From: Nitrospira tepida | Lineage (GTDB): Bacteria > Nitrospirota > Nitrospiria > Nitrospirales > Nitrospiraceae | Direction of reading: 5' to 3' | Assembly: GCF_947241125.1 (NCBI RefSeq) | Contig: NZ_OX365700.1 | Coordinates: 2,202,001-2,266,000, forward strand | DNA length: 64,000 nucleotides | In this document: piece by piece, positions 1 through 64,000 of the stretch | How the letters are laid out: each line of letters begins with the position of its first letter | Position numbering within the stretch: the stretch's first letter is position 1 | Notes under the pieces: generated by a model | Told to the model about the DNA's origin: nothing | Seen by the model: the letters and a program-made list of their open reading frames with translations, nothing else | Databases searched by the model: none | Translations under genes and position numbers: made by a program

Positions 1-216
1 CAACAGAGGCACATCGTAGACCATGGTGAAGAGCATCACGGTCGACATCCAGCTAGAGAGCTTGACCATGCCGCCTTTCCAAAAAATGTGAGCCAAATAC
101 AGGCGGACAGACAGGTCGAACAGCGGGAGTAAGGCCTCCAGTCCCCAGATCAACCGACGGTAGGCTGGAGCCGCACTCATGACTGCGCGCGTCAACAAGC
201 CAGTCTCGTGTGTCAT
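1..216 (-). CDS. DoxX-family membrane protein, N-terminal part (runs off the window)
   Basis: Only the first 72 codons are visible. They encode a short polar N-terminus, then a segment (LFDLSVRLYLAHIFWKGGMV) typical of the first membrane helix of DoxX-family proteins. The ATG overlaps the stop of bufC by 4 bp (ATGA), so the two genes are probably translationally coupled. DoxX-like proteins are common last members of bufferin operons. Their role there is not settled; a membrane redox partner is one possibility. The family call rests on a short fragment and on context. Confidence 0.7.
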   Translation of the reverse strand, partial: MTHETGLLTRAVMSAAPAYRRLIWGLEALLPLFDLSVRLYLAHIFWKGGMVKLSSWMSTVMLFTMVYDVPLL

Positions 217-989
217 GAGGGTGCCTCCACGGAAACTCCGGCGAGCACGTTCAAATCTATGATGGAAGCCATGAACCGAGTGAAGTCGAACTCCGGGTCG
301 GTTTCCGTCGCCAAGTGCTCGACCTCGGCCACGGTCTTCCGGTCGAGCATGGCTTCGAGCAATCGGTAGTCGAGGTCGGCGAGAGCCGCTACATGGATCC
401 TCCCTTCGGCCCTGGTGACCAGGATGCCCGTGTCCTCTTCCGGCAGCGGCAGATCGACCGCGATGTCTGTCGGGGCGTCCGGCTGCAATGCCAGCCACAC
501 GCGATGTACCGGCAAGGAGCAACGCAGCAGCCGCACTGTCGCGTTCAGACGGAACGTCACGCGCGATGGGTCAGCGGAGGCAATGGCATCTAGTTGAGCG
601 TGGGGGAGGGGCAGGGAATCGGCGCCCTGATACACTTCGTGGCAGGTCCATTCCAATCGCGCCAGTTCGACCAGCAGACAGGGAACCTGTAGTTCGAGCA
701 GCAGCACCGGAAGATGCCGCCCGTACGAAAACAGATCGCCGCTCATCGACGGGTATCTTTTGACATAGCCTCGCGCGAGGAGGTTGAAATACCGGGGACC
801 GACAAACCGGCGTAGAATGGGAAAGGTGACGCTGAGCACCTGCGTGTAGTTGGTACGGATCAGGCGGCGATAGAGCGCCACATTTCGTAGAGCTGAGCCT
901 CCTGGCACGATCGCTTCCGCCACGACGGCGTATTGTCCCTCGATCATGCCTTTGGCAAATGCCTGTTGGATCTCATGAAGCCGCAACAT
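213..989 (-). CDS. bufC: BufC, DUF2063 partner protein of the bufferin-modifying enzyme
   Basis: A 258-residue protein. The N-terminal 90 residues (LHEIQQAFAKGM, LYRRLIRTNYTQVLSVTFP, RRFVGPRYF, RYPSMSGDL) match the DUF2063 pattern of proteins that act with MNIO (DUF692) enzymes. In bufferin systems this subunit carries a RiPP-recognition fold and presents the precursor peptide to BufB. The ATG at 989 opens the conserved part and overlaps the bufB stop by 17 bp; an upstream in-frame start at 1031 would lie deep inside bufB and is less likely. The family assignment is firm; function is inherited from characterised bufferin systems. Confidence 0.85.
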   Translation of the reverse strand: MLRLHEIQQAFAKGMIEGQYAVVAEAIVPGGSALRNVALYRRLIRTNYTQVLSVTFPILRRFVGPRYFNLLARGYVKRYPSMSGDLFSYGRHLPVLLLELQVPCLLVELARLEWTCHEVYQGADSLPLPHAQLDAIASADPSRVTFRLNATVRLLRCSLPVHRVWLALQPDAPTDIAVDLPLPEEDTGILVTRAEGRIHVAALADLDYRLLEAMLDRKTVAEVEHLATETDPEFDFTRFMASIIDLNVLAGVSVEAPS

Positions 990-1818
990 GGCAGCCTCCA
1001 AGAATCGCGCTCGCCTGCTTGGCCTGATCAACCAGGACAGAGAGTGGCGGCATGTTGGTATCCCACTCGATCAACGTCGGGCGCGGTCCAAAATGATGAA
1101 TCGCCCACTGGTACAGGCCCCAGATTTCCGGATAGACCGCCTCGCCATGGGTATCGATGAGCCACCGCCCGAAGCGATCGAAACCTGCCAGATGGATTTC
1201 CCAGACCGTCTCGGCCGGAATGGCGTCCAAGAACTCAAAGGGGTCCAGGTGAAAATTGACCGCGTTGACATAGACGTTGTTGAGATCGAGCAGAATGCCG
1301 CAGCCCGTCCGCCTGGCTGTCTCGGCCATGAACTCACCTTCCGGGATCGTGGATTCACGCCATGTCAGATACCGGGTGATGTTTTCGATCAGGAGGGGCC
1401 GTTGCAGGACGTTCTGGACCTCGTCGATCCGTGAACAGACATGGTTCAGGCTTTCTTCGGTAGAGGGCAAGGGGAGCAGCTCGTTGAGGAACCGACCGTC
1501 GACGGAACTCCACGAGAGGTGCTCCGACACGAGTGCCGGGTCGAATCGATCGACCAGAGCTTTGAGTTTCCGGAGATGGAGACGGTCGATCGGATCGGTC
1601 GAGCCCAGCGACAGGCCGACCCCGTGGAAACTCAGGGGGTAGTGAGCCCTGATGCGTTCGAGGTTCCGGAGTGGCGCGCCGCCGTCACCGAAATAGTTTT
1701 CCGGATGAGTTTCCATCCAGGCGACCGGTGGGAATTCCTCCAGGATCTCCCGAAAGTGTTGTGAGCGAAGTCCGATCCCGGCGCAGGCCGGGATCGGAGC
1801 GTCGATGTGCGTCGTCAT
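973..1818 (-). CDS. bufB: BufB, MNIO-family (DUF692) multinuclear iron oxidative enzyme
   Basis: A 281-residue TIM-barrel-type DUF692 protein. Metal-ligand motifs appear in order: GLRSQHF, ETHPENYF, SFHGVGLSLG, SEHLSW, LLIENITRYL, LLDLNNVYVNA, EIHLAGF, DTHGEAV and IEWDTNM. These His/Glu/Asp/Asn positions bind the two or three irons. The family installs oxazolone/thioamide-type modifications on cysteines of a precursor peptide; the likely substrate is the adjacent BufA. The ATG at 1818 starts at the family N-terminus (MTTHIDAPIPACAGIGLRS). It lies 11 bp after bufA, so the genes are probably co-transcribed. Confidence 0.92.
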   Translation of the reverse strand: MTTHIDAPIPACAGIGLRSQHFREILEEFPPVAWMETHPENYFGDGGAPLRNLERIRAHYPLSFHGVGLSLGSTDPIDRLHLRKLKALVDRFDPALVSEHLSWSSVDGRFLNELLPLPSTEESLNHVCSRIDEVQNVLQRPLLIENITRYLTWRESTIPEGEFMAETARRTGCGILLDLNNVYVNAVNFHLDPFEFLDAIPAETVWEIHLAGFDRFGRWLIDTHGEAVYPEIWGLYQWAIHHFGPRPTLIEWDTNMPPLSVLVDQAKQASAILGGCHVAAS

Positions 1819-1829
1819 TGCGCCGCGTC

Positions 1830-2165
1830 CTACATCTTTTTCATCATCATCTCTTTCATCTTCGCCAGATCGTCTTTCGTGATGGCCAGCACGGTGCCAT
1901 TCGCGATCTTTCCACACAGACCTTTCGGCAAGAACACATAGGAATCGGGCTCATTGTCCTTCTTGGCCATGCCCACACAGGAGTGGAGGCTGGTCTTGAC
2001 CGCGCAATCGTTCATCCCAGCCTTGGCCACACCGCCGCAGGCCTCCCAGCCGGCGGGCAACTCCGGGACTTTCGGAGCGGCAGCCATCGCCTGCGATCCT
2101 GCCAGGCTGAATGCAACGAGCAGCGCGGAGTGAATCATGGCGTTCTTCTTCGTGTTGGCGTTCAT
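1830..2165 (-). CDS. bufA: BufA, DUF2282 bufferin precursor peptide
   Basis: A 111-residue precursor with an N-terminal signal peptide (hydrophobic LLVAFSLAGSQA, cleavage expected near AMA-AAP). The mature part carries four cysteines in the bufferin pattern: EACGG, NDCA, HSC and GLCGKI, with the family words KAGMNDC and YVFLPKGLC. Bufferins are secreted ribosomal peptides whose modified cysteines bind copper and other thiophilic metals. The tail is unusual: a Lys/Met-rich end (MKEMMMKKM) that could add soft-metal ligands. A clear ribosome-binding site (AAAGGAG) precedes the ATG. It is first in the bufABC-DoxX operon. Confidence 0.92.
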   Translation of the reverse strand: MNANTKKNAMIHSALLVAFSLAGSQAMAAAPKVPELPAGWEACGGVAKAGMNDCAVKTSLHSCVGMAKKDNEPDSYVFLPKGLCGKIANGTVLAITKDDLAKMKEMMMKKM

Positions 2166-2334
2166 GGGAAGTCTCCTTTGTTAGGTTGAACGATCTTCGG
2201 AATGACGCTCGTGACTGAACATCGATGCATCGCGACGGATTCAGGACTCGATCATGTGGACCCCTCCCTTCTCTGGCGTGGACCATCTCGTTGGCTTCTC
2301 TCCTCGTGTTCCTACGCTTGGATTGTGTCGTTGG

Positions 2335-2378
2335 ATCTTAGCTCCCGTATGGCCTAGCCGCTGTGAGGCAGCTTACAG
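2335..2378 (-). promoter_or_regulatory. Candidate Crp/Fnr-type class II promoter of the buf operon (site A)
   Basis: On the minus strand an 18-bp near-palindrome (CTGTAAGC TG CCTCACAG, 2361-2378) is followed 20 nt later by TAAGAT (2335-2340), a plausible -10. The palindrome centre would fall near -41.5. The same arrangement is seen at five other promoters between 2,700 and 16,400. Nothing else is apparent in the gene-free stretch 2166-2522. Confidence 0.6.
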
Positions 2379-2522
2379 TCGCCTGCTGGAATTCCAGCCG
2401 TTGTTTTGGCTTCCAGAAAGCACGACAGGGCACCGATCGTTCAGCCGTGATCCGGCCCGCCTCGGACAGTGGGACATACCAAGCGGTGAGTGGTTCGAGT
2501 GGACGATCGAGCGAAGCGCCGG

Positions 2523-2648
2523 CTATCCCAGAAGCCAGTAGGCCGCTCCGCCGACCACCAGCATGACCATCATGACGAGCATCATTTGTTCGTGCCCGCA
2601 CATTCCGTGTTTCTGCGTGCATCCCTGCATACTGCACATCATCGACAT
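2523..2648 (-). CDS. 41-residue Cys/Met/His-rich single-helix membrane peptide
   Basis: The ATG at 2648 has an excellent ribosome-binding site (AAAGGAGGGTCAGACC). The peptide has two halves: a soluble N-terminus with three Cys, two His and several Met (MSMMCSMQGCTQKHGMCGHE) and one hydrophobic helix rich in Met and Val ending in AYWLLG. I do not recognise a family. The composition suggests binding of a soft metal such as copper at the membrane. It is transcribed toward the bufferin operon and preceded by the same palindromic promoter type. A longer reading from 2720 lacks a ribosome-binding site. Confidence 0.75.
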   Translation of the reverse strand: MSMMCSMQGCTQKHGMCGHEQMMLVMMVMLVVGGAAYWLLG

Positions 2649-2746
2649 GGTCTGACCCTCCTTTGTGATAGTGAGAGATAAGTTGCTCCGCTTTCGCTCT
2701 TCGAGAGAGCAGGAAAACATTGAGCTGCCTCGATATGTTTATGCGC

Positions 2747-2790
2747 ACCCTACCATCCACCACATGAGAAGGCTGTGAGCCGCCTTACAG
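2747..2790 (-). promoter_or_regulatory. Candidate Crp/Fnr-type class II promoter of the 41-residue peptide (site B)
   Basis: Minus strand: CTGTAAGG CG GCTCACAG (2773-2790), then 20 nt, then TAGGGT (2747-2752) as a weak -10. The remaining gene-free stretch up to 3002 holds only a 7-bp hairpin (TTGCGGT at 2791-2797 with ACCGCAA at 2817-2823); I see no gene in it. Confidence 0.55.
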
Positions 2791-3002
2791 TTGCGGTCGA
2801 TGTCGGAGAGGAGCAAACCGCAAGCAGGGGGGATCTTCATCCGCTACTTACGCCCAGGCCAATCTGATACATATCCCGCCTATCGCCCCCACCGAGCGGG
2901 CCGCACCGCCATGCCAGTTGGCACACCCGTGGACTGCTCTATACTTCTCTTAGCGATGTGACAAACGATGGCGTGAATAGTGAGGCGACCAGGTGATCGA
3001 CG

Positions 3003-3413
3003 TCAGCGGGGTACTCTTTTCGATGACAGGAATTTCCACACATCAACAATATCGAATAGCAATGACGCCCCAATACACAGGGAGAGCACGACGAGGTATG
3101 CATGGAACTCGCCTTGGGCATGGCGAACTTGGACAAGGATATACGCCAATAATGGAATCCAGAACACATGACCGAATCCGAGTATCCGTTCGAACCCAAA
3201 TTTGGCATATAGGGTCATCATCAGTATGGCCGACATCAGAAACGTTACAAAAATGACCTTCGCCAGGAGTTCGCTCCAGAACGCAAGGCTGGCCATATTC
3301 ACGATCATCAGCGCGAAGACCCAGATCGGAACCCAGGTGGGTTGTTTCAGGAGATCGCCGGCAAACAGGAGAGGAATCCGCCACACGTTCTGACCCCATC
3401 TTGACCGGCTCAT
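3003..3413 (-). CDS. Small four-helix membrane protein of unknown function
   Basis: A 136-residue protein with about four hydrophobic segments (around residues 25-45, 50-68, 76-92 and 103-125) and a basic N-terminus (MSRSRWGQ). The ATG at 3413 is preceded by AGGAGGGAGACAGAC, a strong ribosome-binding site. I recognise no family. Conserved-looking features are an FGFERILGFGHVFW loop and an intramembrane acidic FDIVD near the C-terminus. It stands alone between the 41-residue peptide and the AhpD-like gene. Confidence 0.75.
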   Translation of the reverse strand: MSRSRWGQNVWRIPLLFAGDLLKQPTWVPIWVFALMIVNMASLAFWSELLAKVIFVTFLMSAILMMTLYAKFGFERILGFGHVFWIPLLAYILVQVRHAQGEFHAYLVVLSLCIGASLLFDIVDVWKFLSSKRVPR

Positions 3414-3489
3414 GTCTGTCTCCCTCCTCCGACAAGGTTCGCCGCGTTCGGGAGCGCGGTCGCAACCGTCACTGAAATGGATCCGTGCA

Positions 3490-3515
3490 GTCCCACGCCT
3501 ATGCCGGCGTGGGAC
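3490..3515. terminator. 10-bp hairpin downstream of the AhpD-like gene
   Basis: GTCCCACGCC (3490-3499) pairs perfectly with GGCGTGGGAC (3506-3515) around a 6-nt loop. It sits between the end of the minus-strand AhpD-like gene (3550) and the next minus-strand gene (3413). No T-run follows on either strand, so it may be an RNA-stabilising hairpin rather than an intrinsic terminator. Confidence 0.4.
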
Positions 3516-3549
3516 TCCCTCTCAATCGTTCTGTACCTCGCCAAGAAGT

Positions 3550-4125
3550 TCACGTCGTCAAACAACTGGTGCAGCCCTCCTTGGGGCTCCAGGCCTGCGA
3601 CGCGAACTGTCGATCGAGCTGCGTATGGGCGATGTGATTCAGATAGTTGCTCAAGGTTTTGAGAGCCACAATCGTCAGCACGTCTAACAGATGCCGCTGT
3701 CCGTATCCCGCCGCTGCAAAGTGCTCCAGATCATCTTCCGGCACCCACCCGCGATGACGCATGACGGACAGCACCAGCGTACGAAGCGCATTGAGCTTCC
3801 GGTCGGAGAGCGGTCGTTGCTCTCGCAGCCCTGCAAGAATGTCCTCGGGCGTGCGGACCATCTGGGCCACCGTGGAGTGGGCACCTACGCAGTAGGCACA
3901 GTCGTTCGTAGTACTGACGGTCAAGGCCACCACCTGCTGTTCCACCGGAGAGAGCGCACTCTGCTCAAGGGCCTTGTTGATGGCCGCATAGGCTTGCACC
4001 GCCGTCGGCGACTCGGCGAGTACCCCGAATAAATTCGGAAGAAATCCGTACTTCTTTGCGGTGGCTTCGACCGTTGCGCGCGACGCCTCCGGAGCCGTCT
4101 CCTTCGTATGGACCTGAAACTTCAT
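3550..4125 (-). CDS. AhpD-like carboxymuconolactone decarboxylase-family protein
   Basis: A 191-residue all-helical CMD-fold protein. The AhpD-type redox motif is present as CAYCVGAHS (CxxC followed by His three residues later) around residue 80, after the typical LSPVEQQVVALTVSTTNDC stretch. Such proteins act as alkylhydroperoxidases or thiol-disulfide oxidoreductases. The C-terminus adds a second cysteine pair (CTSC). The ATG at 4125 has an AAGGAGGATCACC ribosome-binding site; a start at 4176 lacks one. It lies 52 bp downstream of the broken tautomerase gene and may share its transcript. Confidence 0.85.
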   Translation of the reverse strand: MKFQVHTKETAPEASRATVEATAKKYGFLPNLFGVLAESPTAVQAYAAINKALEQSALSPVEQQVVALTVSTTNDCAYCVGAHSTVAQMVRTPEDILAGLREQRPLSDRKLNALRTLVLSVMRHRGWVPEDDLEHFAAAGYGQRHLLDVLTIVALKTLSNYLNHIAHTQLDRQFASQAWSPKEGCTSCLTT

Positions 4126-4177
4126 GGTGATCCTCCTTCTTCGAATGTGTGATCTTGTGTTGCTTGATGCTCTCACG

Positions 4178-4398
4178 TTAGCGGCCCTGCGTGGCCATGT
4201 TCTTCAGAGCCTCGGTCGTGACGGGTGTCCCGCCGACGCCCCAGTCCCCCGAGGGAACTCCTTCGATGATGACCCAGGTCACGGACCGCAACCCTTCTCC
4301 TTCAACTGACACGATCCGTCCGTGACCTTGCGGATCAGTTCGGCCTTCTGCTCCGCGCTGAGATACCCGCTGAGCCCTTTTAATTGTGCGAGTGGCAT
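4178..4398 (-). pseudogene. 4-oxalocrotonate-tautomerase-like gene, frameshifted
   Basis: From the ATG at 4398 (GGGAGGTGAACGC ribosome-binding site) the frame reads MPLAQLKGLSGYL and AEQKAELIRKVTDG, the N-terminal half of a tautomerase-family protein with the catalytic Pro right after Met. It then drifts to a stop at 4279. The other frame continues the family sequence (SVEGEGLRSVTWVIIEGVP, then GDWGVGGTPVTTEALKNMA) to a TAA at 4178-4180. The total of 221 nt is one base short of whole codons. A single-base deletion near 4310-4320 fits best. Sequencing error or programmed frameshifting cannot be excluded. Confidence 0.8.
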
Positions 4399-4436
4399 GC
4401 GTTCACCTCCCTTCTGTATCGAGATAACAACCTTGT

Positions 4437-4456
4437 TCTGGACTGATCGGTCCAGA
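4437..4456. promoter_or_regulatory. 20-bp dyad upstream of the tautomerase gene
   Basis: TCTGGAC (4437-4443) and GTCCAGA (4450-4456) form an inverted repeat with a 6-bp spacer, 39 bp upstream of the tautomerase ATG. It could be an operator or a leader hairpin. It does not match the TGTRA-N6-TYACA palindrome found elsewhere in this region. Confidence 0.35.
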
Positions 4457-4514
4457 CTAAGGCGCAATAGCTATCACGCTTGAGCTGTCACTAATTCCTC
4501 CAAAGAGCTCGCCT

Positions 4515-5501
4515 TCACTCCTCTATCTGTTGTGTAGACATGCGAGCTGTGTTCGAAAGGCTACTCACTTGAGGCATCGGTCCGATCAACGGTCGATAGG
4601 GAATTGGCGGCGGTTGGATGGATCCACCACCAGGGACGTGGTAGTGTTGCAAGGCTTCGGGGAGCCAGGCTTCGATCTGATTGATCCGGGTCACATCGGA
4701 GGGATGCGTGGAGAGAAACTCGGGAATGGCATGTTGCGATCGAAAGCAGAGTTTTCCGATCATCTGTTTGGGGCACCCGTTCATCCGTTCCCAGAACGGC
4801 ACCGCTTCGCGCGGGTCATAGCCCGCTTGTGCCATCAACCGCAGGCCGATGTAATCCGCCTCCGATTCCTGTTTCCGATTGAAGGGCAGCGACACGTTGA
4901 CACCGTATGCCCCTAACAACCCCTGAATCGCCGCTCCGCTCGAGTGGCCTGACGCGGCAGCCCCCAGGGCTCCGAGCTGGGCAATCTGATCGAGGATGCT
5001 GCGACTCATGCGTTCCACCCCATGGCGCTGCAGCGCATGGGCCACTTCGTGCCCCATCACAGTGGCGAGCCCCGCCTCGTTCTTGGTGTGCTTCAGAATG
5101 CCGGTGAAGACCGCCACCTTGCCGCCGGGCAGCGCGAAGGCATTGATCATCTGGTCCTCTTCGATGACCGCAAATTCCCACTGATACTCGGGTTTGTTGG
5201 CGGCCTTGGCGATCCGCTGTCCAACCCGTTGGACCATGTCATTGATCCCGGCGTTTTCGGACAGCCGCGCTTGCCGCAACACTTCCCGGTAGGCGCTCAG
5301 TCCAAATTGCAGTTCTTTTTCCTCCGAGAAGAAAATCAGTTGGTCACGCGCGGTACCCGGGGCGCGGTAGCAGGCAGACAGACCTCCTAGGAGACTCAGC
5401 GCGGTGCAGAAACCGAACGCCGCTTTCGCGCCGAGGTACAGTAACGACCGGCGGTTCATGAACTTCTCAGAAGGCTGAATCCTTCCCTCTCCTCTGGTCA
5501 T
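4515..5501 (-). CDS. M48-family metallopeptidase lipoprotein (BepA/LoiP-like)
   Basis: A 328-residue zinc peptidase. The HEVAHALQRHG motif (HExxH) lies near residue 150 and the third ligand is in ESEADYIGLRLMAQAGYDP. The N-terminus has a hydrophobic stretch ending in LLGGLSAC, a lipobox-like site, so the protein is probably a periplasmic lipoprotein that degrades or matures outer-membrane proteins. The start at 5501 overlaps the CBS gene stop by 4 bp (ATGA); an internal ATG at 5459 gives a shorter, more typical signal peptide and is a real alternative. Confidence 0.88.
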   Translation of the reverse strand: MTRGEGRIQPSEKFMNRRSLLYLGAKAAFGFCTALSLLGGLSACYRAPGTARDQLIFFSEEKELQFGLSAYREVLRQARLSENAGINDMVQRVGQRIAKAANKPEYQWEFAVIEEDQMINAFALPGGKVAVFTGILKHTKNEAGLATVMGHEVAHALQRHGVERMSRSILDQIAQLGALGAAASGHSSGAAIQGLLGAYGVNVSLPFNRKQESEADYIGLRLMAQAGYDPREAVPFWERMNGCPKQMIGKLCFRSQHAIPEFLSTHPSDVTRINQIEAWLPEALQHYHVPGGGSIQPPPIPYRPLIGPMPQVSSLSNTARMSTQQIEE

Positions 5502-5959
5502 GGCTCTGCTTCACAACCTCCGCGCGCAAAGAAGAGTCCTCGGTGAATGTCGCCGATACTGACCATGCCGACGAGCTTGCCATGGTCGGCGACCGGGATG
5601 CGCCGGAAGTTCTTGAGCCCCATATACGAAGCGGCCTCGAGGATGGGCGTCTCCGGCGAAACGGTCAGCGGATTAGGCACCATGATCTCCTCGGCCTTCT
5701 TCGCCAGCACCTCGGGATAGTTCTGCTCCATTTCCAGAAAGTCCCGACTGTGCACCGCGTCATGAATGTAGTCGCCGTAGTTGGGATACATCGGCAACAT
5801 CACGTCGCGCAGGGTCACGATGCCGAGCAATTCATGATTGCCGTTCACGATTGGAATCGCCCCGCAATGCCGGCTCAACATTTTGATGACGATCTCCCGC
5901 ACGCAGTCCGTCGGTGCACCCGTCACCACTCCGGTGGACATGACCTCATGGATTCGCAT
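5498..5959 (-). CDS. CBS-domain pair protein
   Basis: A 153-residue protein made of two CBS motifs: MRIHEVMSTGVVTG to GIVTLRDVMLP and AEEIMVPNPLTVSPE to GMVSIGDIHRGL. CBS pairs (Bateman modules) bind adenine nucleotides or NAD and act as energy sensors. The linker (YPNYGDYIHDAVHSRDF) matches stand-alone CBS proteins often induced in low oxygen. The ribosome-binding site is AAGGGAGG. It is 20 bp downstream of a zinc-ribbon gene and coupled to the M48 peptidase gene, probably one operon. Confidence 0.88.
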   Translation of the reverse strand: MRIHEVMSTGVVTGAPTDCVREIVIKMLSRHCGAIPIVNGNHELLGIVTLRDVMLPMYPNYGDYIHDAVHSRDFLEMEQNYPEVLAKKAEEIMVPNPLTVSPETPILEAASYMGLKNFRRIPVADHGKLVGMVSIGDIHRGLFFARGGCEAEP

Positions 5960-5979
5960 GGGAGCCTCCCTTCTGTCCG

Positions 5980-6228
5980 TTAAGAGTGTTCAGTGGCCGC
6001 CGGGTCTGCAGGCGCAACAGTCCGTGCATCGTCGATCCAAGCAGGCCCGCTCCGATGATCCAGATGGTATTGCGCCCGGCACGTTTCGCAGCGAACCAGC
6101 CAGAGACAGCCGTCCGGGTAGTAATCACATTGGAGCATCGGCTCCAGGTCATGACGGCCACAAGTTGGACAGGGCAGTTGGTGGAGTTGGATTCGAAGGG
6201 CCATTACCGGTTCGTCTTGACGTGTCAT
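5980..6228 (-). CDS. Small zinc-ribbon protein (82 residues)
   Basis: Two cysteine pairs, CPTC and CETC, are spaced by about 28 residues and frame an aromatic stretch (CDYYPDGCLWLVRC), as in a treble-clef or ribbon zinc site. The ATG at 6228 has a GAAGGAGATGTGCC ribosome-binding site, so the first 10 codons of a longer reading from 6258 are not used. I do not recognise a named family. Function unknown; it may bind RNA or a partner protein. Confidence 0.7.
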   Translation of the reverse strand: MTRQDEPVMALRIQLHQLPCPTCGRHDLEPMLQCDYYPDGCLWLVRCETCRAQYHLDHRSGPAWIDDARTVAPADPAATEHS

Positions 6229-6302
6229 GGCACATCTCCTTCCTCGATCAACCTTCAATCAGTCGTGGGAAGGGCATGATCGCTTCGATTATGCTTCTCG
6301 CC

Positions 6303-6515
6303 TTATGCCGCCACGAGTCTTGGCATCGGAGGGCTGTAGACCGTGGGCGGTTCGACCGTCTCGGATGAACACCGTCTATTAGCGAGAATCGTCTTGTCGA
6401 CCACATCGCCGCAGAGCAGGCAACGATAGCCGTCCACACTGAGATCGCCGCTTGTCCCTCGCAGATCACAAATCTGCTCGCTGACCATCAGGCCATTGCA
6501 TCGTTCGCAGGTCAT
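6303..6515 (-). CDS. Small zinc-ribbon protein (70 residues)
   Basis: Starts MTCERCNGLM with a first CxxC pair at residues 3-6 and a second pair (CLLC) near residue 32, a compact zinc ribbon. The C-terminal 30 residues are Pro/Val rich. The ATG at 6515 follows GAGGAGGTGCGTC. It is the first gene downstream of a candidate Crp/Fnr-type promoter and may start an operon with the second zinc-ribbon, CBS and M48 genes. It is probably a distant paralogue of the protein at 5980-6228. Confidence 0.72.
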   Translation of the reverse strand: MTCERCNGLMVSEQICDLRGTSGDLSVDGYRCLLCGDVVDKTILANRRCSSETVEPPTVYSPPMPRLVAA

Positions 6516-6561
6516 GACGCACCTCCTCGTGAGTGATCGGTGTGTTTGCATCTTGAGCGTG

Positions 6562-6605
6562 ATCCTAGCGGCTGAGACGACCTCGTTCTGTAAGGCACCT
6601 CACCG
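6562..6605 (-). promoter_or_regulatory. Candidate Crp/Fnr-type promoter of the zinc-ribbon/CBS/M48 operon (site D)
   Basis: Minus strand: CGGTGAGG TG CCTTACAG (6588-6605), 20 nt, then TAGGAT (6562-6567). The upstream half-site is the weakest of the six (two changes). It faces away from site E, so the 6516-6770 intergenic region is a divergent control region with two palindromes 27 bp apart. Confidence 0.5.
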
Positions 6606-6632
6606 CTTGCAGAAAAACACGGAGAATTCGTT

Positions 6633-6677
6633 TTGTAAGCTAGGCTACAGATGGGCCTGGGCTGTGCGCGGTAGAGT
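6633..6677 (+). promoter_or_regulatory. Candidate Crp/Fnr-type promoter of the DsrE-like gene (site E)
   Basis: Plus strand: TTGTAAGC TA GGCTACAG (6633-6650), 21 nt, then TAGAGT (6672-6677). Just after the expected transcription start lies a tight hairpin (GGCGGCAT at 6688-6695 pairing with ATGCCGCC at 6697-6704), which would cap the leader RNA. Confidence 0.55.
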
Positions 6678-6770
6678 GCGAGGTCGTGGCGGCATGATGC
6701 CGCCTCCGCACTGGTCGCAGGCGGCGATTCTTCTCATCTCTCACATACTGGCTTCTGAAAGGAGTGCACC

Positions 6771-7127
6771 ATGTCCAAAGTCGCGATTGTCGTGTTGGCC
6801 GACACGGAAACACACGAAGGGTTAGGCCGTGTGGTGAATGCCCTGGAATCCGTCAAGGAGTTCAAGGACGGTCATGACGACGTTCAGCTCATCTTCGACG
6901 GCGCCGGGCCCAAGTGGATTCCCGAGTTGGAAAAGCCCGATCACAAGCTGCACGGGCTCTACAATGCGGTGAAAGATCGGATCGGCGGGGCCTGCGAGTT
7001 CTGCGCGGGAGCATTTGGCGTGAAGGACAAAGTGGTTGCATGCGGGGTGAAGCTGGCAGGGGAGTACGACGGACATCCCAGCTTCAAAAAGCTGGTGGCG
7101 CAAGGCTATCAGGTCATTACGTTCTAG
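6771..7127 (+). CDS. DsrE/DsrF-like sulfur-relay protein
   Basis: A 118-residue cytoplasmic protein with the DsrE fold signature: MSKVAIVVLADTETHEGLGR at the start, VQLIFDGAG in the middle and a cysteine-bearing segment (GACEFCAGAFGVKDKVVACG) that holds the candidate sulfur-carrying cysteines. DsrE-family proteins pass persulfide sulfur in sulfur relay or oxidation. The ribosome-binding site is GAAAGGAG. It stands alone under site E. The exact partner is not visible. Confidence 0.82.
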   Translation: MSKVAIVVLADTETHEGLGRVVNALESVKEFKDGHDDVQLIFDGAGPKWIPELEKPDHKLHGLYNAVKDRIGGACEFCAGAFGVKDKVVACGVKLAGEYDGHPSFKKLVAQGYQVITF

Positions 7128-7210
7128 CCGACGGGTGCCGCGGACACTCGACCGGTAAAGTCAAGCCGCCGGGTGGGTGTCCGCCCACGAGCGAGAGGAG
7201 GGCGGTAGCC

Positions 7211-7990
7211 ATGGCTCCGACATCTTGGATGACTCTGCAGATGGGAATGACGGTCGTCGTTGTCCTGGCTGGTTGTGCGACCGCCTCGCCACCGAGCCGA
7301 ATGAACCAGTATGTCGGCACGCATCCGGTTCCGACACTGGAATCGCTGAACCCGCTTTCCGACCGCAAGGGCCGGACCGGCCTCCTCGTAATCGCCGATC
7401 AGACGGCTGAAGGAGCCGCACCGGTATTGCCGGACGAAGCGCAGACTCGACTCACGGAGCAGCTGAAGGAACGACTCGGTCAGTCACTTCCGCTCACGGT
7501 CGAGACGCTCCTGCCAGCCGAAGGCGTACAGCCAAGGGGCGATCTCAGTCCATTGCTCGAATTGGCACAGTCGCATGACGTGAACTATCTTTTGGTCGTT
7601 GTGGCTTCCGCCATGGAGCAAGAATATCCGCAAACCGTCTTCCTGGGGTGGCATTCGCACAGCCAGCCTGGCTTGCGACGGGACAACTGGTCGCTGCTTG
7701 AGGCCGCGCTGATCGACGTCAAGACAGGAGCGGTGCTGCTGCGCGGGGAAGGCCGGAGCATGGCCACGCTGGATCGCCCGATGGCCCCGGGCATCAACCA
7801 ATGGTATCCCGTCATCTGGTTTCGCCCCGCCGGCCCTGATGGGCGACCCTGGTGGCCGCCAACCTATGAAGGTGCACCGAATACGCTTCGGGTGGTGACC
7901 ATGAACGATGCCGCGAAGCGGCTGACTTTGGACCTGCAACGCACCTGGTTGGAGTTTCGTCATCAAGACTTTGTGTCGTCAAGAGAATAG
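7211..7990 (+). CDS. Putative lipoprotein of unknown function
   Basis: A 259-residue protein with a short signal sequence ending in VVVVLAGC, a good lipobox. The mature part has an alpha/beta segment (RTGLLVIADQT, LTEQLKERLGQSLPLTVETLLP, VNYLLVVVASA) that resembles lipoproteins whose periplasmic domain copies a small nucleotide-binding fold, followed by a Trp/Pro-rich tail (NQWYPVIWFRPAGP). I cannot name a family. The ATG at 7211 follows GAGAGGAGGGCGG; a longer frame from 6914 overlaps the DsrE gene and is rejected. Confidence 0.75.
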   Translation: MAPTSWMTLQMGMTVVVVLAGCATASPPSRMNQYVGTHPVPTLESLNPLSDRKGRTGLLVIADQTAEGAAPVLPDEAQTRLTEQLKERLGQSLPLTVETLLPAEGVQPRGDLSPLLELAQSHDVNYLLVVVASAMEQEYPQTVFLGWHSHSQPGLRRDNWSLLEAALIDVKTGAVLLRGEGRSMATLDRPMAPGINQWYPVIWFRPAGPDGRPWWPPTYEGAPNTLRVVTMNDAAKRLTLDLQRTWLEFRHQDFVSSRE

Positions 7991-8185
7991 GTCCCATGCC
8001 AATGCCTGAGTGAGTACAATAATCGCGCGCGATTCCCATTGAACGACAACTACTCCCCTGCACTGTCGAATATGGCAATTCGGCTTGTAGCGCAGCATTC
8101 GTTGGTTACAATGGAAGAGCGCATGGGTTCGGGTATGAGTCGGAGACATTCTCCCCACAGGGGGCATGCGATTCGAGATACCAAC

Positions 8186-8602
8186 ATGATGCGGGAGAGC
8201 ATTCAGGTGTGTGTGTCAATAGGCATGCTGCTTGGTCTGATGTTGGCGGGCGTTGCGGATGCCGCTGAGTTTGACACACCAGATCCACTAGGGGCCTTTG
8301 TGTATGCCGAGTATGCGCTGGGTGATGATTACTTCATCAACGGCGTGCAAGACACATTTCTGTTTCGCTGCAACCTGGCGCAGGACTTGGAGTCATTTGA
8401 AGGCGTGGCGTTCTCGGAGATCTCCATATGGGGCAATCGGACCGGCCCGTGGGAAGTGTTCAAGAAGCAACCCGACGGCAGATACGCATATCTGAGGACG
8501 ACGCATTACCCGACAGTAGCTTGCCTTGAGTGGTGCCGATCCAAAGACTACCTGTCGTCTGGGCAATGCTTGTGGAAGCGCGGCTGGCCGCAGGTGCGGT
8601 AG
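8186..8602 (+). CDS. Secreted hypothetical protein
   Basis: From the ATG at 8186 the product has 138 residues with a signal peptide (SIGMLLGLMLAGVADA, cleavage near ADA-AEF). The mature part has cysteines in FRCNLA, VACLEWC and GQCLW that could form two disulfides. No family recognised. No convincing ribosome-binding site precedes any of the candidate starts (8039, 8123, 8135, 8186 or 8189), so the start is uncertain. It is followed 12 bp later by another exported protein. Confidence 0.6.
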   Translation: MMRESIQVCVSIGMLLGLMLAGVADAAEFDTPDPLGAFVYAEYALGDDYFINGVQDTFLFRCNLAQDLESFEGVAFSEISIWGNRTGPWEVFKKQPDGRYAYLRTTHYPTVACLEWCRSKDYLSSGQCLWKRGWPQVR

Positions 8603-8614
8603 GGGATCGTTGTC

Positions 8615-9298
8615 TTGCCACACCATATGATCGCTTCGCCTGGGCGGTTCTTCCTCAAGATTATCGTGATGACGACGATCTGGAACATCGCGCTAGTCTC
8701 GTGCAGTCAAGCCACGCAGAAACTCGACGAGGCTGTTTTGTATGAACCTCATTTCAAGCTGAAGGTCGTTCGGTACTATGAGAACCTTCCGCTCCACTAT
8801 ACCGGCGAAGTGTTTCGCGTCCAGTGCGCGTCGGAGCATACAGCAAACTCTCCGGGCCACAAGACCCAGGACCCAGGTTGGCGTACATTAGGGAACGGGG
8901 GCGCCATCGGATCCAAGAATGCCGCAGAACTGGTCGAGCGCGAGCGCCACAACTATCTGGTGGTCGATGAGCAGACGCTGGTCTGGATTGGGAATGGTGT
9001 GAGTGTGAGCTTCGATGCGTGCGGACAGTTTCGAGCGTGGTATCCCACGTCTCTCCCTGAGGAGTTGATCGATCCGGTTGTGAAACCCGATTTTTGTGCT
9101 CCTAAAGGAAAAGCTGACTGCCGCCACTACAATTTCCAGGGGGATCGCGCCCCGCATTTTGAAGACATTCAGGTGTCCCGGCAGGGTGCCATCTCCTTCA
9201 CCGTACGGTCGAAGGCCTTTCGGGGTGAACGGATCGTTCGTGTCCACAGCACCGATTTCGGCCGGACATGGACATTCACTTCAATAGCTTCCCAATAA
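8615..9298 (+). CDS. Putative exported lipoprotein with sialidase/BNR-like tail
   Basis: A 227-residue protein; the start is a TTG at 8615 (GGGGA 8 bp upstream) or the ATG at 8627. The N-terminus has a hydrophobic stretch ending in IALVSC, a lipobox-like site. The C-terminus (FRGERIVRVHSTDFGRTWTF) contains an S-x-D-x-G-x-T-W Asp-box, a motif of beta-propeller proteins. The rest is not recognisable. It forms a two-gene unit with the upstream secreted protein and converges on the mercury-type operon. Confidence 0.65.
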   Translation: MPHHMIASPGRFFLKIIVMTTIWNIALVSCSQATQKLDEAVLYEPHFKLKVVRYYENLPLHYTGEVFRVQCASEHTANSPGHKTQDPGWRTLGNGGAIGSKNAAELVERERHNYLVVDEQTLVWIGNGVSVSFDACGQFRAWYPTSLPEELIDPVVKPDFCAPKGKADCRHYNFQGDRAPHFEDIQVSRQGAISFTVRSKAFRGERIVRVHSTDFGRTWTFTSIASQ

Positions 9299-9324
9299 TC
9301 ACACAGTTCCTTGTCGGTTGAAGC

Positions 9325-9864
9325 TCAGTACACGATCACATGATCGGCTGATACGAACAGGCCCACCATCTTTTCCAGCGGAAGGGGGGTTACTGAAGAG
9401 GCGACTCGAGCCGGATCGATCTTGTAGAGCAGCATCATGGTCTGATTGCCATAGATTTCAACGCCCAGCTTGCTCTTGAGGATCTCAAAGTACTCCCCGT
9501 AGTTATGCGGGACCTGCTCCAGGGGTACGCCCATCTGTTCGGAGACGCTCTGCCGTTCTCGCTCCGGCAGCCCCGCTCGTTCGAGCGCGGTACTGTCCGA
9601 ACCGACCAGTCTGCGAAAAAAGCCAAACCCCTTGGTCACTGATGTCACCGCGCTGGCATCAACCAGAATTGTCACCTTATGGCCCGCCTTGACGGCCGCC
9701 CAAGCCACATTCGGCACGGCACAAATTTGCGCATCGTCCTCTGCCAGCGAGGTCTTCATGTGGATCAGGATGCTGGCTGCGGACGCGTGCTGCGTGCCTA
9801 GGCCGGCGATCCCTATGAGTGTCATGCACATCGCTAGTATCATGGTCACGATCTGTCGGTTCAT
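9325..9864 (-). CDS. Exported DsrE/DsrF-like protein of the mer-type operon
   Basis: A 179-residue protein with a signal peptide (MILAMCMTLIGIAGLGTQHASA) and a DsrE-like alpha/beta core: SILIHMKTSLAEDDAQICAVP, VKAGHKVTILVDASAVTSV and a long Met/Tyr-rich C-terminal part. A single Cys (ICAVP) remains in the mature protein. The ATG at 9864 overlaps the upstream AhpD-like gene by 4 bp. Being exported and at the end of a merF operon suggests thiol or sulfur chemistry in the periplasm. That role is inference. Confidence 0.75.
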   Translation of the reverse strand: MNRQIVTMILAMCMTLIGIAGLGTQHASAASILIHMKTSLAEDDAQICAVPNVAWAAVKAGHKVTILVDASAVTSVTKGFGFFRRLVGSDSTALERAGLPERERQSVSEQMGVPLEQVPHNYGEYFEILKSKLGVEIYGNQTMMLLYKIDPARVASSVTPLPLEKMVGLFVSADHVIVY

Positions 9865-10292
9865 GACCCGCCCTCCGCATTCTTGTTCTGGCTCATAGAC
9901 TGGTGTTCGCAGCAGGTTGACGCATCCGAAGTCGGCCGACAACTCGTGCAGTCCTTGTATACGGCATAGGCCTTCAGTGCCCATTCCTCGCCAGGGCAGC
10001 CTTGCATGGTCATCGCGACTTCGAGGAATTCAATCAATTCGTCCAGAGTAATGCCCTTTTCGACCGCCATTTGGACGTAGGCTCGAATGCAGGGCTCACA
10101 TCGGATGGCGATTGAGACGCTCATTGCCGTGAGGAGCTTGTATTTGGCGGAAACAACCCCGTCGCGGTACGCCTCCTGTCGCATGCGAAGCAGCCCGCCG
10201 GTGACCTTCGGACTGAGGCGACGCAGCTCTTGAAATAAACTTTCGGCATCTGACCTTATCTCTTTTTGTTCTTCGGTCATGAGTTTTGTCAT
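9861..10292 (-). CDS. AhpD-like carboxymuconolactone decarboxylase-family protein
   Basis: A 143-residue CMD-fold protein with the redox motif CEPCIRAYV (CxxC near residue 68) inside the usual VSAKYKLLTAMSVSIAIRC helix. The C-terminal 30 residues add an unusual cluster of cysteines (DCTSCRP, STCCEHQ) that may bind metal. ATGA overlaps couple it to merF upstream and the DsrE-like gene downstream. It is probably a thiol oxidoreductase serving the metal-resistance operon. Confidence 0.82.
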   Translation of the reverse strand: MTKLMTEEQKEIRSDAESLFQELRRLSPKVTGGLLRMRQEAYRDGVVSAKYKLLTAMSVSIAIRCEPCIRAYVQMAVEKGITLDELIEFLEVAMTMQGCPGEEWALKAYAVYKDCTSCRPTSDASTCCEHQSMSQNKNAEGGS

Positions 10293-10549
10293 CCTTCCGG
10301 TTTACCGTGTTCTTTTGCGGAATGATGCGAACAACAGCCGGAGACGTCATCCCGATTTCTCCGAGACAGGCTGTACAGGGCCAAGCCAAGGAAGGCGGCT
10401 AGGGCGGGGAGCAGCACATAGTCCAGGTAGCCCGTGACCGCTCCCAGGCCGAGAAGACCCAGCAGCCCGACCAGAATCGGCGTGAAACAGCAGAGTGCTG
10501 TCAACGCTGCGCCTGTTAAGCCCAAAGTCATGAGACGGTTCCGGTTCAT
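10289..10549 (-). CDS. merF: MerF-type mercury transporter
   Basis: An 86-residue inner-membrane protein with two helices. The first carries the vicinal cysteine pair ALCCFTPILVGLLGLLGLGA, and the second (YLDYVLLPALAAFLGLALYSL) matches MerF almost word for word. A second pair (CCSHH) sits in the cytoplasmic tail, as expected for handing Hg(II) to an internal acceptor. It is coupled by ATGA to the AhpD-like gene. No mercuric reductase gene is visible in the window. Confidence 0.9.
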   Translation of the reverse strand: MNRNRLMTLGLTGAALTALCCFTPILVGLLGLLGLGAVTGYLDYVLLPALAAFLGLALYSLSRRNRDDVSGCCSHHSAKEHGKPEG

Positions 10550-10582
10550 GGAGTCATGCCTCCCTGATGTTCGCCCTTACCA

Positions 10583-10861
10583 TCACGCCTGTCCGACGCC
10601 AGCAGCCCTTAAGCGATCGGCTGTGATCGGTTCCCGCCGGCAACAGTCCAACAACACACCGTTAACCGCGACGGCCGGGACTGCGGTGATCCCGTAGCGT
10701 CTCGCTTTGTCCCGGCATTCGTTCGTCGCGCAGCCCTCCCGTAGATCGTAGATCTGTAGGTCGCAACTGGGGCAGACTAAAGACTTGACCAGCTTGACTG
10801 TGTTATCACAAATGGGACAGCCAGCCGTGAATACCTCAACCCTTCGCTTTGTGGTCACCAT
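10583..10861 (-). CDS. Cys-rich thioredoxin-fold protein of the mer-type operon
   Basis: A 92-residue thioredoxin/glutaredoxin-like protein: VEVFTAGCPICDNTVKLVK with a CxxC site at residues 15-18, then CPSC, EGCATNEC and a cis-Pro segment (ITAVPAVAVNG), ending with LDCC. Such proteins often accompany merF/merT and may carry Hg(II) or reduce disulfides. The ribosome-binding site AAAAAGGAG survives only 14 bp from the edge of the IS5-family insertion, so native transcription from merR has probably been disturbed. Confidence 0.82.
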   Translation of the reverse strand: MVTTKRRVEVFTAGCPICDNTVKLVKSLVCPSCDLQIYDLREGCATNECRDKARRYGITAVPAVAVNGVLLDCCRREPITADRLRAAGVGQA

Positions 10862-10884
10862 CGTGGAATCTCCTTTTTTCTCTA

Positions 10885-11718
10885 GAACCTATCTCAAAAT
10901 TGTTTGAGGAGCATCGTGATGCAGGCGAGCTGCACGAACCCGAGAAAATTGGCGGCGTAGTACTCCCAGCGAACGAGGAGTCGGCGTTTCCACTGGAGCC
11001 AGGCAAAGAACCGTTCAACGAGCCAGCGGCGTTGGTACCGGCGTAGGTGCCGCCCATCCTGGGTCTTGAGTTTGCGAGTGGATCGATGCGGCGCGATCAG
11101 GTTCACCCCGTCTTGGTGGAGGTCGGCATCGAGGCCATCGCTGTCATACGCCCGATCCCCGATGAGATGCTCGGGCTTGGCCTCGAGCATGTAGAAGTCG
11201 AAACTGAGTTGGACCAGGGTGACTTCATGATGATTCGCCGCATGCGTGCTCACGGAGAGGGGCAGTCCGTGCCGATCCACAATCGCCAGGATTTTCACGC
11301 CCTTGCCGCGCTTCGTAAGTCCAATGGCCTCGCCGCCGCCCTTGGCCGCCGCAAACGTGGCATCAATGAAACTCTCGCGTTCATCAATGGCCCCTTCGTC
11401 ACGCAGCGTGTTTGCCAGCTGGGTGAGGACCTCTCGCAGGACCTCCCGTTGACACCACTGTTGGAACCGGCGATGCACGGTCTTGTAGTTGGGATAGCAC
11501 TGCGGGAGCAGGTGCCATTGCGCCCCGGTGTTCAGAATCCAGAGCACCGCTTCCAGGACGGCCCGGGTTGGGATCGGTTTGCGGCCCGGGCGAGTGTCCG
11601 GGATGTGCTCTTCAGGACAATGATCCCGAATCCGCTCCCATTGATCGTCGCGCAACCGCAGCATGGGAGCACCTATACGGACGGACTGTCATGCTGTCAA
11701 TAATTTTGAGATAGGTTC
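10885..11718 (-). mobile_element. IS5-family insertion sequence (834 bp)
   Basis: Terminal inverted repeats of 17 bp (GAACCTATCTCAAAATT at 10885-10901 and its complement at 11702-11718) flank one transposase gene. The element is bordered by TA on both sides (10883-10884 and 11719-11720), fitting the 2-bp TA target duplication of this family. The repeats are perfect over 17 bp, which suggests recent insertion. It lies between merR and the thioredoxin-fold gene, in the same orientation as the operon. Confidence 0.9.
10894..11664 (-). CDS. IS5-family transposase, single ORF
   Basis: A complete 256-residue DDE transposase of the IS427/IS1031 type: N-terminal WERIRDHCPEE, then LWILNTGAQWHLLPQCYP, the first catalytic Asp in FIDATFAAAKGGG, the second in LIGDRAYDSDGLD and the Glu in RWLVERFFAWLQWKRRLLVR. 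No stops interrupt it, so it is probably active. The gene ends 9 bp inside the left terminal repeat. Confidence 0.93.
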   Translation of the reverse strand: MLRLRDDQWERIRDHCPEEHIPDTRPGRKPIPTRAVLEAVLWILNTGAQWHLLPQCYPNYKTVHRRFQQWCQREVLREVLTQLANTLRDEGAIDERESFIDATFAAAKGGGEAIGLTKRGKGVKILAIVDRHGLPLSVSTHAANHHEVTLVQLSFDFYMLEAKPEHLIGDRAYDSDGLDADLHQDGVNLIAPHRSTRKLKTQDGRHLRRYQRRWLVERFFAWLQWKRRLLVRWEYYAANFLGFVQLACITMLLKQF

Positions 11719-11790
11719 TAATCAGGCTTGTATGGTTCTGCCGTTGTGGCTGGACGAAACAGCCTGGCAGGTGTGGATCAATTCCTGACG

Positions 11791-12267
11791 TCACCTAAGC
11801 AATTCCGAAGGTCCGCTTCCCGATCCGTTCACCTCCTTTCGCGCTGTGCGTCTCTTTCCGTGCATTTCATCCTCCAGGGCCTTGAGAATTGGACACCGAT
11901 CAGTTGGCTGGCCAGCCCGGCAGTCGCGAAGCAAGCTTCGTAGTGCCCTGGCCAGTGCCTGCAAGTCGCGCACTTTTGCCTCCACGTGCCTCAGCTTGGC
12001 TTCCGCCCTCCGCTGCACATCACCGCACCGGGCTTTCGATCTGACCCGAAGATCGAGGAGTTCTTCGATCTCATGGAGCGTAAAACCCAACGCCTGGGCG
12101 TTCTTGATGAAGCGGAGACGTCGCTGCGCCTCGCTGTTGTAGAGTCTATAGCCGGACGGCAGCCGCGAGGTGGGGTCGAGTAAGCTGCGTCGCTCGTAGT
12201 AGCGAATCGTTTCGATATTCACCCCAACATCCTTTGCAAGCTGCCCAATTGTGAGTTCGGTTGTCAT
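11791..12267 (-). CDS. merR: MerR, mercury-responsive regulator
   Basis: A 158-residue MerR-family regulator: helix-turn-helix (TIGQLAKDVGVNIETIRYYERRSLL), wing (LPSGYRLY) and dimer helix. Cysteines at residues 81, 116 and 125 reproduce the spacing of the Hg(II) ligands of Tn501 MerR (82, 117, 126). The ATG at 12267 follows ATGAGGTGCAC. Its TGA overlaps a GTG whose frame runs into the insertion sequence, so the original downstream gene or spacer was cut. It probably controls itself and the downstream merF genes from one promoter. Confidence 0.92.
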   Translation of the reverse strand: MTTELTIGQLAKDVGVNIETIRYYERRSLLDPTSRLPSGYRLYNSEAQRRLRFIKNAQALGFTLHEIEELLDLRVRSKARCGDVQRRAEAKLRHVEAKVRDLQALARALRSLLRDCRAGQPTDRCPILKALEDEMHGKRRTARKEVNGSGSGPSELLR

Positions 12268-12284
12268 GTGCACCTCATGTGTGA

Positions 12285-12315
12285 CGATACACCCTGTACC
12301 ATAGTACGGAGTCAA
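12285..12315 (-). promoter_or_regulatory. MerR-type operator/promoter
   Basis: On the minus strand a -35 hexamer TTGACT (12310-12315) is followed by CCGTAC TATG GTACAGG, a dyad that fills an over-long spacer of about 19-20 bp before a weak -10 near 12285-12290. Long spacers with a central GTAC dyad are the hallmark of MerR-family promoters and closely resemble the Tn501/Tn21 mer operator. Confidence 0.8.
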
Positions 12316-12418
12316 GGGGGGAGTGTGTCCGTTTGTTCGTTTCCGACCCGTAATGATCCTCTTGAACGTCCGACTCTACTCCAGCGCGTCCACAGCCGAG
12401 AGACTGGCGGCCGTGTGA

Positions 12419-12462
12419 CTGTAAGCCAGCTTACAGAAGGTCCATGTGCTTCCCTGTATATG
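12419..12462 (+). promoter_or_regulatory. Candidate Crp/Fnr-type promoter upstream of the arsenic operon (site C)
   Basis: CTGTAAGC CA GCTTACAG (12419-12436) is a perfect 8+8 palindrome. TATATG (12457-12462) follows after 20 nt as a -10. A second inverted repeat (GGTCCAT at 12439-12445 and ATGGACC at 12460-12466) overlaps the -10 and could form a leader hairpin or operator. Confidence 0.55.
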
Positions 12463-12510
12463 GACCTATCCACCTATTTATAAGGATGCGATCGCTCTCA
12501 TAGGGCAAGA

Positions 12511-12538
12511 TTGACACATAGAGGGATCTCTATATATA
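12511..12538 (+). promoter_or_regulatory. Sigma-70-type promoter of arsM with a 16-bp dyad between -35 and -10
   Basis: TTGACA (12511-12516) and TATATA (12533-12538) are 16 bp apart. The spacer is filled by the dyad ATAGAG GGAT CTCTAT (12518-12533). That position is ideal for a repressor, and the ArsR-family gene in the operon is the obvious candidate. Translation of arsM starts 20 bp downstream. Confidence 0.7.
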
Positions 12539-12557
12539 CAGTCGCGACGAGGGGACC

Positions 12558-13745
12558 ATGCCGATAGACGAAATCACGCAAAAAGTCAGTGACCGCTACG
12601 CGCGGGCTGCCGCCGCAGGCGAGCAGATGTGCTGTCCGACGAGTTACGACTTCGCCGACCTGAAGACGTTTATCCCAGAAGAGGTGCTCAAGATTTCCTA
12701 TGGTTGCGGCACGCCCGCCGGGTTGAAGACGGTCCGCCCCGGTGAGACGGTCCTGGACATCGGCTCCGGCGGAGGAATCGACTGCTTCGAAGCCTCGCGG
12801 TTGGTCGGACCGACCGGCCGTGTGATCGGTCTCGATATGACGGACGCGATGCTGGAGATTGCGCGCCGCAATGCGCCGATTGTTGCAGCGAATCTGGGCT
12901 ATGCCTCCTCGAACGTGGAGTTCCGAAAGGGCATGGCCGATGCGATGCCGGTGGACGACAACACGATCGATCTGATCATTTCCAACTGCGTCATCAACCT
13001 GGCTCCTGATAAGCGCAGGGTCTTCCGTGAGATGTTCCGCGTCACGAAACCGGGTGGGCGTTTTACGATTTCCGATATCGTGTCAGACCAAGCCGTCCCG
13101 CAATACTTGGTGCATGATGCTGAAAAATGGGGTGAGTGTCTCTCCGGCGCATTGACGCTCGCGGCCTACAGTGTCGGCATGGTGGAAGCCGGGTTTCTCG
13201 GTATCCATCTCGTCAAGTTCTCTCCCTGGCAAGTCATCGATGGGATTCACTTCTTCTCCGTAACGCTGACCGGCTACAAACTCCCACCGCATCCTGCGGG
13301 ACCCGCCGTTCGCTACGCGACACTCCGCGGACCATTTAGCCTTGTGGTGGATGAACGTGGAGCCAGCTACCAGCGAGGTATTCCGCGACCGATCGGGCCG
13401 GACACGGCTCTGCTGCTGAGTCAACCCCCGCTCGCCCCGTATTTTGTGCTGTCCCATGAACCGATCGTGCTCGACCGAGCGGATGCGCGCTGGTGGGCGG
13501 TGTTGCCCTCGCAAGCCTCTTGCGTGTGGCAAGGAGACTTTGCCCTGCTCGCGGGCCCATTTCTCGAAGCTGCCGATGACGATCATCACGTCTACCGACG
13601 GGGAGAACCGCTGGAAGTCTGCTCCAAGACCCTCAAGGTATTGGCAACCGACGGGTATGCTCCGCATTTCGCCATCATCAACCGCGCCGGCCAACGCGTG
13701 AATGGCGGCGAGGTCACCTGTTCACCCGATGGAGGCTGCTGCTGA
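12558..13745 (+). CDS. arsM: ArsM, As(III) S-adenosylmethionine methyltransferase
   Basis: A 395-residue methyltransferase. The SAM site reads VLDIGSGGGIDCF (residues 65-77). Cysteines expected to bind As(III) are C50 (SYGCG), C144 (ISNCVINL) and C194 (GECLSGAL), the last two 50 residues apart as in characterised ArsM. An extra vicinal pair (CCPTSYD, 25-26) and a C-terminal GGCC could hold arsenic first. The last 150 residues form the extra domain of long ArsMs. The arsR ATG begins in its stop codon. Product methylarsenicals feed the ArsS branch. Confidence 0.92.
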   Translation: MPIDEITQKVSDRYARAAAAGEQMCCPTSYDFADLKTFIPEEVLKISYGCGTPAGLKTVRPGETVLDIGSGGGIDCFEASRLVGPTGRVIGLDMTDAMLEIARRNAPIVAANLGYASSNVEFRKGMADAMPVDDNTIDLIISNCVINLAPDKRRVFREMFRVTKPGGRFTISDIVSDQAVPQYLVHDAEKWGECLSGALTLAAYSVGMVEAGFLGIHLVKFSPWQVIDGIHFFSVTLTGYKLPPHPAGPAVRYATLRGPFSLVVDERGASYQRGIPRPIGPDTALLLSQPPLAPYFVLSHEPIVLDRADARWWAVLPSQASCVWQGDFALLAGPFLEAADDDHHVYRRGEPLEVCSKTLKVLATDGYAPHFAIINRAGQRVNGGEVTCSPDGGCC

Positions 13746-14101
13746 TGAAGCCCGCCTCACCCGGCGACATGCTCACCGCAGACCAATGCGCCACGATTCT
13801 CAAGGCCCTGGCGGATCACACCCGGTTGCGTATACTGGAGTCGTTACTGATCGAGGAGAAGTGCGTGACGGAACTCGTCCGGCAGCTACGCTGTCCGCAA
13901 CCGCACATCTCCCATCATCTCCGGATTCTCCGGGATGCCGGATTGATTGAGGGGCTTCGGGACGGCAAGCAGGTCTGTTATCGAATCCTGCCGAGGGTCC
14001 AACGCGTGCTGGCCAATCGGCAGGGACGGGCGCTCAACTTCGGATGCTGTGAGTTGCGATTCCCGGAAATGGTGTTGGCCGGCATGGGGCACACCCGCTG
14101 A
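13745..14101 (+). CDS. arsR: ArsR/SmtB-family repressor
   Basis: A 118-residue winged-helix protein: LKALADHTRLRILESLL, recognition helix QPHISHHLRILRDAGL and wing RDGKQVCYRIL. Cysteines are present at EKCVTEL and LRCPQPHISHH, inside the DNA-binding helices where ArsR-type metal sites occur, and as a pair near the C-terminus (FGCCELR). It overlaps arsM by one base. It probably represses the operon through the dyad at 12518-12533 until As(III) binds. Confidence 0.88.
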   Translation: MKPASPGDMLTADQCATILKALADHTRLRILESLLIEEKCVTELVRQLRCPQPHISHHLRILRDAGLIEGLRDGKQVCYRILPRVQRVLANRQGRALNFGCCELRFPEMVLAGMGHTR

Positions 14102-14132
14102 TGCCATGGTGGTTTTCTGAGGTGCTTCTCGC

Positions 14133-15194
14133 TTGCTCACGGATATAGAGATGGCGCTGACCTTGCTCGGACGACACAACCCGCTCGCCTCTTCCGCTGA
14201 ACAGCTCAAGGTGCTGACAGAAACGGCCGGTTGTCCTCCGTTTGAAAGGCGACTCAATCAGGCCGACTTGTTCCCGCTCCACGCCACAGGGATCACGGTC
14301 TTTCAGATCAACGTCGGCAAGCTCTGCAACCAGACCTGCCGGCATTGTCACGTCGATGCAGGGCCGGACCGCACCGAAACGATGTCGAAGGAGACCGCCG
14401 AACTCTGTCTCGCGGCGTTGGCCAGGACCGACGTTCTAACCGTCGACATCACCGGCGGCGCACCCGAGCTCAACCCGAACTTTCGTTGGCTGGTCGAACA
14501 GGCTCGTGCGCTCGGCCGTCATGTGATGGATCGCTGCAATCTCTCCGTGTTGCTGCTTCCCTCCCAAGCAGATCTTGCCGAGTTTCTGGCTGCCCATCGC
14601 GTCGAAGTCATTGCGTCGCTTCCGGCCTATCGTGCTAGCCAGACCGATGCGCAGCGGGGAGAAGGGATCTTTGAGAAATCGATCGAGGCCCTCAAACTCT
14701 TGAATCGCCTCGGATACGGTCGACCGGACAGCGGCCTTGTTTTGAACCTCGTTTACAATCCCGTCGGCGCGTTTCTCCCTCCCAAGCAAGAGGCCATCGA
14801 AGCGCAGTTTAGAAAAGAACTCCGGAGCCGGCACGGCGTCGAGTTCAACCGTCTCTACACCATCACGAATATGCCCATCAGTCGGTTCCTGGAGTTCCTG
14901 ATCGAGAGCGGCAATTATGAGGCCTACATGGATCGATTGGCCACTGCGTTCAACCCGGCCGCTGCCGCCGGCGTCATGTGCCGGTCGATGATTTCCGTGG
15001 GATGGGACGGCACCCTGTACGATTGCGACTTTAATCAGATGCTCAACCTGCCGGTCGACAAGGGAATGCCACGCCATATTCGTGACTTCGATCCGACCCG
15101 CCTGAGCGCACGCAGGATTGTGACGAGGAATCACTGCTACGCCTGCACGGCCGGTGCCGGCTCGTCTTGCGGCGGGGCGGTCACGACAGCATAG
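14133..15194 (+). CDS. arsS: ArsS, radical SAM enzyme of arsenosugar biosynthesis
   Basis: A 353-residue radical SAM protein. The cluster motif CNQTCRHC (C65, C69, C72) is followed by HVDAGPDR, and the C-terminus holds the ArsS-specific cysteine signature CYACTAGAGSSCGG. ArsS joins a 5'-deoxyadenosyl group to dimethylarsenite on the way to arsenosugars. The start is taken at the TTG at 14133, which has GAGGTG eight bases upstream; the ATG at 14151 lacks such a site. It lies between arsR and a phosphate permease in one operon. Confidence 0.92.
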   Translation: MLTDIEMALTLLGRHNPLASSAEQLKVLTETAGCPPFERRLNQADLFPLHATGITVFQINVGKLCNQTCRHCHVDAGPDRTETMSKETAELCLAALARTDVLTVDITGGAPELNPNFRWLVEQARALGRHVMDRCNLSVLLLPSQADLAEFLAAHRVEVIASLPAYRASQTDAQRGEGIFEKSIEALKLLNRLGYGRPDSGLVLNLVYNPVGAFLPPKQEAIEAQFRKELRSRHGVEFNRLYTITNMPISRFLEFLIESGNYEAYMDRLATAFNPAAAAGVMCRSMISVGWDGTLYDCDFNQMLNLPVDKGMPRHIRDFDPTRLSARRIVTRNHCYACTAGAGSSCGGAVTTA

Positions 15195-15207
15195 CTGGCC
15201 GACTCGT

Positions 15208-16341
15208 ATGGAGTTATCGATCCTCACATTCGTCCTCGTGTTGTCTCTGGCTTGCGCCAACGGCGCGAACGATGTGTCCAAAGCAATTGCCACCCTCGTT
15301 GGCAGCGGGGTGACCAACTACCGGACCGCGATCCTCTGGGGAACGCTCTGGACAATGATCGGCGCTGGGCTCTCGGGATTGGTCGCCACCGCGATGGTGA
15401 AGACCTTCAGCCAAGGACTGCTGGCGCCAGACGCTCCCGCATCGCCGCCCATCGCCGCCGCCGTGCTCATTGGCGCGGTCCTGTGGGTACTGGCCGCATC
15501 CTGGAGCGGCCTCCCTGTATCCACCACCCATGCGTTAACCGGCGCGATCGTCGGGGTAGGCCTCGTCGCATTTGGAAGTGAGGGGCTTCTGTGGAAGGGA
15601 ATTGGAAGGAAGATTGTCTTGCCGCTCATCCTCAGTCCCGTGCTGGCCCTGATGGTCTCTGTCATTGTGCATCGTCTTGTCCGCACGCTCGCGGCTCGAT
15701 GGGAAGGAGCCTGTGTTTGTGTGATGCCGACCGCCAGGGCGCTGGTCATGATCGATGCGCAGGGAGCCACACGTACTTTGTTTCAGACCGCGGCTCTGGG
15801 GCGACCGGTGGTGGCCGTTCCGGTTCAGTGCGACCGGGCGGGACTGAGCGGGCTCGTTGTTGGGTTGGACAGTATCCATTGGTGCTCAAGCGGATTGGCT
15901 TCGCTGGCTCGTGGAACGAACGACGCCCCCAAGATTGCGGCGATATTGCTGCTCGGAAGCGCTGTCGCGACTTGGCCCAGCGCGGCCTATCAAGGTGTGG
16001 CACTCATCGGCGTGGCGATGGCGATGGGCGTCGGGAGCTACCTGGCAGGACTCCGTGTCACCCAAGTCCTTGCGGAGAAGGTCACACGGATGGATCACGG
16101 TGAGGGATTATCTGCGAATCTCACGACCTCCTCGCTGGTGATGGTCTCCGCCGTGATGGGGTTGCCGGTCTCGACGACCCACGTCAGCAGTTCGGCGATC
16201 ATTGGCATTGGATTGTTGAAAGGCGTCAGTGCCGTTCGATGGTCCACGGTGCGTGACATGGTCCTGGCGTGGGTCGTCACGCTTCCTGCTTCCGGACTTC
16301 TTTCCGCACTCGCCTATCATCTGCTCACCAGGCTTGTGTAA
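15208..16341 (+). CDS. pit: PiT-family inorganic phosphate permease
   Basis: A 377-residue inner-membrane transporter with the two duplicated PiT signatures: CANGANDVSKAIATLVGSG near the N-terminus and LARGTNDAPKIAAILL in the second half, plus VSTTHALTGAIVGVG and VSTTHVSSSAIIGIG. A cytoplasmic loop between the halves carries cysteines (CVCVMP, QCDR, HWCSSG). Placement 13 bp after arsS suggests a role linked to arsenic: restoring phosphate, or importing arsenate for conversion to organoarsenicals. The transported ion in vivo is not shown by sequence. Confidence 0.88.
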   Translation: MELSILTFVLVLSLACANGANDVSKAIATLVGSGVTNYRTAILWGTLWTMIGAGLSGLVATAMVKTFSQGLLAPDAPASPPIAAAVLIGAVLWVLAASWSGLPVSTTHALTGAIVGVGLVAFGSEGLLWKGIGRKIVLPLILSPVLALMVSVIVHRLVRTLAARWEGACVCVMPTARALVMIDAQGATRTLFQTAALGRPVVAVPVQCDRAGLSGLVVGLDSIHWCSSGLASLARGTNDAPKIAAILLLGSAVATWPSAAYQGVALIGVAMAMGVGSYLAGLRVTQVLAEKVTRMDHGEGLSANLTTSSLVMVSAVMGLPVSTTHVSSSAIIGIGLLKGVSAVRWSTVRDMVLAWVVTLPASGLLSALAYHLLTRLV

Positions 16342-16380
16342 GCGATCTCACAGTTTGGTCACGGTGTCGCGTGGTAGAGA
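16336..16380 (+). promoter_or_regulatory. Candidate Crp/Fnr-type promoter of the outer-membrane protein gene (site F)
   Basis: GTGTAAGC GA TCTCACAG (16336-16353) overlaps the end of the permease gene. TAGAGA (16375-16380) follows 21 nt later. The arrangement equals that of site E. Confidence 0.55.
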
Positions 16381-16454
16381 CTCGCGGGGTGGGGTTTTGA
16401 AGCAGTCGAATCATGGACTGATCAACATGACTCAATGTCATAGGCGAGGATTGA

Positions 16455-17564
16455 ATGAAGCAACAGCCTTATGTGTGCAGAACTCTGCACAGCCGGACAC
16501 CACAGGAACTAGTCCTCCGGACATGCTTTTCCGAAGTGGCATGTATCCTCGGGATCATCCTTTGTTTCGAGCTCACGGGAGGAGGGGTGTCACATGCGCT
16601 GGATTGGGTGCCCACCGATCAAGAGATGCAAAAGTACCGGAAAAGCTGGAATCCGCTGTCGAACGGGCCGATTTTTATTAGTGGGGTTGACATCCACCCG
16701 AAGGGACAGTTCACCTTCCATCCGTTCTTATTTTCTCAGATTAGTGAGAAACAATTCGGAAACGATCTGACTACCAAGAGCACTTCCTCCCCTGTCCACT
16801 CGTATCAGATAGCACCAGTCGTCACGATGGCCTATGGCCTGACGAGCCACTTCGAGCTCAATGTCGGTCTCTCGGGCTCATTCTGGTGGGCGAATTCCAG
16901 CGCGCAGTTTAATCAGGGAAAGGGGGGGCCGTGGACTACGGATTCCGGCCTGGGCGATACACAGGTGTACTTGAAATACCGGCCGATTATTCAAGATCCG
17001 GATGGATGGCGTCCTTCCATCACAACGTTCAACATGATTGTGTTACCGACCAGTCGTTGGGTGACGGGGAGTGAAAGCCCTCCAGGCGGCTTTGCGCCGC
17101 TGGGGCGACTTCCAGCCTCTCGATTCGGGTCGTTGACCTGGACGGAAGGGGTGATGTTTCGGAAGAACCTGCAACCGTTTCGCGTGAGCGGCGGTGTGTT
17201 CTATTCGTACCATCTTCCCGGCAGCGATGCGGGGGAGACGACCTATCCAGCCGATATCATCAACACGCGCCTGATTGTTGAACACATCTTCAACGACAAG
17301 CGGGGTTTGGGGTACAACCTGGAGTTCGTGGGCTTCCATGGCCTTCCTTGGCGGGCCGATGGCAAGGATATCAATGTCGGAGGGCGTCATGGGTTCAACT
17401 CCCTCGGGGTTCAACCGACGATCCAGTATCGGCTCGGAGAACATTGGGTAGGGGCAGTCGGCTGCTTATTCACGGTTGCAGGTCAGAACACCCTTGGCGC
17501 GATCTATCCAAATTTCTCGATTTACTATTATTGGAGCCAGACCGGAAAAGTGATCATGCGCTGA
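16455..17564 (+). CDS. Outer-membrane beta-barrel protein (MetA/phenol-degradation-like)
   Basis: A 369-residue exported protein. A signal segment (VACILGIILCFELTGGGVSHA) is followed by alternating amphipathic strands with aromatic ends (FELNVGLSGSFWWANSS, TQVYLKYRPIIQD, FRVSGGVFYSYHLPG) and a final strand NFSIYYYWSQTGKVIMR, typical of a 10-12-stranded barrel. The pattern fits the transporter-like family loosely named after phenol-degradation MetA. Substrate unknown. It follows the arsenic operon but has its own candidate promoter. Confidence 0.75.
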   Translation: MKQQPYVCRTLHSRTPQELVLRTCFSEVACILGIILCFELTGGGVSHALDWVPTDQEMQKYRKSWNPLSNGPIFISGVDIHPKGQFTFHPFLFSQISEKQFGNDLTTKSTSSPVHSYQIAPVVTMAYGLTSHFELNVGLSGSFWWANSSAQFNQGKGGPWTTDSGLGDTQVYLKYRPIIQDPDGWRPSITTFNMIVLPTSRWVTGSESPPGGFAPLGRLPASRFGSLTWTEGVMFRKNLQPFRVSGGVFYSYHLPGSDAGETTYPADIINTRLIVEHIFNDKRGLGYNLEFVGFHGLPWRADGKDINVGGRHGFNSLGVQPTIQYRLGEHWVGAVGCLFTVAGQNTLGAIYPNFSIYYYWSQTGKVIMR

Positions 17565-18067
17565 GGATCTGTCCCTACTGGAGACAAGCAGTCTGCTAAT
17601 TTGAACAGTTCCTTTGGTTGCGACTTCCTCAATATGTTCACCAGATGTTCACCAGGAGGCCGGAACTGGTCGGTTTGGGCGGGAAGAGATCGGATGTCGG
17701 AAAACGAGAAAGTGCGCTGGACGCTGCGATTCTCTTGGAGTTTGTGGAGTTTTGCGTGTGAAAGGGAGAAACGAGACGCGGTTTATGAGTCCGCTGCTCT
17801 ACCAACTGAGCTACACCGCCACGCAAGCACTGGAAGGGAATCGAAACAGAATTCGAACAAGCGAAACACAACTATAGCATGTCGCCGCTGCGTCGGACAA
17901 TCAGGGTTCTTGCTCGCAGCGGTTCAGATCGGGTAATGCGACGGGTCCGTCACATGCGCATGGTAGTCGTTCCCAAGGCAGCGAGTTTCAGATCTGTCAG
18001 TCGATCGTCCAGGATTGCGCTGCTGCGAACTTTTTCGCTGTGATCTCAGGCTTCCTCGGGAAGACGG
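17565..18067. other. Gene-free stretch with a truncated tRNA
   Basis: This 503-bp interval between two convergent genes holds the tRNA-Met 5' fragment at 17775-17820 and otherwise nothing I can support. Short frames here, including one containing the translation of the tRNA fragment, show no coding character. Confidence 0.6.
17775..17820 (-). pseudogene. tRNA-Met(CAT) 5' fragment
   Basis: Minus strand: acceptor 5' strand GGCGGTG, D-arm GCTC AGTTGGTAGA GAGC, and an anticodon arm with loop CTCATAA (anticodon CAT) are intact. After the anticodon stem (ACCGCG) the sequence diverges: no T-arm (GGTTCGAATCC-like) and no CACCGCC acceptor partner follow. About 46 nt of a ~76-nt gene remain, so it cannot make a functional tRNA. 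Confidence 0.75.
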
Positions 18068-19465
18068 TTAGCGGAGAAACTGCCGGCTTCGCACATGGTA
18101 ATGTAATTCACCCTCGGCGATGAAGCGACCAAGGACCAGCGTGGGCTTCATGGTCAGGCTGACGAGACGCAATATGGATATTCGGCCTTGGAGCCTCCCG
18201 CCATCCACATCGCGGTTGAGGCCGGCTTCTAATTGCTGCCGTGCCTCCTCCAGTTTATCCGCCAGGGGAAGGGTCGCGCTTTGCTCCAGCCAACGGCGGA
18301 ACTCTTCATGCAACAGTGATTCCGCGAAATCGGTCAGCATGGAGCGATTCTTGATCTGGTAATCGAAATGAGTGAAACGGACGGTTTGGGTCTCCGGCTC
18401 GTATCGTGGCTCGCCTTGCATCAGGAGCGTGATCGGCGCAAGGCCGGCCAGGTCCAGGGTCATCTCAAGCGCGGCCTTGTCACCCGCCGGATGGAAATGC
18501 ACCTGTCGAATGGTGATCGTGCCAGGCTCCGTTCCATAGGTTTGTCCCACGAGCCGTTGAGCCAGTTGTTGGTTGGCCTCTTCGTATGGAAGCGGGACGT
18601 CGAGTGAGACATGGAATCCATCCGGGGGAGGCGTGGTCTTAAGGAGTGGAAGCGGGACTGCGGTGGAAGTCGCGACCTGCCCGTTCGTTAAGCGGGGAAG
18701 CACCATGAATCCGATCGCCGCCTTCAACAGGCTGTCCTGTCCTTCAATGGACCCGGCTCTGGTTTCTCGTGGGTCGAGGAGCAGCGTCTGATGTTGCCGC
18801 TCATCGACCGCCACGGGCCGTTGCAGGGAGGTCCAGGCCCTCTGGACCGGTTCCTTGAATTGGAATTGGCGTTGAATATGCGTGTTGAGGATCGGAAGCG
18901 CCTGCTGGAGGTCGGCGCGCAGGAGATAGGCGACCGTGGGAGTCAGGTCCGCCCGGTCCAGTTCGCGAAGGCAGGCTCCAACGGCCTGCACGGAGGTCAC
19001 CTTGCTGGAGGCCTGCACATTGTATTGCGGTCCCAATGATAGGACGGACGTAATACGCGCGACGACCCTGCCTGGCGCTCGGCCCGCCGCACGGCGTCCG
19101 CAGGAAGCGACGGTCTTGCTTTCCGGTGATGTGGCGGTATCGGCCGTGAAGGTGATCGTCAGGCTGAAGTCGACGTGGTTTCCTCTGACGGTCCATTCCG
19201 CCCGTTCCCGCTTCCACGCATATTTGATAAAGCCGGCTCCTTGGGCCAGAGCCGTCCAGCGGTCGCCGGTCCGTTGGCGCCACGCCGCGTCCAACTCATC
19301 CAATGCCGGTTTGAGGAGGGCCAGCGGGGCAGCGGCATGCACCATGATCGCCGACGGTCCTGTCTGCTGTGAATCAGACGAGGCCGGACCAGGCTGTTTG
19401 GCATGGACGCCGGCCGTCCACAGAAGCAGGGCGAAGACGAACGGGAGGAACCGAGTTGTCCGCAT
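18068..19465 (-). CDS. DUF4403-family exported protein
   Basis: A 465-residue protein with a signal peptide (MRTTRFLPFVFALLLWTAGVHA). The two halves resemble each other in outline (a helix plus long beta-sheets, e.g. GFHVSLDVPLPYEEANQQLAQRLVGQTY), as in DUF4403, a bactericidal/permeability-increasing-like lipid-binding fold of the periplasm. The ATG at 19465 opens the signal peptide; the longer frame from 19627 runs into the recA promoter and is rejected. It is divergent from recA. Confidence 0.78.
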   Translation of the reverse strand: MRTTRFLPFVFALLLWTAGVHAKQPGPASSDSQQTGPSAIMVHAAAPLALLKPALDELDAAWRQRTGDRWTALAQGAGFIKYAWKRERAEWTVRGNHVDFSLTITFTADTATSPESKTVASCGRRAAGRAPGRVVARITSVLSLGPQYNVQASSKVTSVQAVGACLRELDRADLTPTVAYLLRADLQQALPILNTHIQRQFQFKEPVQRAWTSLQRPVAVDERQHQTLLLDPRETRAGSIEGQDSLLKAAIGFMVLPRLTNGQVATSTAVPLPLLKTTPPPDGFHVSLDVPLPYEEANQQLAQRLVGQTYGTEPGTITIRQVHFHPAGDKAALEMTLDLAGLAPITLLMQGEPRYEPETQTVRFTHFDYQIKNRSMLTDFAESLLHEEFRRWLEQSATLPLADKLEEARQQLEAGLNRDVDGGRLQGRISILRLVSLTMKPTLVLGRFIAEGELHYHVRSRQFLR

Positions 19466-19579
19466 TGGGGAAACACCTGAGCGCATGTCCGCACGGACCG
19501 AGGAGCGACGGCCACACTGTACCATGTTCCGCCCGCGTCCGCATGAGGAGACGTGGAGCATCCCTCCGGCACCGGCGCT

Positions 19580-19608
19580 AGGTTTTTCCCGACCGTGTCG
19601 GGTATAAT
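19580..19608 (+). promoter_or_regulatory. recA promoter with a CCCGAC-N3-GTCGGG dyad
   Basis: A perfect -10 TATAAT (19603-19608) lies 34 bp before the recA ATG. Directly upstream, in the -35/-10 spacer, is the dyad CCCGAC CGT GTCGGG (19588-19602). This is where an SOS operator would sit. It differs from the E. coli (CTGT-N8-ACAG) and Gram-positive (GAAC-N4-GTTC) LexA boxes. Confidence 0.55.
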
Positions 19609-19641
19609 TCCACGATTTTGATCCCAACGAAGGAGCCTGGA

Positions 19642-20738
<1,097 letters not shown>

Positions 20739-20742
<4 letters not shown>

Positions 20743-21296
20743 CGCTCGTCCGGCATTGCGCGATCTGGCAGCGCCACAGTGGCCGTGATGCCATGAAGGA
20801 CTCGTCCTCCCGGCGGCGCGTGATCTCCCCCCGGCGGGACCCCATTCAACTGGCATTCAAGTATCTGTCACTGCGTGATCGGACTGCCGCGCAACTTACT
20901 CGCTATCTGCAACGGCAGCGAGTGCCGAAGAAAATCGTTCGGGAGGCCGTCGCACGTTGCATCGAGCTCGGCTATCTGAATGATCGTTCCTTCGCCTTTC
21001 GATGGGCCGAGTCTCGGGTGCAGCGGCGCCCCATGGCCAAGCCAGCCCTCGAAGCCGAATTGTTGGCCAAGGGCTTTGATGAACCCTTGGTCGCCGAGAC
21101 GCTGGCGCGTTTGTATGGGCGCGATACCGAACGGAGATTCGCGGGAGAGATCATTAGGCAACAGCAAAAAGGGGGACGGGCCGTCTCGCCGGCCAGGCTT
21201 GCCTCACTCCTGCGGCAACGCGGGTTTGGCGAAGAGGTGATCGCAGAAGCGATCGGGATGGAACATCGCGACGACGGGGATGCCCACGGCGAGTAG
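20739..21296 (+). CDS. recX: RecX, RecA regulator
   Basis: A 185-residue RecX with three tandem three-helix units ([18 protein letters not shown], then [21 protein letters not shown], then [18 protein letters not shown]). RecX binds the RecA filament groove and limits its activity. The start is either the GTG overlapping the recA stop (20739) or the ATG at 20793, which begins closer to the conserved part. The position directly after recA confirms the call. Confidence 0.9.
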
Positions 21297-21320
21297 CCGG
21301 ACTTACGGAAGGATGGTTTC

Positions 21321-23951
21321 ATGAATCACACGACAGAAGCCCTCCGCCAGGCGTTTCTCCGCTATTTTGAGCGGCAGGGCCATCAGGCGGTGGCCAGCTC
21401 GCCCCTGATTCCTCAGGCGGACCCGACCCTGTTGTTTACGAACGCCGGGATGAACCAATTCAAGCGGGTGTTCCTCGGCGAGGAGAGCCGGGCCTACAAG
21501 CGGGCCGTCACGGTGCAGAAGTGCGTGCGGGCCGGAGGAAAGCACAACGATCTGGAGAACGTCGGCTACACGGCGCGGCACCATACCTTTTTCGAGATGC
21601 TCGGCAACTTCTCGTTCGGGGACTACTTCAAGGCCGAGGCCATTGAGTTCGGATGGGAGTTCCTGACCAAGGAGGTCGGGTTGGCCAAGGATCGCCTCTG
21701 GGTCACGGTCTATAAGGATGACGACGACGCGGCAAGCCTATGGAAAAGGATCGGCATGCCGGACCAACGCATCATGCGGTTCGGCGAGAAGGATAATTTC
21801 TGGCAGATGGGGGACACGGGTCCCTGCGGCCCCTGCTCCGAGATTCACTTCGACCAGGGAACGGCGGTGCCGGGTGACGACCGGCCGAACGGCGACGGCG
21901 ATCGCGTGATCGAGATCTGGAACCTCGTGTTCATGCAGTTCAACCAAAACGACAGGGGCGAACGGCAGCCGCTTCCCAGGCCGAGCATCGATACGGGCAT
22001 GGGACTGGAACGCCTGGCCGCGGTCGTCCAGGGGAAACACAGCAACTACGACGGCGATGTCTTTGCGCCGATTCTTCACGCCATCGGGACCAGGACCGGG
22101 CAACGGTACGGCGCGAACCTTTCGAGTGATCGGTCCATGCGCGTGATCGCGGACCATCTGCGGGCCATCGCGTTTCTGGTGGCCGACGGCATTCTGCCGT
22201 CGAACGAAGGGCGCGGGTATGTGTTGCGCCGGATTCTCCGGCGCGCGGCGCGCCACGGTCGCCTGCTGGGCGTCTCGGAACCGTTCCTGTACGACCTGAC
22301 CGGCTCGGTGGCGCTCTCCATGGGATCGTTCTATCCGGAGCTGCGCGCCGCGGCTGATACGATCACGGAGGTGACGCAAGGGGAAGAAGAGCGGTTCATC
22401 GCCACATTGGACCAGGGTCTGCCCATCCTCAACGACATGGTGGCGAAGGCCAAAGCCGCCGGCCAGCCGGTGCTGGCCGGTCCGGAGGTCTTCAAACTTT
22501 ATGATACCTACGGCTTTCCGATGGATTTGATCGCGGAAGCCTGTCGCGAGCAGGGCCTGGCCGTCGATCAAGAGGGGTTCGACCGGGCCATTGATGAACA
22601 GAGGGCGAGGGCGCGGAAATCCGCCTCGTTCGAGTCGGAGGCCGTGAGCCCGATGTTGGCGGAGCTGTCGGCACGGGTGCCGGCCACGCAATTCGTCGGG
22701 TACGAACGGTTGCAGAGCGAAAGCGTGCTCCAGGCCATCTTGAAGGGCGACCGGCTTGTCAAGGAAGCAACGGCCGGTGACGAGATCGAGTGCGTCCTAG
22801 ATGTCACGCCCTTTTATGCGGAAGGCGGCGGGCAGGTCGGGGATCAAGGGGTGCTGGTGGGGCCGGAAGGCCGGATTGAGATCACGGAAACCGTCAAGCC
22901 GCTTCCCACGATGTTTGTGCACAAGGGGAGGGTCCAGAGCGGTCTTGTGCGCGAAGGGGATCGGCTCCAGGCCCAGGTGCGGGCCAACACGAGACAGGAC
23001 GCGGCTCGCAACCATACGGCGACGCACCTCGTGCATGCCGCCCTCCGCGATCTTCTGGGCCCGCATGTCAAACAATATGGATCGCTGGTCGCGCCGAATC
23101 GGCTGCGATTCGACTTCGCGCATTTCAAGGCGCTGTCCGGCAGGGATATCGACGAAGTGGAAGCGATCGTCAACGACCAGATCCGCCGCAATGAGCAGGT
23201 GCGGACGCAGGTGATGGGCATTCAGGATGCGGTCGCGGCCGGCGCGCTGGCCTTCTTCGGGGATAAGTACGGGGAACAGGTGCGGGTCGTGACCATCGAA
23301 GAGTTCAGCAAGGAACTCTGCGGCGGCACCCATTGCCGTCACACCGGCGAGATCGGTCTCTTCCGCATCCTGTCCGAGACCGGAGTGGCCGCCGGGGTGC
23401 GCCGGATCGAAGCGCAGACGGGGGTAGGCGCGCTGTCCGCGCTCAAGCGGTTGGAGGCGGATGTTCGGGAGCTGTCGGAGATCCTGAAGGTCGCGCCGTC
23501 CGACCTTGTCGGCCGGACCAGGAAACTGGCGGCGCAGTTGAAGGAAAAGGAGCGGGAACTGGAGGAGTTGAAGCTCAAGCTCGCCAGCGGGGCCTCGACC
23601 GACGCCCAGGTCCGCACAATCGGCTCGGTGCAGGTGCATGTGCAGCGGACCGACGGCATGGACATGAACGGCATGCGCGCGCTGGCCGACCGGGTCCGTG
23701 ATAAGCTCAAATCAGGAGTCGTGGCGCTCGGCGGCGTGAGCGACGACAAAGTCTCGCTGCTGGTCGCCGTGACCAAGGACCTGACCGCGTCCATCAAGGC
23801 CGGCGAGCTGATCAAGTCCATGGCGGTCGAAGTCGGAGGGACCGGAGGAGGACGGCCGGAACTGGCTCAGGCCGGAGGGAAGCAACCGGAAGGGTTGCCT
23901 CGCGCCCTCGAAAAGGTCTTTCCGCTGGTGGAGCAGGCACTTGGACAGTAA
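21321..23951 (+). CDS. alaS: Alanyl-tRNA synthetase
   Basis: An 876-residue full-length class II enzyme. In order: aminoacylation core (RQAFLRYFERQGHQAVASSPL; FTNAGMNQFKRVFLGEE), tRNA-recognition domain, editing domain with the zinc ligands HTATHLVH and CGGTHCRHTGEIG, and the C-Ala dimer/oligomer domain ending in GGGRPELAQAGGKQPE. It charges tRNA-Ala and clears Ser/Gly mischarges. Good ribosome-binding site (GGAAGG). The recA-recX-alaS order is common in bacteria. Confidence 0.97.
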   Translation: MNHTTEALRQAFLRYFERQGHQAVASSPLIPQADPTLLFTNAGMNQFKRVFLGEESRAYKRAVTVQKCVRAGGKHNDLENVGYTARHHTFFEMLGNFSFGDYFKAEAIEFGWEFLTKEVGLAKDRLWVTVYKDDDDAASLWKRIGMPDQRIMRFGEKDNFWQMGDTGPCGPCSEIHFDQGTAVPGDDRPNGDGDRVIEIWNLVFMQFNQNDRGERQPLPRPSIDTGMGLERLAAVVQGKHSNYDGDVFAPILHAIGTRTGQRYGANLSSDRSMRVIADHLRAIAFLVADGILPSNEGRGYVLRRILRRAARHGRLLGVSEPFLYDLTGSVALSMGSFYPELRAAADTITEVTQGEEERFIATLDQGLPILNDMVAKAKAAGQPVLAGPEVFKLYDTYGFPMDLIAEACREQGLAVDQEGFDRAIDEQRARARKSASFESEAVSPMLAELSARVPATQFVGYERLQSESVLQAILKGDRLVKEATAGDEIECVLDVTPFYAEGGGQVGDQGVLVGPEGRIEITETVKPLPTMFVHKGRVQSGLVREGDRLQAQVRANTRQDAARNHTATHLVHAALRDLLGPHVKQYGSLVAPNRLRFDFAHFKALSGRDIDEVEAIVNDQIRRNEQVRTQVMGIQDAVAAGALAFFGDKYGEQVRVVTIEEFSKELCGGTHCRHTGEIGLFRILSETGVAAGVRRIEAQTGVGALSALKRLEADVRELSEILKVAPSDLVGRTRKLAAQLKEKERELEELKLKLASGASTDAQVRTIGSVQVHVQRTDGMDMNGMRALADRVRDKLKSGVVALGGVSDDKVSLLVAVTKDLTASIKAGELIKSMAVEVGGTGGGRPELAQAGGKQPEGLPRALEKVFPLVEQALGQ

Positions 23952-23955
23952 GCTG

Positions 23956-24477
23956 ATGGGCAAGCGAATCCTCGCGCTGGATTACGGGACCAAGCGGATC
24001 GGGGTGGCGCTCAGCGATGAACTCGGCTGGACGGCGCAACCGTTGGAAACCTATCGGCGGAGAACGCTGGAAGCCGATCTCGCCCATATTGCGACGCTCG
24101 TGCGTGAACATGAGGCGGGGAAGGTCGTGCTCGGGTTGCCGATTCGCACCACTGGAGAGTTGGGGCCGGAAGCCGCGGTGGTCGAGGACTTTCGCCGGCT
24201 CCTGCAGCCGGTGCTGTCCGTCCCGATCGTGACTTGGGATGAGCGCCATACGACGCAGAGCGCGGAGGAGTTGTTGATCGAGGCGGACCTCAGCCGCGCC
24301 AAGCGCAGGCAGGTCGTGGATCGCGTCGCGGCGGCGATCCTGCTGCAAAGCTATCTGGCCGGCCAGACAAGCAGGGCCGCTCACGCGGATTCCTCCACGA
24401 CACCAGACGCACCCTCGGCCGAAGACTGGCCGACCGACGATAGCGGTTCGCGGAACGGGGGAGCGCCGAGCGGATAA
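23956..24477 (+). CDS. ruvX: RuvX/YqgF Holliday-junction resolvase-like protein (pre-16S rRNA nuclease)
   Basis: An RNase-H-fold protein: ILALDYGTKRIGVALSDELG with the first catalytic Asp, VVLGLPIRTTGELGPEA, TWDERHTTQSAEELL with the second acidic site and VVDRVAAAILLQSYL with the third. YqgF proteins mature the 5' end of 16S rRNA. The ATG at 23956 is preferred to the TTG at 23941, both close to the alaS end. The C-terminal 35 residues are a disordered Ser/Asp/Pro tail not seen in short homologues. Confidence 0.92.
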   Translation: MGKRILALDYGTKRIGVALSDELGWTAQPLETYRRRTLEADLAHIATLVREHEAGKVVLGLPIRTTGELGPEAAVVEDFRRLLQPVLSVPIVTWDERHTTQSAEELLIEADLSRAKRRQVVDRVAAAILLQSYLAGQTSRAAHADSSTTPDAPSAEDWPTDDSGSRNGGAPSG

Positions 24478-24494
24478 GCGAAACCGACCCGACG

Positions 24495-25529
24495 ATGTAC
24501 GGACGATTGATCCTGCTGATCATCCTTGTTGCCTTCCTGGTGGCGGGTGTCATCGGCTATCAGATGACCAGATGGGCCGACTCTCCCGTCGCGACCGATC
24601 CCCGCCAAGCTCAGCCGAAGATCGTGACGATTCCGGAGGGAGCGACGTTCCAACAGATCGCGGCACAACTCGAACGGGAGCGGCTCATCAAGAGCCGCTC
24701 CCGTTTTGTGTTGCTGGGGCGCTCCCACTCGGCCGACCGGCGGATCATCTCGGGGGAGTACGAATTGAATCCGGGGATGAAGCCGCAGGAGATTCTCGAC
24801 AAATTGGTCGCCGGCCAGGTGGTCTTACATCCGATTACGGTGCCGGAGGGCTACTCGATCGCTCAAATCGCGGATGTCCTCGACATCGATAAGCTGGTCG
24901 ATGCGCGGGAATTCCGGCGGCTCTGCACGGACCGCGAGTTTATCCGGTCGCTTGAGATCGATGCCGCCAGCCTGGAAGGGTATTTGTTTCCGGACACTTA
25001 TCATGTCGCCAGGGGAACCAAAGCCAAGGACCTGATCCACGTGATGGTCTCGAAATTGTGGCAGGTCTTCACTCCGGCCTGGAGGCTGCGCGCGGCCGAC
25101 ATGCGGATGACGATGCACCAAGTCCTGACGCTTGCGTCCGTGATCGAAAAGGAAACCAGCGTGGGGGAGGAACGCGAGCTGATCTCCGCGGTCTTTCACA
25201 ATCGGTTGCGGCGCAAGATTCCGCTACAAAGCGATCCCACGGTCATCTACGGATTGGAGCAGTTCGACGGAAACCTGCGCAAGCGGGACCTGTCCGACCA
25301 TAGTCCGTACAACACCTACCGGGTGCGCGGACTCCCGCCCGGCCCCATCGCCAGTCCCGGGGCCCAGTCGATCCGAGCCGCCTTGTATCCGGCCAATGCA
25401 GCCTACCTGTATTTCGTGTCGCGGAACGACGGCACCCACTATTTCTCCTCGACGTTGGACGAGCATAACCACGCCGTGGAGAAATTCCAGAAGCGGCCGT
25501 TCCGGCGGATGGCGGGCGCCCGCTTGTAG
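24495..25529 (+). CDS. mltG: MltG endolytic murein transglycosylase
   Basis: A 344-residue inner-membrane protein: one N-terminal helix (LILLIILVAFLVAGVIGY), a LysM-like module (VTIPEGATFQQIAAQLER) and the YceG catalytic domain with the active-site Glu in LTLASVIEKET (E218), followed by FHNRLRRKIPLQSDPTVIYG and SPYNTYRVRGLPPGPIASPG. MltG cuts nascent peptidoglycan and sets glycan length. It sits in the recA-alaS-ruvX run. The coding sequence contains a strong intragenic hairpin (24674-24704). Confidence 0.95.
   Translation: MYGRLILLIILVAFLVAGVIGYQMTRWADSPVATDPRQAQPKIVTIPEGATFQQIAAQLERERLIKSRSRFVLLGRSHSADRRIISGEYELNPGMKPQEILDKLVAGQVVLHPITVPEGYSIAQIADVLDIDKLVDAREFRRLCTDREFIRSLEIDAASLEGYLFPDTYHVARGTKAKDLIHVMVSKLWQVFTPAWRLRAADMRMTMHQVLTLASVIEKETSVGEERELISAVFHNRLRRKIPLQSDPTVIYGLEQFDGNLRKRDLSDHSPYNTYRVRGLPPGPIASPGAQSIRAALYPANAAYLYFVSRNDGTHYFSSTLDEHNHAVEKFQKRPFRRMAGARL
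24674..24704 (+). terminator. 13-bp perfect hairpin with T-run inside mltG
   Basis: ACGGGAGCGGCTC (24674-24686) pairs perfectly with GAGCCGCTCCCGT (24692-24704) around the loop ATCAA, and TTT follows at once. This has the form of an intrinsic terminator but lies 180 bp inside the mltG reading frame, where it encodes the RERLIKSRSR segment. Confidence 0.5.
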
Positions 25530-25603
25530 AGCGGGCCCGGGGTCACGACGCCAGGTTCCTGTTGGGTGCAAGCACAGATGACCATCAAGGGAGAGGGCGG
25601 ATC

Positions 25604-26296
25604 ATGACAGTCATAGATCGGTTGCCCGGCTTGATCGACCATACGATTCTTCGCCCGGAGGCCACGCGGGCCGATGTCCTGCGGCTCTGCGAGGAGGCGC
25701 AGCGGCTCGGCTTCACCGTCATCTTCGTGCCTCCCTGCTACATTGAAGAGGTCGTGGCGGCGGTGCGCGGCATGAACATCCGTGTCGGCATGCCCGTCGG
25801 CTTTCCGCTTGGCGGCCAGACCACCGGCGCCAAGGTGGCCGAAGCGCGCGAAGGAGTGGCGTTGGGCGCCACCGTATTGGACATGGTCTTGAACGTGAGC
25901 CGGCTCAAGTCCGGGGATCTCGATTATGTCAGACGGGACATGACCGCAGTCGTGCGCGCAACCCCAGGCGTAGAACATAAGGTCATCCTCGAAACCTGCC
26001 TGTTGGCCCAAGAGGAGAAACGGACGGCCTGCCGGCTCGCGGTGGAAGCCGGCATGGACTATGTGAAGACGTCCACCGGCTTTGCGGCAGGCGGCGCGAC
26101 AGTGGAGGATGTCCGGTTGATGAAGGATGCCGTGGCCGGCCGGGCCAGGATCAAGGCGTCGGGCGGCATTCGCGACCTTGCGACCACCCTGGCCCTGCTT
26201 GATGCGGGCGCTGATCGGATCGGCACCAGCGCTGGCATTAAGATTCTTGAAGAGGCCGCTGAGCGGCGAGGGGTAGCAGGCCGCGTGGCAGGATGA
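25604..26296 (+). CDS. deoC: Deoxyribose-phosphate aldolase
   Basis: A 230-residue class I aldolase with the DeoC pattern: LIDHTILRPEATRADVLRLCEEA, VGFPLGGQTTGAKVAEAREGVALGA, the catalytic Lys in MDYVKTSTGF (Schiff base), and IKASGGIRDLATTLALLDAGADRIGTSAG. It splits 2-deoxyribose-5-phosphate into glyceraldehyde-3-phosphate and acetaldehyde. The ATG at 25604 follows GGGAGAGGGCGG. A degenerate phosphopentomutase-like gene follows, mirroring the classical deo pair. Confidence 0.95.
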   Translation: MTVIDRLPGLIDHTILRPEATRADVLRLCEEAQRLGFTVIFVPPCYIEEVVAAVRGMNIRVGMPVGFPLGGQTTGAKVAEAREGVALGATVLDMVLNVSRLKSGDLDYVRRDMTAVVRATPGVEHKVILETCLLAQEEKRTACRLAVEAGMDYVKTSTGFAAGGATVEDVRLMKDAVAGRARIKASGGIRDLATTLALLDAGADRIGTSAGIKILEEAAERRGVAGRVAG

Positions 26297-26347
26297 CGCC
26301 GGTCCCGCCGTCTTTTCGGCCCTGGTGGCTTCTGTTATAGTGCGCGC

Positions 26348-27526
26348 GTGATTCAACGGATTATTGTGCTTTTCGTCAACGGCCTGGGGGGCGGCGCCCT
26401 TTCCGAGTCCGATCAAGCAGAGAAAGGACAGGCCAAGGGGAGGGGACTAGGGTCGGTTCTCGAGGCCGCTCCGGATGTGGCCCTTCCGACGCTGGAGGCG
26501 CTGGGCCTTGGCCATGTGGCGGGACCATCCCGTCTGCGGCGCATGGACCAGCCGGAGGGCTGCTTCGGGCGCATGGTTCGGTCGAGTCCGGGATCGGATC
26601 CCCTCACGAGCCTGTGGGAACTCTCCGGTCTGGCGCCGCCGCATCCGTTCCCTTCTTATCGGGATACGCTCCCGGCATCGCTCAGGGAATTGGTCGAGCG
26701 GACGGCCAAAGCGTCCGTTCGTCCGGTCGCCTTTCCTGACCTCCGCACCCTGCTGGGACACACGGCCGCAGAGGCGCTCGCGCACAGGCACCTGCTGATC
26801 TGGGGAGATCAGGGCGCGGCCTGCCATATCGCGGCGCATGATACCCTGTGCCCTCCGCCGGAATTGTTCCGCATCTGTCGAGATGTGAGAAAGGCTGCGC
26901 AGGGCTTGTGTCCGCTTGCACGAGTGGTGGCTCGGCCGATCGGCGGGCCGCCCGGAGCCTTCCACTGGCTGGATCAGGCGCGGGAAAGTTGCCTGGCCCC
27001 GCCGGGAACATCGCTGTTTGAAGCGCTCGTGGACGTCGAACAATTGGTGACGGGGATCGGCAAGGTCGGGGATCTGGTCAACGGGACCGGTTTCACCAGA
27101 TTGATTTCCGTCAGGAAGACAGCCGCCGTCTGGAGCGAGTTGATGAAGACCCTGACCACCACGCCGCGAGGGCTGATCGTCGCCGGCCTGTTCGATGACG
27201 TAGAATGGGGAGGCGCCGCATCGTTCGCCTCCAACTGGGCCCAGGCGTTGGGAAAGCTCGATGTGAGCCTGTTGGAGCTTCAGGCCAAGCTCAAGCCCGG
27301 CGATCTGGTGTGTCTGACCGCCGACCACGCGCGGGATGTGCTGGGAGGAGGAGAGGCGACCGGCGACCCTGTGCCGTTGTTGATGTTCGGCCCGCGCGTC
27401 GCCAAGGGGGTGAATCTGGGCACGCTTCGGACCTTCGCGGATCTGGGGCAAACGATTGCGGAAGCGTTCGGCGCATCGCGCCTGCCGTCGGGCGACAGTT
27501 ACCTGGCCGCATTGCGGGGCGGATGA
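26348..27526 (+). CDS. Phosphopentomutase (DeoB)-like protein lacking several metal ligands
   Basis: A 392-residue alkaline-phosphatase-superfamily protein whose order of segments follows DeoB: N-terminal strand, LPTLEALGLGHV, GSDPLTSLWELSG, CHIAAHDTLCPPPELFRICRDVR, ARVVARPIGGPPGAFHW, VGKIGD-like GIGKVGDLVN, CLTADHARD and LRTFADLGQTIAEAFG. Key residues have changed: the first metal Asp is Asn (LFVNGLGGG), the phospho-Thr region reads DPLTS, the WGH histidine is Gly (EWGGAA) and the late His is Asp (TGDPVPLL). Only the TADH pair is kept. It is probably not a normal mutase. GTG start. Confidence 0.8.
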   Translation: MIQRIIVLFVNGLGGGALSESDQAEKGQAKGRGLGSVLEAAPDVALPTLEALGLGHVAGPSRLRRMDQPEGCFGRMVRSSPGSDPLTSLWELSGLAPPHPFPSYRDTLPASLRELVERTAKASVRPVAFPDLRTLLGHTAAEALAHRHLLIWGDQGAACHIAAHDTLCPPPELFRICRDVRKAAQGLCPLARVVARPIGGPPGAFHWLDQARESCLAPPGTSLFEALVDVEQLVTGIGKVGDLVNGTGFTRLISVRKTAAVWSELMKTLTTTPRGLIVAGLFDDVEWGGAASFASNWAQALGKLDVSLLELQAKLKPGDLVCLTADHARDVLGGGEATGDPVPLLMFGPRVAKGVNLGTLRTFADLGQTIAEAFGASRLPSGDSYLAALRGG

Positions 27527-27572
27527 GGGAGCGGCGGCCGGTGACCGCCGTCATGGAGAAGAGGTCGGAGCC

Positions 27573-28040
27573 ATGTCCTGCGAGGAACGTCTGAGAGAGA
27601 TGGGGGTGGAACTGCCGACCGCCCCCAAGCCGGTCGCCAACTATGTGCCGGCCGTCAGATCGGGCCGGTTGTTGTTCCTGAGCGGCGTGCTCCCGATGAA
27701 AAACGGCCGGCTGTCCTATACGGGAAAGTTAGGCCGAGACTTGACGGTCGAACAGGGGGTGGAGGCGGCGCGGCTGGCATTGCTCAATGCGCTGGCCATT
27801 CTCAAGAGCGAACTCGGCGACTTGGACCGAATCGGTCAGGTCGTGCGCATGACCGGTCATGTCGCCTCGGCCGAAGGATTCGTCCAACAGCCGGCCGTCG
27901 TCAACGGCGCCTCGGACTTGCTGGTGGCGGCGTTCGGCGAGGCGGGCCGCCATGCCAGAGTGGCAGTCGGCGCCGCAGAGTTGCCCCTCAATGCGCCGGT
28001 TGAGCTGGAGTTGATCGTCGAAATTTCGACGGATACGTAA
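27573..28040 (+). CDS. RidA/YjgF-family protein
   Basis: A 155-residue member of the YjgF/YER057c/UK114 superfamily, in the longer-chain subgroup: NYVPAVRSGRLLFLSGVLPM, KLGRDLTVEQGVEAARLALLNALAIL, RIGQVVRMTGHVAS and GRHARVAVGAAELPLNAPVELELIVE, the last with the conserved Arg that anchors imine substrates. RidA proteins hydrolyse reactive 2-aminoacrylate-type imines. The ATG at 27573 follows GGTCGGAG. It is the last gene of the recA-to-deoC run. Confidence 0.9.
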   Translation: MSCEERLREMGVELPTAPKPVANYVPAVRSGRLLFLSGVLPMKNGRLSYTGKLGRDLTVEQGVEAARLALLNALAILKSELGDLDRIGQVVRMTGHVASAEGFVQQPAVVNGASDLLVAAFGEAGRHARVAVGAAELPLNAPVELELIVEISTDT

Positions 28041-28064
28041 ACCACCCGCCCCATTCCCGCTGCC

Positions 28065-28094
28065 TTGACACTCAAAAAAATGCCTTGTTATAGT
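28065..28094 (+). promoter_or_regulatory. Near-consensus sigma-70 promoter
   Basis: TTGACA (28065-28070) and TATAGT (28089-28094) are separated by 18 bp with an A-run in the spacer. It lies 120 bp before the IPT/TIG protein gene and probably drives it. The leader between 28095 and 28213 shows no gene. Confidence 0.7.
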
Positions 28095-28213
28095 CCAACA
28101 TCGTCCGTCGCCTCACGATAACTCCATCTCGAACAGCCATTTCTGTTGCGTGAGGAGTTACTGGTACAGGCAGGGCTCCACTATCATTCATCCGCGCAAC
28201 AAAAGCTCATAAC

Positions 28214-29974
28214 ATGTTGAACTCATATTGTCCTGACGTTCCAATACAATCTCGAGGTGGTGCGACGATCCGCTCGGTTGTGGGGCTGATGCTCCTGCTG
28301 GCGAGTTGGGCCGGTCCAGTGGAAGAGGCATTCGCCGCATCGCCGAAGAAGTCCCCCAAACAATCCAAGGTGGCCGTGCAACTGCAGCCGTCGAGCGCCG
28401 CTCCCGGCGCCACTGTGTCCATCGTTGGAAGCGGATTTGGCGGGTTCCAATCCACGAGGGAGAACCGTGTCCTCTTCAGCGGCGTACCGGCCTTGATCCA
28501 GCGTTGGGACCCCAGCCTGATTGAGGTCAAAGTGCCCTACGAAGCGAAGGACGGACCGGTCGAGATCCACAAGGGCAAGCAGAAGATTGCAGCCGGGACC
28601 TTTACCGTCCAGCGCCCGGTCATCCGGGAGGTTGTCCCTGCGGAGGCGGAGCCTGGTGAAATCGTGCAACTGTTGGGAGAACATTTCGGCCCCACGGCGG
28701 GCCCGCGCGACCCCAATTCCATGTTCGGGGTCAACGATGTGGTGATCGGAGGCGTCGTGGTCCGGCCGCGGCGCTGGAGGGACGATAAGATCGAGGTCGA
28801 AGTTCCCGCCAATGCCGCCAGCGGAGACATTCACATCCGGCTGGCTTCGTCGGACCCGCTTCCCGACGGCTCCTGTTGCGCCACCGTGCAACATGTGCTC
28901 AGCAACAGCGTCAAGATCTCATTGATGCCGACAGTGCGTGTCGATCCCGTCAGCGGTCCGATCGGCACCAAGGTGGTGCTGTTCGGGTTGGGGTTCGGCA
29001 ACAGCAAGGGGACAGACGACGCGGTGCTGTTCAACGGGCATCCGGCTGTCGTGGCCCAGTGGAAGGACTCGATGATCGTGGTCCATGTGCCGCTCGGCGC
29101 CGAATCAGGCCCCTTGGTTCTGAAGAAGGCCGGGATGCAGCGCACATTGTCACAGTTCACCGTGACGGTGCCGAAGGTGACGAAAATTAAGCCTGAGAAG
29201 GGACCCATCGGCACCCTCCTCCGGATCAGCGGCGAGAATTTCGGTTATTACTCGGAAAGCGGCGAGACCCCCTATGCCTTTGCGGATTTTGATCCAGGGG
29301 AAAACGCCGTCGAGATCGGCGGGGTGCCCGCGATCATTTATCGCTGGCATCAGGACAGAATTGATGTCTGGGTGCCGTTCAGCGCGAAGGACGGGCCCGT
29401 GGTGGTGAAGCGGGGAGCGGTCAAGCCCAATCCGGACGGCAGTTGTTGCGCCGAACGAACCGTGCTGACGACCGAGGCCGGGCACTTTACGGTCGTCACC
29501 CCCCAGGTCACGTCCTACGAACCCCATTCGGCCGGGCTTGATGAGGTCGTCACGATCAAGGGAACGGGCTTCGGAGACTTTCTCATCATGCGGGAGGCCA
29601 TCCAGCTTGGTCTGAGCAGTCAAGCCTATGTGGGTGATCGTTTTCAATTCGGCGAGGATGTGTCCCGAACGGAGGTCTTGTTGAACGGCGTGGCGCTGCA
29701 CATCCTGTCCTGGACCGACAACGAAATCAAAGTCGTCGTCCCGCGCCGCCATGTCTTCGGCGTGGGAAAGCCGGGAGAATTCTTGCCAGATCTCTCAAAG
29801 GGGACGTTGATGGTGCGCCGGGGGTCATGGGATGTCTTGCCGGACGGGTCTTGCTGCCAACCGAAGCAGTACATCACTGTTCCGGTCGGAGAGTTCACCG
29901 TCGAGCACCGTGGGCTTCCGGAGCAGGGGCTGTTCGAGGAACATGGCATGGCCCCCCTCGGTATCAAGGAATAA
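28214..29974 (+). CDS. Exported protein with about five IPT/TIG domains and repeated PDGSCC motifs
   Basis: A 586-residue secreted protein. After a signal segment (MLLLASWAGPVEEAFA) come about five IPT/TIG units, each opening with PGATVSIVGSGFG-like, PGEIVQLLGEHFG, IGTKVVLFGLGFG, IGTLLRISGENFG or LDEVVTIKGTGFG. Three units end in the same cysteine-pair hairpin, DGSCC (LPDGSCCATV, NPDGSCCAER, LPDGSCCQPK). IPT domains are immunoglobulin-like and common in surface proteins. The spaced vicinal Cys pairs suggest disulfide or metal sites. The gene is followed by a YCF48-like gene, likely its partner. Confidence 0.82.
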   Translation: MLNSYCPDVPIQSRGGATIRSVVGLMLLLASWAGPVEEAFAASPKKSPKQSKVAVQLQPSSAAPGATVSIVGSGFGGFQSTRENRVLFSGVPALIQRWDPSLIEVKVPYEAKDGPVEIHKGKQKIAAGTFTVQRPVIREVVPAEAEPGEIVQLLGEHFGPTAGPRDPNSMFGVNDVVIGGVVVRPRRWRDDKIEVEVPANAASGDIHIRLASSDPLPDGSCCATVQHVLSNSVKISLMPTVRVDPVSGPIGTKVVLFGLGFGNSKGTDDAVLFNGHPAVVAQWKDSMIVVHVPLGAESGPLVLKKAGMQRTLSQFTVTVPKVTKIKPEKGPIGTLLRISGENFGYYSESGETPYAFADFDPGENAVEIGGVPAIIYRWHQDRIDVWVPFSAKDGPVVVKRGAVKPNPDGSCCAERTVLTTEAGHFTVVTPQVTSYEPHSAGLDEVVTIKGTGFGDFLIMREAIQLGLSSQAYVGDRFQFGEDVSRTEVLLNGVALHILSWTDNEIKVVVPRRHVFGVGKPGEFLPDLSKGTLMVRRGSWDVLPDGSCCQPKQYITVPVGEFTVEHRGLPEQGLFEEHGMAPLGIKE

Positions 29975-30047
29975 ACGCGATCGTCTCTTCCCCCATGCCG
30001 ACCGATCCGCGATACGGTTTGCCGGTCTTCAGTCCCGATCGAGCGTT

Positions 30048-31007
30048 ATGCCGGTAATCGTCTGGGGCTGGGCTATCTTCTTCCTCTGTTCGCTGCTCTC
30101 CTCCCCTCGTATCGCCGAAGGCGCCGAACGGGTGCGCGTGATCCCGCAAAAAAGCGGGACGACGAACACCTTGATGGGCGTGCAGGCCAGATCTCCACAA
30201 TTGGGCTGGGCCGTCGGAGCCGGCGGGACGATTCTCAAGACGACCGACGGCGGGAAAAAATGGCGAGCGGTCCCCAGTGGGGTGCGAACGCTGTTGGCCG
30301 GGATCTTCTTCGCGGACGACCGTCGGGGATGGGTGACTGGGGCCAACGGGACGATCCTGGCCACGACCGACGGGGGCGAAACCTGGATACCCCAGCCGAC
30401 GGGCATCCAAGCGACGCTCTATGGAATCACGTTCCTCGGCGGACGGCGAGGGTGGGTGGTTGGAGACCGGGGCGTCATTCTGCATACGGAGGATGGGGGC
30501 AAACATTGGGTCGAGCAATCCAGCGAGACGACCGCCAATCTCTACTCGGTCACGTTCTTGAACGAACAACATGGCCTGGCGGTCGGAGCCCTTGGAACGA
30601 TACTCGTCAGCCAAGACGGCGGCGCCAATTGGCAGGCGCAATCCAGCCATAGCGCGGGGACGTTCTTTGACGTCGCGTTCCTGGACGACGCCAACGGTTG
30701 GGTCGTCGGCAACGCCGGGATCATGTTGCAAACGAGCGACGGCGGGCAACAATGGGTGGATCGCTCGATTTCCTGCGTCGGCGGGTGCAAGCGCGTCACG
30801 GATTTCCTGAAAATCCGCTTTACCGATTCCAAGACCGGATGGACGGTGGGAGAAGGCGGCGCGTTGTATTCGACCGCCGATGCGGGGATTACCTGGCTGC
30901 CTCACCCGCCGATTGCCAAGTATTCGCTGTTCGGCTTGTCCTTTGCCGATGCATCCCGCGGCTGGGCGGTCGGGGAGAACGGAACGATTCTGTCTCTGAT
31001 GCCGTAA
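30048..31007 (+). CDS. Exported YCF48/BNR-repeat beta-propeller protein
   Basis: A 319-residue protein with a signal peptide (AIFFLCSLLSSPRIAEGA) and seven repeats of about 43 residues of the form GWxVGxxGxIxxTxDGGxxW, e.g. GWAVGAGGTILKTTDGGKKW and GWVTGANGTILATTDGGETW. This is the YCF48 (photosystem II assembly factor HCF136-like) propeller, used in non-phototrophs as an assembly or surface factor. The ATG at 30048 opens the signal peptide. It is co-directional with the IPT/TIG gene 73 bp upstream. Confidence 0.88.
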   Translation: MPVIVWGWAIFFLCSLLSSPRIAEGAERVRVIPQKSGTTNTLMGVQARSPQLGWAVGAGGTILKTTDGGKKWRAVPSGVRTLLAGIFFADDRRGWVTGANGTILATTDGGETWIPQPTGIQATLYGITFLGGRRGWVVGDRGVILHTEDGGKHWVEQSSETTANLYSVTFLNEQHGLAVGALGTILVSQDGGANWQAQSSHSAGTFFDVAFLDDANGWVVGNAGIMLQTSDGGQQWVDRSISCVGGCKRVTDFLKIRFTDSKTGWTVGEGGALYSTADAGITWLPHPPIAKYSLFGLSFADASRGWAVGENGTILSLMP

Positions 31008-31037
31008 CGGTGGAGCCGTCGCGAAGCAGTCTGTCCC

Positions 31038-31778
31038 TCAGCGAAGCTGTCCCAACCTCCCTTGGAGGAGGGTCAGCCCGGCGAGAGCCGCCGTTTCAGC
31101 CCGAAGAATTCGTTCACCCAGGCTGACCGATCGAAATCCCGCCTGGTCGGCGGCATAGGTTTCATCCTCAGTCCAGCCTCCTTCCGGCCCTATGGCCAGG
31201 ACGAAAGGTTCCCCAACCGCCTCGGAGAGCGGGATATCCGACAGGGGGACCGACCGGCGGCGCTCATGCAGCAACAGTCGCGTGGCAGCGGAGGGAAGGG
31301 CGCCCACCCAATCGGGCCAGGCTTGCGGTTCCATGACCTCCGGGATATCCCAACGCTCCGCTTGCTGGGCGGCTTCGAAGGCGATCTTGTTCCACCGTTC
31401 TCGCTGCGCCTTGATACGCGCGGCGTCCGGCCGCACGACACCCCGGCTCGTGATAAGGGGTATGACGAAGGCGACGCCCAGTTCCGTCGCCTTTTGGATT
31501 ACCCAGTCCATCTGATCATGCTTGAGCAGGGCCTGCCCTAGGATCACGGCCGGCGCCGTCCCAGCAGGCCGCTGAGCCGTATCGAGCACGGACGCGGTCA
31601 GTTGCTCCGCGGTCACTGATGTGACCCGAGCGCGATGGCGGCGGACATGGTCCTCCGTGAGCCTGAGTTCTTCGCCCGGTCGAACCCGCAGGCTGGTGCG
31701 AAGATGGCGCAACAGATCGCCGCGGATGACGATGGTGGTCCCGACCGCCTGTTCACTCGAGACGAAGAAAGCCGGCAT
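31038..31778 (-). CDS. rsmE: 16S rRNA (uracil-1498-N3)-methyltransferase
   Basis: A 246-residue SPOUT methyltransferase: N-terminal PUA-like part (HLRTSLRVRPGEELRLTE) and the knot with LLKHDQMDWVIQKATELGV, LAIGPEGGWTEDE and SLGERILRAETAALAGL, which bind SAM. It methylates U1498 of 16S rRNA. The ATG at 31778 fits the family N-terminus (MPAFFVSS); an upstream TTG at 31802 would add eight residues. It is last in the grpE-dnaK-dnaJ-rsmE order, a frequent arrangement. Confidence 0.95.
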   Translation of the reverse strand: MPAFFVSSEQAVGTTIVIRGDLLRHLRTSLRVRPGEELRLTEDHVRRHRARVTSVTAEQLTASVLDTAQRPAGTAPAVILGQALLKHDQMDWVIQKATELGVAFVIPLITSRGVVRPDAARIKAQRERWNKIAFEAAQQAERWDIPEVMEPQAWPDWVGALPSAATRLLLHERRRSVPLSDIPLSEAVGEPFVLAIGPEGGWTEDETYAADQAGFRSVSLGERILRAETAALAGLTLLQGRLGQLR

Positions 31779-31825
31779 GGGGAGACGATAGAAGAGGGTC
31801 AACCAGGACGCAAGGGGCGAGCACG

Positions 31826-32956
31826 TTACTCGAAGAGCGTTTTGACCTTGTCGAAAAATCCATCTCCTTCCGTCGCGGCGGTGAGGCCGCTCTCTTTGGC
31901 AAACTCGGCCAAGAGGTCTTTCTGGCGCTGCGTGAGTTTGGTGGGAATGTGGATCTTGACGACGCAGACCTGATCGCCGGGCTGCCCGCCCTTGAGGCTG
32001 GGCACGCCTGCGCCTTTGATGCGGACCTGTTTTTCGTGCTGGGTGCCGGGAGCGATTTTGATCGTCGCCGTCCCATGGAGCGTCGGCACCTCCACTTGTC
32101 CGCCGAGGGCGGCCGTGACGAAATTGATCGGCGCGTCGCAGTAGATCTCTTGCCCCTTTCGAGAGAATACGGGGTGCGGCTTGACCGAGACGGCGACAAA
32201 GAGGTCGCCGGGAGGACCGCCGTTGACCCCATGCTCCCCTTCATTGGCCAGCCGGAGCCGCATCCCTCCTTCGATGCCGGGGGGAATGTGGACGGCCAGC
32301 AGCCGTTCCTTATACACCCGTTGGCGCCCCTGGCAGGTCTTGCAGGGCTCGGTGATGACATGGCCGCTTCCGCCGCAATGGTGGCAGGTCCGGCTGACGC
32401 TGAAGAATCCCTGTTGCAGGCGGATCTGGCCTGATCCCTGGCAACTCGGACAGGTTTTGATGGAGGCGGCCGACTTGGCGCCGGTGCCGTTGCAGTCGTG
32501 GCAGACCTCCCAGCGGGGAATCTTCAGCTTGGCTTCCTTGCCGAAGATCGACTCTTCGAACGTCAGCTCAAGATTGTATTGAAGGTCGGAGCCTCGCTCG
32601 CCCCGCTGGCGTCCGCCGCGCGTCCCGCCGAAGAAGTCCTCGAAGATGTCGTTGAAGATGTCCCCGAATCCGCCGCCCTGTCCGAAGTCGAATCCCTCGA
32701 ACCCGGCCCCGCCCTGGGCCCCGCTATGGCCGAACATGTCATAGCGCTTGCGCTTCTCCGGATCGCTCAAGACCTCGTAGGCTTCGTTGGCTTCTTTGAA
32801 TTTTTCTTCCGCCTGTTTCTTGTCCTTGTCCGCCGCGTGGAGGTCGGGGTGATGTTGGCGAGCCAACTTCCGGAAGGCTTTCTTGATCTCGTCGTCGGAG
32901 GCGGTGCGTTCCACTCCGAGGACGTCGTAATAGTCGCGTTTGCTCACGGATGCCAC
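31826..32956 (-). CDS. dnaJ: DnaJ (Hsp40) co-chaperone, type I
   Basis: A 376-residue DnaJ: J-domain with HPD at residues 36-38, a Gly/Phe-rich linker ([17 protein letters not shown]), four zinc-binding CxxCxGxG repeats ([32 protein letters not shown], the last slightly degenerate) and the peptide-binding C-terminal domains. It delivers clients to DnaK and stimulates its ATPase. It lies 74 bp after dnaK. Confidence 0.97.
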
Positions 32957-33030
32957 GGCCGGTTGGAAAGTCGGTCAATAGGAGGGCCGACCTCCGGTTC
33001 GGAGATCGGCCCCGTCGTTGAGATTGTAAA

Positions 33031-34953
33031 CTACTTTTTGTCCTTGTCTACTTCTTCAAACTCCGCGTCCACAACCTTTTCATCGGTTTTCCCGGTCGCA
33101 CCGCCGTTGCCTTCCGGTCCTCCGGAGCCGCCCGGGGAGGCGGAGGCGCTGGCCTTCTTGTACATCTCCTCGGCCAGCTTATGGGAGGCGGAGGTGAGGG
33201 TTTGGGTGGCGGATTGGATGGCGTCGAGGTCGTTGCCTTCCATCGCCTTGCGCAAGGCGGCCACCGCATCCTTGATCTTGGTCTTCTCGTCCTCCGAGAT
33301 CTTGTCGCCGTGCTCGTTCAGATTTTTCTCCGTCCCGTAGATCAGCGTGTCGGCCTGGTTGCGGGCTTCGGCCAACTGCCGGCGCTTCTTGTCCTCGTCC
33401 GAATGGCTTTGCGCGTCGCGGACGAGCTTCTCGATCTCCTCCTTGCTGAGGCCGCTTGATGCCGTGATCTTGATCGACTGTTCCTTGCCGGTTCCAAGGT
33501 CCTTGGCCGAGACGTGCACGATGCCGTTGGCGTCGATGTCGAACGTCACCTCGACCTGCGGCACGCCGCGCGGAGCCGGCGGAATGCCCACGAGATCGAA
33601 CTGGCCGAGGAGCTTGTTGTCGTTGGCCATCTCGCGCTCCCCTTGGAAGACCCTGATCGTGACCGCGGTCTGGTTATCCGCGGCGGTGGAGAACACCTGG
33701 CTCTTCTTAGTCGGAATTGTGGTGTTCCGCTCGATCAAGTGGGTGAAGATCCCGCCGAGCGTTTCGATGCCGAGGGTCAACGGCGTCACGTCCAGCAGGA
33801 GGACATCCTTGACCTCGCCCTTAAGGACGCCGCCTTGAATGCCGGCCCCCACCGCGACCACCTCATCGGGGTTGACGCCCCGATGGGGTTCTTTGCCGAA
33901 GAAGTCCTTGACGGTCTGAATGACCTTCGGCATGCGGGTCATGCCGCCGACCAATACCACCTCGTGGATGTCCCGCGCGCCGACCCCGGCATCGACCAAG
34001 GCCTTCCGGCAGGGTTCGATCGTGCGCTGAATCAGGTCATCGACGAGCTGTTCGAGCTTCGCTCTCGTGAGTTTGGTCACCAAGTGTTTCGGACCGCTGG
34101 CGTCGGCCGTGATGAACGGCAGATTGATCTCGCTCTCTTGGGAGGAGGACAGCTCGATCTTGGCCCGCTCGGCGGCCTCCTTCAACCGCTGGAGCGCCAT
34201 GCGGTCCTTCTTAAGGTCGATGCCTTGATCCTTCTTGAACTCCTCGACGAGCCAGTCCATGATCCGCAGGTCGAAGTCGTCGCCGCCGAGATAGGTGTCG
34301 CCGTTGGTGGACTTCACCTCGAAGACGCCTTCGCCGATCTCAAGGATCGAAATGTCGAAGGTGCCGCCTCCCAGGTCGTAAACCGCGATGCGCTCGTCTT
34401 TTTTCTTGTCCAGGCCGTAGGCGAGCGAGGCGGCGGTCGGCTCGTTGATGATGCGCAACACGTTCAGGCCGGCGATCTGGCCGGCGTCTTTGGTGGCCTG
34501 ACGCTGGCTGTCGTCGAAATAGGCCGGGACGGTGATGACCGCCTCGGTCACTTTTTCGCCTAGATAGTCCTCCGCGGTCTGCTTCATTTTTTGCAGAATC
34601 ATCGCCGACACTTCGGCAGGGCTGTACCGTTTGCCACGAATCTCCACGTGCGCGTCGCCGTTGTCGGCTTCCACCACCTTGTAGGGGAGGCGCTTCATGG
34701 CGTCCTGCACCTCGCGGTTGCGGAACTTGCGCCCCATCAGGCGCTTCACCGAATAGATCGTGTTCTCGGGGTTGGTAATGGCCTGGCGTTTGGCGATTTG
34801 GCCGACCAGTCGCTCGCCCTTGTCGGTGATCGCGACCACCGACGGCGTGGTGCGGCTCCCCTCCGCATTGGCGATGACGGCGGGATCGCCGCCGCTCATG
34901 ATGGCCACACAGGAGTTGGTGGTTCCCAAATCAATGCCGATAACTTTTCCCAT
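33031..34953 (-). CDS. dnaK: DnaK (Hsp70) chaperone
   Basis: A 640-residue Hsp70. ATPase signatures [30 protein letters not shown] and [15 protein letters not shown] are present, followed by the [11 protein letters not shown] linker, the substrate-binding domain and a Gly/Ala-rich lid tail ending in [12 protein letters not shown]. It folds and protects proteins with DnaJ and GrpE. A near-consensus Shine-Dalgarno (GAAGGAGAGACCCA) precedes the ATG. No CIRCE element was seen. Confidence 0.98.
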
Positions 34954-35036
34954 TGGGTCTCTCCTTCCTCACGAAGCGGCGCTGCCACCCGCCGGCCGGA
35001 TGACCCGACGAGCGGACCGCTTCGTTTTCCGTTGCG

Positions 35037-35633
35037 TCAAGAATCCTGGCCGGACTCCGAGTCTGGGGCCGAAGGGGCTGTCGCCACGCTCACCATCGCG
35101 GCCCGCAAGACACGGTCGTGCAATAGATAGCCCTTTTGAAACTCCTCGACCACGCATCCCGGCGCGATGCGTGAGCTTTCGACCTGGGTCACCGCTTGCT
35201 GGCAGGTCGGATCGAAGGGTTTACCGATACAGGATATCGGTTTGACCCCGAATCGGCCGATCGCCTCCTGCAGTTGCTTGAGGGTCAATTCCACCCCTTG
35301 GATCAAGGCGTCCGTTCCGGCGCTGGTCTTGGCGGCCTGAATGGCACGCTCCAGATTGTCGATCGCCGGAAGCAGTTCCTTCAGGATGGATTCGTTGCCG
35401 TAGCGAATGCTCTCCCGCTGTTCGCGCTGGGAGACCCGCTTGTAATTTTCCAGCTCCGCCACGGTCCTGAGGTAGCGATCGTGATTCGCCTTCGCCTCGT
35501 CGCTTTTTGCCGCGAGGCTCTCACGAAGTTGCTGCAGATCACTCACCTGCTGGCCGTCGCTTGATGCCACTTCAGCCGTGTCCTGATCGGATAAGTCGTT
35601 GAGACTGTTGCCGTTTTCCATGTTTTCATCCAC
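35037..35633 (-). CDS. grpE: GrpE nucleotide-exchange factor
   Basis: A 198-residue protein: acidic disordered N-terminus, long coiled coil (SDLQQLRESLAAKSDEAKAN), GrpE core (LRTVAELENYKRVSQREQR, LKELLPAIDNLERAI, GVELTLKQLQEAIGRFGV, GKPFDPTCQQAV) and the C-terminal beta domain (GYLLHDRVLRAAMVSVA). It opens DnaK to release ADP. It is the first gene of the chaperone operon; no hrcA precedes it. Confidence 0.95.
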   Translation of the reverse strand: MDENMENGNSLNDLSDQDTAEVASSDGQQVSDLQQLRESLAAKSDEAKANHDRYLRTVAELENYKRVSQREQRESIRYGNESILKELLPAIDNLERAIQAAKTSAGTDALIQGVELTLKQLQEAIGRFGVKPISCIGKPFDPTCQQAVTQVESSRIAPGCVVEEFQKGYLLHDRVLRAAMVSVATAPSAPDSESGQDS

Positions 35634-35769
35634 TGGGTATACCTATGGTTGTTGGTAGATAGCCACCGGGTCGGTAAAGTCAACAGGAACAGCGCAGAAA
35701 ATCTGGACGAGCAGACATGCGAGCAGGACAGGCAGGGAAAAGAGGCGAGAAAGAAATCGAACCTTCGGG

Positions 35770-36564
35770 TCAGGCCGGTTCTCCTCGATCGACGAGGTCG
35801 CCTCGATTGCGGCGATAGAGGAGTTCGAGACCTTCGAGCGTCAGAAACGGCTTGACCGCCTGAATGCGTCTCGATTCCGGTGCAATCACGGAGGCGAGCC
35901 CGCCCGTCGCGATGACCGTCGGGGTCGTGCAGAGCTCCCGCTGCATCCGGTCCACGATTTCATCCACCAGTCCCGCATAGCCGAAGATGAGGCCGGACTG
36001 AATGCTGCTCGCGGTGTCGCGCCCGATGACGGTCTTGGGGCTGATCAAGGCGACCTTGGGCAGCTTGGCCGTCCGGGACCAGAGCGCCTCCGCGGAAATC
36101 CCCAGCCCGGGAGCGATGACGCCGCCCAAATATTCCCCCCGTCTCGTGACGGCGCAGAACGTCGTCGCGGTGCCGAAATCGATGATGATGAGGTCCGTCC
36201 GGTACTGGGCGTAGGCTGCGGCGGCGTTGACAATCCGGTCGCTCCCGATCTCTTTCGGATTGGCATACCGGAGCTGCAAGCCGGAATCGGTGTCGGACGA
36301 GACGAGGTAGGGAATGCGGTGGAAAAACGCCTCGCTCATTGCCTCGATCGTGGAGGTGAGCGAGGGGACGACGCTTGAGATAATTACCCCATGGATCTGT
36401 TCGACCTGAAACCCGGCCAATTGAAGCAGCCCGCGAAGGTCGAGCCCGTATTCGTCGGCGGTCTTCTGGTGGTTGGTGGCAAGCCGCCAATGGCCCTGGA
36501 GGCGCGGCCCCTCGAACAACCCGCACACGAGATTGGTGTTGCCGATATCGATCGCGAGCAGCAT
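35770..36564 (-). CDS. coaX: Type III pantothenate kinase
   Basis: A 264-residue CoaX of the ASKHA fold: LLAIDIGNTNLVCGLFEG (phosphate 1), IIIDFGTATTFCAV with the catalytic Asp, YLGGVIAPGLGISAEAL and VIATGGLASVI. It makes 4'-phosphopantothenate, the first step to CoA. The ATG at 36564 gives the standard N-terminus; a GTG at 36585 adds seven residues. It is close behind birA, so the two vitamin/cofactor genes are co-transcribed with nadC. Confidence 0.95.
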   Translation of the reverse strand: MLLAIDIGNTNLVCGLFEGPRLQGHWRLATNHQKTADEYGLDLRGLLQLAGFQVEQIHGVIISSVVPSLTSTIEAMSEAFFHRIPYLVSSDTDSGLQLRYANPKEIGSDRIVNAAAAYAQYRTDLIIIDFGTATTFCAVTRRGEYLGGVIAPGLGISAEALWSRTAKLPKVALISPKTVIGRDTASSIQSGLIFGYAGLVDEIVDRMQRELCTTPTVIATGGLASVIAPESRRIQAVKPFLTLEGLELLYRRNRGDLVDRGEPA

Positions 36565-36588
36565 GGATACGTGCCTGTCGTTCACCCG

Positions 36589-37419
36589 TCATCGTAAGTG
36601 GACCACATCTCCAACCCGGACTGCAACCGTCTCCGCCTTCCGGGGGCCGGAGCTGGAGGAGAGGGATTGAACGAGGAGGGCTCCATCCGGCGCCACGGCT
36701 TCGGCCAGCCCGATCAAGGGAGGCGCGGCCGCGAACTCGATGCTGACCTGCCGGCCGATCGTGGCGCACAACCCTGTATAGGCCGAAATGGCCTGCGCGA
36801 TCTCGCCGTCCAGCACCGGTTCAAGCTGTTCTTCCAACCGCTCAAGAATATTGGAAAGAAGCCGCGCGCGGTCAACCGGCCGGCCGGTGGCCATGATCAA
36901 TGACGTGGCTGTGTCGTGCAGATCTTCCGGCAGGTCCTTCTGCGGCAGGTTGACGTTGAGTCCAATGCCGACGATGAAGAACGGAGGAGACTGAGTCGTC
37001 AACAGGCTTTCAGACAGGATCCCGCCCAGCTTGCGGCCGCCGAGGAGGAGATCGTTCGGCCATTTGAGCTGTGGAGTGATGGCGACCGTATCGGCGATGC
37101 CCAGCGCAACGGCCGTGCCGCTGGCAAGGGGAACCCATGCGGGCCAGTGGACATCATCAGAAAGAAGCCGGCGGCCACGGAGCAGCAGCGAGAAACAGAG
37201 ACCGTCGCCGGGACGGGAGAACCACGACCGGCCCCGACGGCCGCGGCCGGCGGTCTGGTGATCGGCGCAGACTACCGTGCCATGTTCGGCTCCTGCTTGA
37301 GCCAGCTTGAGCAGGGCGGAATTGGTCGAGTCGGTCTGCGAGAGGACGTGCAAATGCCGTCCGAAGACACGGGTTCGCAATGACGAGGCGACGGCTTCTT
37401 GGGTCAGATCATTCAACAA
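36589..37419 (-). CDS. birA: Biotin--[acetyl-CoA-carboxylase] ligase
   Basis: A 276-residue class I enzyme without the DNA-binding helix-turn-helix of E. coli BirA, so it cannot repress bio genes that way. Motifs: SQTDSTNSALLKLA, the biotinyl-AMP loop GRGRRGRSW, WPNDLLLGGRKLGGILSES and IGLNVNLP. It attaches biotin to the carboxylase carrier protein. It is 60 bp after nadC and 24 bp before the preferred coaX start. Confidence 0.94.
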   Translation of the reverse strand: MLNDLTQEAVASSLRTRVFGRHLHVLSQTDSTNSALLKLAQAGAEHGTVVCADHQTAGRGRRGRSWFSRPGDGLCFSLLLRGRRLLSDDVHWPAWVPLASGTAVALGIADTVAITPQLKWPNDLLLGGRKLGGILSESLLTTQSPPFFIVGIGLNVNLPQKDLPEDLHDTATSLIMATGRPVDRARLLSNILERLEEQLEPVLDGEIAQAISAYTGLCATIGRQVSIEFAAAPPLIGLAEAVAPDGALLVQSLSSSSGPRKAETVAVRVGDVVHLR

Positions 37420-37478
37420 GCGAGGCGGCGAAAGCCAACAAGCGGCAAGACCGCCGCGAAGATCATCCGCTTATGCAC

Positions 37479-38336
37479 TTACGCCGGGGTGAGGTCAAGG
37501 CTGATATCCGCCGCCGGCGCCGAATGGGTCAAGGCTCCGATCGAGATGAAGTCGGCCCCGGCCGCCGCATAGTCCCGGACCGTCGCCAGCGTGATGCCCC
37601 CCGAGACTTCCACCAGCGCCCGGCCCTTGATCAGATCAACGGCCCTTCGTACGTCGGCAGGAATCATGTTGTCCAGGAGGATCACGTCCGCTCCGCCGTC
37701 GAGCGCCATTGGGATCTGCTCCAGCGCATCGACCTCGACAATCATCCGCAGGCGATGCGGGGCCCGTTCTCTCGCAAGGCGGCAACCCTCCGCCAGCGAC
37801 AATCCCGCCTGCGCGAGCAACGCAATATGGTTGTCCTTGACCATAATGCCGTCGCTCAGCGAAAAGCGGTGGTTGGTCCCTCCGCCCAGGCTCACCGCCC
37901 ATTTTTCCAAGGCTCGGAGGCCGGGCAGCGTCTTCCGCGTATCGAGAATCTTGGCCGGATAGCCGCGGATTGCGTCGCAATAGGCGCGCGTGAGCGTGGC
38001 GATCCCGGAGAGGTGCTGTAAGAAATTCAGCGCGACCCGTTCCGCCCGCAGGATAGACCGGGCGTCTCCGGCGATCGTAAGCAGGGCAGCGCCCGCTTGC
38101 GCCGTCGAGCCGTCGGGAACGTGCTCGGTCATGGTCAAGGCGGCATCAACCTCTCGAAACGTCTGAATTGCGACCGCGAGCCCCGCCACGGTCACATGCT
38201 GCTTGGCCAGCACGACTGCGGAGGCGGACACAGGATCGGGAAACAGGGCGGCCGTGGTCGCGTCGCCGAAGGGCGCATCTTCCTGCAAGGCCGCCATCAC
38301 AATGCCGTGAAGCTGGTCAGGCGAAAGAGGCTGCAT
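37479..38336 (-). CDS. nadC: Nicotinate-nucleotide pyrophosphorylase (carboxylating)
   Basis: A 285-residue QPRTase: ALQEDAPFGDATT, the substrate loop RSILRAERVALNFLQHLSGIAT, KILDTRKTLPGLRALEKWAV, GGGTNHRFSLSDGIMVKDNH and VEVSGGITLATVRDYAAAG. It converts quinolinate and PRPP into nicotinate mononucleotide for NAD synthesis. It is separated from valS by 4 bp, forming a valS-nadC-birA-coaX operon. Confidence 0.96.
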   Translation of the reverse strand: MQPLSPDQLHGIVMAALQEDAPFGDATTAALFPDPVSASAVVLAKQHVTVAGLAVAIQTFREVDAALTMTEHVPDGSTAQAGAALLTIAGDARSILRAERVALNFLQHLSGIATLTRAYCDAIRGYPAKILDTRKTLPGLRALEKWAVSLGGGTNHRFSLSDGIMVKDNHIALLAQAGLSLAEGCRLARERAPHRLRMIVEVDALEQIPMALDGGADVILLDNMIPADVRRAVDLIKGRALVEVSGGITLATVRDYAAAGADFISIGALTHSAPAADISLDLTPA

Positions 38337-38340
38337 CGGG

Positions 38341-41091
<2,751 letters not shown>

Positions 41092-41264
41092 GGAGCTTCG
41101 TGACGGGCGATGAAGGAGCGCATCTTAGCATGCGTGCCGGAGCGCAACAAGAAGCGCGCACCGGCCGGATCCGGCTTGTACGTCCGAAACTCCTGTGTTA
41201 TAGATCGAGCGCCTCCGCCGCGACGGAATGCGGGCGCGCCCACTTAACCCGGAGAAGGATCACG

Positions 41265-41384
41265 ATGCCGAGAGGACGAGAGAAGGATCGGAAGGTCAGG
41301 CGGAAACACCGGAAGAATGTGCAACGGATGAAGGCATTGGCCCGCGCGCGACGGGCCGCGGCGAAGAAAACGAAGAAGTCCTGA
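41265..41384 (+). CDS. 39-residue highly basic protein
   Basis: Begins MPRGREKDRKVRRKHRKN after a good ribosome-binding site (GGAGAAGGATCACG). Of 39 residues about 22 are Lys or Arg, with one acidic pair and no hydrophobic core. This composition fits a protein bound to rRNA or another nucleic acid, like very small ribosomal proteins. I do not recognise a named family. It is convergent with the REC-domain gene; the 94-codon longer frame starts inside valS and is not used. Confidence 0.7.
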   Translation: MPRGREKDRKVRRKHRKNVQRMKALARARRAAAKKTKKS

Positions 41385-41410
41385 CGGTCTGGATTCCTGC
41401 TTGGAGGTGG

Positions 41411-42538
41411 CTATTCGAGCGCACTCAAGCGTTTGATTTCTTCACTCACCTGAGTTTCCGCCACGGCGGGGACGATCTCCTGCACGGCCTGTTCGATGGC
41501 AGTCAGGACGGCTTGCTCCACCGCAGCTTGGACGGCGGATTCGATGGCGGGTTTGGTGGTTTCCTCCATCCGCTGAAGGACGGTCGGCTCCAGCGAGACG
41601 AGATGGCTCGAGATCTGCTGGCTGACCAGACTGGGCAACTCCCGCCGCACGATCGGCTCGATTGAACCGGCTACGGCGGTCGGCGAGAGGACTTCGGCCA
41701 AGTGCGCGCGCACCGCATCCTGCACCTTCTCGTTGACCTGACGGTCCACCTCACGGGACACGAGGCTCTGAACCGACGTTGTCAGGGACTCGGTCACCTG
41801 CTTGGCGACGCCCGAGGCCATGGCATCGAAGAAGGTCTTGCTGGCCATCTCCAAGTGCGGCGGTGCAATGGGAGGTCTCGGCGACGATGAGGGTTGGGAG
41901 GAACGGGTCTCAGAGGGGCGGGCTTCGGTCGCTTGCGTAAGGGCCGTGGCGCGAGGCTGATCCGGCGGCGACGGTTGATCGATGTGTGGCGCGAGTGCCG
42001 GTGGATCGGCTGATGGTCCCTGGGGGGAGGCCTCCTTGGAGCCGGCAGGCTCGAAGGAGAAATTCAGCTCCTCACCGTCTTCGGCCGGGCTGTCACCTTC
42101 CTCCAGGTCGGTGGCCTGTGAGGTGGGGGGCCAAGTCCGTTTGGCTTTGCTCTTCTTGGCTGCCGCCTGTCCGGATGTTTCCAGAGACTGCAGAGTGTCC
42201 AGTAGGCTGCCCGGTTGGATCGGCTTGGTGAGGAAGACCGCGACGCCGAGCGAGCGGTACAATCCTTCGTCCGGGTGATCGGCGGAGTCGATCAGCGAGA
42301 TGATCGGGGTGTCGGTCAGATTATCCAGCTTGTTGAGTTCCTTGCAAAAACTGGAGAAGGTGATCTTGTTCAGGTGATAGTCCGCGATGACGGCCTTCGG
42401 CGCCATCTTCTTGGCAGCCTCCAGGGCGGAGGGGCCGTCCAGGAAACTGTAGACTTCGTATCCTTGGTCGGAGGACAGTTGTTCGATCATGCGGCGGACG
42501 GCCGGGCTGCTGTCGATGACAAAGAGTTTGGACGCCAT
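41411..42538 (-). CDS. REC-domain protein with a long helical C-terminus
   Basis: A 375-residue protein. Residues 1-120 form a receiver domain (KLFVIDSSPAVRRMIEQLS, phospho-Asp in KAVIADYHLN, switch and Lys in VAVFLTKPIQPGS). A disordered Pro/Ser/Glu-rich linker of about 110 residues follows. The last 130 residues are predicted to be continuous amphipathic helix (VSREVDRQVNEKVQDAVRAH; VQAAVEQAVLTAIEQAVQEI). No DNA-binding or enzymatic output is present, so it probably acts by protein contact or oligomerisation, as in polarity or motility regulators. Ribosome-binding site AAGGGG. Confidence 0.82.
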   Translation of the reverse strand: MASKLFVIDSSPAVRRMIEQLSSDQGYEVYSFLDGPSALEAAKKMAPKAVIADYHLNKITFSSFCKELNKLDNLTDTPIISLIDSADHPDEGLYRSLGVAVFLTKPIQPGSLLDTLQSLETSGQAAAKKSKAKRTWPPTSQATDLEEGDSPAEDGEELNFSFEPAGSKEASPQGPSADPPALAPHIDQPSPPDQPRATALTQATEARPSETRSSQPSSSPRPPIAPPHLEMASKTFFDAMASGVAKQVTESLTTSVQSLVSREVDRQVNEKVQDAVRAHLAEVLSPTAVAGSIEPIVRRELPSLVSQQISSHLVSLEPTVLQRMEETTKPAIESAVQAAVEQAVLTAIEQAVQEIVPAVAETQVSEEIKRLSALE

Positions 42539-42682
42539 GAGAAACCCCTTGTTGTCAATGGAATCGACGCTAGCAGAGGGGGTGGACCTTGTCAAAAGAA
42601 ATGCCCGATTTCACGTGGTTAGCATGACGATTTGCCAAGTGAGCATCGAGGTGTGTTTGATCGGTGCGGGGACCAGCCGGGG

Positions 42683-43432
42683 ATGGCATTGACGGATTCG
42701 CCGATCCACGTCGTGTTCTTTGATGCGGCCGGGACGCTGTTTCGGGTGAAGCGGTCCGTCGCCGACATCTACCTTGATCTGGCGGTTCCGTATGGGTTCC
42801 GCCGCGGACCGGACTCGCGCGAGGCGATCAAGGGAGCCTTCAAGCGCGCGATGCAGGATGCGCCGCCGCCGGCTTTCCAGGTCACCGATCCGGCCGAGAT
42901 CAAACGGTGCGAGCGGCTCTGGTGGTTCGATGTCGTGCACAATGTCTTCTATCGCGTGGGCATGTTCGACCGGTTCGACGATTTTTTTGAAGAGGTGTTT
43001 CGGCGCTTCGACGGTCCGGAATTTTGGGAGCTGTATCCGGAAACGATCGACGCATTGAAGGGCCTGCGGGATCGCGGATTGGAACTGGGCATCATTTCGA
43101 ACTTTGACTCGCGACTGTTCGGCGTCCTTAAGGGGCTCGGGATCGCCGACTATTTCGATACGGTCACAATTTCGTCGTTGGCCAGGTCCGCAAAACCGGC
43201 ACCAGGGATTTTTCGGTTGGCCTTGGAAAAACATGCGCTCGACCCGGAGGAAGCCCTGCATATTGGAGACAGTCTTCGGGACGATGTGGTGGGCGCGCAG
43301 AGGGCAGGCCTGGCCGGCCTGTTGATCCAGCGTCAGGGCGAGCAACCGGAGAGCGAGCCGCCTCAGGGGCTCAATCCGTTTCAGACGATCAAAACCTTGT
43401 CTGAACTGTCGGACTTGCTGAATCCACGATAG
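42683..43432 (+). CDS. HAD-family hydrolase (REG-2/HDHD3-like)
   Basis: A 249-residue haloacid-dehalogenase protein. Motif I is FFDAAGTLF: the nucleophile Asp is kept but the usual second Asp (DxDGT) is Ala, as in the REG-2-like branch. Motif II is IISNFDS, motif III the Lys in ARSAKPAPGIF, and motif IV HIGDSLRDDVVGA. A helical cap lies between I and II. Substrate unknown. The start (ATG at 42683, with GGGG close by) is a best guess. Confidence 0.85.
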   Translation: MALTDSPIHVVFFDAAGTLFRVKRSVADIYLDLAVPYGFRRGPDSREAIKGAFKRAMQDAPPPAFQVTDPAEIKRCERLWWFDVVHNVFYRVGMFDRFDDFFEEVFRRFDGPEFWELYPETIDALKGLRDRGLELGIISNFDSRLFGVLKGLGIADYFDTVTISSLARSAKPAPGIFRLALEKHALDPEEALHIGDSLRDDVVGAQRAGLAGLLIQRQGEQPESEPPQGLNPFQTIKTLSELSDLLNPR

Positions 43433-43501
43433 TCGAGAGTCTACCGATGGGCGGTCCAAGCCGTCGATGCAGACAAGTGTCGACCGATCCGTGGAGCCCT
43501 C

Positions 43502-44224
43502 TCAGGGAACCAGCAGCGGAACCACATCCTTGGCACGCCCCTGCAATGAGACATCCACGAGGGTGGAGTTGGGCGTCGGGTCTAGGTTAATTTCAACTAC
43601 GAAGGCCCCGGCTGCCTTGGCGATGGGGGCGAACGAGGCGGCGGGATAGACAATCCCAGACGTGCCGACGATCAGTAAGACCTCGCAACCTTCCAGTGCG
43701 GCATAGCTCCGATTGATATCCTCCGGCGCCAGGGATTCCCCGAACCAGACGATATGGGGTCTGAGCAGCCCTCCGCAGCCCGGGCAATAGGGGAGCAGGC
43801 GGATCGGGACCTCACGGTTTTCTCCGATCGCGCCGCAACCGGTGCAACGGACCTTCCAGATGTTGCCGTGAATCTCCGAGAGCTTGGTCGAGCCAGCCGC
43901 TCGATGCAAGCCGTCCACATTTTGAGTGATCAGCCAGAAGTCCGGGACCTGCTGCTCCAAGGTCGCGAGAGCCTCGTGGGCCTGGTTCGGCTTCTTGGTG
44001 GCGATCAACTCCCGGCGCCAGTTGTACCACTCCCAGACGAGCCGAGGATCTCGCTCAAATGCCTCCGGCATGGCCAGATCCTCGGCGCGAAAGTTCCGCC
44101 AGAGCCCGTCCGTCCCGCGGAATGTCGGCACGCCGCTGTCCGCCGAGACGCCGGCGCCTGTGAGGACGGTCACGCGTTGCGCCCCCGCCACTCGTTCCCT
44201 GACCTCAGCAATCCTGTTGCTCAT
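43502..44224 (-). CDS. cobB: SIR2-family NAD-dependent protein deacylase (class III sirtuin)
   Basis: A 240-residue sirtuin: GAGVSADSGVPTFRG (NAD binding), TQNVDGLHRAAG with the catalytic His segment ELHG-like SEIHGN, zinc pairs CTGC and CPGC, and RPHIVWFGES. The Tyr/Arg pair (EWYNWRR) that selects succinyl and malonyl lysines in SIRT5 and CobB is present, so desuccinylation is likely beside deacetylation. It is convergent with the HAD gene. Confidence 0.94.
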   Translation of the reverse strand: MSNRIAEVRERVAGAQRVTVLTGAGVSADSGVPTFRGTDGLWRNFRAEDLAMPEAFERDPRLVWEWYNWRRELIATKKPNQAHEALATLEQQVPDFWLITQNVDGLHRAAGSTKLSEIHGNIWKVRCTGCGAIGENREVPIRLLPYCPGCGGLLRPHIVWFGESLAPEDINRSYAALEGCEVLLIVGTSGIVYPAASFAPIAKAAGAFVVEINLDPTPNSTLVDVSLQGRAKDVVPLLVP

Positions 44225-44310
44225 GACGAGACGCGATTATACGCCGGTGTCGGGGTTTTCTCCTCCGTGCTATAGTACCGCTCTCATTTGTCTCGTCGGG
44301 GGGATGAATC

Positions 44311-45663
44311 ATGCGCAATGTGATGATCGTGGGGGCAGGTTCCGTGGGCGGTTTCTTCGGGGCCCATCTCGCCAAAGTCAATCCGAACGTCTCGTTCCTA
44401 TTGCGGTCCAGGACCCTGGCGGCCGTGAAGGCGCGCGGCCTGACCATTCGCAGCGCCGGAGGCTCGTTCACAGTGCATCCGCCCGCCGCCTCCGATCCCA
44501 GGGAATTGTCCGCACCGGATCTGATCATCCTGTCGGTCAAGGCCTACGACCTCGACGAGGCGATGGCGCAACTGGAGCCGGTCATGACCGAGAAGACCGT
44601 CTTGTTGACCCTGCAAAACGGCGTGGATACAGAGGACCGGCTGATCGCCCGGCTCAAACGAGATTGCGTCGTCGGCGGGGTGGCGTTCATCTATTCCAAA
44701 ATCGCCGAGCCGGGCGTGATCGAGCACTATAAGAAGGGCGCGGTGGCGATCGGCGAGCTGATGGGGCACGAGACCGAGCGCCTGTTGCAGATCCGCGATC
44801 TCTTTGCACAGGCCGGCATTCCCTGCCAACTCTCCAAGGACGTACGACGCAGCAAATGGGAGAAGATGTGCTGGAATTGCGTGTTCAACCCGCTCACGGT
44901 CCTCGTCAACGATCGGGTGGCGAAGGCGCTGGACCATCCGGAACTGTTGCGGGTCATCCATACGATCGTCCAGGAAGTCATGGCGGTGTCGGCCGCGCTG
45001 AAGGTGCCGCTCGCGCCGGACATGGCGGACCGGGTCGTCAAGTGGTCGCAGGAGTTGCGGGACATCCATACCTCCATGTACGACGATTGGAAGGCGGGCC
45101 GGCCGACCGAGATCGACTACTTGAACGGCTACATCGTACAAAAGGCACGCGAACTCGGCATCCCCACGCCGGTCAACGAGGCGTTGACGGCGATGATCAA
45201 GGTTGTGACCACCAAAGACCGGACAGGACCGGGCATCCTCCGGATCGACGGGGCCGTGGTCCAACCGGTGACCCTTGATCGACAGGCAATCGGTCAATTG
45301 CCGCAGGACCACCAGGTGGCCGACGTCGGGACCGTCACGTCGGGGATGAAGGGGCGGGCGATCAGGGTGAGCGGACTGCTCAACGTGCCGGCGTTGGAAA
45401 TCGAGGCCGATCATGTGACGTTTCATTCGCTGGACGGCAGGTACGCCGCCACCTTGACGTTGCAGCAGGCGCGCGAGCATGGGTTGCTCATTTACGAACT
45501 GGATGGAGAGCCCTTGCCTGATGCGAAAGGCGGTCCGTTCAGATTGGTCACGCCGGGCCTTGGCGACCTCTGTGCCAACGTGAAGGGCGTCGGCCGGATC
45601 GAAGTCCGTGTGGGAACCGGCAAGGACACGAGACCGTCCCTGACAGAACGGACCCATTGCTGA
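44311..45663 (+). CDS. Ketopantoate-reductase-like enzyme fused to a sulfite-oxidase-like domain
   Basis: A 450-residue fusion. Residues 1-300 are a PanE/ApbA-type reductase: Rossmann start MIVGAGSVGGFFGAHLAK, catalytic Lys region RRSKWEKMCWNCVFNPLTVL, and C-terminal AGRPTEIDYLNGYIVQKARE. After a linker (TTKDRTGPGILRIDGAVV), residues 310-435 resemble the oxidoreductase molybdopterin-binding (sulfite-oxidase/YedY-like) fold: IRVSGLLNVPALEIEA, VTFHSLDGRYAATLTL, ELDGEPLPDAKGGPFRLVTP and CANVKGVGRIEV. The Mo-binding Cys of true sulfite oxidases is not obvious. The normal PanE is about 300 residues. Confidence 0.78.
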   Translation: MRNVMIVGAGSVGGFFGAHLAKVNPNVSFLLRSRTLAAVKARGLTIRSAGGSFTVHPPAASDPRELSAPDLIILSVKAYDLDEAMAQLEPVMTEKTVLLTLQNGVDTEDRLIARLKRDCVVGGVAFIYSKIAEPGVIEHYKKGAVAIGELMGHETERLLQIRDLFAQAGIPCQLSKDVRRSKWEKMCWNCVFNPLTVLVNDRVAKALDHPELLRVIHTIVQEVMAVSAALKVPLAPDMADRVVKWSQELRDIHTSMYDDWKAGRPTEIDYLNGYIVQKARELGIPTPVNEALTAMIKVVTTKDRTGPGILRIDGAVVQPVTLDRQAIGQLPQDHQVADVGTVTSGMKGRAIRVSGLLNVPALEIEADHVTFHSLDGRYAATLTLQQAREHGLLIYELDGEPLPDAKGGPFRLVTPGLGDLCANVKGVGRIEVRVGTGKDTRPSLTERTHC

Positions 45664-45755
45664 TAGGGCCAGCCCGCCTGAGAAAAATCTTCGAACGGTC
45701 TGTCCCGCGCACGCCGATGTTGTATCATGAGGGAACGATCATTCATTAAGGCCTC

Positions 45756-47480
45756 GTGAAGTCCCTCTTACGCGTCCTCTACTATCTTCGTCCCTACCGG
45801 TGGCTGGCTGCGGCCACCGTGCTCTGCGCCGCCTCGGCGACCGCCATGGAGCTGGTGCCCCCCTGGTTCATCAAGGTCGTCATCGACGACGTGATCCAGG
45901 CGAATCAACCCTCCTTGCTACCCTGGATACTGGCCGGCCTGGTGTTGGCCTACGGGTTAAAAAATCTGTTTGCGTCCTTTCGGATCAGGCTGAACAACCG
46001 GCTGGAGCAACAGGTCGTTCACGATCTGCGCAAGGAGGTCTTCGCGGCGCTCCAAAGGCTGTCGATCAGCTATTTTGAGAACCGTTCCACCGGCGAGATC
46101 ATGTCCCGCATCTCCAACGATACGGAGCATGTCGAGCGGATCTTCATCGACGGCCTGGAGGGAGTGCTGACCGCCTCCCTGACCCTGCTGGGCATCATGG
46201 TCATGCTGGTCAGTCTGAATTGGAAGCTGGCCTTATTGGCCTTGGTGCCGATCCCGATCCTCGTCCTTTCCGCAAGCCGCTTTACGACCAAGGTGCATGG
46301 CTACTATCACCTGGTGAGGAAGGGCTTGGCTGAGCTGAATGCCTACCTTCAGGATGCGATCTCCGGGATCCGTGAGTCGATGGGCTTTAACCGGCAGGCC
46401 TACGAGCAGGGCCGCTTTAATCGGCTAAGTCAGGAGTACAGCCAGAGCAACCTCAAGGCCATGTACCTCTGGTCGGTCTATTCCCCCAGCATGATCTTTG
46501 TCGGAAGCCTGGGGACGGTGTTGATCCTGTGGTACGGATCGGGCGAGGTGCTCGCAGGCCGCTTGACGCTCGGCGAGTTGGTCCTGTTCCTCTCGTACCT
46601 GGCTCTGTTCTACGTGCCAATCAACCAAATCCATTCCGTCAACCACATGCTGCAACATGCCTTGGCTGCGAGCGAGCGCGTGTTCGAGGTGCTCGATACA
46701 ATTCCAGAGGTGACAGATAAACCAGGCGTAGCGGCCCCGGCCGATCGTCTGGAAGGCGACGTCCGGTTCTCCCGGGTCCATTTTTACTATCGGCCGGATG
46801 TGCCGGTCTTGCGGGACGTGACCCTGTCCGTGAAAGCCGGGGAGCGGGTGGCGCTGGTCGGGCCGAGCGGGGCCGGCAAGAGCACCCTGTTGAAGCTGCT
46901 GATGCGGTTTTACGACGTGAAGGGCGGATCGGTGGCGATCGACGGGTACGATGTCCGGGATCTGCCGCTGGCCTTTCTCCGGAGCCAGATCGGGCTGGTG
47001 CAGCAGGAACCGTTTCTCTTCAACGGGACCGTGCGCGAGAACATCGCCTACGGCGACCTCTCGGCCGATCAGTCCGGCATTGAGGCGGTGGCGAAGGCGG
47101 CGCGGGCGCATGACTTTATTCGGGCGTTGCCGGAAGGCTATGACACCTGGATCGGCGAGCGCGGTGTCAAACTCTCCGTGGGGCAAAAGCAGCGGGTGTC
47201 GATCGCCCGCGTGCTGCTCAAGAATCCTCCGATTGTCATCTTTGACGAAGCCACGTCGAATATCGACACCGAAACCGAGGTGAAAATCCGCGAGGCCCTC
47301 AGCGAGCTGACCAGGGGACGGACCACCTTCATCATCGCCCACCGGCTCTCGACCCTGCATGACGTCGATCGGATCATCGTGTTGGACCACGGGCGGATCG
47401 TCGAGGAAGGCACGCACGACCGGCTGATGGAGCGAGGAGGGGTCTACGCAGGCCTCTACGGGGCTCAGTTCCAGGTGTGA
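45756..47480 (+). CDS. MsbA-like ABC exporter (permease-ATPase half-transporter)
   Basis: A 574-residue half transporter: six membrane helices in residues 1-320, then the nucleotide-binding domain with Walker A GPSGAGKST, Q-loop GLVQQEPFLF, Walker B IVIFDEATS and H-loop IIAHRLST. The signature reads LSVGQKQR rather than LSGGQ, a minor change. It works as a dimer, exporting lipids or drugs. GTG start at 45756 with AAGG upstream. Substrate cannot be told from sequence. Confidence 0.92.
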   Translation: MKSLLRVLYYLRPYRWLAAATVLCAASATAMELVPPWFIKVVIDDVIQANQPSLLPWILAGLVLAYGLKNLFASFRIRLNNRLEQQVVHDLRKEVFAALQRLSISYFENRSTGEIMSRISNDTEHVERIFIDGLEGVLTASLTLLGIMVMLVSLNWKLALLALVPIPILVLSASRFTTKVHGYYHLVRKGLAELNAYLQDAISGIRESMGFNRQAYEQGRFNRLSQEYSQSNLKAMYLWSVYSPSMIFVGSLGTVLILWYGSGEVLAGRLTLGELVLFLSYLALFYVPINQIHSVNHMLQHALAASERVFEVLDTIPEVTDKPGVAAPADRLEGDVRFSRVHFYYRPDVPVLRDVTLSVKAGERVALVGPSGAGKSTLLKLLMRFYDVKGGSVAIDGYDVRDLPLAFLRSQIGLVQQEPFLFNGTVRENIAYGDLSADQSGIEAVAKAARAHDFIRALPEGYDTWIGERGVKLSVGQKQRVSIARVLLKNPPIVIFDEATSNIDTETEVKIREALSELTRGRTTFIIAHRLSTLHDVDRIIVLDHGRIVEEGTHDRLMERGGVYAGLYGAQFQV

Positions 47481-47515
47481 CTTCAGGGCTGCTCGATGCG
47501 GCAGCGGGTGCGTTC

Positions 47516-47902
47516 CTACCAGACGGTTTTCACCGCATATTGTGTAATCAACGGGTCAGGGGTCAGCAAGGTGAGTTCATGTTGGATGGCCTGACAGATC
47601 AATATACGGTCAAAGGGATCCCGATGAAGCGCAGGAAGGCGATGGATGTAAAGCACGGCCTGCTCCTCAAGTGCCAGTGGAACGATGGCGTGGCGTTCGC
47701 GTTGTTCCGGGATAAACCGTTCCGGCGTCTCAGGGAGAGGGAGTTTGCCAAGGCTGAACTTGACCGCCATTTCCCAGACCGAAACAGCACTGAGATAGGC
47801 TTCGTTGGCCGGATCGGTGAAGAGATCCTTTGCACGGCCCGACAGGGCTTGATCGTCGGTAATTATCCAAAGAAACGTGCAGGTATCTAACAGCAGCTTC
47901 AT
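47516..47902 (-). CDS. PIN-domain ribonuclease toxin (VapC-like)
   Basis: A 128-residue PIN protein: MKLLLDTCTFLWII with the first Asp, SVWEMAVKFSLGKL with the conserved Glu, and HRDPFDRILICQAI with the later Asp pair. VapC toxins cut tRNA or rRNA until their antitoxin blocks them. Its ATG overlaps the antitoxin stop by 4 bp, the usual toxin-antitoxin layout. Confidence 0.92.
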   Translation of the reverse strand: MKLLLDTCTFLWIITDDQALSGRAKDLFTDPANEAYLSAVSVWEMAVKFSLGKLPLPETPERFIPEQRERHAIVPLALEEQAVLYIHRLPALHRDPFDRILICQAIQHELTLLTPDPLITQYAVKTVW

Positions 47903-48147
47903 CCTGTCTTGCCGGAGAACGAATCGAGGAGATCGTCTGGCAGCGGTTCAAAGAACTCCTTGGGGATTGTGAAAAGCCCTTTGGCCAATCCAAGCGGGCG
48001 CTTGCGAGCGGGAGGCGCCGGCAAGGGACGAATCTCCGCGATCGGTTGATTGCGATTGCAGACCACGATTGTTTCCCCTTGTTTTTTCAATTTAGCCAAG
48101 TAATGGGAGAGATGGGTTTTGGCTTCGTGAATGTTGATCTTAATCAT
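47899..48147 (-). CDS. Phd/YefM-family antitoxin
   Basis: An 82-residue antitoxin: MIKINIHEAKTHLSHYLAKL and ETIVVCNRNQPIAEIRPL form the DNA-binding Phd fold, and the C-terminal 30 residues (LFTIPKEFFEPLPDDLLDSF) wrap the toxin. The start may be the ATG at 48147 or the one at 48153. Much longer frames reaching into the MATE gene are not real. It precedes and is coupled to the PIN toxin gene. Confidence 0.9.
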   Translation of the reverse strand: MIKINIHEAKTHLSHYLAKLKKQGETIVVCNRNQPIAEIRPLPAPPARKRPLGLAKGLFTIPKEFFEPLPDDLLDSFSGKTG

Positions 48148-48227
48148 GACCATATAGTGGATCATCATAGAGACTAAGTCAAGCTTCCTCACATGACTTG
48201 CTCCGATCGGACATGTCAGCGTCAGAG

Positions 48228-49553
48228 CTACCGAATGACCTTGATCCGCTGCCACCGTTCGGAGCGATAGCGCCAGATGAGCAGCCCCATGCGCACGGTC
48301 CAGTCGATGACCATGCCCCACCAGACCGCGATCACCGTGCCGGGAAGCAGGTGCGACATCGCGTAGGCGACCGGAATCCGCACGCCCCACATCCCGACAA
48401 ACGTGGCCCCCATGATGAAGCGGGTGTCGCCGGCTCCGCGCAACGAGCCGGACAGGACCATCGTGAGCGCGAGCGGGATCTGGATCAGGGCCACGATCTT
48501 GAGAAACGACGTGCCGAGCTCGATCACCGCGGTCTCGTCGGTAAAGAGGCGGAGCAGGGCGTAGGGAAAGAAAAAGAACACGATGCCCATCCCCGCCATC
48601 ATGAGCGCCGCCTGGCGGTTCGCCTCCCAATTTTCCATCTTGGCCCGCTGATACTTGCCCGCCCCGATGCTCTGGCCCACCATCGAGGCGGCCGCGACCG
48701 CAAATCCGTAGCCCGGCAGAAACGACAGGGCTTCGATCGAGAGACCCACCTGGTGCGCGGCATAGGCGACCGTCCCGTAGGCGATCACGAGCTTGGTATA
48801 GAGCAGCACGCCGGCCTGTTGGACAACTCGTTCGCCGGAGGCCGGTGCTCCCACCTGCCAGGCGGACCGGAGCAGGTCCCACCGGACGCCGGCCGGCCAG
48901 TTCAACAGGTGGCGGCTCCGGCGGAGGAGAAAGAGGGCGCCGCCGAGCTCGGCGACGGCGGCGCCGATCGCCGCGCCCCGCACGCCCAGTAACGGGAAAC
49001 CGGCTTTGCCATAGATCAAAACATAGGCCAGAGCGGCATAGACCGCGTTCACCATGATCAGCGCAAGGGCCGGGGTGCGGGTGTCGCCCGTGCCCTGGAG
49101 AACGGCCGAACAGATCTGAATGGTCACGGTGATCGGCAGGATCGCGAAGATCACGGTCACATAGGGCCGCGCCATGGTCACGACCGACGGCTCCGCGCCC
49201 AGGAGCCGCATCAGCATGGGGCTGAGCAAGGCCCCGATCAGGGCCAGGAGACCGGCGACCGCCAGGCCGATCAGCAGCAGGTGCGTGGCGGCGGCGCCGG
49301 CATCGCGGGTCCGGCGGGCGCCCCAGAGCTGTGCAACCAGCACGTTGCCGCTCACCGAAAATCCGGCAAGCAATGTGGTGGCGATGAAGATCAAGAGCTG
49401 GCTCAATCCCACCGCCGCGATCGGCTCGGCGCCCAGGCCCCCGACCAGAAACACCCCGAGAATGCCTTCGGCCCGTTGCAGGAGACTACTCACGGTCACC
49501 GGGAGCGCCAGGGTCAAGACCGACCAACGGATCTGATTCACGCGACCGTTCAC
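48228..49553 (-). CDS. MATE-family efflux transporter
   Basis: A 441-residue inner-membrane protein with 12 predicted helices. MATE signatures include LPVTVSSLLQRAEGILGVFLVGGLGAEPIAAVGLS-type N-terminal helices, LWGARRTRDAG after helix 2, and the mirrored second half (GYGFAVAAASMVGQSIGAGKYQRA). It exports cationic drugs by Na+ or H+ antiport. It is divergent from the DUF2779 nuclease gene. Confidence 0.93.
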   Translation of the reverse strand: MNGRVNQIRWSVLTLALPVTVSSLLQRAEGILGVFLVGGLGAEPIAAVGLSQLLIFIATTLLAGFSVSGNVLVAQLWGARRTRDAGAAATHLLLIGLAVAGLLALIGALLSPMLMRLLGAEPSVVTMARPYVTVIFAILPITVTIQICSAVLQGTGDTRTPALALIMVNAVYAALAYVLIYGKAGFPLLGVRGAAIGAAVAELGGALFLLRRSRHLLNWPAGVRWDLLRSAWQVGAPASGERVVQQAGVLLYTKLVIAYGTVAYAAHQVGLSIEALSFLPGYGFAVAAASMVGQSIGAGKYQRAKMENWEANRQAALMMAGMGIVFFFFPYALLRLFTDETAVIELGTSFLKIVALIQIPLALTMVLSGSLRGAGDTRFIMGATFVGMWGVRIPVAYAMSHLLPGTVIAVWWGMVIDWTVRMGLLIWRYRSERWQRIKVIR

Positions 49554-49661
49554 AGGATCACCGTCCTACCAAGGCGGACACAGGGTGAGGCTGGACAGTA
49601 TCACAAACGGTCTTGTACGTTGATCGGCATACGCAACTTCATTCTCCACGCGCCTTTCTCC

Positions 49662-51140
49662 ATGGCCCGTCTTTCCAAATCTCGCTACCTCGCCGGCCTC
49701 CAATGCCACAAACGGCTCTATCTAGACATTCACGCGCCGGAGCTGGCGCGGCCGCCGGATGCGTCCACCCAAGCCATCTTGGACATGGGCTCGACGGTCG
49801 GCCAAACAGCCCGCGGGTATTTTCCCGGCGGCAAGCTGGTCGAGGCCGATTACCGGCACAAGCAAGATGCGCTCGACCAGACGGCGGCGCTGATGGCGGA
49901 CCCGACCGTGCCGGCCATCTTCGAGGCGGCGCTGCTCTTCGAGCGCACGCTCGTACGGGTGGACGTGTTCCAGCGCGAAGAGCCGGCGGACGGGAACGGA
50001 GCGTGCTGGCGCTTGATTGAGGTTAAGTCCTCAGGTCGCCTCAAAGGGTACCACCTCGACGATCTGGCCATCCAAGCTTATGTCGCGATCGGAGTCGGAC
50101 TTTCCCTGTCCGGCGTCTGCCTGATGCACCTCAATAGCGAATACCTCTATCCGGGCGGTGAGATCGATCTCACGCAGTTGTTCACCCTGTGCGATGTGAC
50201 CGAGCTCGTCATGGACCGGCTCAAGGATTTGCCGGCCCGCCTGGCGGCGATGCGGGCGATGATCGAATCGCCCGCTTCTCCGGCGATCCAGCCCGGCGCG
50301 CATTGCCATACGCCTTATGAATGTCCCTATTGGGACCACTGCACACAAGCGAAACCAGCTCGCTGGGTGTACCATCTGCCGGGCCGGAAGACAACGGCGC
50401 AGGTGCTGATCGATCAAGGGGTGGAAACGATCGACGAGATTCCCGAATCCGTGTCGCTCACGATCATTCAGCGCCGGGTCAAGGACAACCGGGAATGGAT
50501 CGGCCCGGCTCTGGCCGACGCCCTGGCCAGGGTGCGGTACCCCGTCCACCATCTCGATTTTGAAACGTTCATGCCGGCGATCCCGCGCTATCCGATGACG
50601 CGCCCCTATCAACTGATTCCGGTCCAGTGGTCCGATCATATCGAGACAGAGGCTGGGCGCCTCCTTCATCAGGATTATCTCTCTGAAGCCCCTGAGGATC
50701 CGCGCGAAGAATTCACACGGCGCTTGCTGGACTCGCTCGGGGACCGCGGGACGATCTGCGTCTATTCCCAATATGAACGGTCGGTGCTCGAACAGTTGGC
50801 CGAATTATTTCCACCGCATCGATCCGCCTTGCAGGCCGTCATCAAGCGCTTGTGGGACCTCTTGGCGATCGTCCAGGAGCATTACTACCATCCGGCCTTC
50901 GGCGGCTCCTATTCGATCAAGTCAGTGCTCCCGGCGGTGGTGCCGGGCTTGTCCTATGACGATCTCGAGATCGGCGACGGGGCGGTCGCGGCCCGCGAAT
51001 ACGTCCGGATGGTCTTCGAAGTCACCGACTGGGTGGAGCGACAGCGCATCGCGGACGCGCTGCGCGCCTATTGCGCGAGAGACACGTTGGGGATGGTCGA
51101 ACTCAGGCGAGCGTTAGGGGAGAAGAGCAGGGGAGTGTGA
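49662..51140 (+). CDS. DUF2779 protein: RecB-like nuclease joined to a DEDD-type exonuclease
   Basis: A 492-residue two-part protein. The N-terminal part has PD-(D/E)xK nuclease features (VRVDVFQRE, then WRLIEVKSSGRLKGYHLDDLA) and cysteines typical of the RecB-type iron-sulfur clamp (LQCHKRLYLD early; CHTPYECPYWDHC later). The C-terminal DUF2779 half has the exonuclease motif HHLDFETFMPAIPRYP and CVYSQYERSVLEQLAE, ending in RAYCARDTLGMVELR. Its role is probably DNA repair or defence against foreign DNA. A decayed copy of its 3' part lies at 53208-53400. Confidence 0.85.
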   Translation: MARLSKSRYLAGLQCHKRLYLDIHAPELARPPDASTQAILDMGSTVGQTARGYFPGGKLVEADYRHKQDALDQTAALMADPTVPAIFEAALLFERTLVRVDVFQREEPADGNGACWRLIEVKSSGRLKGYHLDDLAIQAYVAIGVGLSLSGVCLMHLNSEYLYPGGEIDLTQLFTLCDVTELVMDRLKDLPARLAAMRAMIESPASPAIQPGAHCHTPYECPYWDHCTQAKPARWVYHLPGRKTTAQVLIDQGVETIDEIPESVSLTIIQRRVKDNREWIGPALADALARVRYPVHHLDFETFMPAIPRYPMTRPYQLIPVQWSDHIETEAGRLLHQDYLSEAPEDPREEFTRRLLDSLGDRGTICVYSQYERSVLEQLAELFPPHRSALQAVIKRLWDLLAIVQEHYYHPAFGGSYSIKSVLPAVVPGLSYDDLEIGDGAVAAREYVRMVFEVTDWVERQRIADALRAYCARDTLGMVELRRALGEKSRGV

Positions 51141-51200
51141 AGGGGAGGGGTATATGCCCGATGGCAAGGCCTGAGGTGGCGTTGAATCGCTCCATGCTCC

Positions 51201-52253
51201 TTACAGAGGCTCCTGTTGCGTCGCACAGTGGAGCGTGCCCAGGCCCCAGACGAAATCGACGCAATGGATCCCCACGACGACGTGGCGAGGAAAGAGCTCG
51301 GCCAGCAGCCCCAGCGCGAGGCGGTCGTTCGGATCGTTGAAGGTCGGCACGATCACAACGTTGTTGGCGATGTAGAAGTTCGCATAGCTTGCCGGAAGGC
51401 GCATCCCATCGAACAGGAGCGGAGCCGGCATGGGTAGCGGAATCACATCCACCTTCCGTCCCGACGCGTCGCGAGCCGACTGGAGGCGCTCGCGGTTCTC
51501 GTTCAGGATCACATAGTTCTCGTCCTTGGGGTTCTTCTCCTCACAGAGCACGATCTGGCCTGGTCCGACGAAGCGGGCCAGGTCGTCAATGTGGCCGTGC
51601 GTGTCGTCCCCCGCGATGCCGCGACCCAGCCAGATCACCTGCGTGATCCCGAGCACCTCGCGAAAGACGCGCTCGATCCCCTCGCGGCCGAGGCCGGGAT
51701 TTCTCGCCTGGACCGGCGACAGCAGGCATTCCTCAGTCGCCATCAGGGTTCCGCGGCCATCGACGTCGATCGCGCCCCCCTCCAGCACGACATCGCGGCG
51801 GCCGTGGACGACGCGGTATTCAGGGACATTCGCGGCCTTGGCGATTCGCGGGGCCACCAGGTCGTCCCTCTTGTGGTTGGGATACTTCGCCCACCCGTTG
51901 AACTTCCAGTGGGTGGCGATCCTCCCGCCGTCCTTATGTTTCACGAAGATGGGTCCAGAGTCCCGTGTCCAGACGCGGTCGGTCGGGATCCGGAAGAAGT
52001 CGACCTGCTTTAGGTCAACGGCGGCCTTCCGCAGCAGGCCTTTAGCCCGGTGTTCCATGGCGGCGTCTTGGACGAGGATGCAGACCCGTTCGTGGCGCGA
52101 GAGAATGCGGACGATTTCGGCATAGGCCCACGGGATGGCCGCGAACTTGCCAGGCCAGTCCGCCCGGTGGTGAGGCCAGGCGATCCACGTCGCGCGGTGG
52201 GGAGCCCACTCGGCGGGCATCGCGTACCCGCGGCGGGCGGGAGGGACCGTCAT
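51201..52253 (-). CDS. aguA: Agmatine deiminase
   Basis: A 350-residue member of the peptidylarginine-deiminase/agmatine-deiminase family: YAMPAEWAPHRATWIAWPH, RDSGPIFVKH, VVLEGGAIDVDGRG, GDDTHGHIDDLARF (catalytic His/Asp) and the nucleophile Cys in GTLHCATQQEP. It converts agmatine to N-carbamoylputrescine. It overlaps aguB by 4 bp, so the pair makes putrescine from agmatine. Its GC-rich codons differ from the downstream island. Confidence 0.95.
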   Translation of the reverse strand: MTVPPARRGYAMPAEWAPHRATWIAWPHHRADWPGKFAAIPWAYAEIVRILSRHERVCILVQDAAMEHRAKGLLRKAAVDLKQVDFFRIPTDRVWTRDSGPIFVKHKDGGRIATHWKFNGWAKYPNHKRDDLVAPRIAKAANVPEYRVVHGRRDVVLEGGAIDVDGRGTLMATEECLLSPVQARNPGLGREGIERVFREVLGITQVIWLGRGIAGDDTHGHIDDLARFVGPGQIVLCEEKNPKDENYVILNENRERLQSARDASGRKVDVIPLPMPAPLLFDGMRLPASYANFYIANNVVIVPTFNDPNDRLALGLLAELFPRHVVVGIHCVDFVWGLGTLHCATQQEPL

Positions 52254-53128
52254 CGCTTCTCGAGGCTCCGCTCCGTGATCGGGCCGTACGCGTCGATCCG
52301 CCGGTCTCGCAGAAACGGCCAGTGCTGACGCGCGGTCTCAACGGTCCTCGGATCGACCTCCGCCACTAGCACCGCGGGCCGGTTCCTCGACGCCTCGGCG
52401 AGGATGCGTCCGTAGGGGTCGCAGATGAAGGAGGCGCCGAAGAACTCGATGCCCGCGGTCCTCGCCCCCTCGTGGCCCACGCGGTTGACCGCGGCGACGT
52501 AGACCCCGTTGGCGATCGCGTGCGAGCGCTGGATGGTCTGCCACGCGGAGATTTGCGACTCGCCCCATTCCTTCTTCTCGCTCGGGTGCCAACCGATTGC
52601 GGTGGGGTAGAACAGGACCGTCGGCCCGCGCAGCGCGGTCAGGCGCGCCGCTTCCGGGTACCACTGATCCCAGCAGATAAGGGTCCCGATGCGGCCGTGC
52701 TTGGTGTCGAACGCCTGAAATCCGAGGTCGCCAGGGGTGAAGTAGAATTTCTCGTAATAGAGTGGGTCGTCCGGGATGTGCATCTTCCGATAGGTGCCGA
52801 CGTGGCAGCCGTCCGCGTCGAGCACCACCGCGGTGTTGTGGTAGATCCCCGCCGCGCGCCGCTCGAAGAGAGAGCCGACGATCGCGACCTTCAGCTTCTT
52901 CGCGAGCGCGCCGAGCGCGTTCGTCGAGGGCCCGGGGATCGGCTCCGCCAGCGCGAAGTTCGCGTGGTCCTCGCTCTGGCAGAAGTAGAGGCTGCGGTAG
53001 AGTTCGGGAAGACACACGACCTTCGCGCCCCGTTTTGCCGCGGCGCGGATCCCCTCCTCGGCCGCCGCCTGGTTCTCGCGCGCATCGCCCGTGCACCGCA
53101 TCTGTACGAGCCCAATCTTAAGCGTCAC
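52250..53128 (-). CDS. aguB: N-carbamoylputrescine amidase
   Basis: A 292-residue nitrilase-fold enzyme with the Glu-Lys-Cys triad: VVCLPELYRSLYF, YRKMHIPDDPLYYEKFYF and LICWDQWYPEAARLTAL. Length and the PDDPLYYEKFYFTPGD words fit AguB. It releases putrescine, CO2 and ammonia from N-carbamoylputrescine. The start is a GTG at 53128 (VTLKIGLVQMRC); codons upstream of it are not conserved-looking. Confidence 0.93.
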   Translation of the reverse strand: MTLKIGLVQMRCTGDARENQAAAEEGIRAAAKRGAKVVCLPELYRSLYFCQSEDHANFALAEPIPGPSTNALGALAKKLKVAIVGSLFERRAAGIYHNTAVVLDADGCHVGTYRKMHIPDDPLYYEKFYFTPGDLGFQAFDTKHGRIGTLICWDQWYPEAARLTALRGPTVLFYPTAIGWHPSEKKEWGESQISAWQTIQRSHAIANGVYVAAVNRVGHEGARTAGIEFFGASFICDPYGRILAEASRNRPAVLVAEVDPRTVETARQHWPFLRDRRIDAYGPITERSLEKR

Positions 53129-53207
53129 GGTGTGCGAAGATAGCGCAACGGCGAGGAGAGCACAAGATTTCTCATCAGTTCGCTTGTACTTTCCGGAAGG
53201 ACCATCA

Positions 53208-53400
53208 CGGGGCGGCGGCCGGGGAGTATGTCCGGATGGTCTAGCCCACATTCTTCATGACGGTTCGTGACGTTCCACCCGTTGCTCTTTGATCGCAACG
53301 GGTCGCACGGCGGTTGCAGTAGAAGCGGTCATGAATATGTCAGCCAGGAAGTCACCGACCGGGTGGAGCGGCGGCGCATCACACACGATTTCCTGAAGAG
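53208..53400 (+). pseudogene. Decayed and split copy of the DUF2779 gene 3' part
   Basis: 53212-53246 reads GAAAGEYVRMV then a stop, matching GAVAAREYVRMV of the intact gene at about 50979-51013. After about 100 unrelated bases, 53347-53385 resumes with EVTDRVERRRI, matching EVTDWVERQRI at about 51018-51050. Both pieces keep order and strand. The copy is diverged, so it is an old paralogue or remnant rather than a recent duplication. The interval 53401-53599 holds only palindromes such as CTAAGGAACCTTAG (53453-53466). Confidence 0.65.
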
Positions 53401-53452
53401 CCGTCTTGAAAATTTGGGAAATTACGCGAGGCAACTAAATGGTCCAATTTCC

Positions 53453-53466
53453 CTAAGGAACCTTAG
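53453..53466. promoter_or_regulatory. 14-bp perfect palindrome upstream of the propeller lipoprotein
   Basis: CTAAGG AA CCTTAG lies within two direct copies of TTCCCTAA and within a larger inverted repeat (GGGAAATT near 53416 and AATTTCCC near 53446). It is 134 bp before the lipoprotein start and could be its operator. Confidence 0.35.
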
Positions 53467-53599
53467 ATGTTCCCTAAACGTGGTATTGCCTACATGCGTG
53501 ACAGAGGTCGAGAATGCCCCGCTCTTCTCAGGGTTCCGAAACCTTGGAGAGACGAAACAGCCTGGTCCTACGGTCAGGAACTATTTGCGAGGGATGGAG

Positions 53600-55738
53600 A
53601 TGAAAAACAACCGAATGGCCTCCGTTCAGGTCATGCTGGCGAATGCCTTGTTGTGCCTCGCAGGATGTAGTAGTGGAGGGGACCAAGGGACAAGCGCACC
53701 GCCTGTTTCCGCTGTGACAGCCGAAGGACTCTGGACCGGGACTACAACCACGGCTCGAACTGTCACAGGCATTATCCTAGACAACGGCAGTTTTTGGGTT
53801 CTCTACTCGGCGCCCAACAACAGCTCAATTATCGCAGGAGGTGTTCAAGGCACCTCAAGCTCCAGCAATGGCAACTTTTCTTCCATGGATGCACGAGACT
53901 TCAATCTTGAAGGGGGTGGAATAAATAATGCCACCATCGCAGGGAATTATGTGGCAAAGCAGTCGCTGAGCGGGACCATCACGTATCCATCATTGAACCA
54001 GGCCGTTGCATTTAGCGGTGTCTATGACGCTGCCTATGATCTAACCCCGTCTCTTGCCACGATCGCGGGTTCCTATTCAGGAACAGCCGCTGTTGTAGGG
54101 AGCATCGGCGAGTCTGCGACTGTGGCTATTTCACAGAGTGGTGCCGTTTCAGGTGTTGGGAATAGCGGCTGCACCTTTACGGGAACCGTCGCTCCACGAG
54201 CAAAGGGGAATGTGTACGACGTCACAGTCACCTTCGGGGGTGGTGTATGTTCTAACGGAAATAGCACGGTTACCGGCATAGGGTACTTCGACGCAGGATC
54301 GAATCGACTCTATAGTGCCGCTGTTAACAGCGCCAGAACGAATGGCTTCATCTTTGTGGGGACAAAATCCCCCGGCCCATCTCCATTGGCGAAAGTCATT
54401 CTTGGTCGTTCGACCAATGGGAATCTCGATATGTATCTCAGCAACATCGATGGTAGCGCAGTAGTCACGCTCGCGGCTGACAGCACAATCAGCGAGCGGT
54501 TCTCTCGCGTAGTTGGGAATCAAGTCATCTATCATACAAGCCCTGTGGGACCTCTTGTTCCTCGCGATATTTGGAAGGTCAATCTTGATGGCACAGGTGC
54601 CGCTCAGTTGGTCAGTACCGGGGCCGATGAATTCGCAAGTGGTGTGACAGCAACCTGGTTGGTGTATGGCATTTCCCAGACGATAGGCGGACTCAGGGAT
54701 CTGGCCAGTGTAAGTCTTGATGGATCGACACAACGGGTTTTGGCAAGTAGCGGGGATGATGAATACTTTAGAAGTATCGTCGGCGAGCGGGTTATTTATG
54801 AACGACGGGTCGGGAGCCAGGTCAACCCGCAAAGCAACAACACGGACATCTACAGCATCAATGCTGACGGAACCGACGTTCGTCCGATCGCAACGACTGC
54901 CCTCGAAGAGTTCGATCAAGCCACGGTGGGAAACCGGCTCATCTTTGTGAGACGCAATGACCCCTCATCTCCCGCAGACCTTCTTATCGCGAATATCGAC
55001 GGTACGGGTGCCCCCATTACGCTCGCCGGAAGTCCGGACAGTGAATTTTTCGGGGCTGTGGCGGGTAACCGTATGATTTACATGCGGGGAGTAGCAGGTG
55101 GCGGCCAGTTTGATCTCTATGCGGTCAATCTGGACGGTACGGGGACTACTCCGCTCTCCCTCAACCCAGGCAATGAATTCTTTGCTGTGGTGGTTGGTGA
55201 TCGAGTTGTGTACGAAAGAACAGTGAATGGCCAAACCGATATCTATAGCGTCAACCTGAATGGTACTGGAGAAGTACCCCTGGCTACCGGTCCGGGAGAT
55301 GAATTCACTGCTGGAGTCGCTGGCGACCGCATCATTTTCCGCCGCGATAATGGGGGCCAGGATGACCTCTACGCCATCCGAGCCGATGGCACGGGAGGAG
55401 AAGTAGCCCTTGTGACTAGTGCTCTCGATGAGTTATTCGCGGCTGTCGTCGGTGATCGCCTCATTTTTCAACGACAACAGCCAGGCAGCTCGCCGATTGG
55501 CCCACTGGACCTTTACAGCGTGCGGTTAGATGGAACGGGGTTGACACCCCTCGCAGCAAGCCAGGACAACGAGGACTTTGTTGGATCTCTAGGCAGCATG
55601 ATCTTTTATGAGCGACGCACCGGCGGGCAGATCTCCTCAACCCCACGGGACTTGTTTGCAATACCGGCAGATGGCAGCGCGGCTCCAACTCCCTTCGCAA
55701 ACACGAGTGCAGATGAGTTCTTTGCTGCTGCCTTTTGA
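53600..55738 (+). CDS. Lipoprotein with ten TolB/WD-like propeller repeats
   Basis: A 712-residue protein starting MKNNRMASVQVM with a lipobox (LLCLAGC). The first 250 residues are Gly/Ser/Asn-rich beta-sandwich with no named domain. From about residue 263 ten repeats of roughly 45 residues follow: DLYxVNLDGTGxxPL, then DEFFAxVVGDRVIYxR. This is a TolB-like beta-propeller pattern with Asp/Gly loops that may bind calcium. The ATG at 53600 (GGATGGAG upstream) gives the signal peptide; 111 upstream codons in frame are ignored. Its AT-richer codon use differs from aguAB. Confidence 0.8.
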   Translation: MKNNRMASVQVMLANALLCLAGCSSGGDQGTSAPPVSAVTAEGLWTGTTTTARTVTGIILDNGSFWVLYSAPNNSSIIAGGVQGTSSSSNGNFSSMDARDFNLEGGGINNATIAGNYVAKQSLSGTITYPSLNQAVAFSGVYDAAYDLTPSLATIAGSYSGTAAVVGSIGESATVAISQSGAVSGVGNSGCTFTGTVAPRAKGNVYDVTVTFGGGVCSNGNSTVTGIGYFDAGSNRLYSAAVNSARTNGFIFVGTKSPGPSPLAKVILGRSTNGNLDMYLSNIDGSAVVTLAADSTISERFSRVVGNQVIYHTSPVGPLVPRDIWKVNLDGTGAAQLVSTGADEFASGVTATWLVYGISQTIGGLRDLASVSLDGSTQRVLASSGDDEYFRSIVGERVIYERRVGSQVNPQSNNTDIYSINADGTDVRPIATTALEEFDQATVGNRLIFVRRNDPSSPADLLIANIDGTGAPITLAGSPDSEFFGAVAGNRMIYMRGVAGGGQFDLYAVNLDGTGTTPLSLNPGNEFFAVVVGDRVVYERTVNGQTDIYSVNLNGTGEVPLATGPGDEFTAGVAGDRIIFRRDNGGQDDLYAIRADGTGGEVALVTSALDELFAAVVGDRLIFQRQQPGSSPIGPLDLYSVRLDGTGLTPLAASQDNEDFVGSLGSMIFYERRTGGQISSTPRDLFAIPADGSAAPTPFANTSADEFFAAAF

Positions 55739-55993
55739 GAGTAGGTGAGGTCAGGGATGATCAGCAATAATCAATCTGGTGACCTGTCTGCGTTCCGTTA
55801 ACAGTCAGGCAGACCCTCAAGCTCTTGCTCTTGGATATTAGCCGTCGCCACGTCCTCGATTGTTACGGTTTCTCTAGGTGGAGGGAAGAGCCAGATATGT
55901 ACCGCCTGCATGTTTTTGGTCAGGGTTACTCCTAGGGACGTAACGAGTAACACTGTCTCGCCAACCTCAGGGCTTGCTAATCCAGCGGCAGGG

Positions 55994-56014
55994 CCCCGCC
56001 TGTAAAGGCGGGGG
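55994..56014. terminator. Short GC hairpin after the lipoprotein gene
   Basis: CCCCGCC TGTAAA GGCGGGG forms a 7-bp stem. It follows the lipoprotein gene by 255 bp and precedes the next frame by 6 bp. No T-run follows. The rest of 55739-55993 shows nothing I can support. Confidence 0.35.
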
Positions 56015-56020
56015 AATCTA

Positions 56021-57034
56021 TTGCTGCCAGCCAATTCAATTGCCTGCCTGTCCCTGGGACCGTACACAATCGGTTATGCGGAGTCTGCGAATGTTTACTT
56101 CACGGATTTCTCGCTCGATTCTATGTGGCTCCCCGCGGGCCAATTCGAGTATGCTTGCCCGATCATGGATTCGTTCGAATCACACTACCTGACTATTGCG
56201 ACCTTTCGGGTTAAGGACACCCAGGTACCAAACGAGGTCGAGATCGATGACCGGGGATCTTTCAAGGCGACGATTAGAAAAGTGTGTATTTGTGGCTCCC
56301 CAGTTGAATTTGACCGGGACACAGGTAAGTGGCTCTGTTCCGCATCGGGTGCCGACCTGGACGTCAAGAAATGGAATTGCGTTCCGTTAATTAAGGGAGC
56401 GAATCTTGGGAACGTCGACGTTTCGGACTTGAAGCATCCAGACTGCACATCCGTAGTCACATTCGGCGAGGATGGTGACCTAATAGCACTCTTAAAAATT
56501 GAGGCCAAAGACCACTGGGTCATAAGTGATCCCCTACCTATCTTTGAATGTCTCAGTGTAAAGCCATTCGAGACCGACCTGTTACTTCGTTGGTTTCTCA
56601 ATCTGGAAGACGACCTTAGCAGCGGCTTGTCGTTCGAGATTTTTTGGAATGTGGCTGACCCAAACCACAGACGGGTCGTTGAATGTCTAAATTCTTCGCA
56701 GAGCATCACTATCTATTTTTTGGACTCTAATTCTCTCGCCGTTATTGGTGCCGCCGTTCTGGAACTCTACCAACCATTGATCCAGTCCTCGGTGAAGCAG
56801 GCATTTGCCTTAATTGCTGCTTTGCCAAAAGATGAAAATGCGCGCCGGGAACAATTGAGTGCATTGGCCCTTGGTCAGGAAGCCTCAATGTTCAGCCTCG
56901 CAGACAAAATGGGGATTTGTCCCGTCGCAACTGGCTACATGTTGGACTCTTCTTCTCTTTCCCTGGAGAAAATCGCCGAGATGTCTGAACACATGAGAAA
57001 CTGCCCGACCTGCAAAAGACTCCAACATTCCTAA
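56021..57034 (+). CDS. Hypothetical protein, AT-richer island gene
   Basis: Up to 337 residues if read from the TTG at 56021; ATG starts at 56123 or 56165 are alternatives, and none has a clear ribosome-binding site. The product is soluble, with cysteine pairs (CICGS, CPTC) and no recognisable domain. Residues 80-110 (KVCICGSPVEFDRDTGKWLC) could form a zinc site, and the C-terminus is helical. Codon use is more AT-rich than surrounding core genes. It may belong with the HEPN gene 138 bp downstream. Confidence 0.6.
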   Translation: MLPANSIACLSLGPYTIGYAESANVYFTDFSLDSMWLPAGQFEYACPIMDSFESHYLTIATFRVKDTQVPNEVEIDDRGSFKATIRKVCICGSPVEFDRDTGKWLCSASGADLDVKKWNCVPLIKGANLGNVDVSDLKHPDCTSVVTFGEDGDLIALLKIEAKDHWVISDPLPIFECLSVKPFETDLLLRWFLNLEDDLSSGLSFEIFWNVADPNHRRVVECLNSSQSITIYFLDSNSLAVIGAAVLELYQPLIQSSVKQAFALIAALPKDENARREQLSALALGQEASMFSLADKMGICPVATGYMLDSSSLSLEKIAEMSEHMRNCPTCKRLQHS

Positions 57035-57172
57035 CTGGGGCTGAACGGTGACGGAACTATCCTTTCCAATCTGTTTTTGTTAGTTCTCTCTCCTCTGAAC
57101 TTTATCCGTAATCGTGAGGGCACGGATTCGGCCAGATCGCGATTGATGGTTTCTGAAGTTAGAGAGGCTGCT

Positions 57173-57844
57173 ATGTCCCATAGATTTCCAGAACTCAATC
57201 TACGCCGTACAGGTAGACAAGGCGATCCGATTGCTCGTTTTACTATTCATCAATTTCTCTCACAGCATTACATCAATCTGTTTACCAAACTTGAAGAATA
57301 TCTGACTTCGGAAGGCGAACAGTATTGGGCTGACATTCAAAAACTCTCCCGACGAAGCGCCAGAGAAGATTTGAATTCATGGGCCTTTGCCACCCTTTAT
57401 CCAAACACAGTTCGTTATGCCATATTCATCTCGCTTTACAACCAGTTCGAGTTCGCTATGAACGAGGCGTGCACCGAATTGGAAAAGGATTATCCAAACG
57501 ATGTGAAGCTGTCGGATTTGAAAGATAAAGGAATCAATCGTGCCTATACCTACATCAAGAAGGTCGTTGGGATACCGCAACCATTCGAAGCGGCCTCCTG
57601 GAAGAAACTCAAAGATCTTAATGCTCTTCGGAATCTCATTGTTCACAATGATTCCAACATCACCGATAAGAACCGACAGGTTGAAGCCATAAAAGCAATT
57701 GAAAGAATCAGTGCCTGGGCACCCGTAACCATGCAAGAAACCAAAGTCGTTCTTTCCAAGGATTTCATGGAACGAGTGAATCGTTTTCTTTATGAACAGG
57801 TCCAGTACATCGGGGAAAAGCTACAGGCGGCGGGATGGGAGTGA
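57173..57844 (+). CDS. HEPN-motif protein, possible ribonuclease or abortive-infection factor
   Basis: A 223-residue all-helical protein. The stretch DLNALRNLIVHNDSNI (R153, H158) is the Rx4H motif of HEPN-superfamily RNases and RNA-binding proteins. An upstream helix (YNQFEFAMNEACTELEKDY) fits the first HEPN helix. HEPN proteins are frequent in toxin-antitoxin and phage-defence loci. The ATG at 57173 follows GAGAGG. No nucleotidyltransferase partner is next to it, so function is inferred from the motif and island setting only. Confidence 0.65.
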   Translation: MSHRFPELNLRRTGRQGDPIARFTIHQFLSQHYINLFTKLEEYLTSEGEQYWADIQKLSRRSAREDLNSWAFATLYPNTVRYAIFISLYNQFEFAMNEACTELEKDYPNDVKLSDLKDKGINRAYTYIKKVVGIPQPFEAASWKKLKDLNALRNLIVHNDSNITDKNRQVEAIKAIERISAWAPVTMQETKVVLSKDFMERVNRFLYEQVQYIGEKLQAAGWE

Positions 57845-57930
57845 GGTAAGCTTGACCAGCCTCATTCGTCGATCCATTTCTTGTGGGTAAAGTGTAGGTA
57901 GCGATAGGTGTACGATCGAGTCTTACTGGG

Positions 57931-58170
57931 ATTGAAAGGAAGGGCGGAATCCCTGGTGGTGTTTATCCGCGGGCGGCAATGAAGAAGGCTGCGCCTGAAG
58001 AGCCGGCGGTTCAACCGAAGGTCGGTTAGAAGAGAAAAGACACTTGAGGTGTCTCTCCGGTGGCGTCAGTTACGATAAGGCGCAAAATAGCCACCGGTTC
58101 AAGCGAAGCTTGGTATAGAGGAGCTACGCCCGGTGAGCGGCGGGTACAACCGAGAGATCGGAAGGATGTT
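57931..58170. repeat. Hairpin repeats, units 1-3
   Basis: Three degenerate copies (57931-58030, 58031-58118, 58119-58170) of the family described at 60443-61056. Shared words are TTTCTCCGGCGGCG-like, CAATGAAGAG, GCCTGAAGAGCCG and GGAAGGATGTT. They form the left block of the repeat array. Nothing coding is seen between 57845 and 58314. Confidence 0.75.
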
Positions 58171-58314
58171 AAAACAAATAGGGTCAGGCATGAGTATTGA
58201 CTTACAGAGGCCCCGAGAAGAACCAGGAGGACGAAGGCCGGGCTTCTCATTGTTTCCTTCTCAACGCTCTCCGAATCGCCTATGCATCAGAGTTAGCGAT
58301 AACCCTTGTGATTG

Positions 58315-58656
58315 TCACAGCAACGTCTGAAGTTTGCTGAGTGTATCCGCGATCACGCCAACCGGGGCAGTCCCTTTTTTCACCGCTTTCCGGGCTTTCC
58401 AATCCAGACTCTTAACCTGGTCCGCGAGCACGACACTTTTCTGATCCGGTTCACCCGGAATCACCACCTCGAAGGGATAGTCCTTCCGCTGACTAGTCAT
58501 CGGGCAACACAGCATGAGCCCGCTGCGGCGATTGTAGCTGGCCGGAGAAAGCACAAGGGCTGGTCGATGTCCGGCCTGTTCATGGCCCACTTGTGGACTA
58601 AACTGCAGCCAGACGATGTCGCCACGGTCCGGCACATAAGGCCGCCGGCTCTTCAC
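58315..58656 (-). CDS. mazF: MazF/PemK-family endoribonuclease toxin
   Basis: A 113-residue toxin of the PemK fold: YVPDRGDIVWLQFSPQVGHEQAGHRPALVLSP with the substrate-binding Arg, LMLCCPMTSQRKDYPFEVV with the catalytic Thr/Ser region, and VVLADQVKSLDW. It cleaves mRNA at short motifs. It overlaps the antitoxin gene by 4 bp. The pair is inserted between the two blocks of hairpin repeats. Confidence 0.93.
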   Translation of the reverse strand: MKSRRPYVPDRGDIVWLQFSPQVGHEQAGHRPALVLSPASYNRRSGLMLCCPMTSQRKDYPFEVVIPGEPDQKSVVLADQVKSLDWKARKAVKKGTAPVGVIADTLSKLQTLL

Positions 58657-58895
58657 AACGCCTCTCGGCCCACTGGCCCGCCGAAGTCAATCTCTCTGTG
58701 GACGTTACGCGGGGTGATCCGCCTGACCAGATCTTCGAGCCGATAGACACGACGCAAGTGCGGCCTTAGCACAAGCGCGCCTTTTCGTACTTCGATCTCC
58801 AGATCATCTTTCACCTTGAGCCCCGCCTGCTGGGCAATGCTCTTCGGTACTCGGATGGCCAAGCTGTTGCCCCACTTCTGGGCGGTGGTTTTCAT
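58653..58895 (-). CDS. mazE: MazE/AbrB-family antitoxin
   Basis: An 80-residue swapped-hairpin DNA-binding protein: TTAQKWGNSLAIRVPKSIAQQAGLKVKDDLEIEV is the AbrB/MazE signature. The C-terminal 35 residues bind MazF. It normally represses its own operon. It lies immediately upstream of and coupled to the toxin gene. Confidence 0.93.
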   Translation of the reverse strand: MKTTAQKWGNSLAIRVPKSIAQQAGLKVKDDLEIEVRKGALVLRPHLRRVYRLEDLVRRITPRNVHREIDFGGPVGREAL

Positions 58896-59046
58896 CTCTG
58901 CCGACCTCCATTCCTTAGAGTAGATACGGTGTAGATACTACTTGAGATCGTAAAGCGGTTCAATCGAGGCAAACCGACCAGTGAGGTGGCTCCGCTTGTT
59001 TGGACAGAATCTTTCAGTTCTTAAGTGGCGCCTCGCGGTGTTTTGC

Positions 59047-59877
59047 CTACGCGGCAGTGTGCCGTGCGGGCAGGTTGTCAAAGTACACGCGATCCGGCGT
59101 CCGCCCGTCAAGAGCCCGATGGGGTCTCGTCTGGTTATAGAAAGTCAGGTAGCGTCCTAACCCCTGTTGGGCCGTGGTAACGGTCTCGTAGGCGTGGAGA
59201 TAGACCTCTTCATATTTGAGGCTCCGCCACAGCCGTTCGACGAACACATTGTCGCGCCAACGCCCGGTTCCATCCATACTGATCTGAATGCCGTGGGCTG
59301 TCAGAAGCCCGGTGAATTCCTGACTGGTGAACTGACAGCCTTGATCGGTGTTGAAGATCTCCGGGCAACCATACCGGGTGATCGCCTCCCGCACGGCTTC
59401 CACGCAGAAGTCCGTCGTCAACGTATTGGACAGCCGCCACGCCAGCACCCGGCGACTGGCCCAGTCCAGGATGGCACAGAGATAGACGAAGCCGCGCTGC
59501 ATCGGGATGTAGGTGATATCCGCCGCCCACACGTGGTTCGGACGCGTGATCGTGAGCTGGCGCAGCAGATAGGGATAGATCCGGTGGGCGGGATGCCGGT
59601 GACTGGTGCGGGGTTTGCGGTAGACTGCCGTGATCCCCATGCGCCGCATCAGCGTCGCCACATGGCGCCGTCCGACTCCATGGCCCTCGCCCCGGAGGAC
59701 ATCCCGGAGCATCCGGGCGCCGGCAAACGGATACTGCAGATGCAGTTCGTCAACCCGGCGCATCAGGGCCAGCGTCTCCGACGACACCGGCACGGGCTGG
59801 TAGTAGACCGTGGACCGGGCCAGCTTCAGCAGTTGGCATTGCCGCCCGATTGGTAATTGATGCGTGCGATCGATCAT
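59047..59877 (-). CDS. IS3-family transposase OrfB (integrase core)
   Basis: A 276-residue DDE integrase-core protein: LMRRVDELHLQYPFAGARML, catalytic Asp in VWAADITYIPMQ, second Asp in IFNTDQGCQFTS and Glu in FVERLWRSLKYEEVYL, ending in FYNQTRPHRALDGRTP. No disruption is visible. Its ATG overlaps the orfA stop by 4 bp, so it could be made by coupling as well as by the frameshifting usual in IS3 elements. Confidence 0.94.
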   Translation of the reverse strand: MIDRTHQLPIGRQCQLLKLARSTVYYQPVPVSSETLALMRRVDELHLQYPFAGARMLRDVLRGEGHGVGRRHVATLMRRMGITAVYRKPRTSHRHPAHRIYPYLLRQLTITRPNHVWAADITYIPMQRGFVYLCAILDWASRRVLAWRLSNTLTTDFCVEAVREAITRYGCPEIFNTDQGCQFTSQEFTGLLTAHGIQISMDGTGRWRDNVFVERLWRSLKYEEVYLHAYETVTTAQQGLGRYLTFYNQTRPHRALDGRTPDRVYFDNLPARHTAA

Positions 59878-60173
59878 CGCTTTGCGCTCAGCAAGCCCGC
59901 CTTGATGAGCGCGCCTTCTAAAAAATCATTCTCCAACGCCAGTTGCCCGATCTTCGCATGAAGCGTCTTGAGATCCGGTGCCTCCGACGACGGTTTCGTC
60001 CCGCCAAACACGTCCGCCGCCCGGCCCACCAGTTGCTGCTTCCATTCGGTGATCTGAGTGGGGTGGACGCTGAATTGCTCGGCCAACTCGGCGAGCGTCT
60101 TGTCGCCTTTGACCGCGGCCAATGCGACCTGCGCCTTGAAGGTGGCGCCATGATTCCGTCTCGTGCGTTTCAT
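59874..60173 (-). CDS. IS3-family transposase OrfA (helix-turn-helix)
   Basis: A 99-residue protein starting MKRTRRNHGATFKAQVALAA: helix-turn-helix TLAELAEQFSVHPTQITEWKQQL, then a leucine zipper (LKTLHAKIGQLALENDFLEG). The ATG at 60173 starts the family N-terminus; 19 upstream codons lie toward the IS end and are not used. It binds the inverted repeats and joins OrfB. Confidence 0.93.
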   Translation of the reverse strand: MKRTRRNHGATFKAQVALAAVKGDKTLAELAEQFSVHPTQITEWKQQLVGRAADVFGGTKPSSEAPDLKTLHAKIGQLALENDFLEGALIKAGLLSAKR

Positions 60174-60263
60174 TGCCTCGCTCCTCTCGTCGGCCACCTC
60201 GCGGTGGCGGTGGTGAAGCCAGGCTACCACTTACCACACTGTCCGAATTTCCGGAGCCCCCTC

Positions 60264-60442
60264 TCAGAACAATCTCGTTCAATGCTGGAACGGGAAGAAA
60301 CCTGAGCCGGGCCGAGTTTGACCGACACTTCAAAAGGGAACACGATAGGCCCCCGAGGAGGTACCACATTGGCCAACGACGACGGTTCACGCCAGAGTTC
60401 AAACGACGGGAGATCCAGTTGCTGAATTCAATCGTGGTATAA
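60264..60442 (+). other. Remnant with transposase-like N-terminal words
   Basis: One plus-strand frame reads RRRFTPEFKRREIQLLN near 60379-60430, resembling the first residues of IS3-type OrfA proteins, but it ends at once after LNSIVV. It may be a stub of a second, older insertion. Nothing else is seen here. Confidence 0.35.
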
Positions 60443-60630
60443 GATTGGGAAGGATGCTAACGGGGTTTCTCCGCTGGCGTCAATGAAGAGAGGCTACGCC
60501 TGAAGAGCCCGCCGTACACGCCAAGCAAGAGTCATCAGAAGGGAAAGAACACTGGTGGTGTTTCTCCGGCCGCGCAATGAAGAGGGACTTCGGCCGATGA
60601 GCGGCCGGTACAACCGAAGGTTGGTATGGC
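60443..60630. repeat. Hairpin repeats, units 4-5
   Basis: Two copies (60443-60540, 60541-60630). Unit 5 has the stem CCGGCCGC/GCGGCCGG and ends in GGTTGGTATGGCGG, continuing directly into sequence identical to the tRNA-Ser 3' end. Unit 4 ends differently and is less regular. Confidence 0.8.
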
Positions 60631-60633
60631 GGA

Positions 60634-60740
60634 GAGGGAGGGATATGAAGTCGCGCTCCTACAGAGGGGGCCAGCCCCCTCGTACGCTCTCCATGCGGGG
60701 GACACATCCCCCGCAGACCCCCTGTTCAAATCCCTCCCTC
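60634..60740. repeat. tRNA-Ser-derived inverted repeat with two inner hairpins
   Basis: Outer arms GAGGGAGGGATATGAA (60634-60649) and TTCAAATCCCTCCCTC (60725-60740) pair with one mismatch; both match the T-arm/acceptor end of the tRNA-Ser gene at 61057-61146. Inside are two strong hairpins: GAGGGGGC/GCCCCCTC (60664-60681) and TGCGGGGGA/TCCCCCGCA (60694-60715). The whole 107-nt unit would fold as a three-stem cross. It has no anticodon arm, so it is not a tRNA. Confidence 0.75.
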
Positions 60741-60786
60741 TTTACTTGCTTTCCGGCGATGAAATGGCTCCAATGGCGGACCAATC

Positions 60787-61056
60787 GAAAGGAAGAAAGG
60801 AATTCCTTGAGGTACTTCTCCGGCCGCCTAATGAAGAGAGGCTGCGCCTGAAGAGCCGGCGGCTCAAGCAACAAATCGGAAGGATGTTAAAGGTATTTCT
60901 CGGCGGGCGGCAATTGAGAGAAGCTGCGCTTGAAGAGCCCGCCGTTCACGCAAAGCGTGGTTCATGAGAAGGGGAAGAACGCTGGAGGCGTTTCTCCGGC
61001 GGCGCAAGGAAGAGCGGCTTCGCCGGGTGAGCCGCCGGCTCAAGCGAAGCTTGGTA
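60787..61056. repeat. Hairpin repeats, units 6-8, directly 3' of tRNA-Ser
   Basis: Three tandem copies (60787-60888, 60889-60970, 60971-61056). Each has a GC stem around a CAATGAAGAG-like loop and a small inner hairpin. Stems differ in sequence but keep pairing: unit 7 CGGCGGGC/GCCCGCCG, unit 8 CCGGCGGC/GCCGCCGG. Unit 8 touches the tRNA-Ser CCA end, so a tRNA transcript reading through would contain units 8, 7 and 6 in turn. Confidence 0.82.
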
Positions 61057-61146
61057 TGGCGGAGAGGGAGGGATTTGAACCCTCGGTCCAGTTACCCGGA
61101 CACCGGTTTTCGAGACCGGCACGTTCGGCCACTCCGTCACCTCTCC
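61057..61146 (-). tRNA. tRNA-Ser(CGA)
   Basis: A 90-nt gene on the minus strand: acceptor GGAGAGG, D-arm with GAGTGGCCGAA, anticodon loop CTCGAAA (anticodon CGA, reading UCG), the long variable arm of class II tRNAs, T-arm GAGGGTTCAAATCCCTC, acceptor CCTCTCC, discriminator G and an encoded CCA. All stems pair. The gene marks the edge of the accessory island. Confidence 0.95.
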
Positions 61147-61231
61147 GTTCTGGCCGTACAAGTCCGTGAAGATTACCTGGCGCGGCGGCAATTTTCAAAT
61201 GGTTGTCATCGGCGGCCGTCAGTTTCCGAAT

Positions 61232-62017
61232 ATGATCGCGACAAGACCGAAACCGAATCGCGTCAGGCCGATTGAGGTGCCCGCGCTGGATGCCCGCTCG
61301 GTGCACCTGTGGACGGCGGATGTCCGGACGTTCCGTCCCGTTGTTCGGCGATTCACTCGTCTCCTTTCGGCGGAGGAACGGAAGCGGGCGGTTCGTCTGG
61401 CCGATCCGGCCCATCGGATGCACTTTATCCTCGCGCACGGATTCTTGCGTCTGGTCCTGAGCCGGTACCTCCATGCGCAACCCGAGCGACTGCGGTTTCA
61501 GTCCCACGCGAACGGCAAGCCCAGGCTGTTGAATGCAACCGACTCGTTATGTCTAGAGTTCAACCTGGCGCATTCCGGTCACATGACGATGATTGCCATA
61601 GCGAGCGGCCGGTCGGTCGGTGTGGATGTCGAGGCGCTGACTCGCCCGGTTCGGGCGCAGGCGATCGTAGAGCGATATTTTGCTCCAGCCGAACGGGCGC
61701 ACTTTGCTTCGCTGCCCCGACCTCGCTATGAAAAGGAATTCATCCTGTATTGGACGGCGAAGGAGGCGGTGTTGAAGGCCACCGGTCTGGGCCTAGCCGG
61801 AGGCCTTTCACGCTGCGAGGTGATTGGTCATCCGGGAGGCCGTTCCGCGACAGCACGGCTTCAAGGGGAGGGGAAGGCGCGGTCCTGGCTGGTTCGATTT
61901 GTGCCGCTCTCGGTTGAGTGTCTCGGCGCCGTGGCTGCCGAAGGAACGGAATGGAGGGTTGGGCACTATCAACCAGACCTTCGTCTGATCCGTCGCTGGT
62001 TGGACGAACGGGAGTGA
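61232..62017 (+). CDS. 4'-phosphopantetheinyl transferase (Sfp type)
   Basis: A 261-residue Sfp-type enzyme: RLLSAEERKRAVRLADPAHRMHFILAHGFLRLVL, FNLAHSGHMTMIAIASGRSVGVDVEAL with the Mg-binding Asp pair and FILYWTAKEAVLKATGLGL. It loads phosphopantetheine onto carrier proteins of fatty acid, polyketide or peptide synthases. The start is uncertain: 61232, 61199 or a GTG at 61166, none with a good ribosome-binding site. Confidence 0.9.
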   Translation: MIATRPKPNRVRPIEVPALDARSVHLWTADVRTFRPVVRRFTRLLSAEERKRAVRLADPAHRMHFILAHGFLRLVLSRYLHAQPERLRFQSHANGKPRLLNATDSLCLEFNLAHSGHMTMIAIASGRSVGVDVEALTRPVRAQAIVERYFAPAERAHFASLPRPRYEKEFILYWTAKEAVLKATGLGLAGGLSRCEVIGHPGGRSATARLQGEGKARSWLVRFVPLSVECLGAVAAEGTEWRVGHYQPDLRLIRRWLDERE

Positions 62018-62033
62018 ACAGGCTTGGGTGTGA

Positions 62034-62534
62034 TCAGACCTCTGATTTCAGGCTGATGCGCTGGTCATTCCTCTCGCGCAGACTTCGAAAAAAACTCTGG
62101 AGCAGTTCCTGGCTTTCTGGTTCAAGCACCCTGCTCGCGACCTCGACCCGGTGGTTCAGCCGCTCATCCTGCGTGATGTTGAACAGCGAGCCGCAGGCCC
62201 CTGCCTTGGGATCCGGCGCGGCGAACACCAGCCGGGGAATCCGTGCCAGGACGATCGCCCCCGCGCACATCGTGCAGGGTTCGAGCGTCACATAGAGAGT
62301 CATGTCAGTGAGTCGCCAGGTGCCGAGCCTTGTGGCCGCCTCACGGATGGCGATCATTTCCGCATGGGCTGTCGGATCCTGCCAGAGTTCTCTGAAATTG
62401 TGAGCCTGAGCGAGAATCTTGTCGTTCCCGACCAAGATCGCCGCGATCGGGACTTCTCCGCGCGCAGAGGCGAGCCTGGCTTCATCGATCGCCAGTCGCA
62501 TGTAATGGAGGTCTTTGTCGTGCAGGTCGTCCAT
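62034..62534 (-). CDS. tadA: tRNA-specific adenosine deaminase
   Basis: A 166-residue deaminase with the zinc motifs TAHAEMIAI (HAE) and LEPCTMCAGAI (PCxxC), plus FAAPDPKAGACGSLFNI typical of TadA. It makes inosine at position 34 of tRNA-Arg(ACG). The C-terminal LQSFFRSLRER is also standard. It converges on the phosphopantetheinyl transferase gene. Confidence 0.96.
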   Translation of the reverse strand: MDDLHDKDLHYMRLAIDEARLASARGEVPIAAILVGNDKILAQAHNFRELWQDPTAHAEMIAIREAATRLGTWRLTDMTLYVTLEPCTMCAGAIVLARIPRLVFAAPDPKAGACGSLFNITQDERLNHRVEVASRVLEPESQELLQSFFRSLRERNDQRISLKSEV

Positions 62535-62731
62535 TGATGAAGCTGCCTCCGAACCGAACTTTCAGGGTCTTCCCCTCTCCCATGGCCCGTTGCAATGGGA
62601 GAGCAACAGGCACCCCGGAGAGGAGCGGTGAGGGGTAAGCCCAGCGACACACATCATAACATGGGGTTGCAGACATGCGGAACAAGCGGGGGGAGGGTGT
62701 CGCCTTGCCAACGGCCGGTTGCTGGACAGGG

Positions 62732-63895
62732 TTATTTGAAGAATGTGAGCCGAGGCGAGAGGCGCGCGATCGAGGAACAGAGGCGCGCCAGCCGCCAGGT
62801 CGCGACGGACCAGGTCAGCTCCACTGAACGGCGCAGGTAGGCCCGGAACAGCGCCATCGGGGTGAAGGCGCCATAGCGCCAGCTCATGTAGTCCGGCGAA
62901 GGCCAGAGGAGCGAGCCAGCATAGCGAAGCTTGGTAAACAGATCCGGCAAGGACGCCAATTGTGCCCACTCCTCTCGCGGGCCGGCTTCTGCAAGAGGAG
63001 GGGACGCCGACTGGGCGCTGAGAGCAGCGGGATCGAGCACAAACTCCGAAAGCGGTGTCTCGCAAAGGTTCTGCATCTCCACCAGCGTCTCGCGCACCGT
63101 GGGCCACTGCCCGCTGTCGCGGGCAAGCTCACGCATAAGAGACCAGTCGAGGGTCTGGTTGTGGCGAATGAACCGGTCCAGTTCAACAAGCCACAAGAGC
63201 GGTTCCTGTCCGCCCTTATGACGCCAATGGGCGCACAAATGAATCAGCAGGTCCGGCGGGCTGATCGCCCAACCGGGCGACCCGTCGAATTCCCACTGTT
63301 CGGCTCGTTGCCAGACGCCCTCCATCTCGATCCGATCATGATCAGGCGGGTAGGCCAGGGTCCAATGGACATCCACAGAGAGCGGCGTCGGCGCCGACGC
63401 GACGAACGAGGTCGCGTAGGAAAACCTCCGGGCGAAGCCGGGTCGTTGTTCGATGTGGCGGTATCCCAGATCTGCCAACAGCGCGACCATCGTGCCAAGC
63501 AACCGTTTGGGGATGAGTAAATCGAGGTCGTCCATGGCCCTGATGGTCAGGGAGGGATCGAGCAGTGTCGCCAGGGCCGGTCCACGGAGGGGTGCGCAGG
63601 GAATGGCCGCGGCCGCGCAGCGTTTCAAAATGGTGGTCAGCGCGTGGGTGATCGAGAGGTGCCGCGCAGTGATTCTGGCGATCCGATCCCGCAACTCGTC
63701 CTGTGCGGCATCGGGCAACGATGCAAACAATCCTGTCCGGAGCAGGTAGTGGTGAAGCAGGGGAGTCAGGCGATGTCGCTCGGCCTGCTCGATCACATCG
63801 GGCCAGTCGGTAGGCGATGGGAGCCCGGCTGGTTCCGAACCGCGCGTAAGGCCGAGCGAGGCGACGAGCAATGGATGGAGGGTCCTTGTAATCAT
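62732..63895 (-). CDS. Nucleotidyltransferase-fold protein (PF14907-like)
   Basis: A 387-residue protein of the uncharacterised nucleotidyltransferase family: HRLTPLLHHYLLRTGL, a helical segment, LRGPALATLLDPSLTIRAMDDLDLLIPK with the catalytic DDLDLL acidic pair, then LSVDVHWTLA with a third acidic residue and LIHLCAHWRHKGG. Members often lie in exopolysaccharide or exosortase clusters. Substrate unknown. The gene-free 62535-62731 upstream of tadA holds only weak repeats; I see nothing there. Confidence 0.82.
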   Translation of the reverse strand: MITRTLHPLLVASLGLTRGSEPAGLPSPTDWPDVIEQAERHRLTPLLHHYLLRTGLFASLPDAAQDELRDRIARITARHLSITHALTTILKRCAAAAIPCAPLRGPALATLLDPSLTIRAMDDLDLLIPKRLLGTMVALLADLGYRHIEQRPGFARRFSYATSFVASAPTPLSVDVHWTLAYPPDHDRIEMEGVWQRAEQWEFDGSPGWAISPPDLLIHLCAHWRHKGGQEPLLWLVELDRFIRHNQTLDWSLMRELARDSGQWPTVRETLVEMQNLCETPLSEFVLDPAALSAQSASPPLAEAGPREEWAQLASLPDLFTKLRYAGSLLWPSPDYMSWRYGAFTPMALFRAYLRRSVELTWSVATWRLARLCSSIARLSPRLTFFK

Positions 63896-63901
63896 CGCTC
63901 G

Positions 63902-64000
63902 TCAGGATTGTGGCAGGTCCCGCCGGACGACTTGACGAACCTCATCCAAACGGTCATAGCGGCGGGGAACATTCAACCGTTTGACCGGGACCAGCTCGAC
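63902..64000 (-). CDS. C-terminal 32 residues of a gene cut by the window end
   Basis: An open minus-strand frame ends in RRYDRLDEVRQVVRRDLPQS before a TGA at 63902-63904, six bases before the nucleotidyltransferase-like gene. The tight spacing suggests an operon. The fragment is too short to identify; a tail of an enzyme or regulator from the same surface-polysaccharide cluster is possible. Confidence 0.5.
   Translation of the reverse strand, partial: VELVPVKRLNVPRRYDRLDEVRQVVRRDLPQS

Follow-up and report, generated by a model that had tools for sequence, protein, structure and literature searches.

How might a cell that takes up mercury through a mer-type system cope without mercuric reductase? 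The question is raised by a locus in Nitrospira tepida, found in a 64,000-nucleotide stretch of its genome (the window), where mer-type genes stand together without merA. Reading down the minus strand from 12315 to 9325, the order is promoter, merR, an IS5-family element, a thioredoxin-like gene (trx), merF, a gene encoding a CMD/AhpD-fold protein (cmd) and a gene encoding an exported DsrE-like protein (dsrE). An earlier note on this DNA had described a reductase-free mer-type operon; all five genes are present on the minus strand as described, but the insertion element separating merR from the rest had been overlooked. ATGA overlaps, attributed in the same note to three thiol proteins, join merF to cmd and cmd to dsrE only, while trx and merF are separated by a gap of 33 nt. 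With the classical mer operon (merRTPA, MerF being an alternative transporter) the unit has the regulator, operator, Hg transporter and layout in common, and its relatives carry MerT and MerP; it differs in having no mercuric reductase and in the additional CMD and DsrE-like genes. The conserved merA-less unit is real and occurs far beyond the window, with a role in mercury handling that is predicted from sequence. The balance of probability tilts slightly towards a branch of the mer operons that does without the reductase, with CMD in the cytoplasm and the DsrE-like protein in the periplasm putatively binding or passing on Hg(II).

The regulator and its operator are of the mer type. Encoded at 11791..12267 on the minus strand, the metal-responsive MerR finds its best family in the NCBIfam MerR model TIGR02051, although its 133.7 bits fall under the cut-off of 150.85; ZntR/CadR are the next-scoring families. 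Its best solved-structure matches, 4ua1 and 5crl, are both Hg MerR proteins. The Hg-ligand cysteine spacing noticed earlier is confirmed, with cysteines at +0, +35 and +44 that match those of Tn501 MerR in alignment and a triad kept in 47 of 47 distinct MerR relatives (46 by automatic pattern and one by eye), but such spacing alone is no proof of Hg specificity because Zn, Cd and Pb MerR relatives have similar cysteines. The proposed operator is likewise borne out: the operator-promoter TTGACT-20 nt-TATCGT with its dyad GTAC...GTAC (12284..12315, minus strand) is the sole match in the whole window to a search pattern derived from aligned relatives, with zero matches in shuffled sequence and none expected by chance. 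Its 20-nt spacer is overlong like that of the classical Tn501/Tn21 mer promoter, which is given as 19 nt (PMC11049809). A similar operator lies upstream of merR in about 45 related loci, both with and without merA. The MerR-type sensor is most likely one for Hg(II).

Mercury transport is represented by merF (10289..10549, minus strand), whose product is a membrane Hg(II) transporter with vicinal cysteine pairs in ALCCF and GCCSH. Its identification, made earlier from the letters alone, holds: MerF scores 86.5 bits against the curated cut-off of 50 for NF033565, matches PF11431 as well and aligns with the solved MerF structure 2m67 (E 5.5e-20). Upstream of it, trx (10583..10861, minus strand) encodes a Cys-rich thioredoxin/glutaredoxin-fold protein with an AGCPIC motif and further cysteines that matches Thioredoxin_3 at 25.2 bits (cut-off 24.8). 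This gene reappears with merR plus merF or merT at other loci.

The N. tepida genome, a single contig of 4.73 Mb, is rated complete, and a search with the MerA model found no MerA over the cut-off in the operon or anywhere in the complete genome. MerT is likewise missing from the complete genome in a search that was positive in two controls. The absence of merA and merT from the locus, reported in the earlier note along with the suggestion to look for merA elsewhere, thus extends to the genome as a whole. As a positive control, the MerA search recovered MerA over the cut-off in 10 of 41 relatives carrying the DsrE-like gene; the other 31 have no MerA over the cut-off. At least 12 genomes rated at least 95% complete have the unit without merA and also lack any MerA over the cut-off, and most genomes with this combination are drafts from which a plasmid may have been missed. 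A search for MerB gave no match, and its control likewise gave none. Against a reductase-free reading, eight flavin disulfide reductases in the N. tepida genome match the MerA model at 256–378 bits, under the cut-off of 454, and these relatives may yet be capable of reducing Hg(II). Of the eight, the six that were read after a motif filter have no MerA-like CC at the C-terminus.

To follow the unit beyond N. tepida, the DsrE-like protein was searched in 396 genomes of the phylum and a CMD alignment in about 85,000 species genomes. Gene order was assigned by BLAST against reference proteins, with MerT, HMA and MerF representatives verified by Pfam. This yielded 79 distinct CMD loci, 53 of which have full flanks and were used for neighbour counts; many come from related Nitrospira, and the 53 loci are not 53 independent events. 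Nearby genes include merR in 42 of the 53, a transporter in 33 and one or other of merR and a mer transporter in 46, with dsrE present in 21. Only five or six have merA, the sixth depending on a doubtful 46-aa match at L116. The earlier note had proposed counting how often the four genes occur together without merA: linkage of cmd to merR and mer transporters is wide and mostly merA-less, while the full trx-merF-cmd-dsrE set is one layout among several, the commoner cores being merR-cmd-dsrE and merR-merT-merP-cmd. Neither of the findings that the note held would tell against its idea, a merA elsewhere in the genome or a failure of the genes to co-occur, turned up in these searches. Bdellovibrionota, Acidobacteriota and other phyla are among the members of the CMD tree. 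Proteobacterial plasmids also carry merA-less layouts, merR-merT-merP-cmd in Methylocapsa and merR-merT-cmd in C. metallidurans pMOL30, and the DsrE-like protein had no match among the plasmids searched.

Next to the locus lie arsenic genes. The window unit is divergent from arsM-arsR-arsS-pit on the plus strand, comprising an arsM-like gene (12558-13745; 232.9 against the ArsM subfamily cut-off of 263, hence below it), arsR (13745-14101; NF033788, 86.3 against 55), arsS (14133-15194; TIGR04167, 455.4 against 300) and, after arsS, a gene for a PiT-type transporter ending at 16341. We regard it as improbable that merR, cmd and dsrE serve these divergent arsM-arsR-arsS genes, CMD being a partner in methylating arsenic or making arsenosugars, and MerF being there incidentally. 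Such a role would agree with arsM being a neighbour of the unit in 15 of the 53 full-flank loci, and in seven full-flank loci merR-cmd-dsrE lies next to arsM without a transporter, an arrangement that would also suit a metalloid role. CMD also weakly matches the arsenosugar-associated peroxidase-like family TIGR04169, but its 43.1 bits are under the cut-off of 120. Moreover, 38 of the 53 loci are without arsM in range and most of them still have mer genes, the arsM-divergent site also holds merA-bearing operons (L055, L059 and L093), and the MerR has the Hg triad.

The CMD protein itself carries cysteines that favour the reductase-free mer branch. Encoded at 9861..10292 on the minus strand, it matches PF02627 at 53.9 bits (cut-off 23), contains a CxxC motif (CEPC) together with C99 and a C-terminal CC, and has a fold match in 5dik (Legionella lpg0406). 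Family and fold are shared with AhpD/CMD proteins such as this one; what distinguishes the mer-linked group is conservation of C99 and the C-terminal CC. Across 38 aligned CMDs from several phyla, CEPC, C99 and C127 never vary and C128 hardly does; the constancy of CEPC and C99 is partly built in through their inclusion in the locus search patterns. The CC tail was not part of those patterns. C127 and C128 sit in a tail that is variable apart from them, and the CC pair is found in 76 of 79 distinct CMD loci. Four non-mer CMDs from the plasmid matches, a small control, have CxxC but neither C99 nor CC. In an AlphaFold2 model the CC tail is of low confidence and is probably flexible.

MerA collects Hg(II) with a mobile C-terminal CC, and by analogy we infer a similar use of the CMD tail. 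A MerR-type sensor responding to Hg would switch on mercury uptake genes, MerF here and MerT/MerP in relatives, and thiol proteins would receive the imported mercury, either in place of a reductase or ahead of one. CMD is most likely a cytoplasmic Hg(II) acceptor whose mobile CC would collect the ion from the transporter, in the manner of MerA's C-terminal CC, and pass it on to CxxC and the third cysteine. The mercury would finally be sequestered, or else given over to cellular thiols or a different reductase. A bolder proposal, which we think rather unlikely, is that the mer-linked CMD is an enzyme of a new kind acting on mercury: with a C-terminal cysteine pair like that of MerA mounted on an AhpD fold, it would detoxify Hg(II) or split organic mercury compounds, and no flavin reductase would be needed.

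AhpD-type proteins take part in the reduction of peroxides. The fold and CxxC of CMD would suit an antioxidant of this type that repairs mercury-caused damage and does not bind mercury, but that role leaves unexplained the C99 and conserved C-terminal CC of the mer-linked proteins, both absent from the four other CMDs, and it appears quite improbable to us.

In the periplasm, the reductase-free mer branch would rely on the product of dsrE (9325..9864, minus strand), a member of a conserved family with an invariant DDAQIC motif. It has zero Pfam or NCBIfam matches. A structure model of moderate confidence (pLDDT 76.7) is available, and a fold search gives six matches with E < 0.001, all to DsrE/YchN-type (DsrE/F-type) structures. 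The exported protein is thus predicted to have a DsrE fold, an assignment that rests on predicted fold and not on sequence families. It would do a job matching that of CMD, or deliver sulfur, in the periplasm. Elsewhere in the window, a second small DsrE-like protein is encoded at 6771-7127 on the plus strand, scoring 19.2 against the Pfam cut-off of 22.7 and so below it.

Around cmd and dsrE, merA comes and goes. A merA with an LSCCA tail lies immediately before dsrE in L054, L055, L059, L077 and L078 and after cmd in L063, L093, L103, L106 and L142, while longer flanks inspected in L129 and L149 contain no merA after cmd. The presence of dsrE or cmd inside true merA operons ties both genes to mercury. 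On the CMD tree merA presence changes at least six times, an approximate count given the few columns, weak forks and doubtful merA label of L116. Because cmd or dsrE adjoins a real merA in some genomes, both are better described as mer accessory genes than as pure substitutes, and a general replacement of merA by cmd is ruled out by the operons that the two share in L063, L093 and L103. The earlier suggestion that the thiol proteins offer an alternative route for Hg keeps its footing in the lack of merA from the N. tepida genome and in the recurrence of merA-less units; a simple exchange for MerA is what falls away, given that dsrE (in L054, L055, L059 and L077) and cmd also occur with genuine merA.

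A substitute reductase within the operon was considered and rejected for N. tepida: a non-MerA flavoprotein adjoins dsrE in L108 and L065 and occurs split into two parts in L113; the window unit has none. In L108 (7858-9273) and L113 (2003-3357) a flavin disulfide reductase without the CC tail of MerA lies next to dsrE or has cmd on one side and dsrE on the other, and represents a candidate alternative reductase. The L108/L065/L113 flavoprotein shares no more than 30% identity with the N. tepida paralogues. At a further locus (L155:7354-9786) merR-cmd is followed by a gene that by eye resembles a heavy-metal P-type ATPase, which suggests export as another partner of CMD.

In N. tepida, control of the unit may have been altered by the insertion sequence of the IS5 family that separates merR from trx (10883..11720, minus strand). 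Its transposase (10894-11664) scores 215.3 against a cut-off of 110 for NF033580 and has the same orientation as the operon, and the element is bounded by 22-nt terminal inverted repeats at 10883-10904 and 11699-11720. Only one other near-full-length copy, 76% identical, exists in the genome. Scanning the interval between the element and trx with a simple consensus revealed no promoter. The insertion may uncouple the four downstream genes, trx, merF, cmd and dsrE, from MerR in this genome. N. tepida has a second merR-cmd-dsrE unit (L052, G000:C1:3916000-3931000), which is without merF and merA, is likewise divergent from ars genes (arsM-arsS-pit) and has no IS between merR and cmd. That the window unit is a decayed mer operon, whose genes are leftovers of little function after the loss of merA, is very doubtful: the element inside this copy and the repeated changes in merA presence on the poorly resolved CMD tree would agree with decay, but many species conserve a unit of this kind without merA and retain its operator and cysteines, and the second copy is uninterrupted between merR and cmd.

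Comparable gene sets have been reported. A survey of mer operons looked at genes flanking MerA (PMC3466566) and, being centred on those flanks, would leave out merA-less units. The truncated merRT-deltaP cluster of C. metallidurans pMOL30, whose function is unproven (PMC2864759), has merR and merT without merA, and no DsrE. On this plasmid (L083) we find a merR-like frame, merT and then a mer-type CMD gene at 5977-6351 that is 46% identical, a locus that is probably the published cluster. The merP1T1R5 cluster of Pseudomonas pseudoalcaligenes CECT 5344, reportedly induced by mercury (PMC10433974), lacks merA like the window unit, but its genome has merA in another cluster. Among the open-access papers searched we found none naming CMD or DsrE as mer genes. 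The recurrence of the unit in many related genomes suggests that there is another, so far unexplored means of dealing with mercury. Surveys of mercury resistance have been centred on merA, so that a recurrent merR-led, merA-less set with two conserved, little-studied thiol proteins would escape them; counting such units would change tallies of mercury-responsive organisms, nitrifying Nitrospira above all. The CMD with its CC tail offers a clear protein for probing reductase-free mercury handling.

The unit also lies in a 103,810-base block that is common to a genome of another genus (G393:C2:368587-472396) with one mismatch. The block runs from window position 17823 back to about -85986 (G000:C1), and its right end is at a tRNA-like sequence. 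The simplest explanation is that a mobile island was transferred recently, the alternative being a chimeric draft genome. Outside the block, other sequence of that genome is 72–80% identical. About 12 kb past the left end of the block there is an integrase domain.
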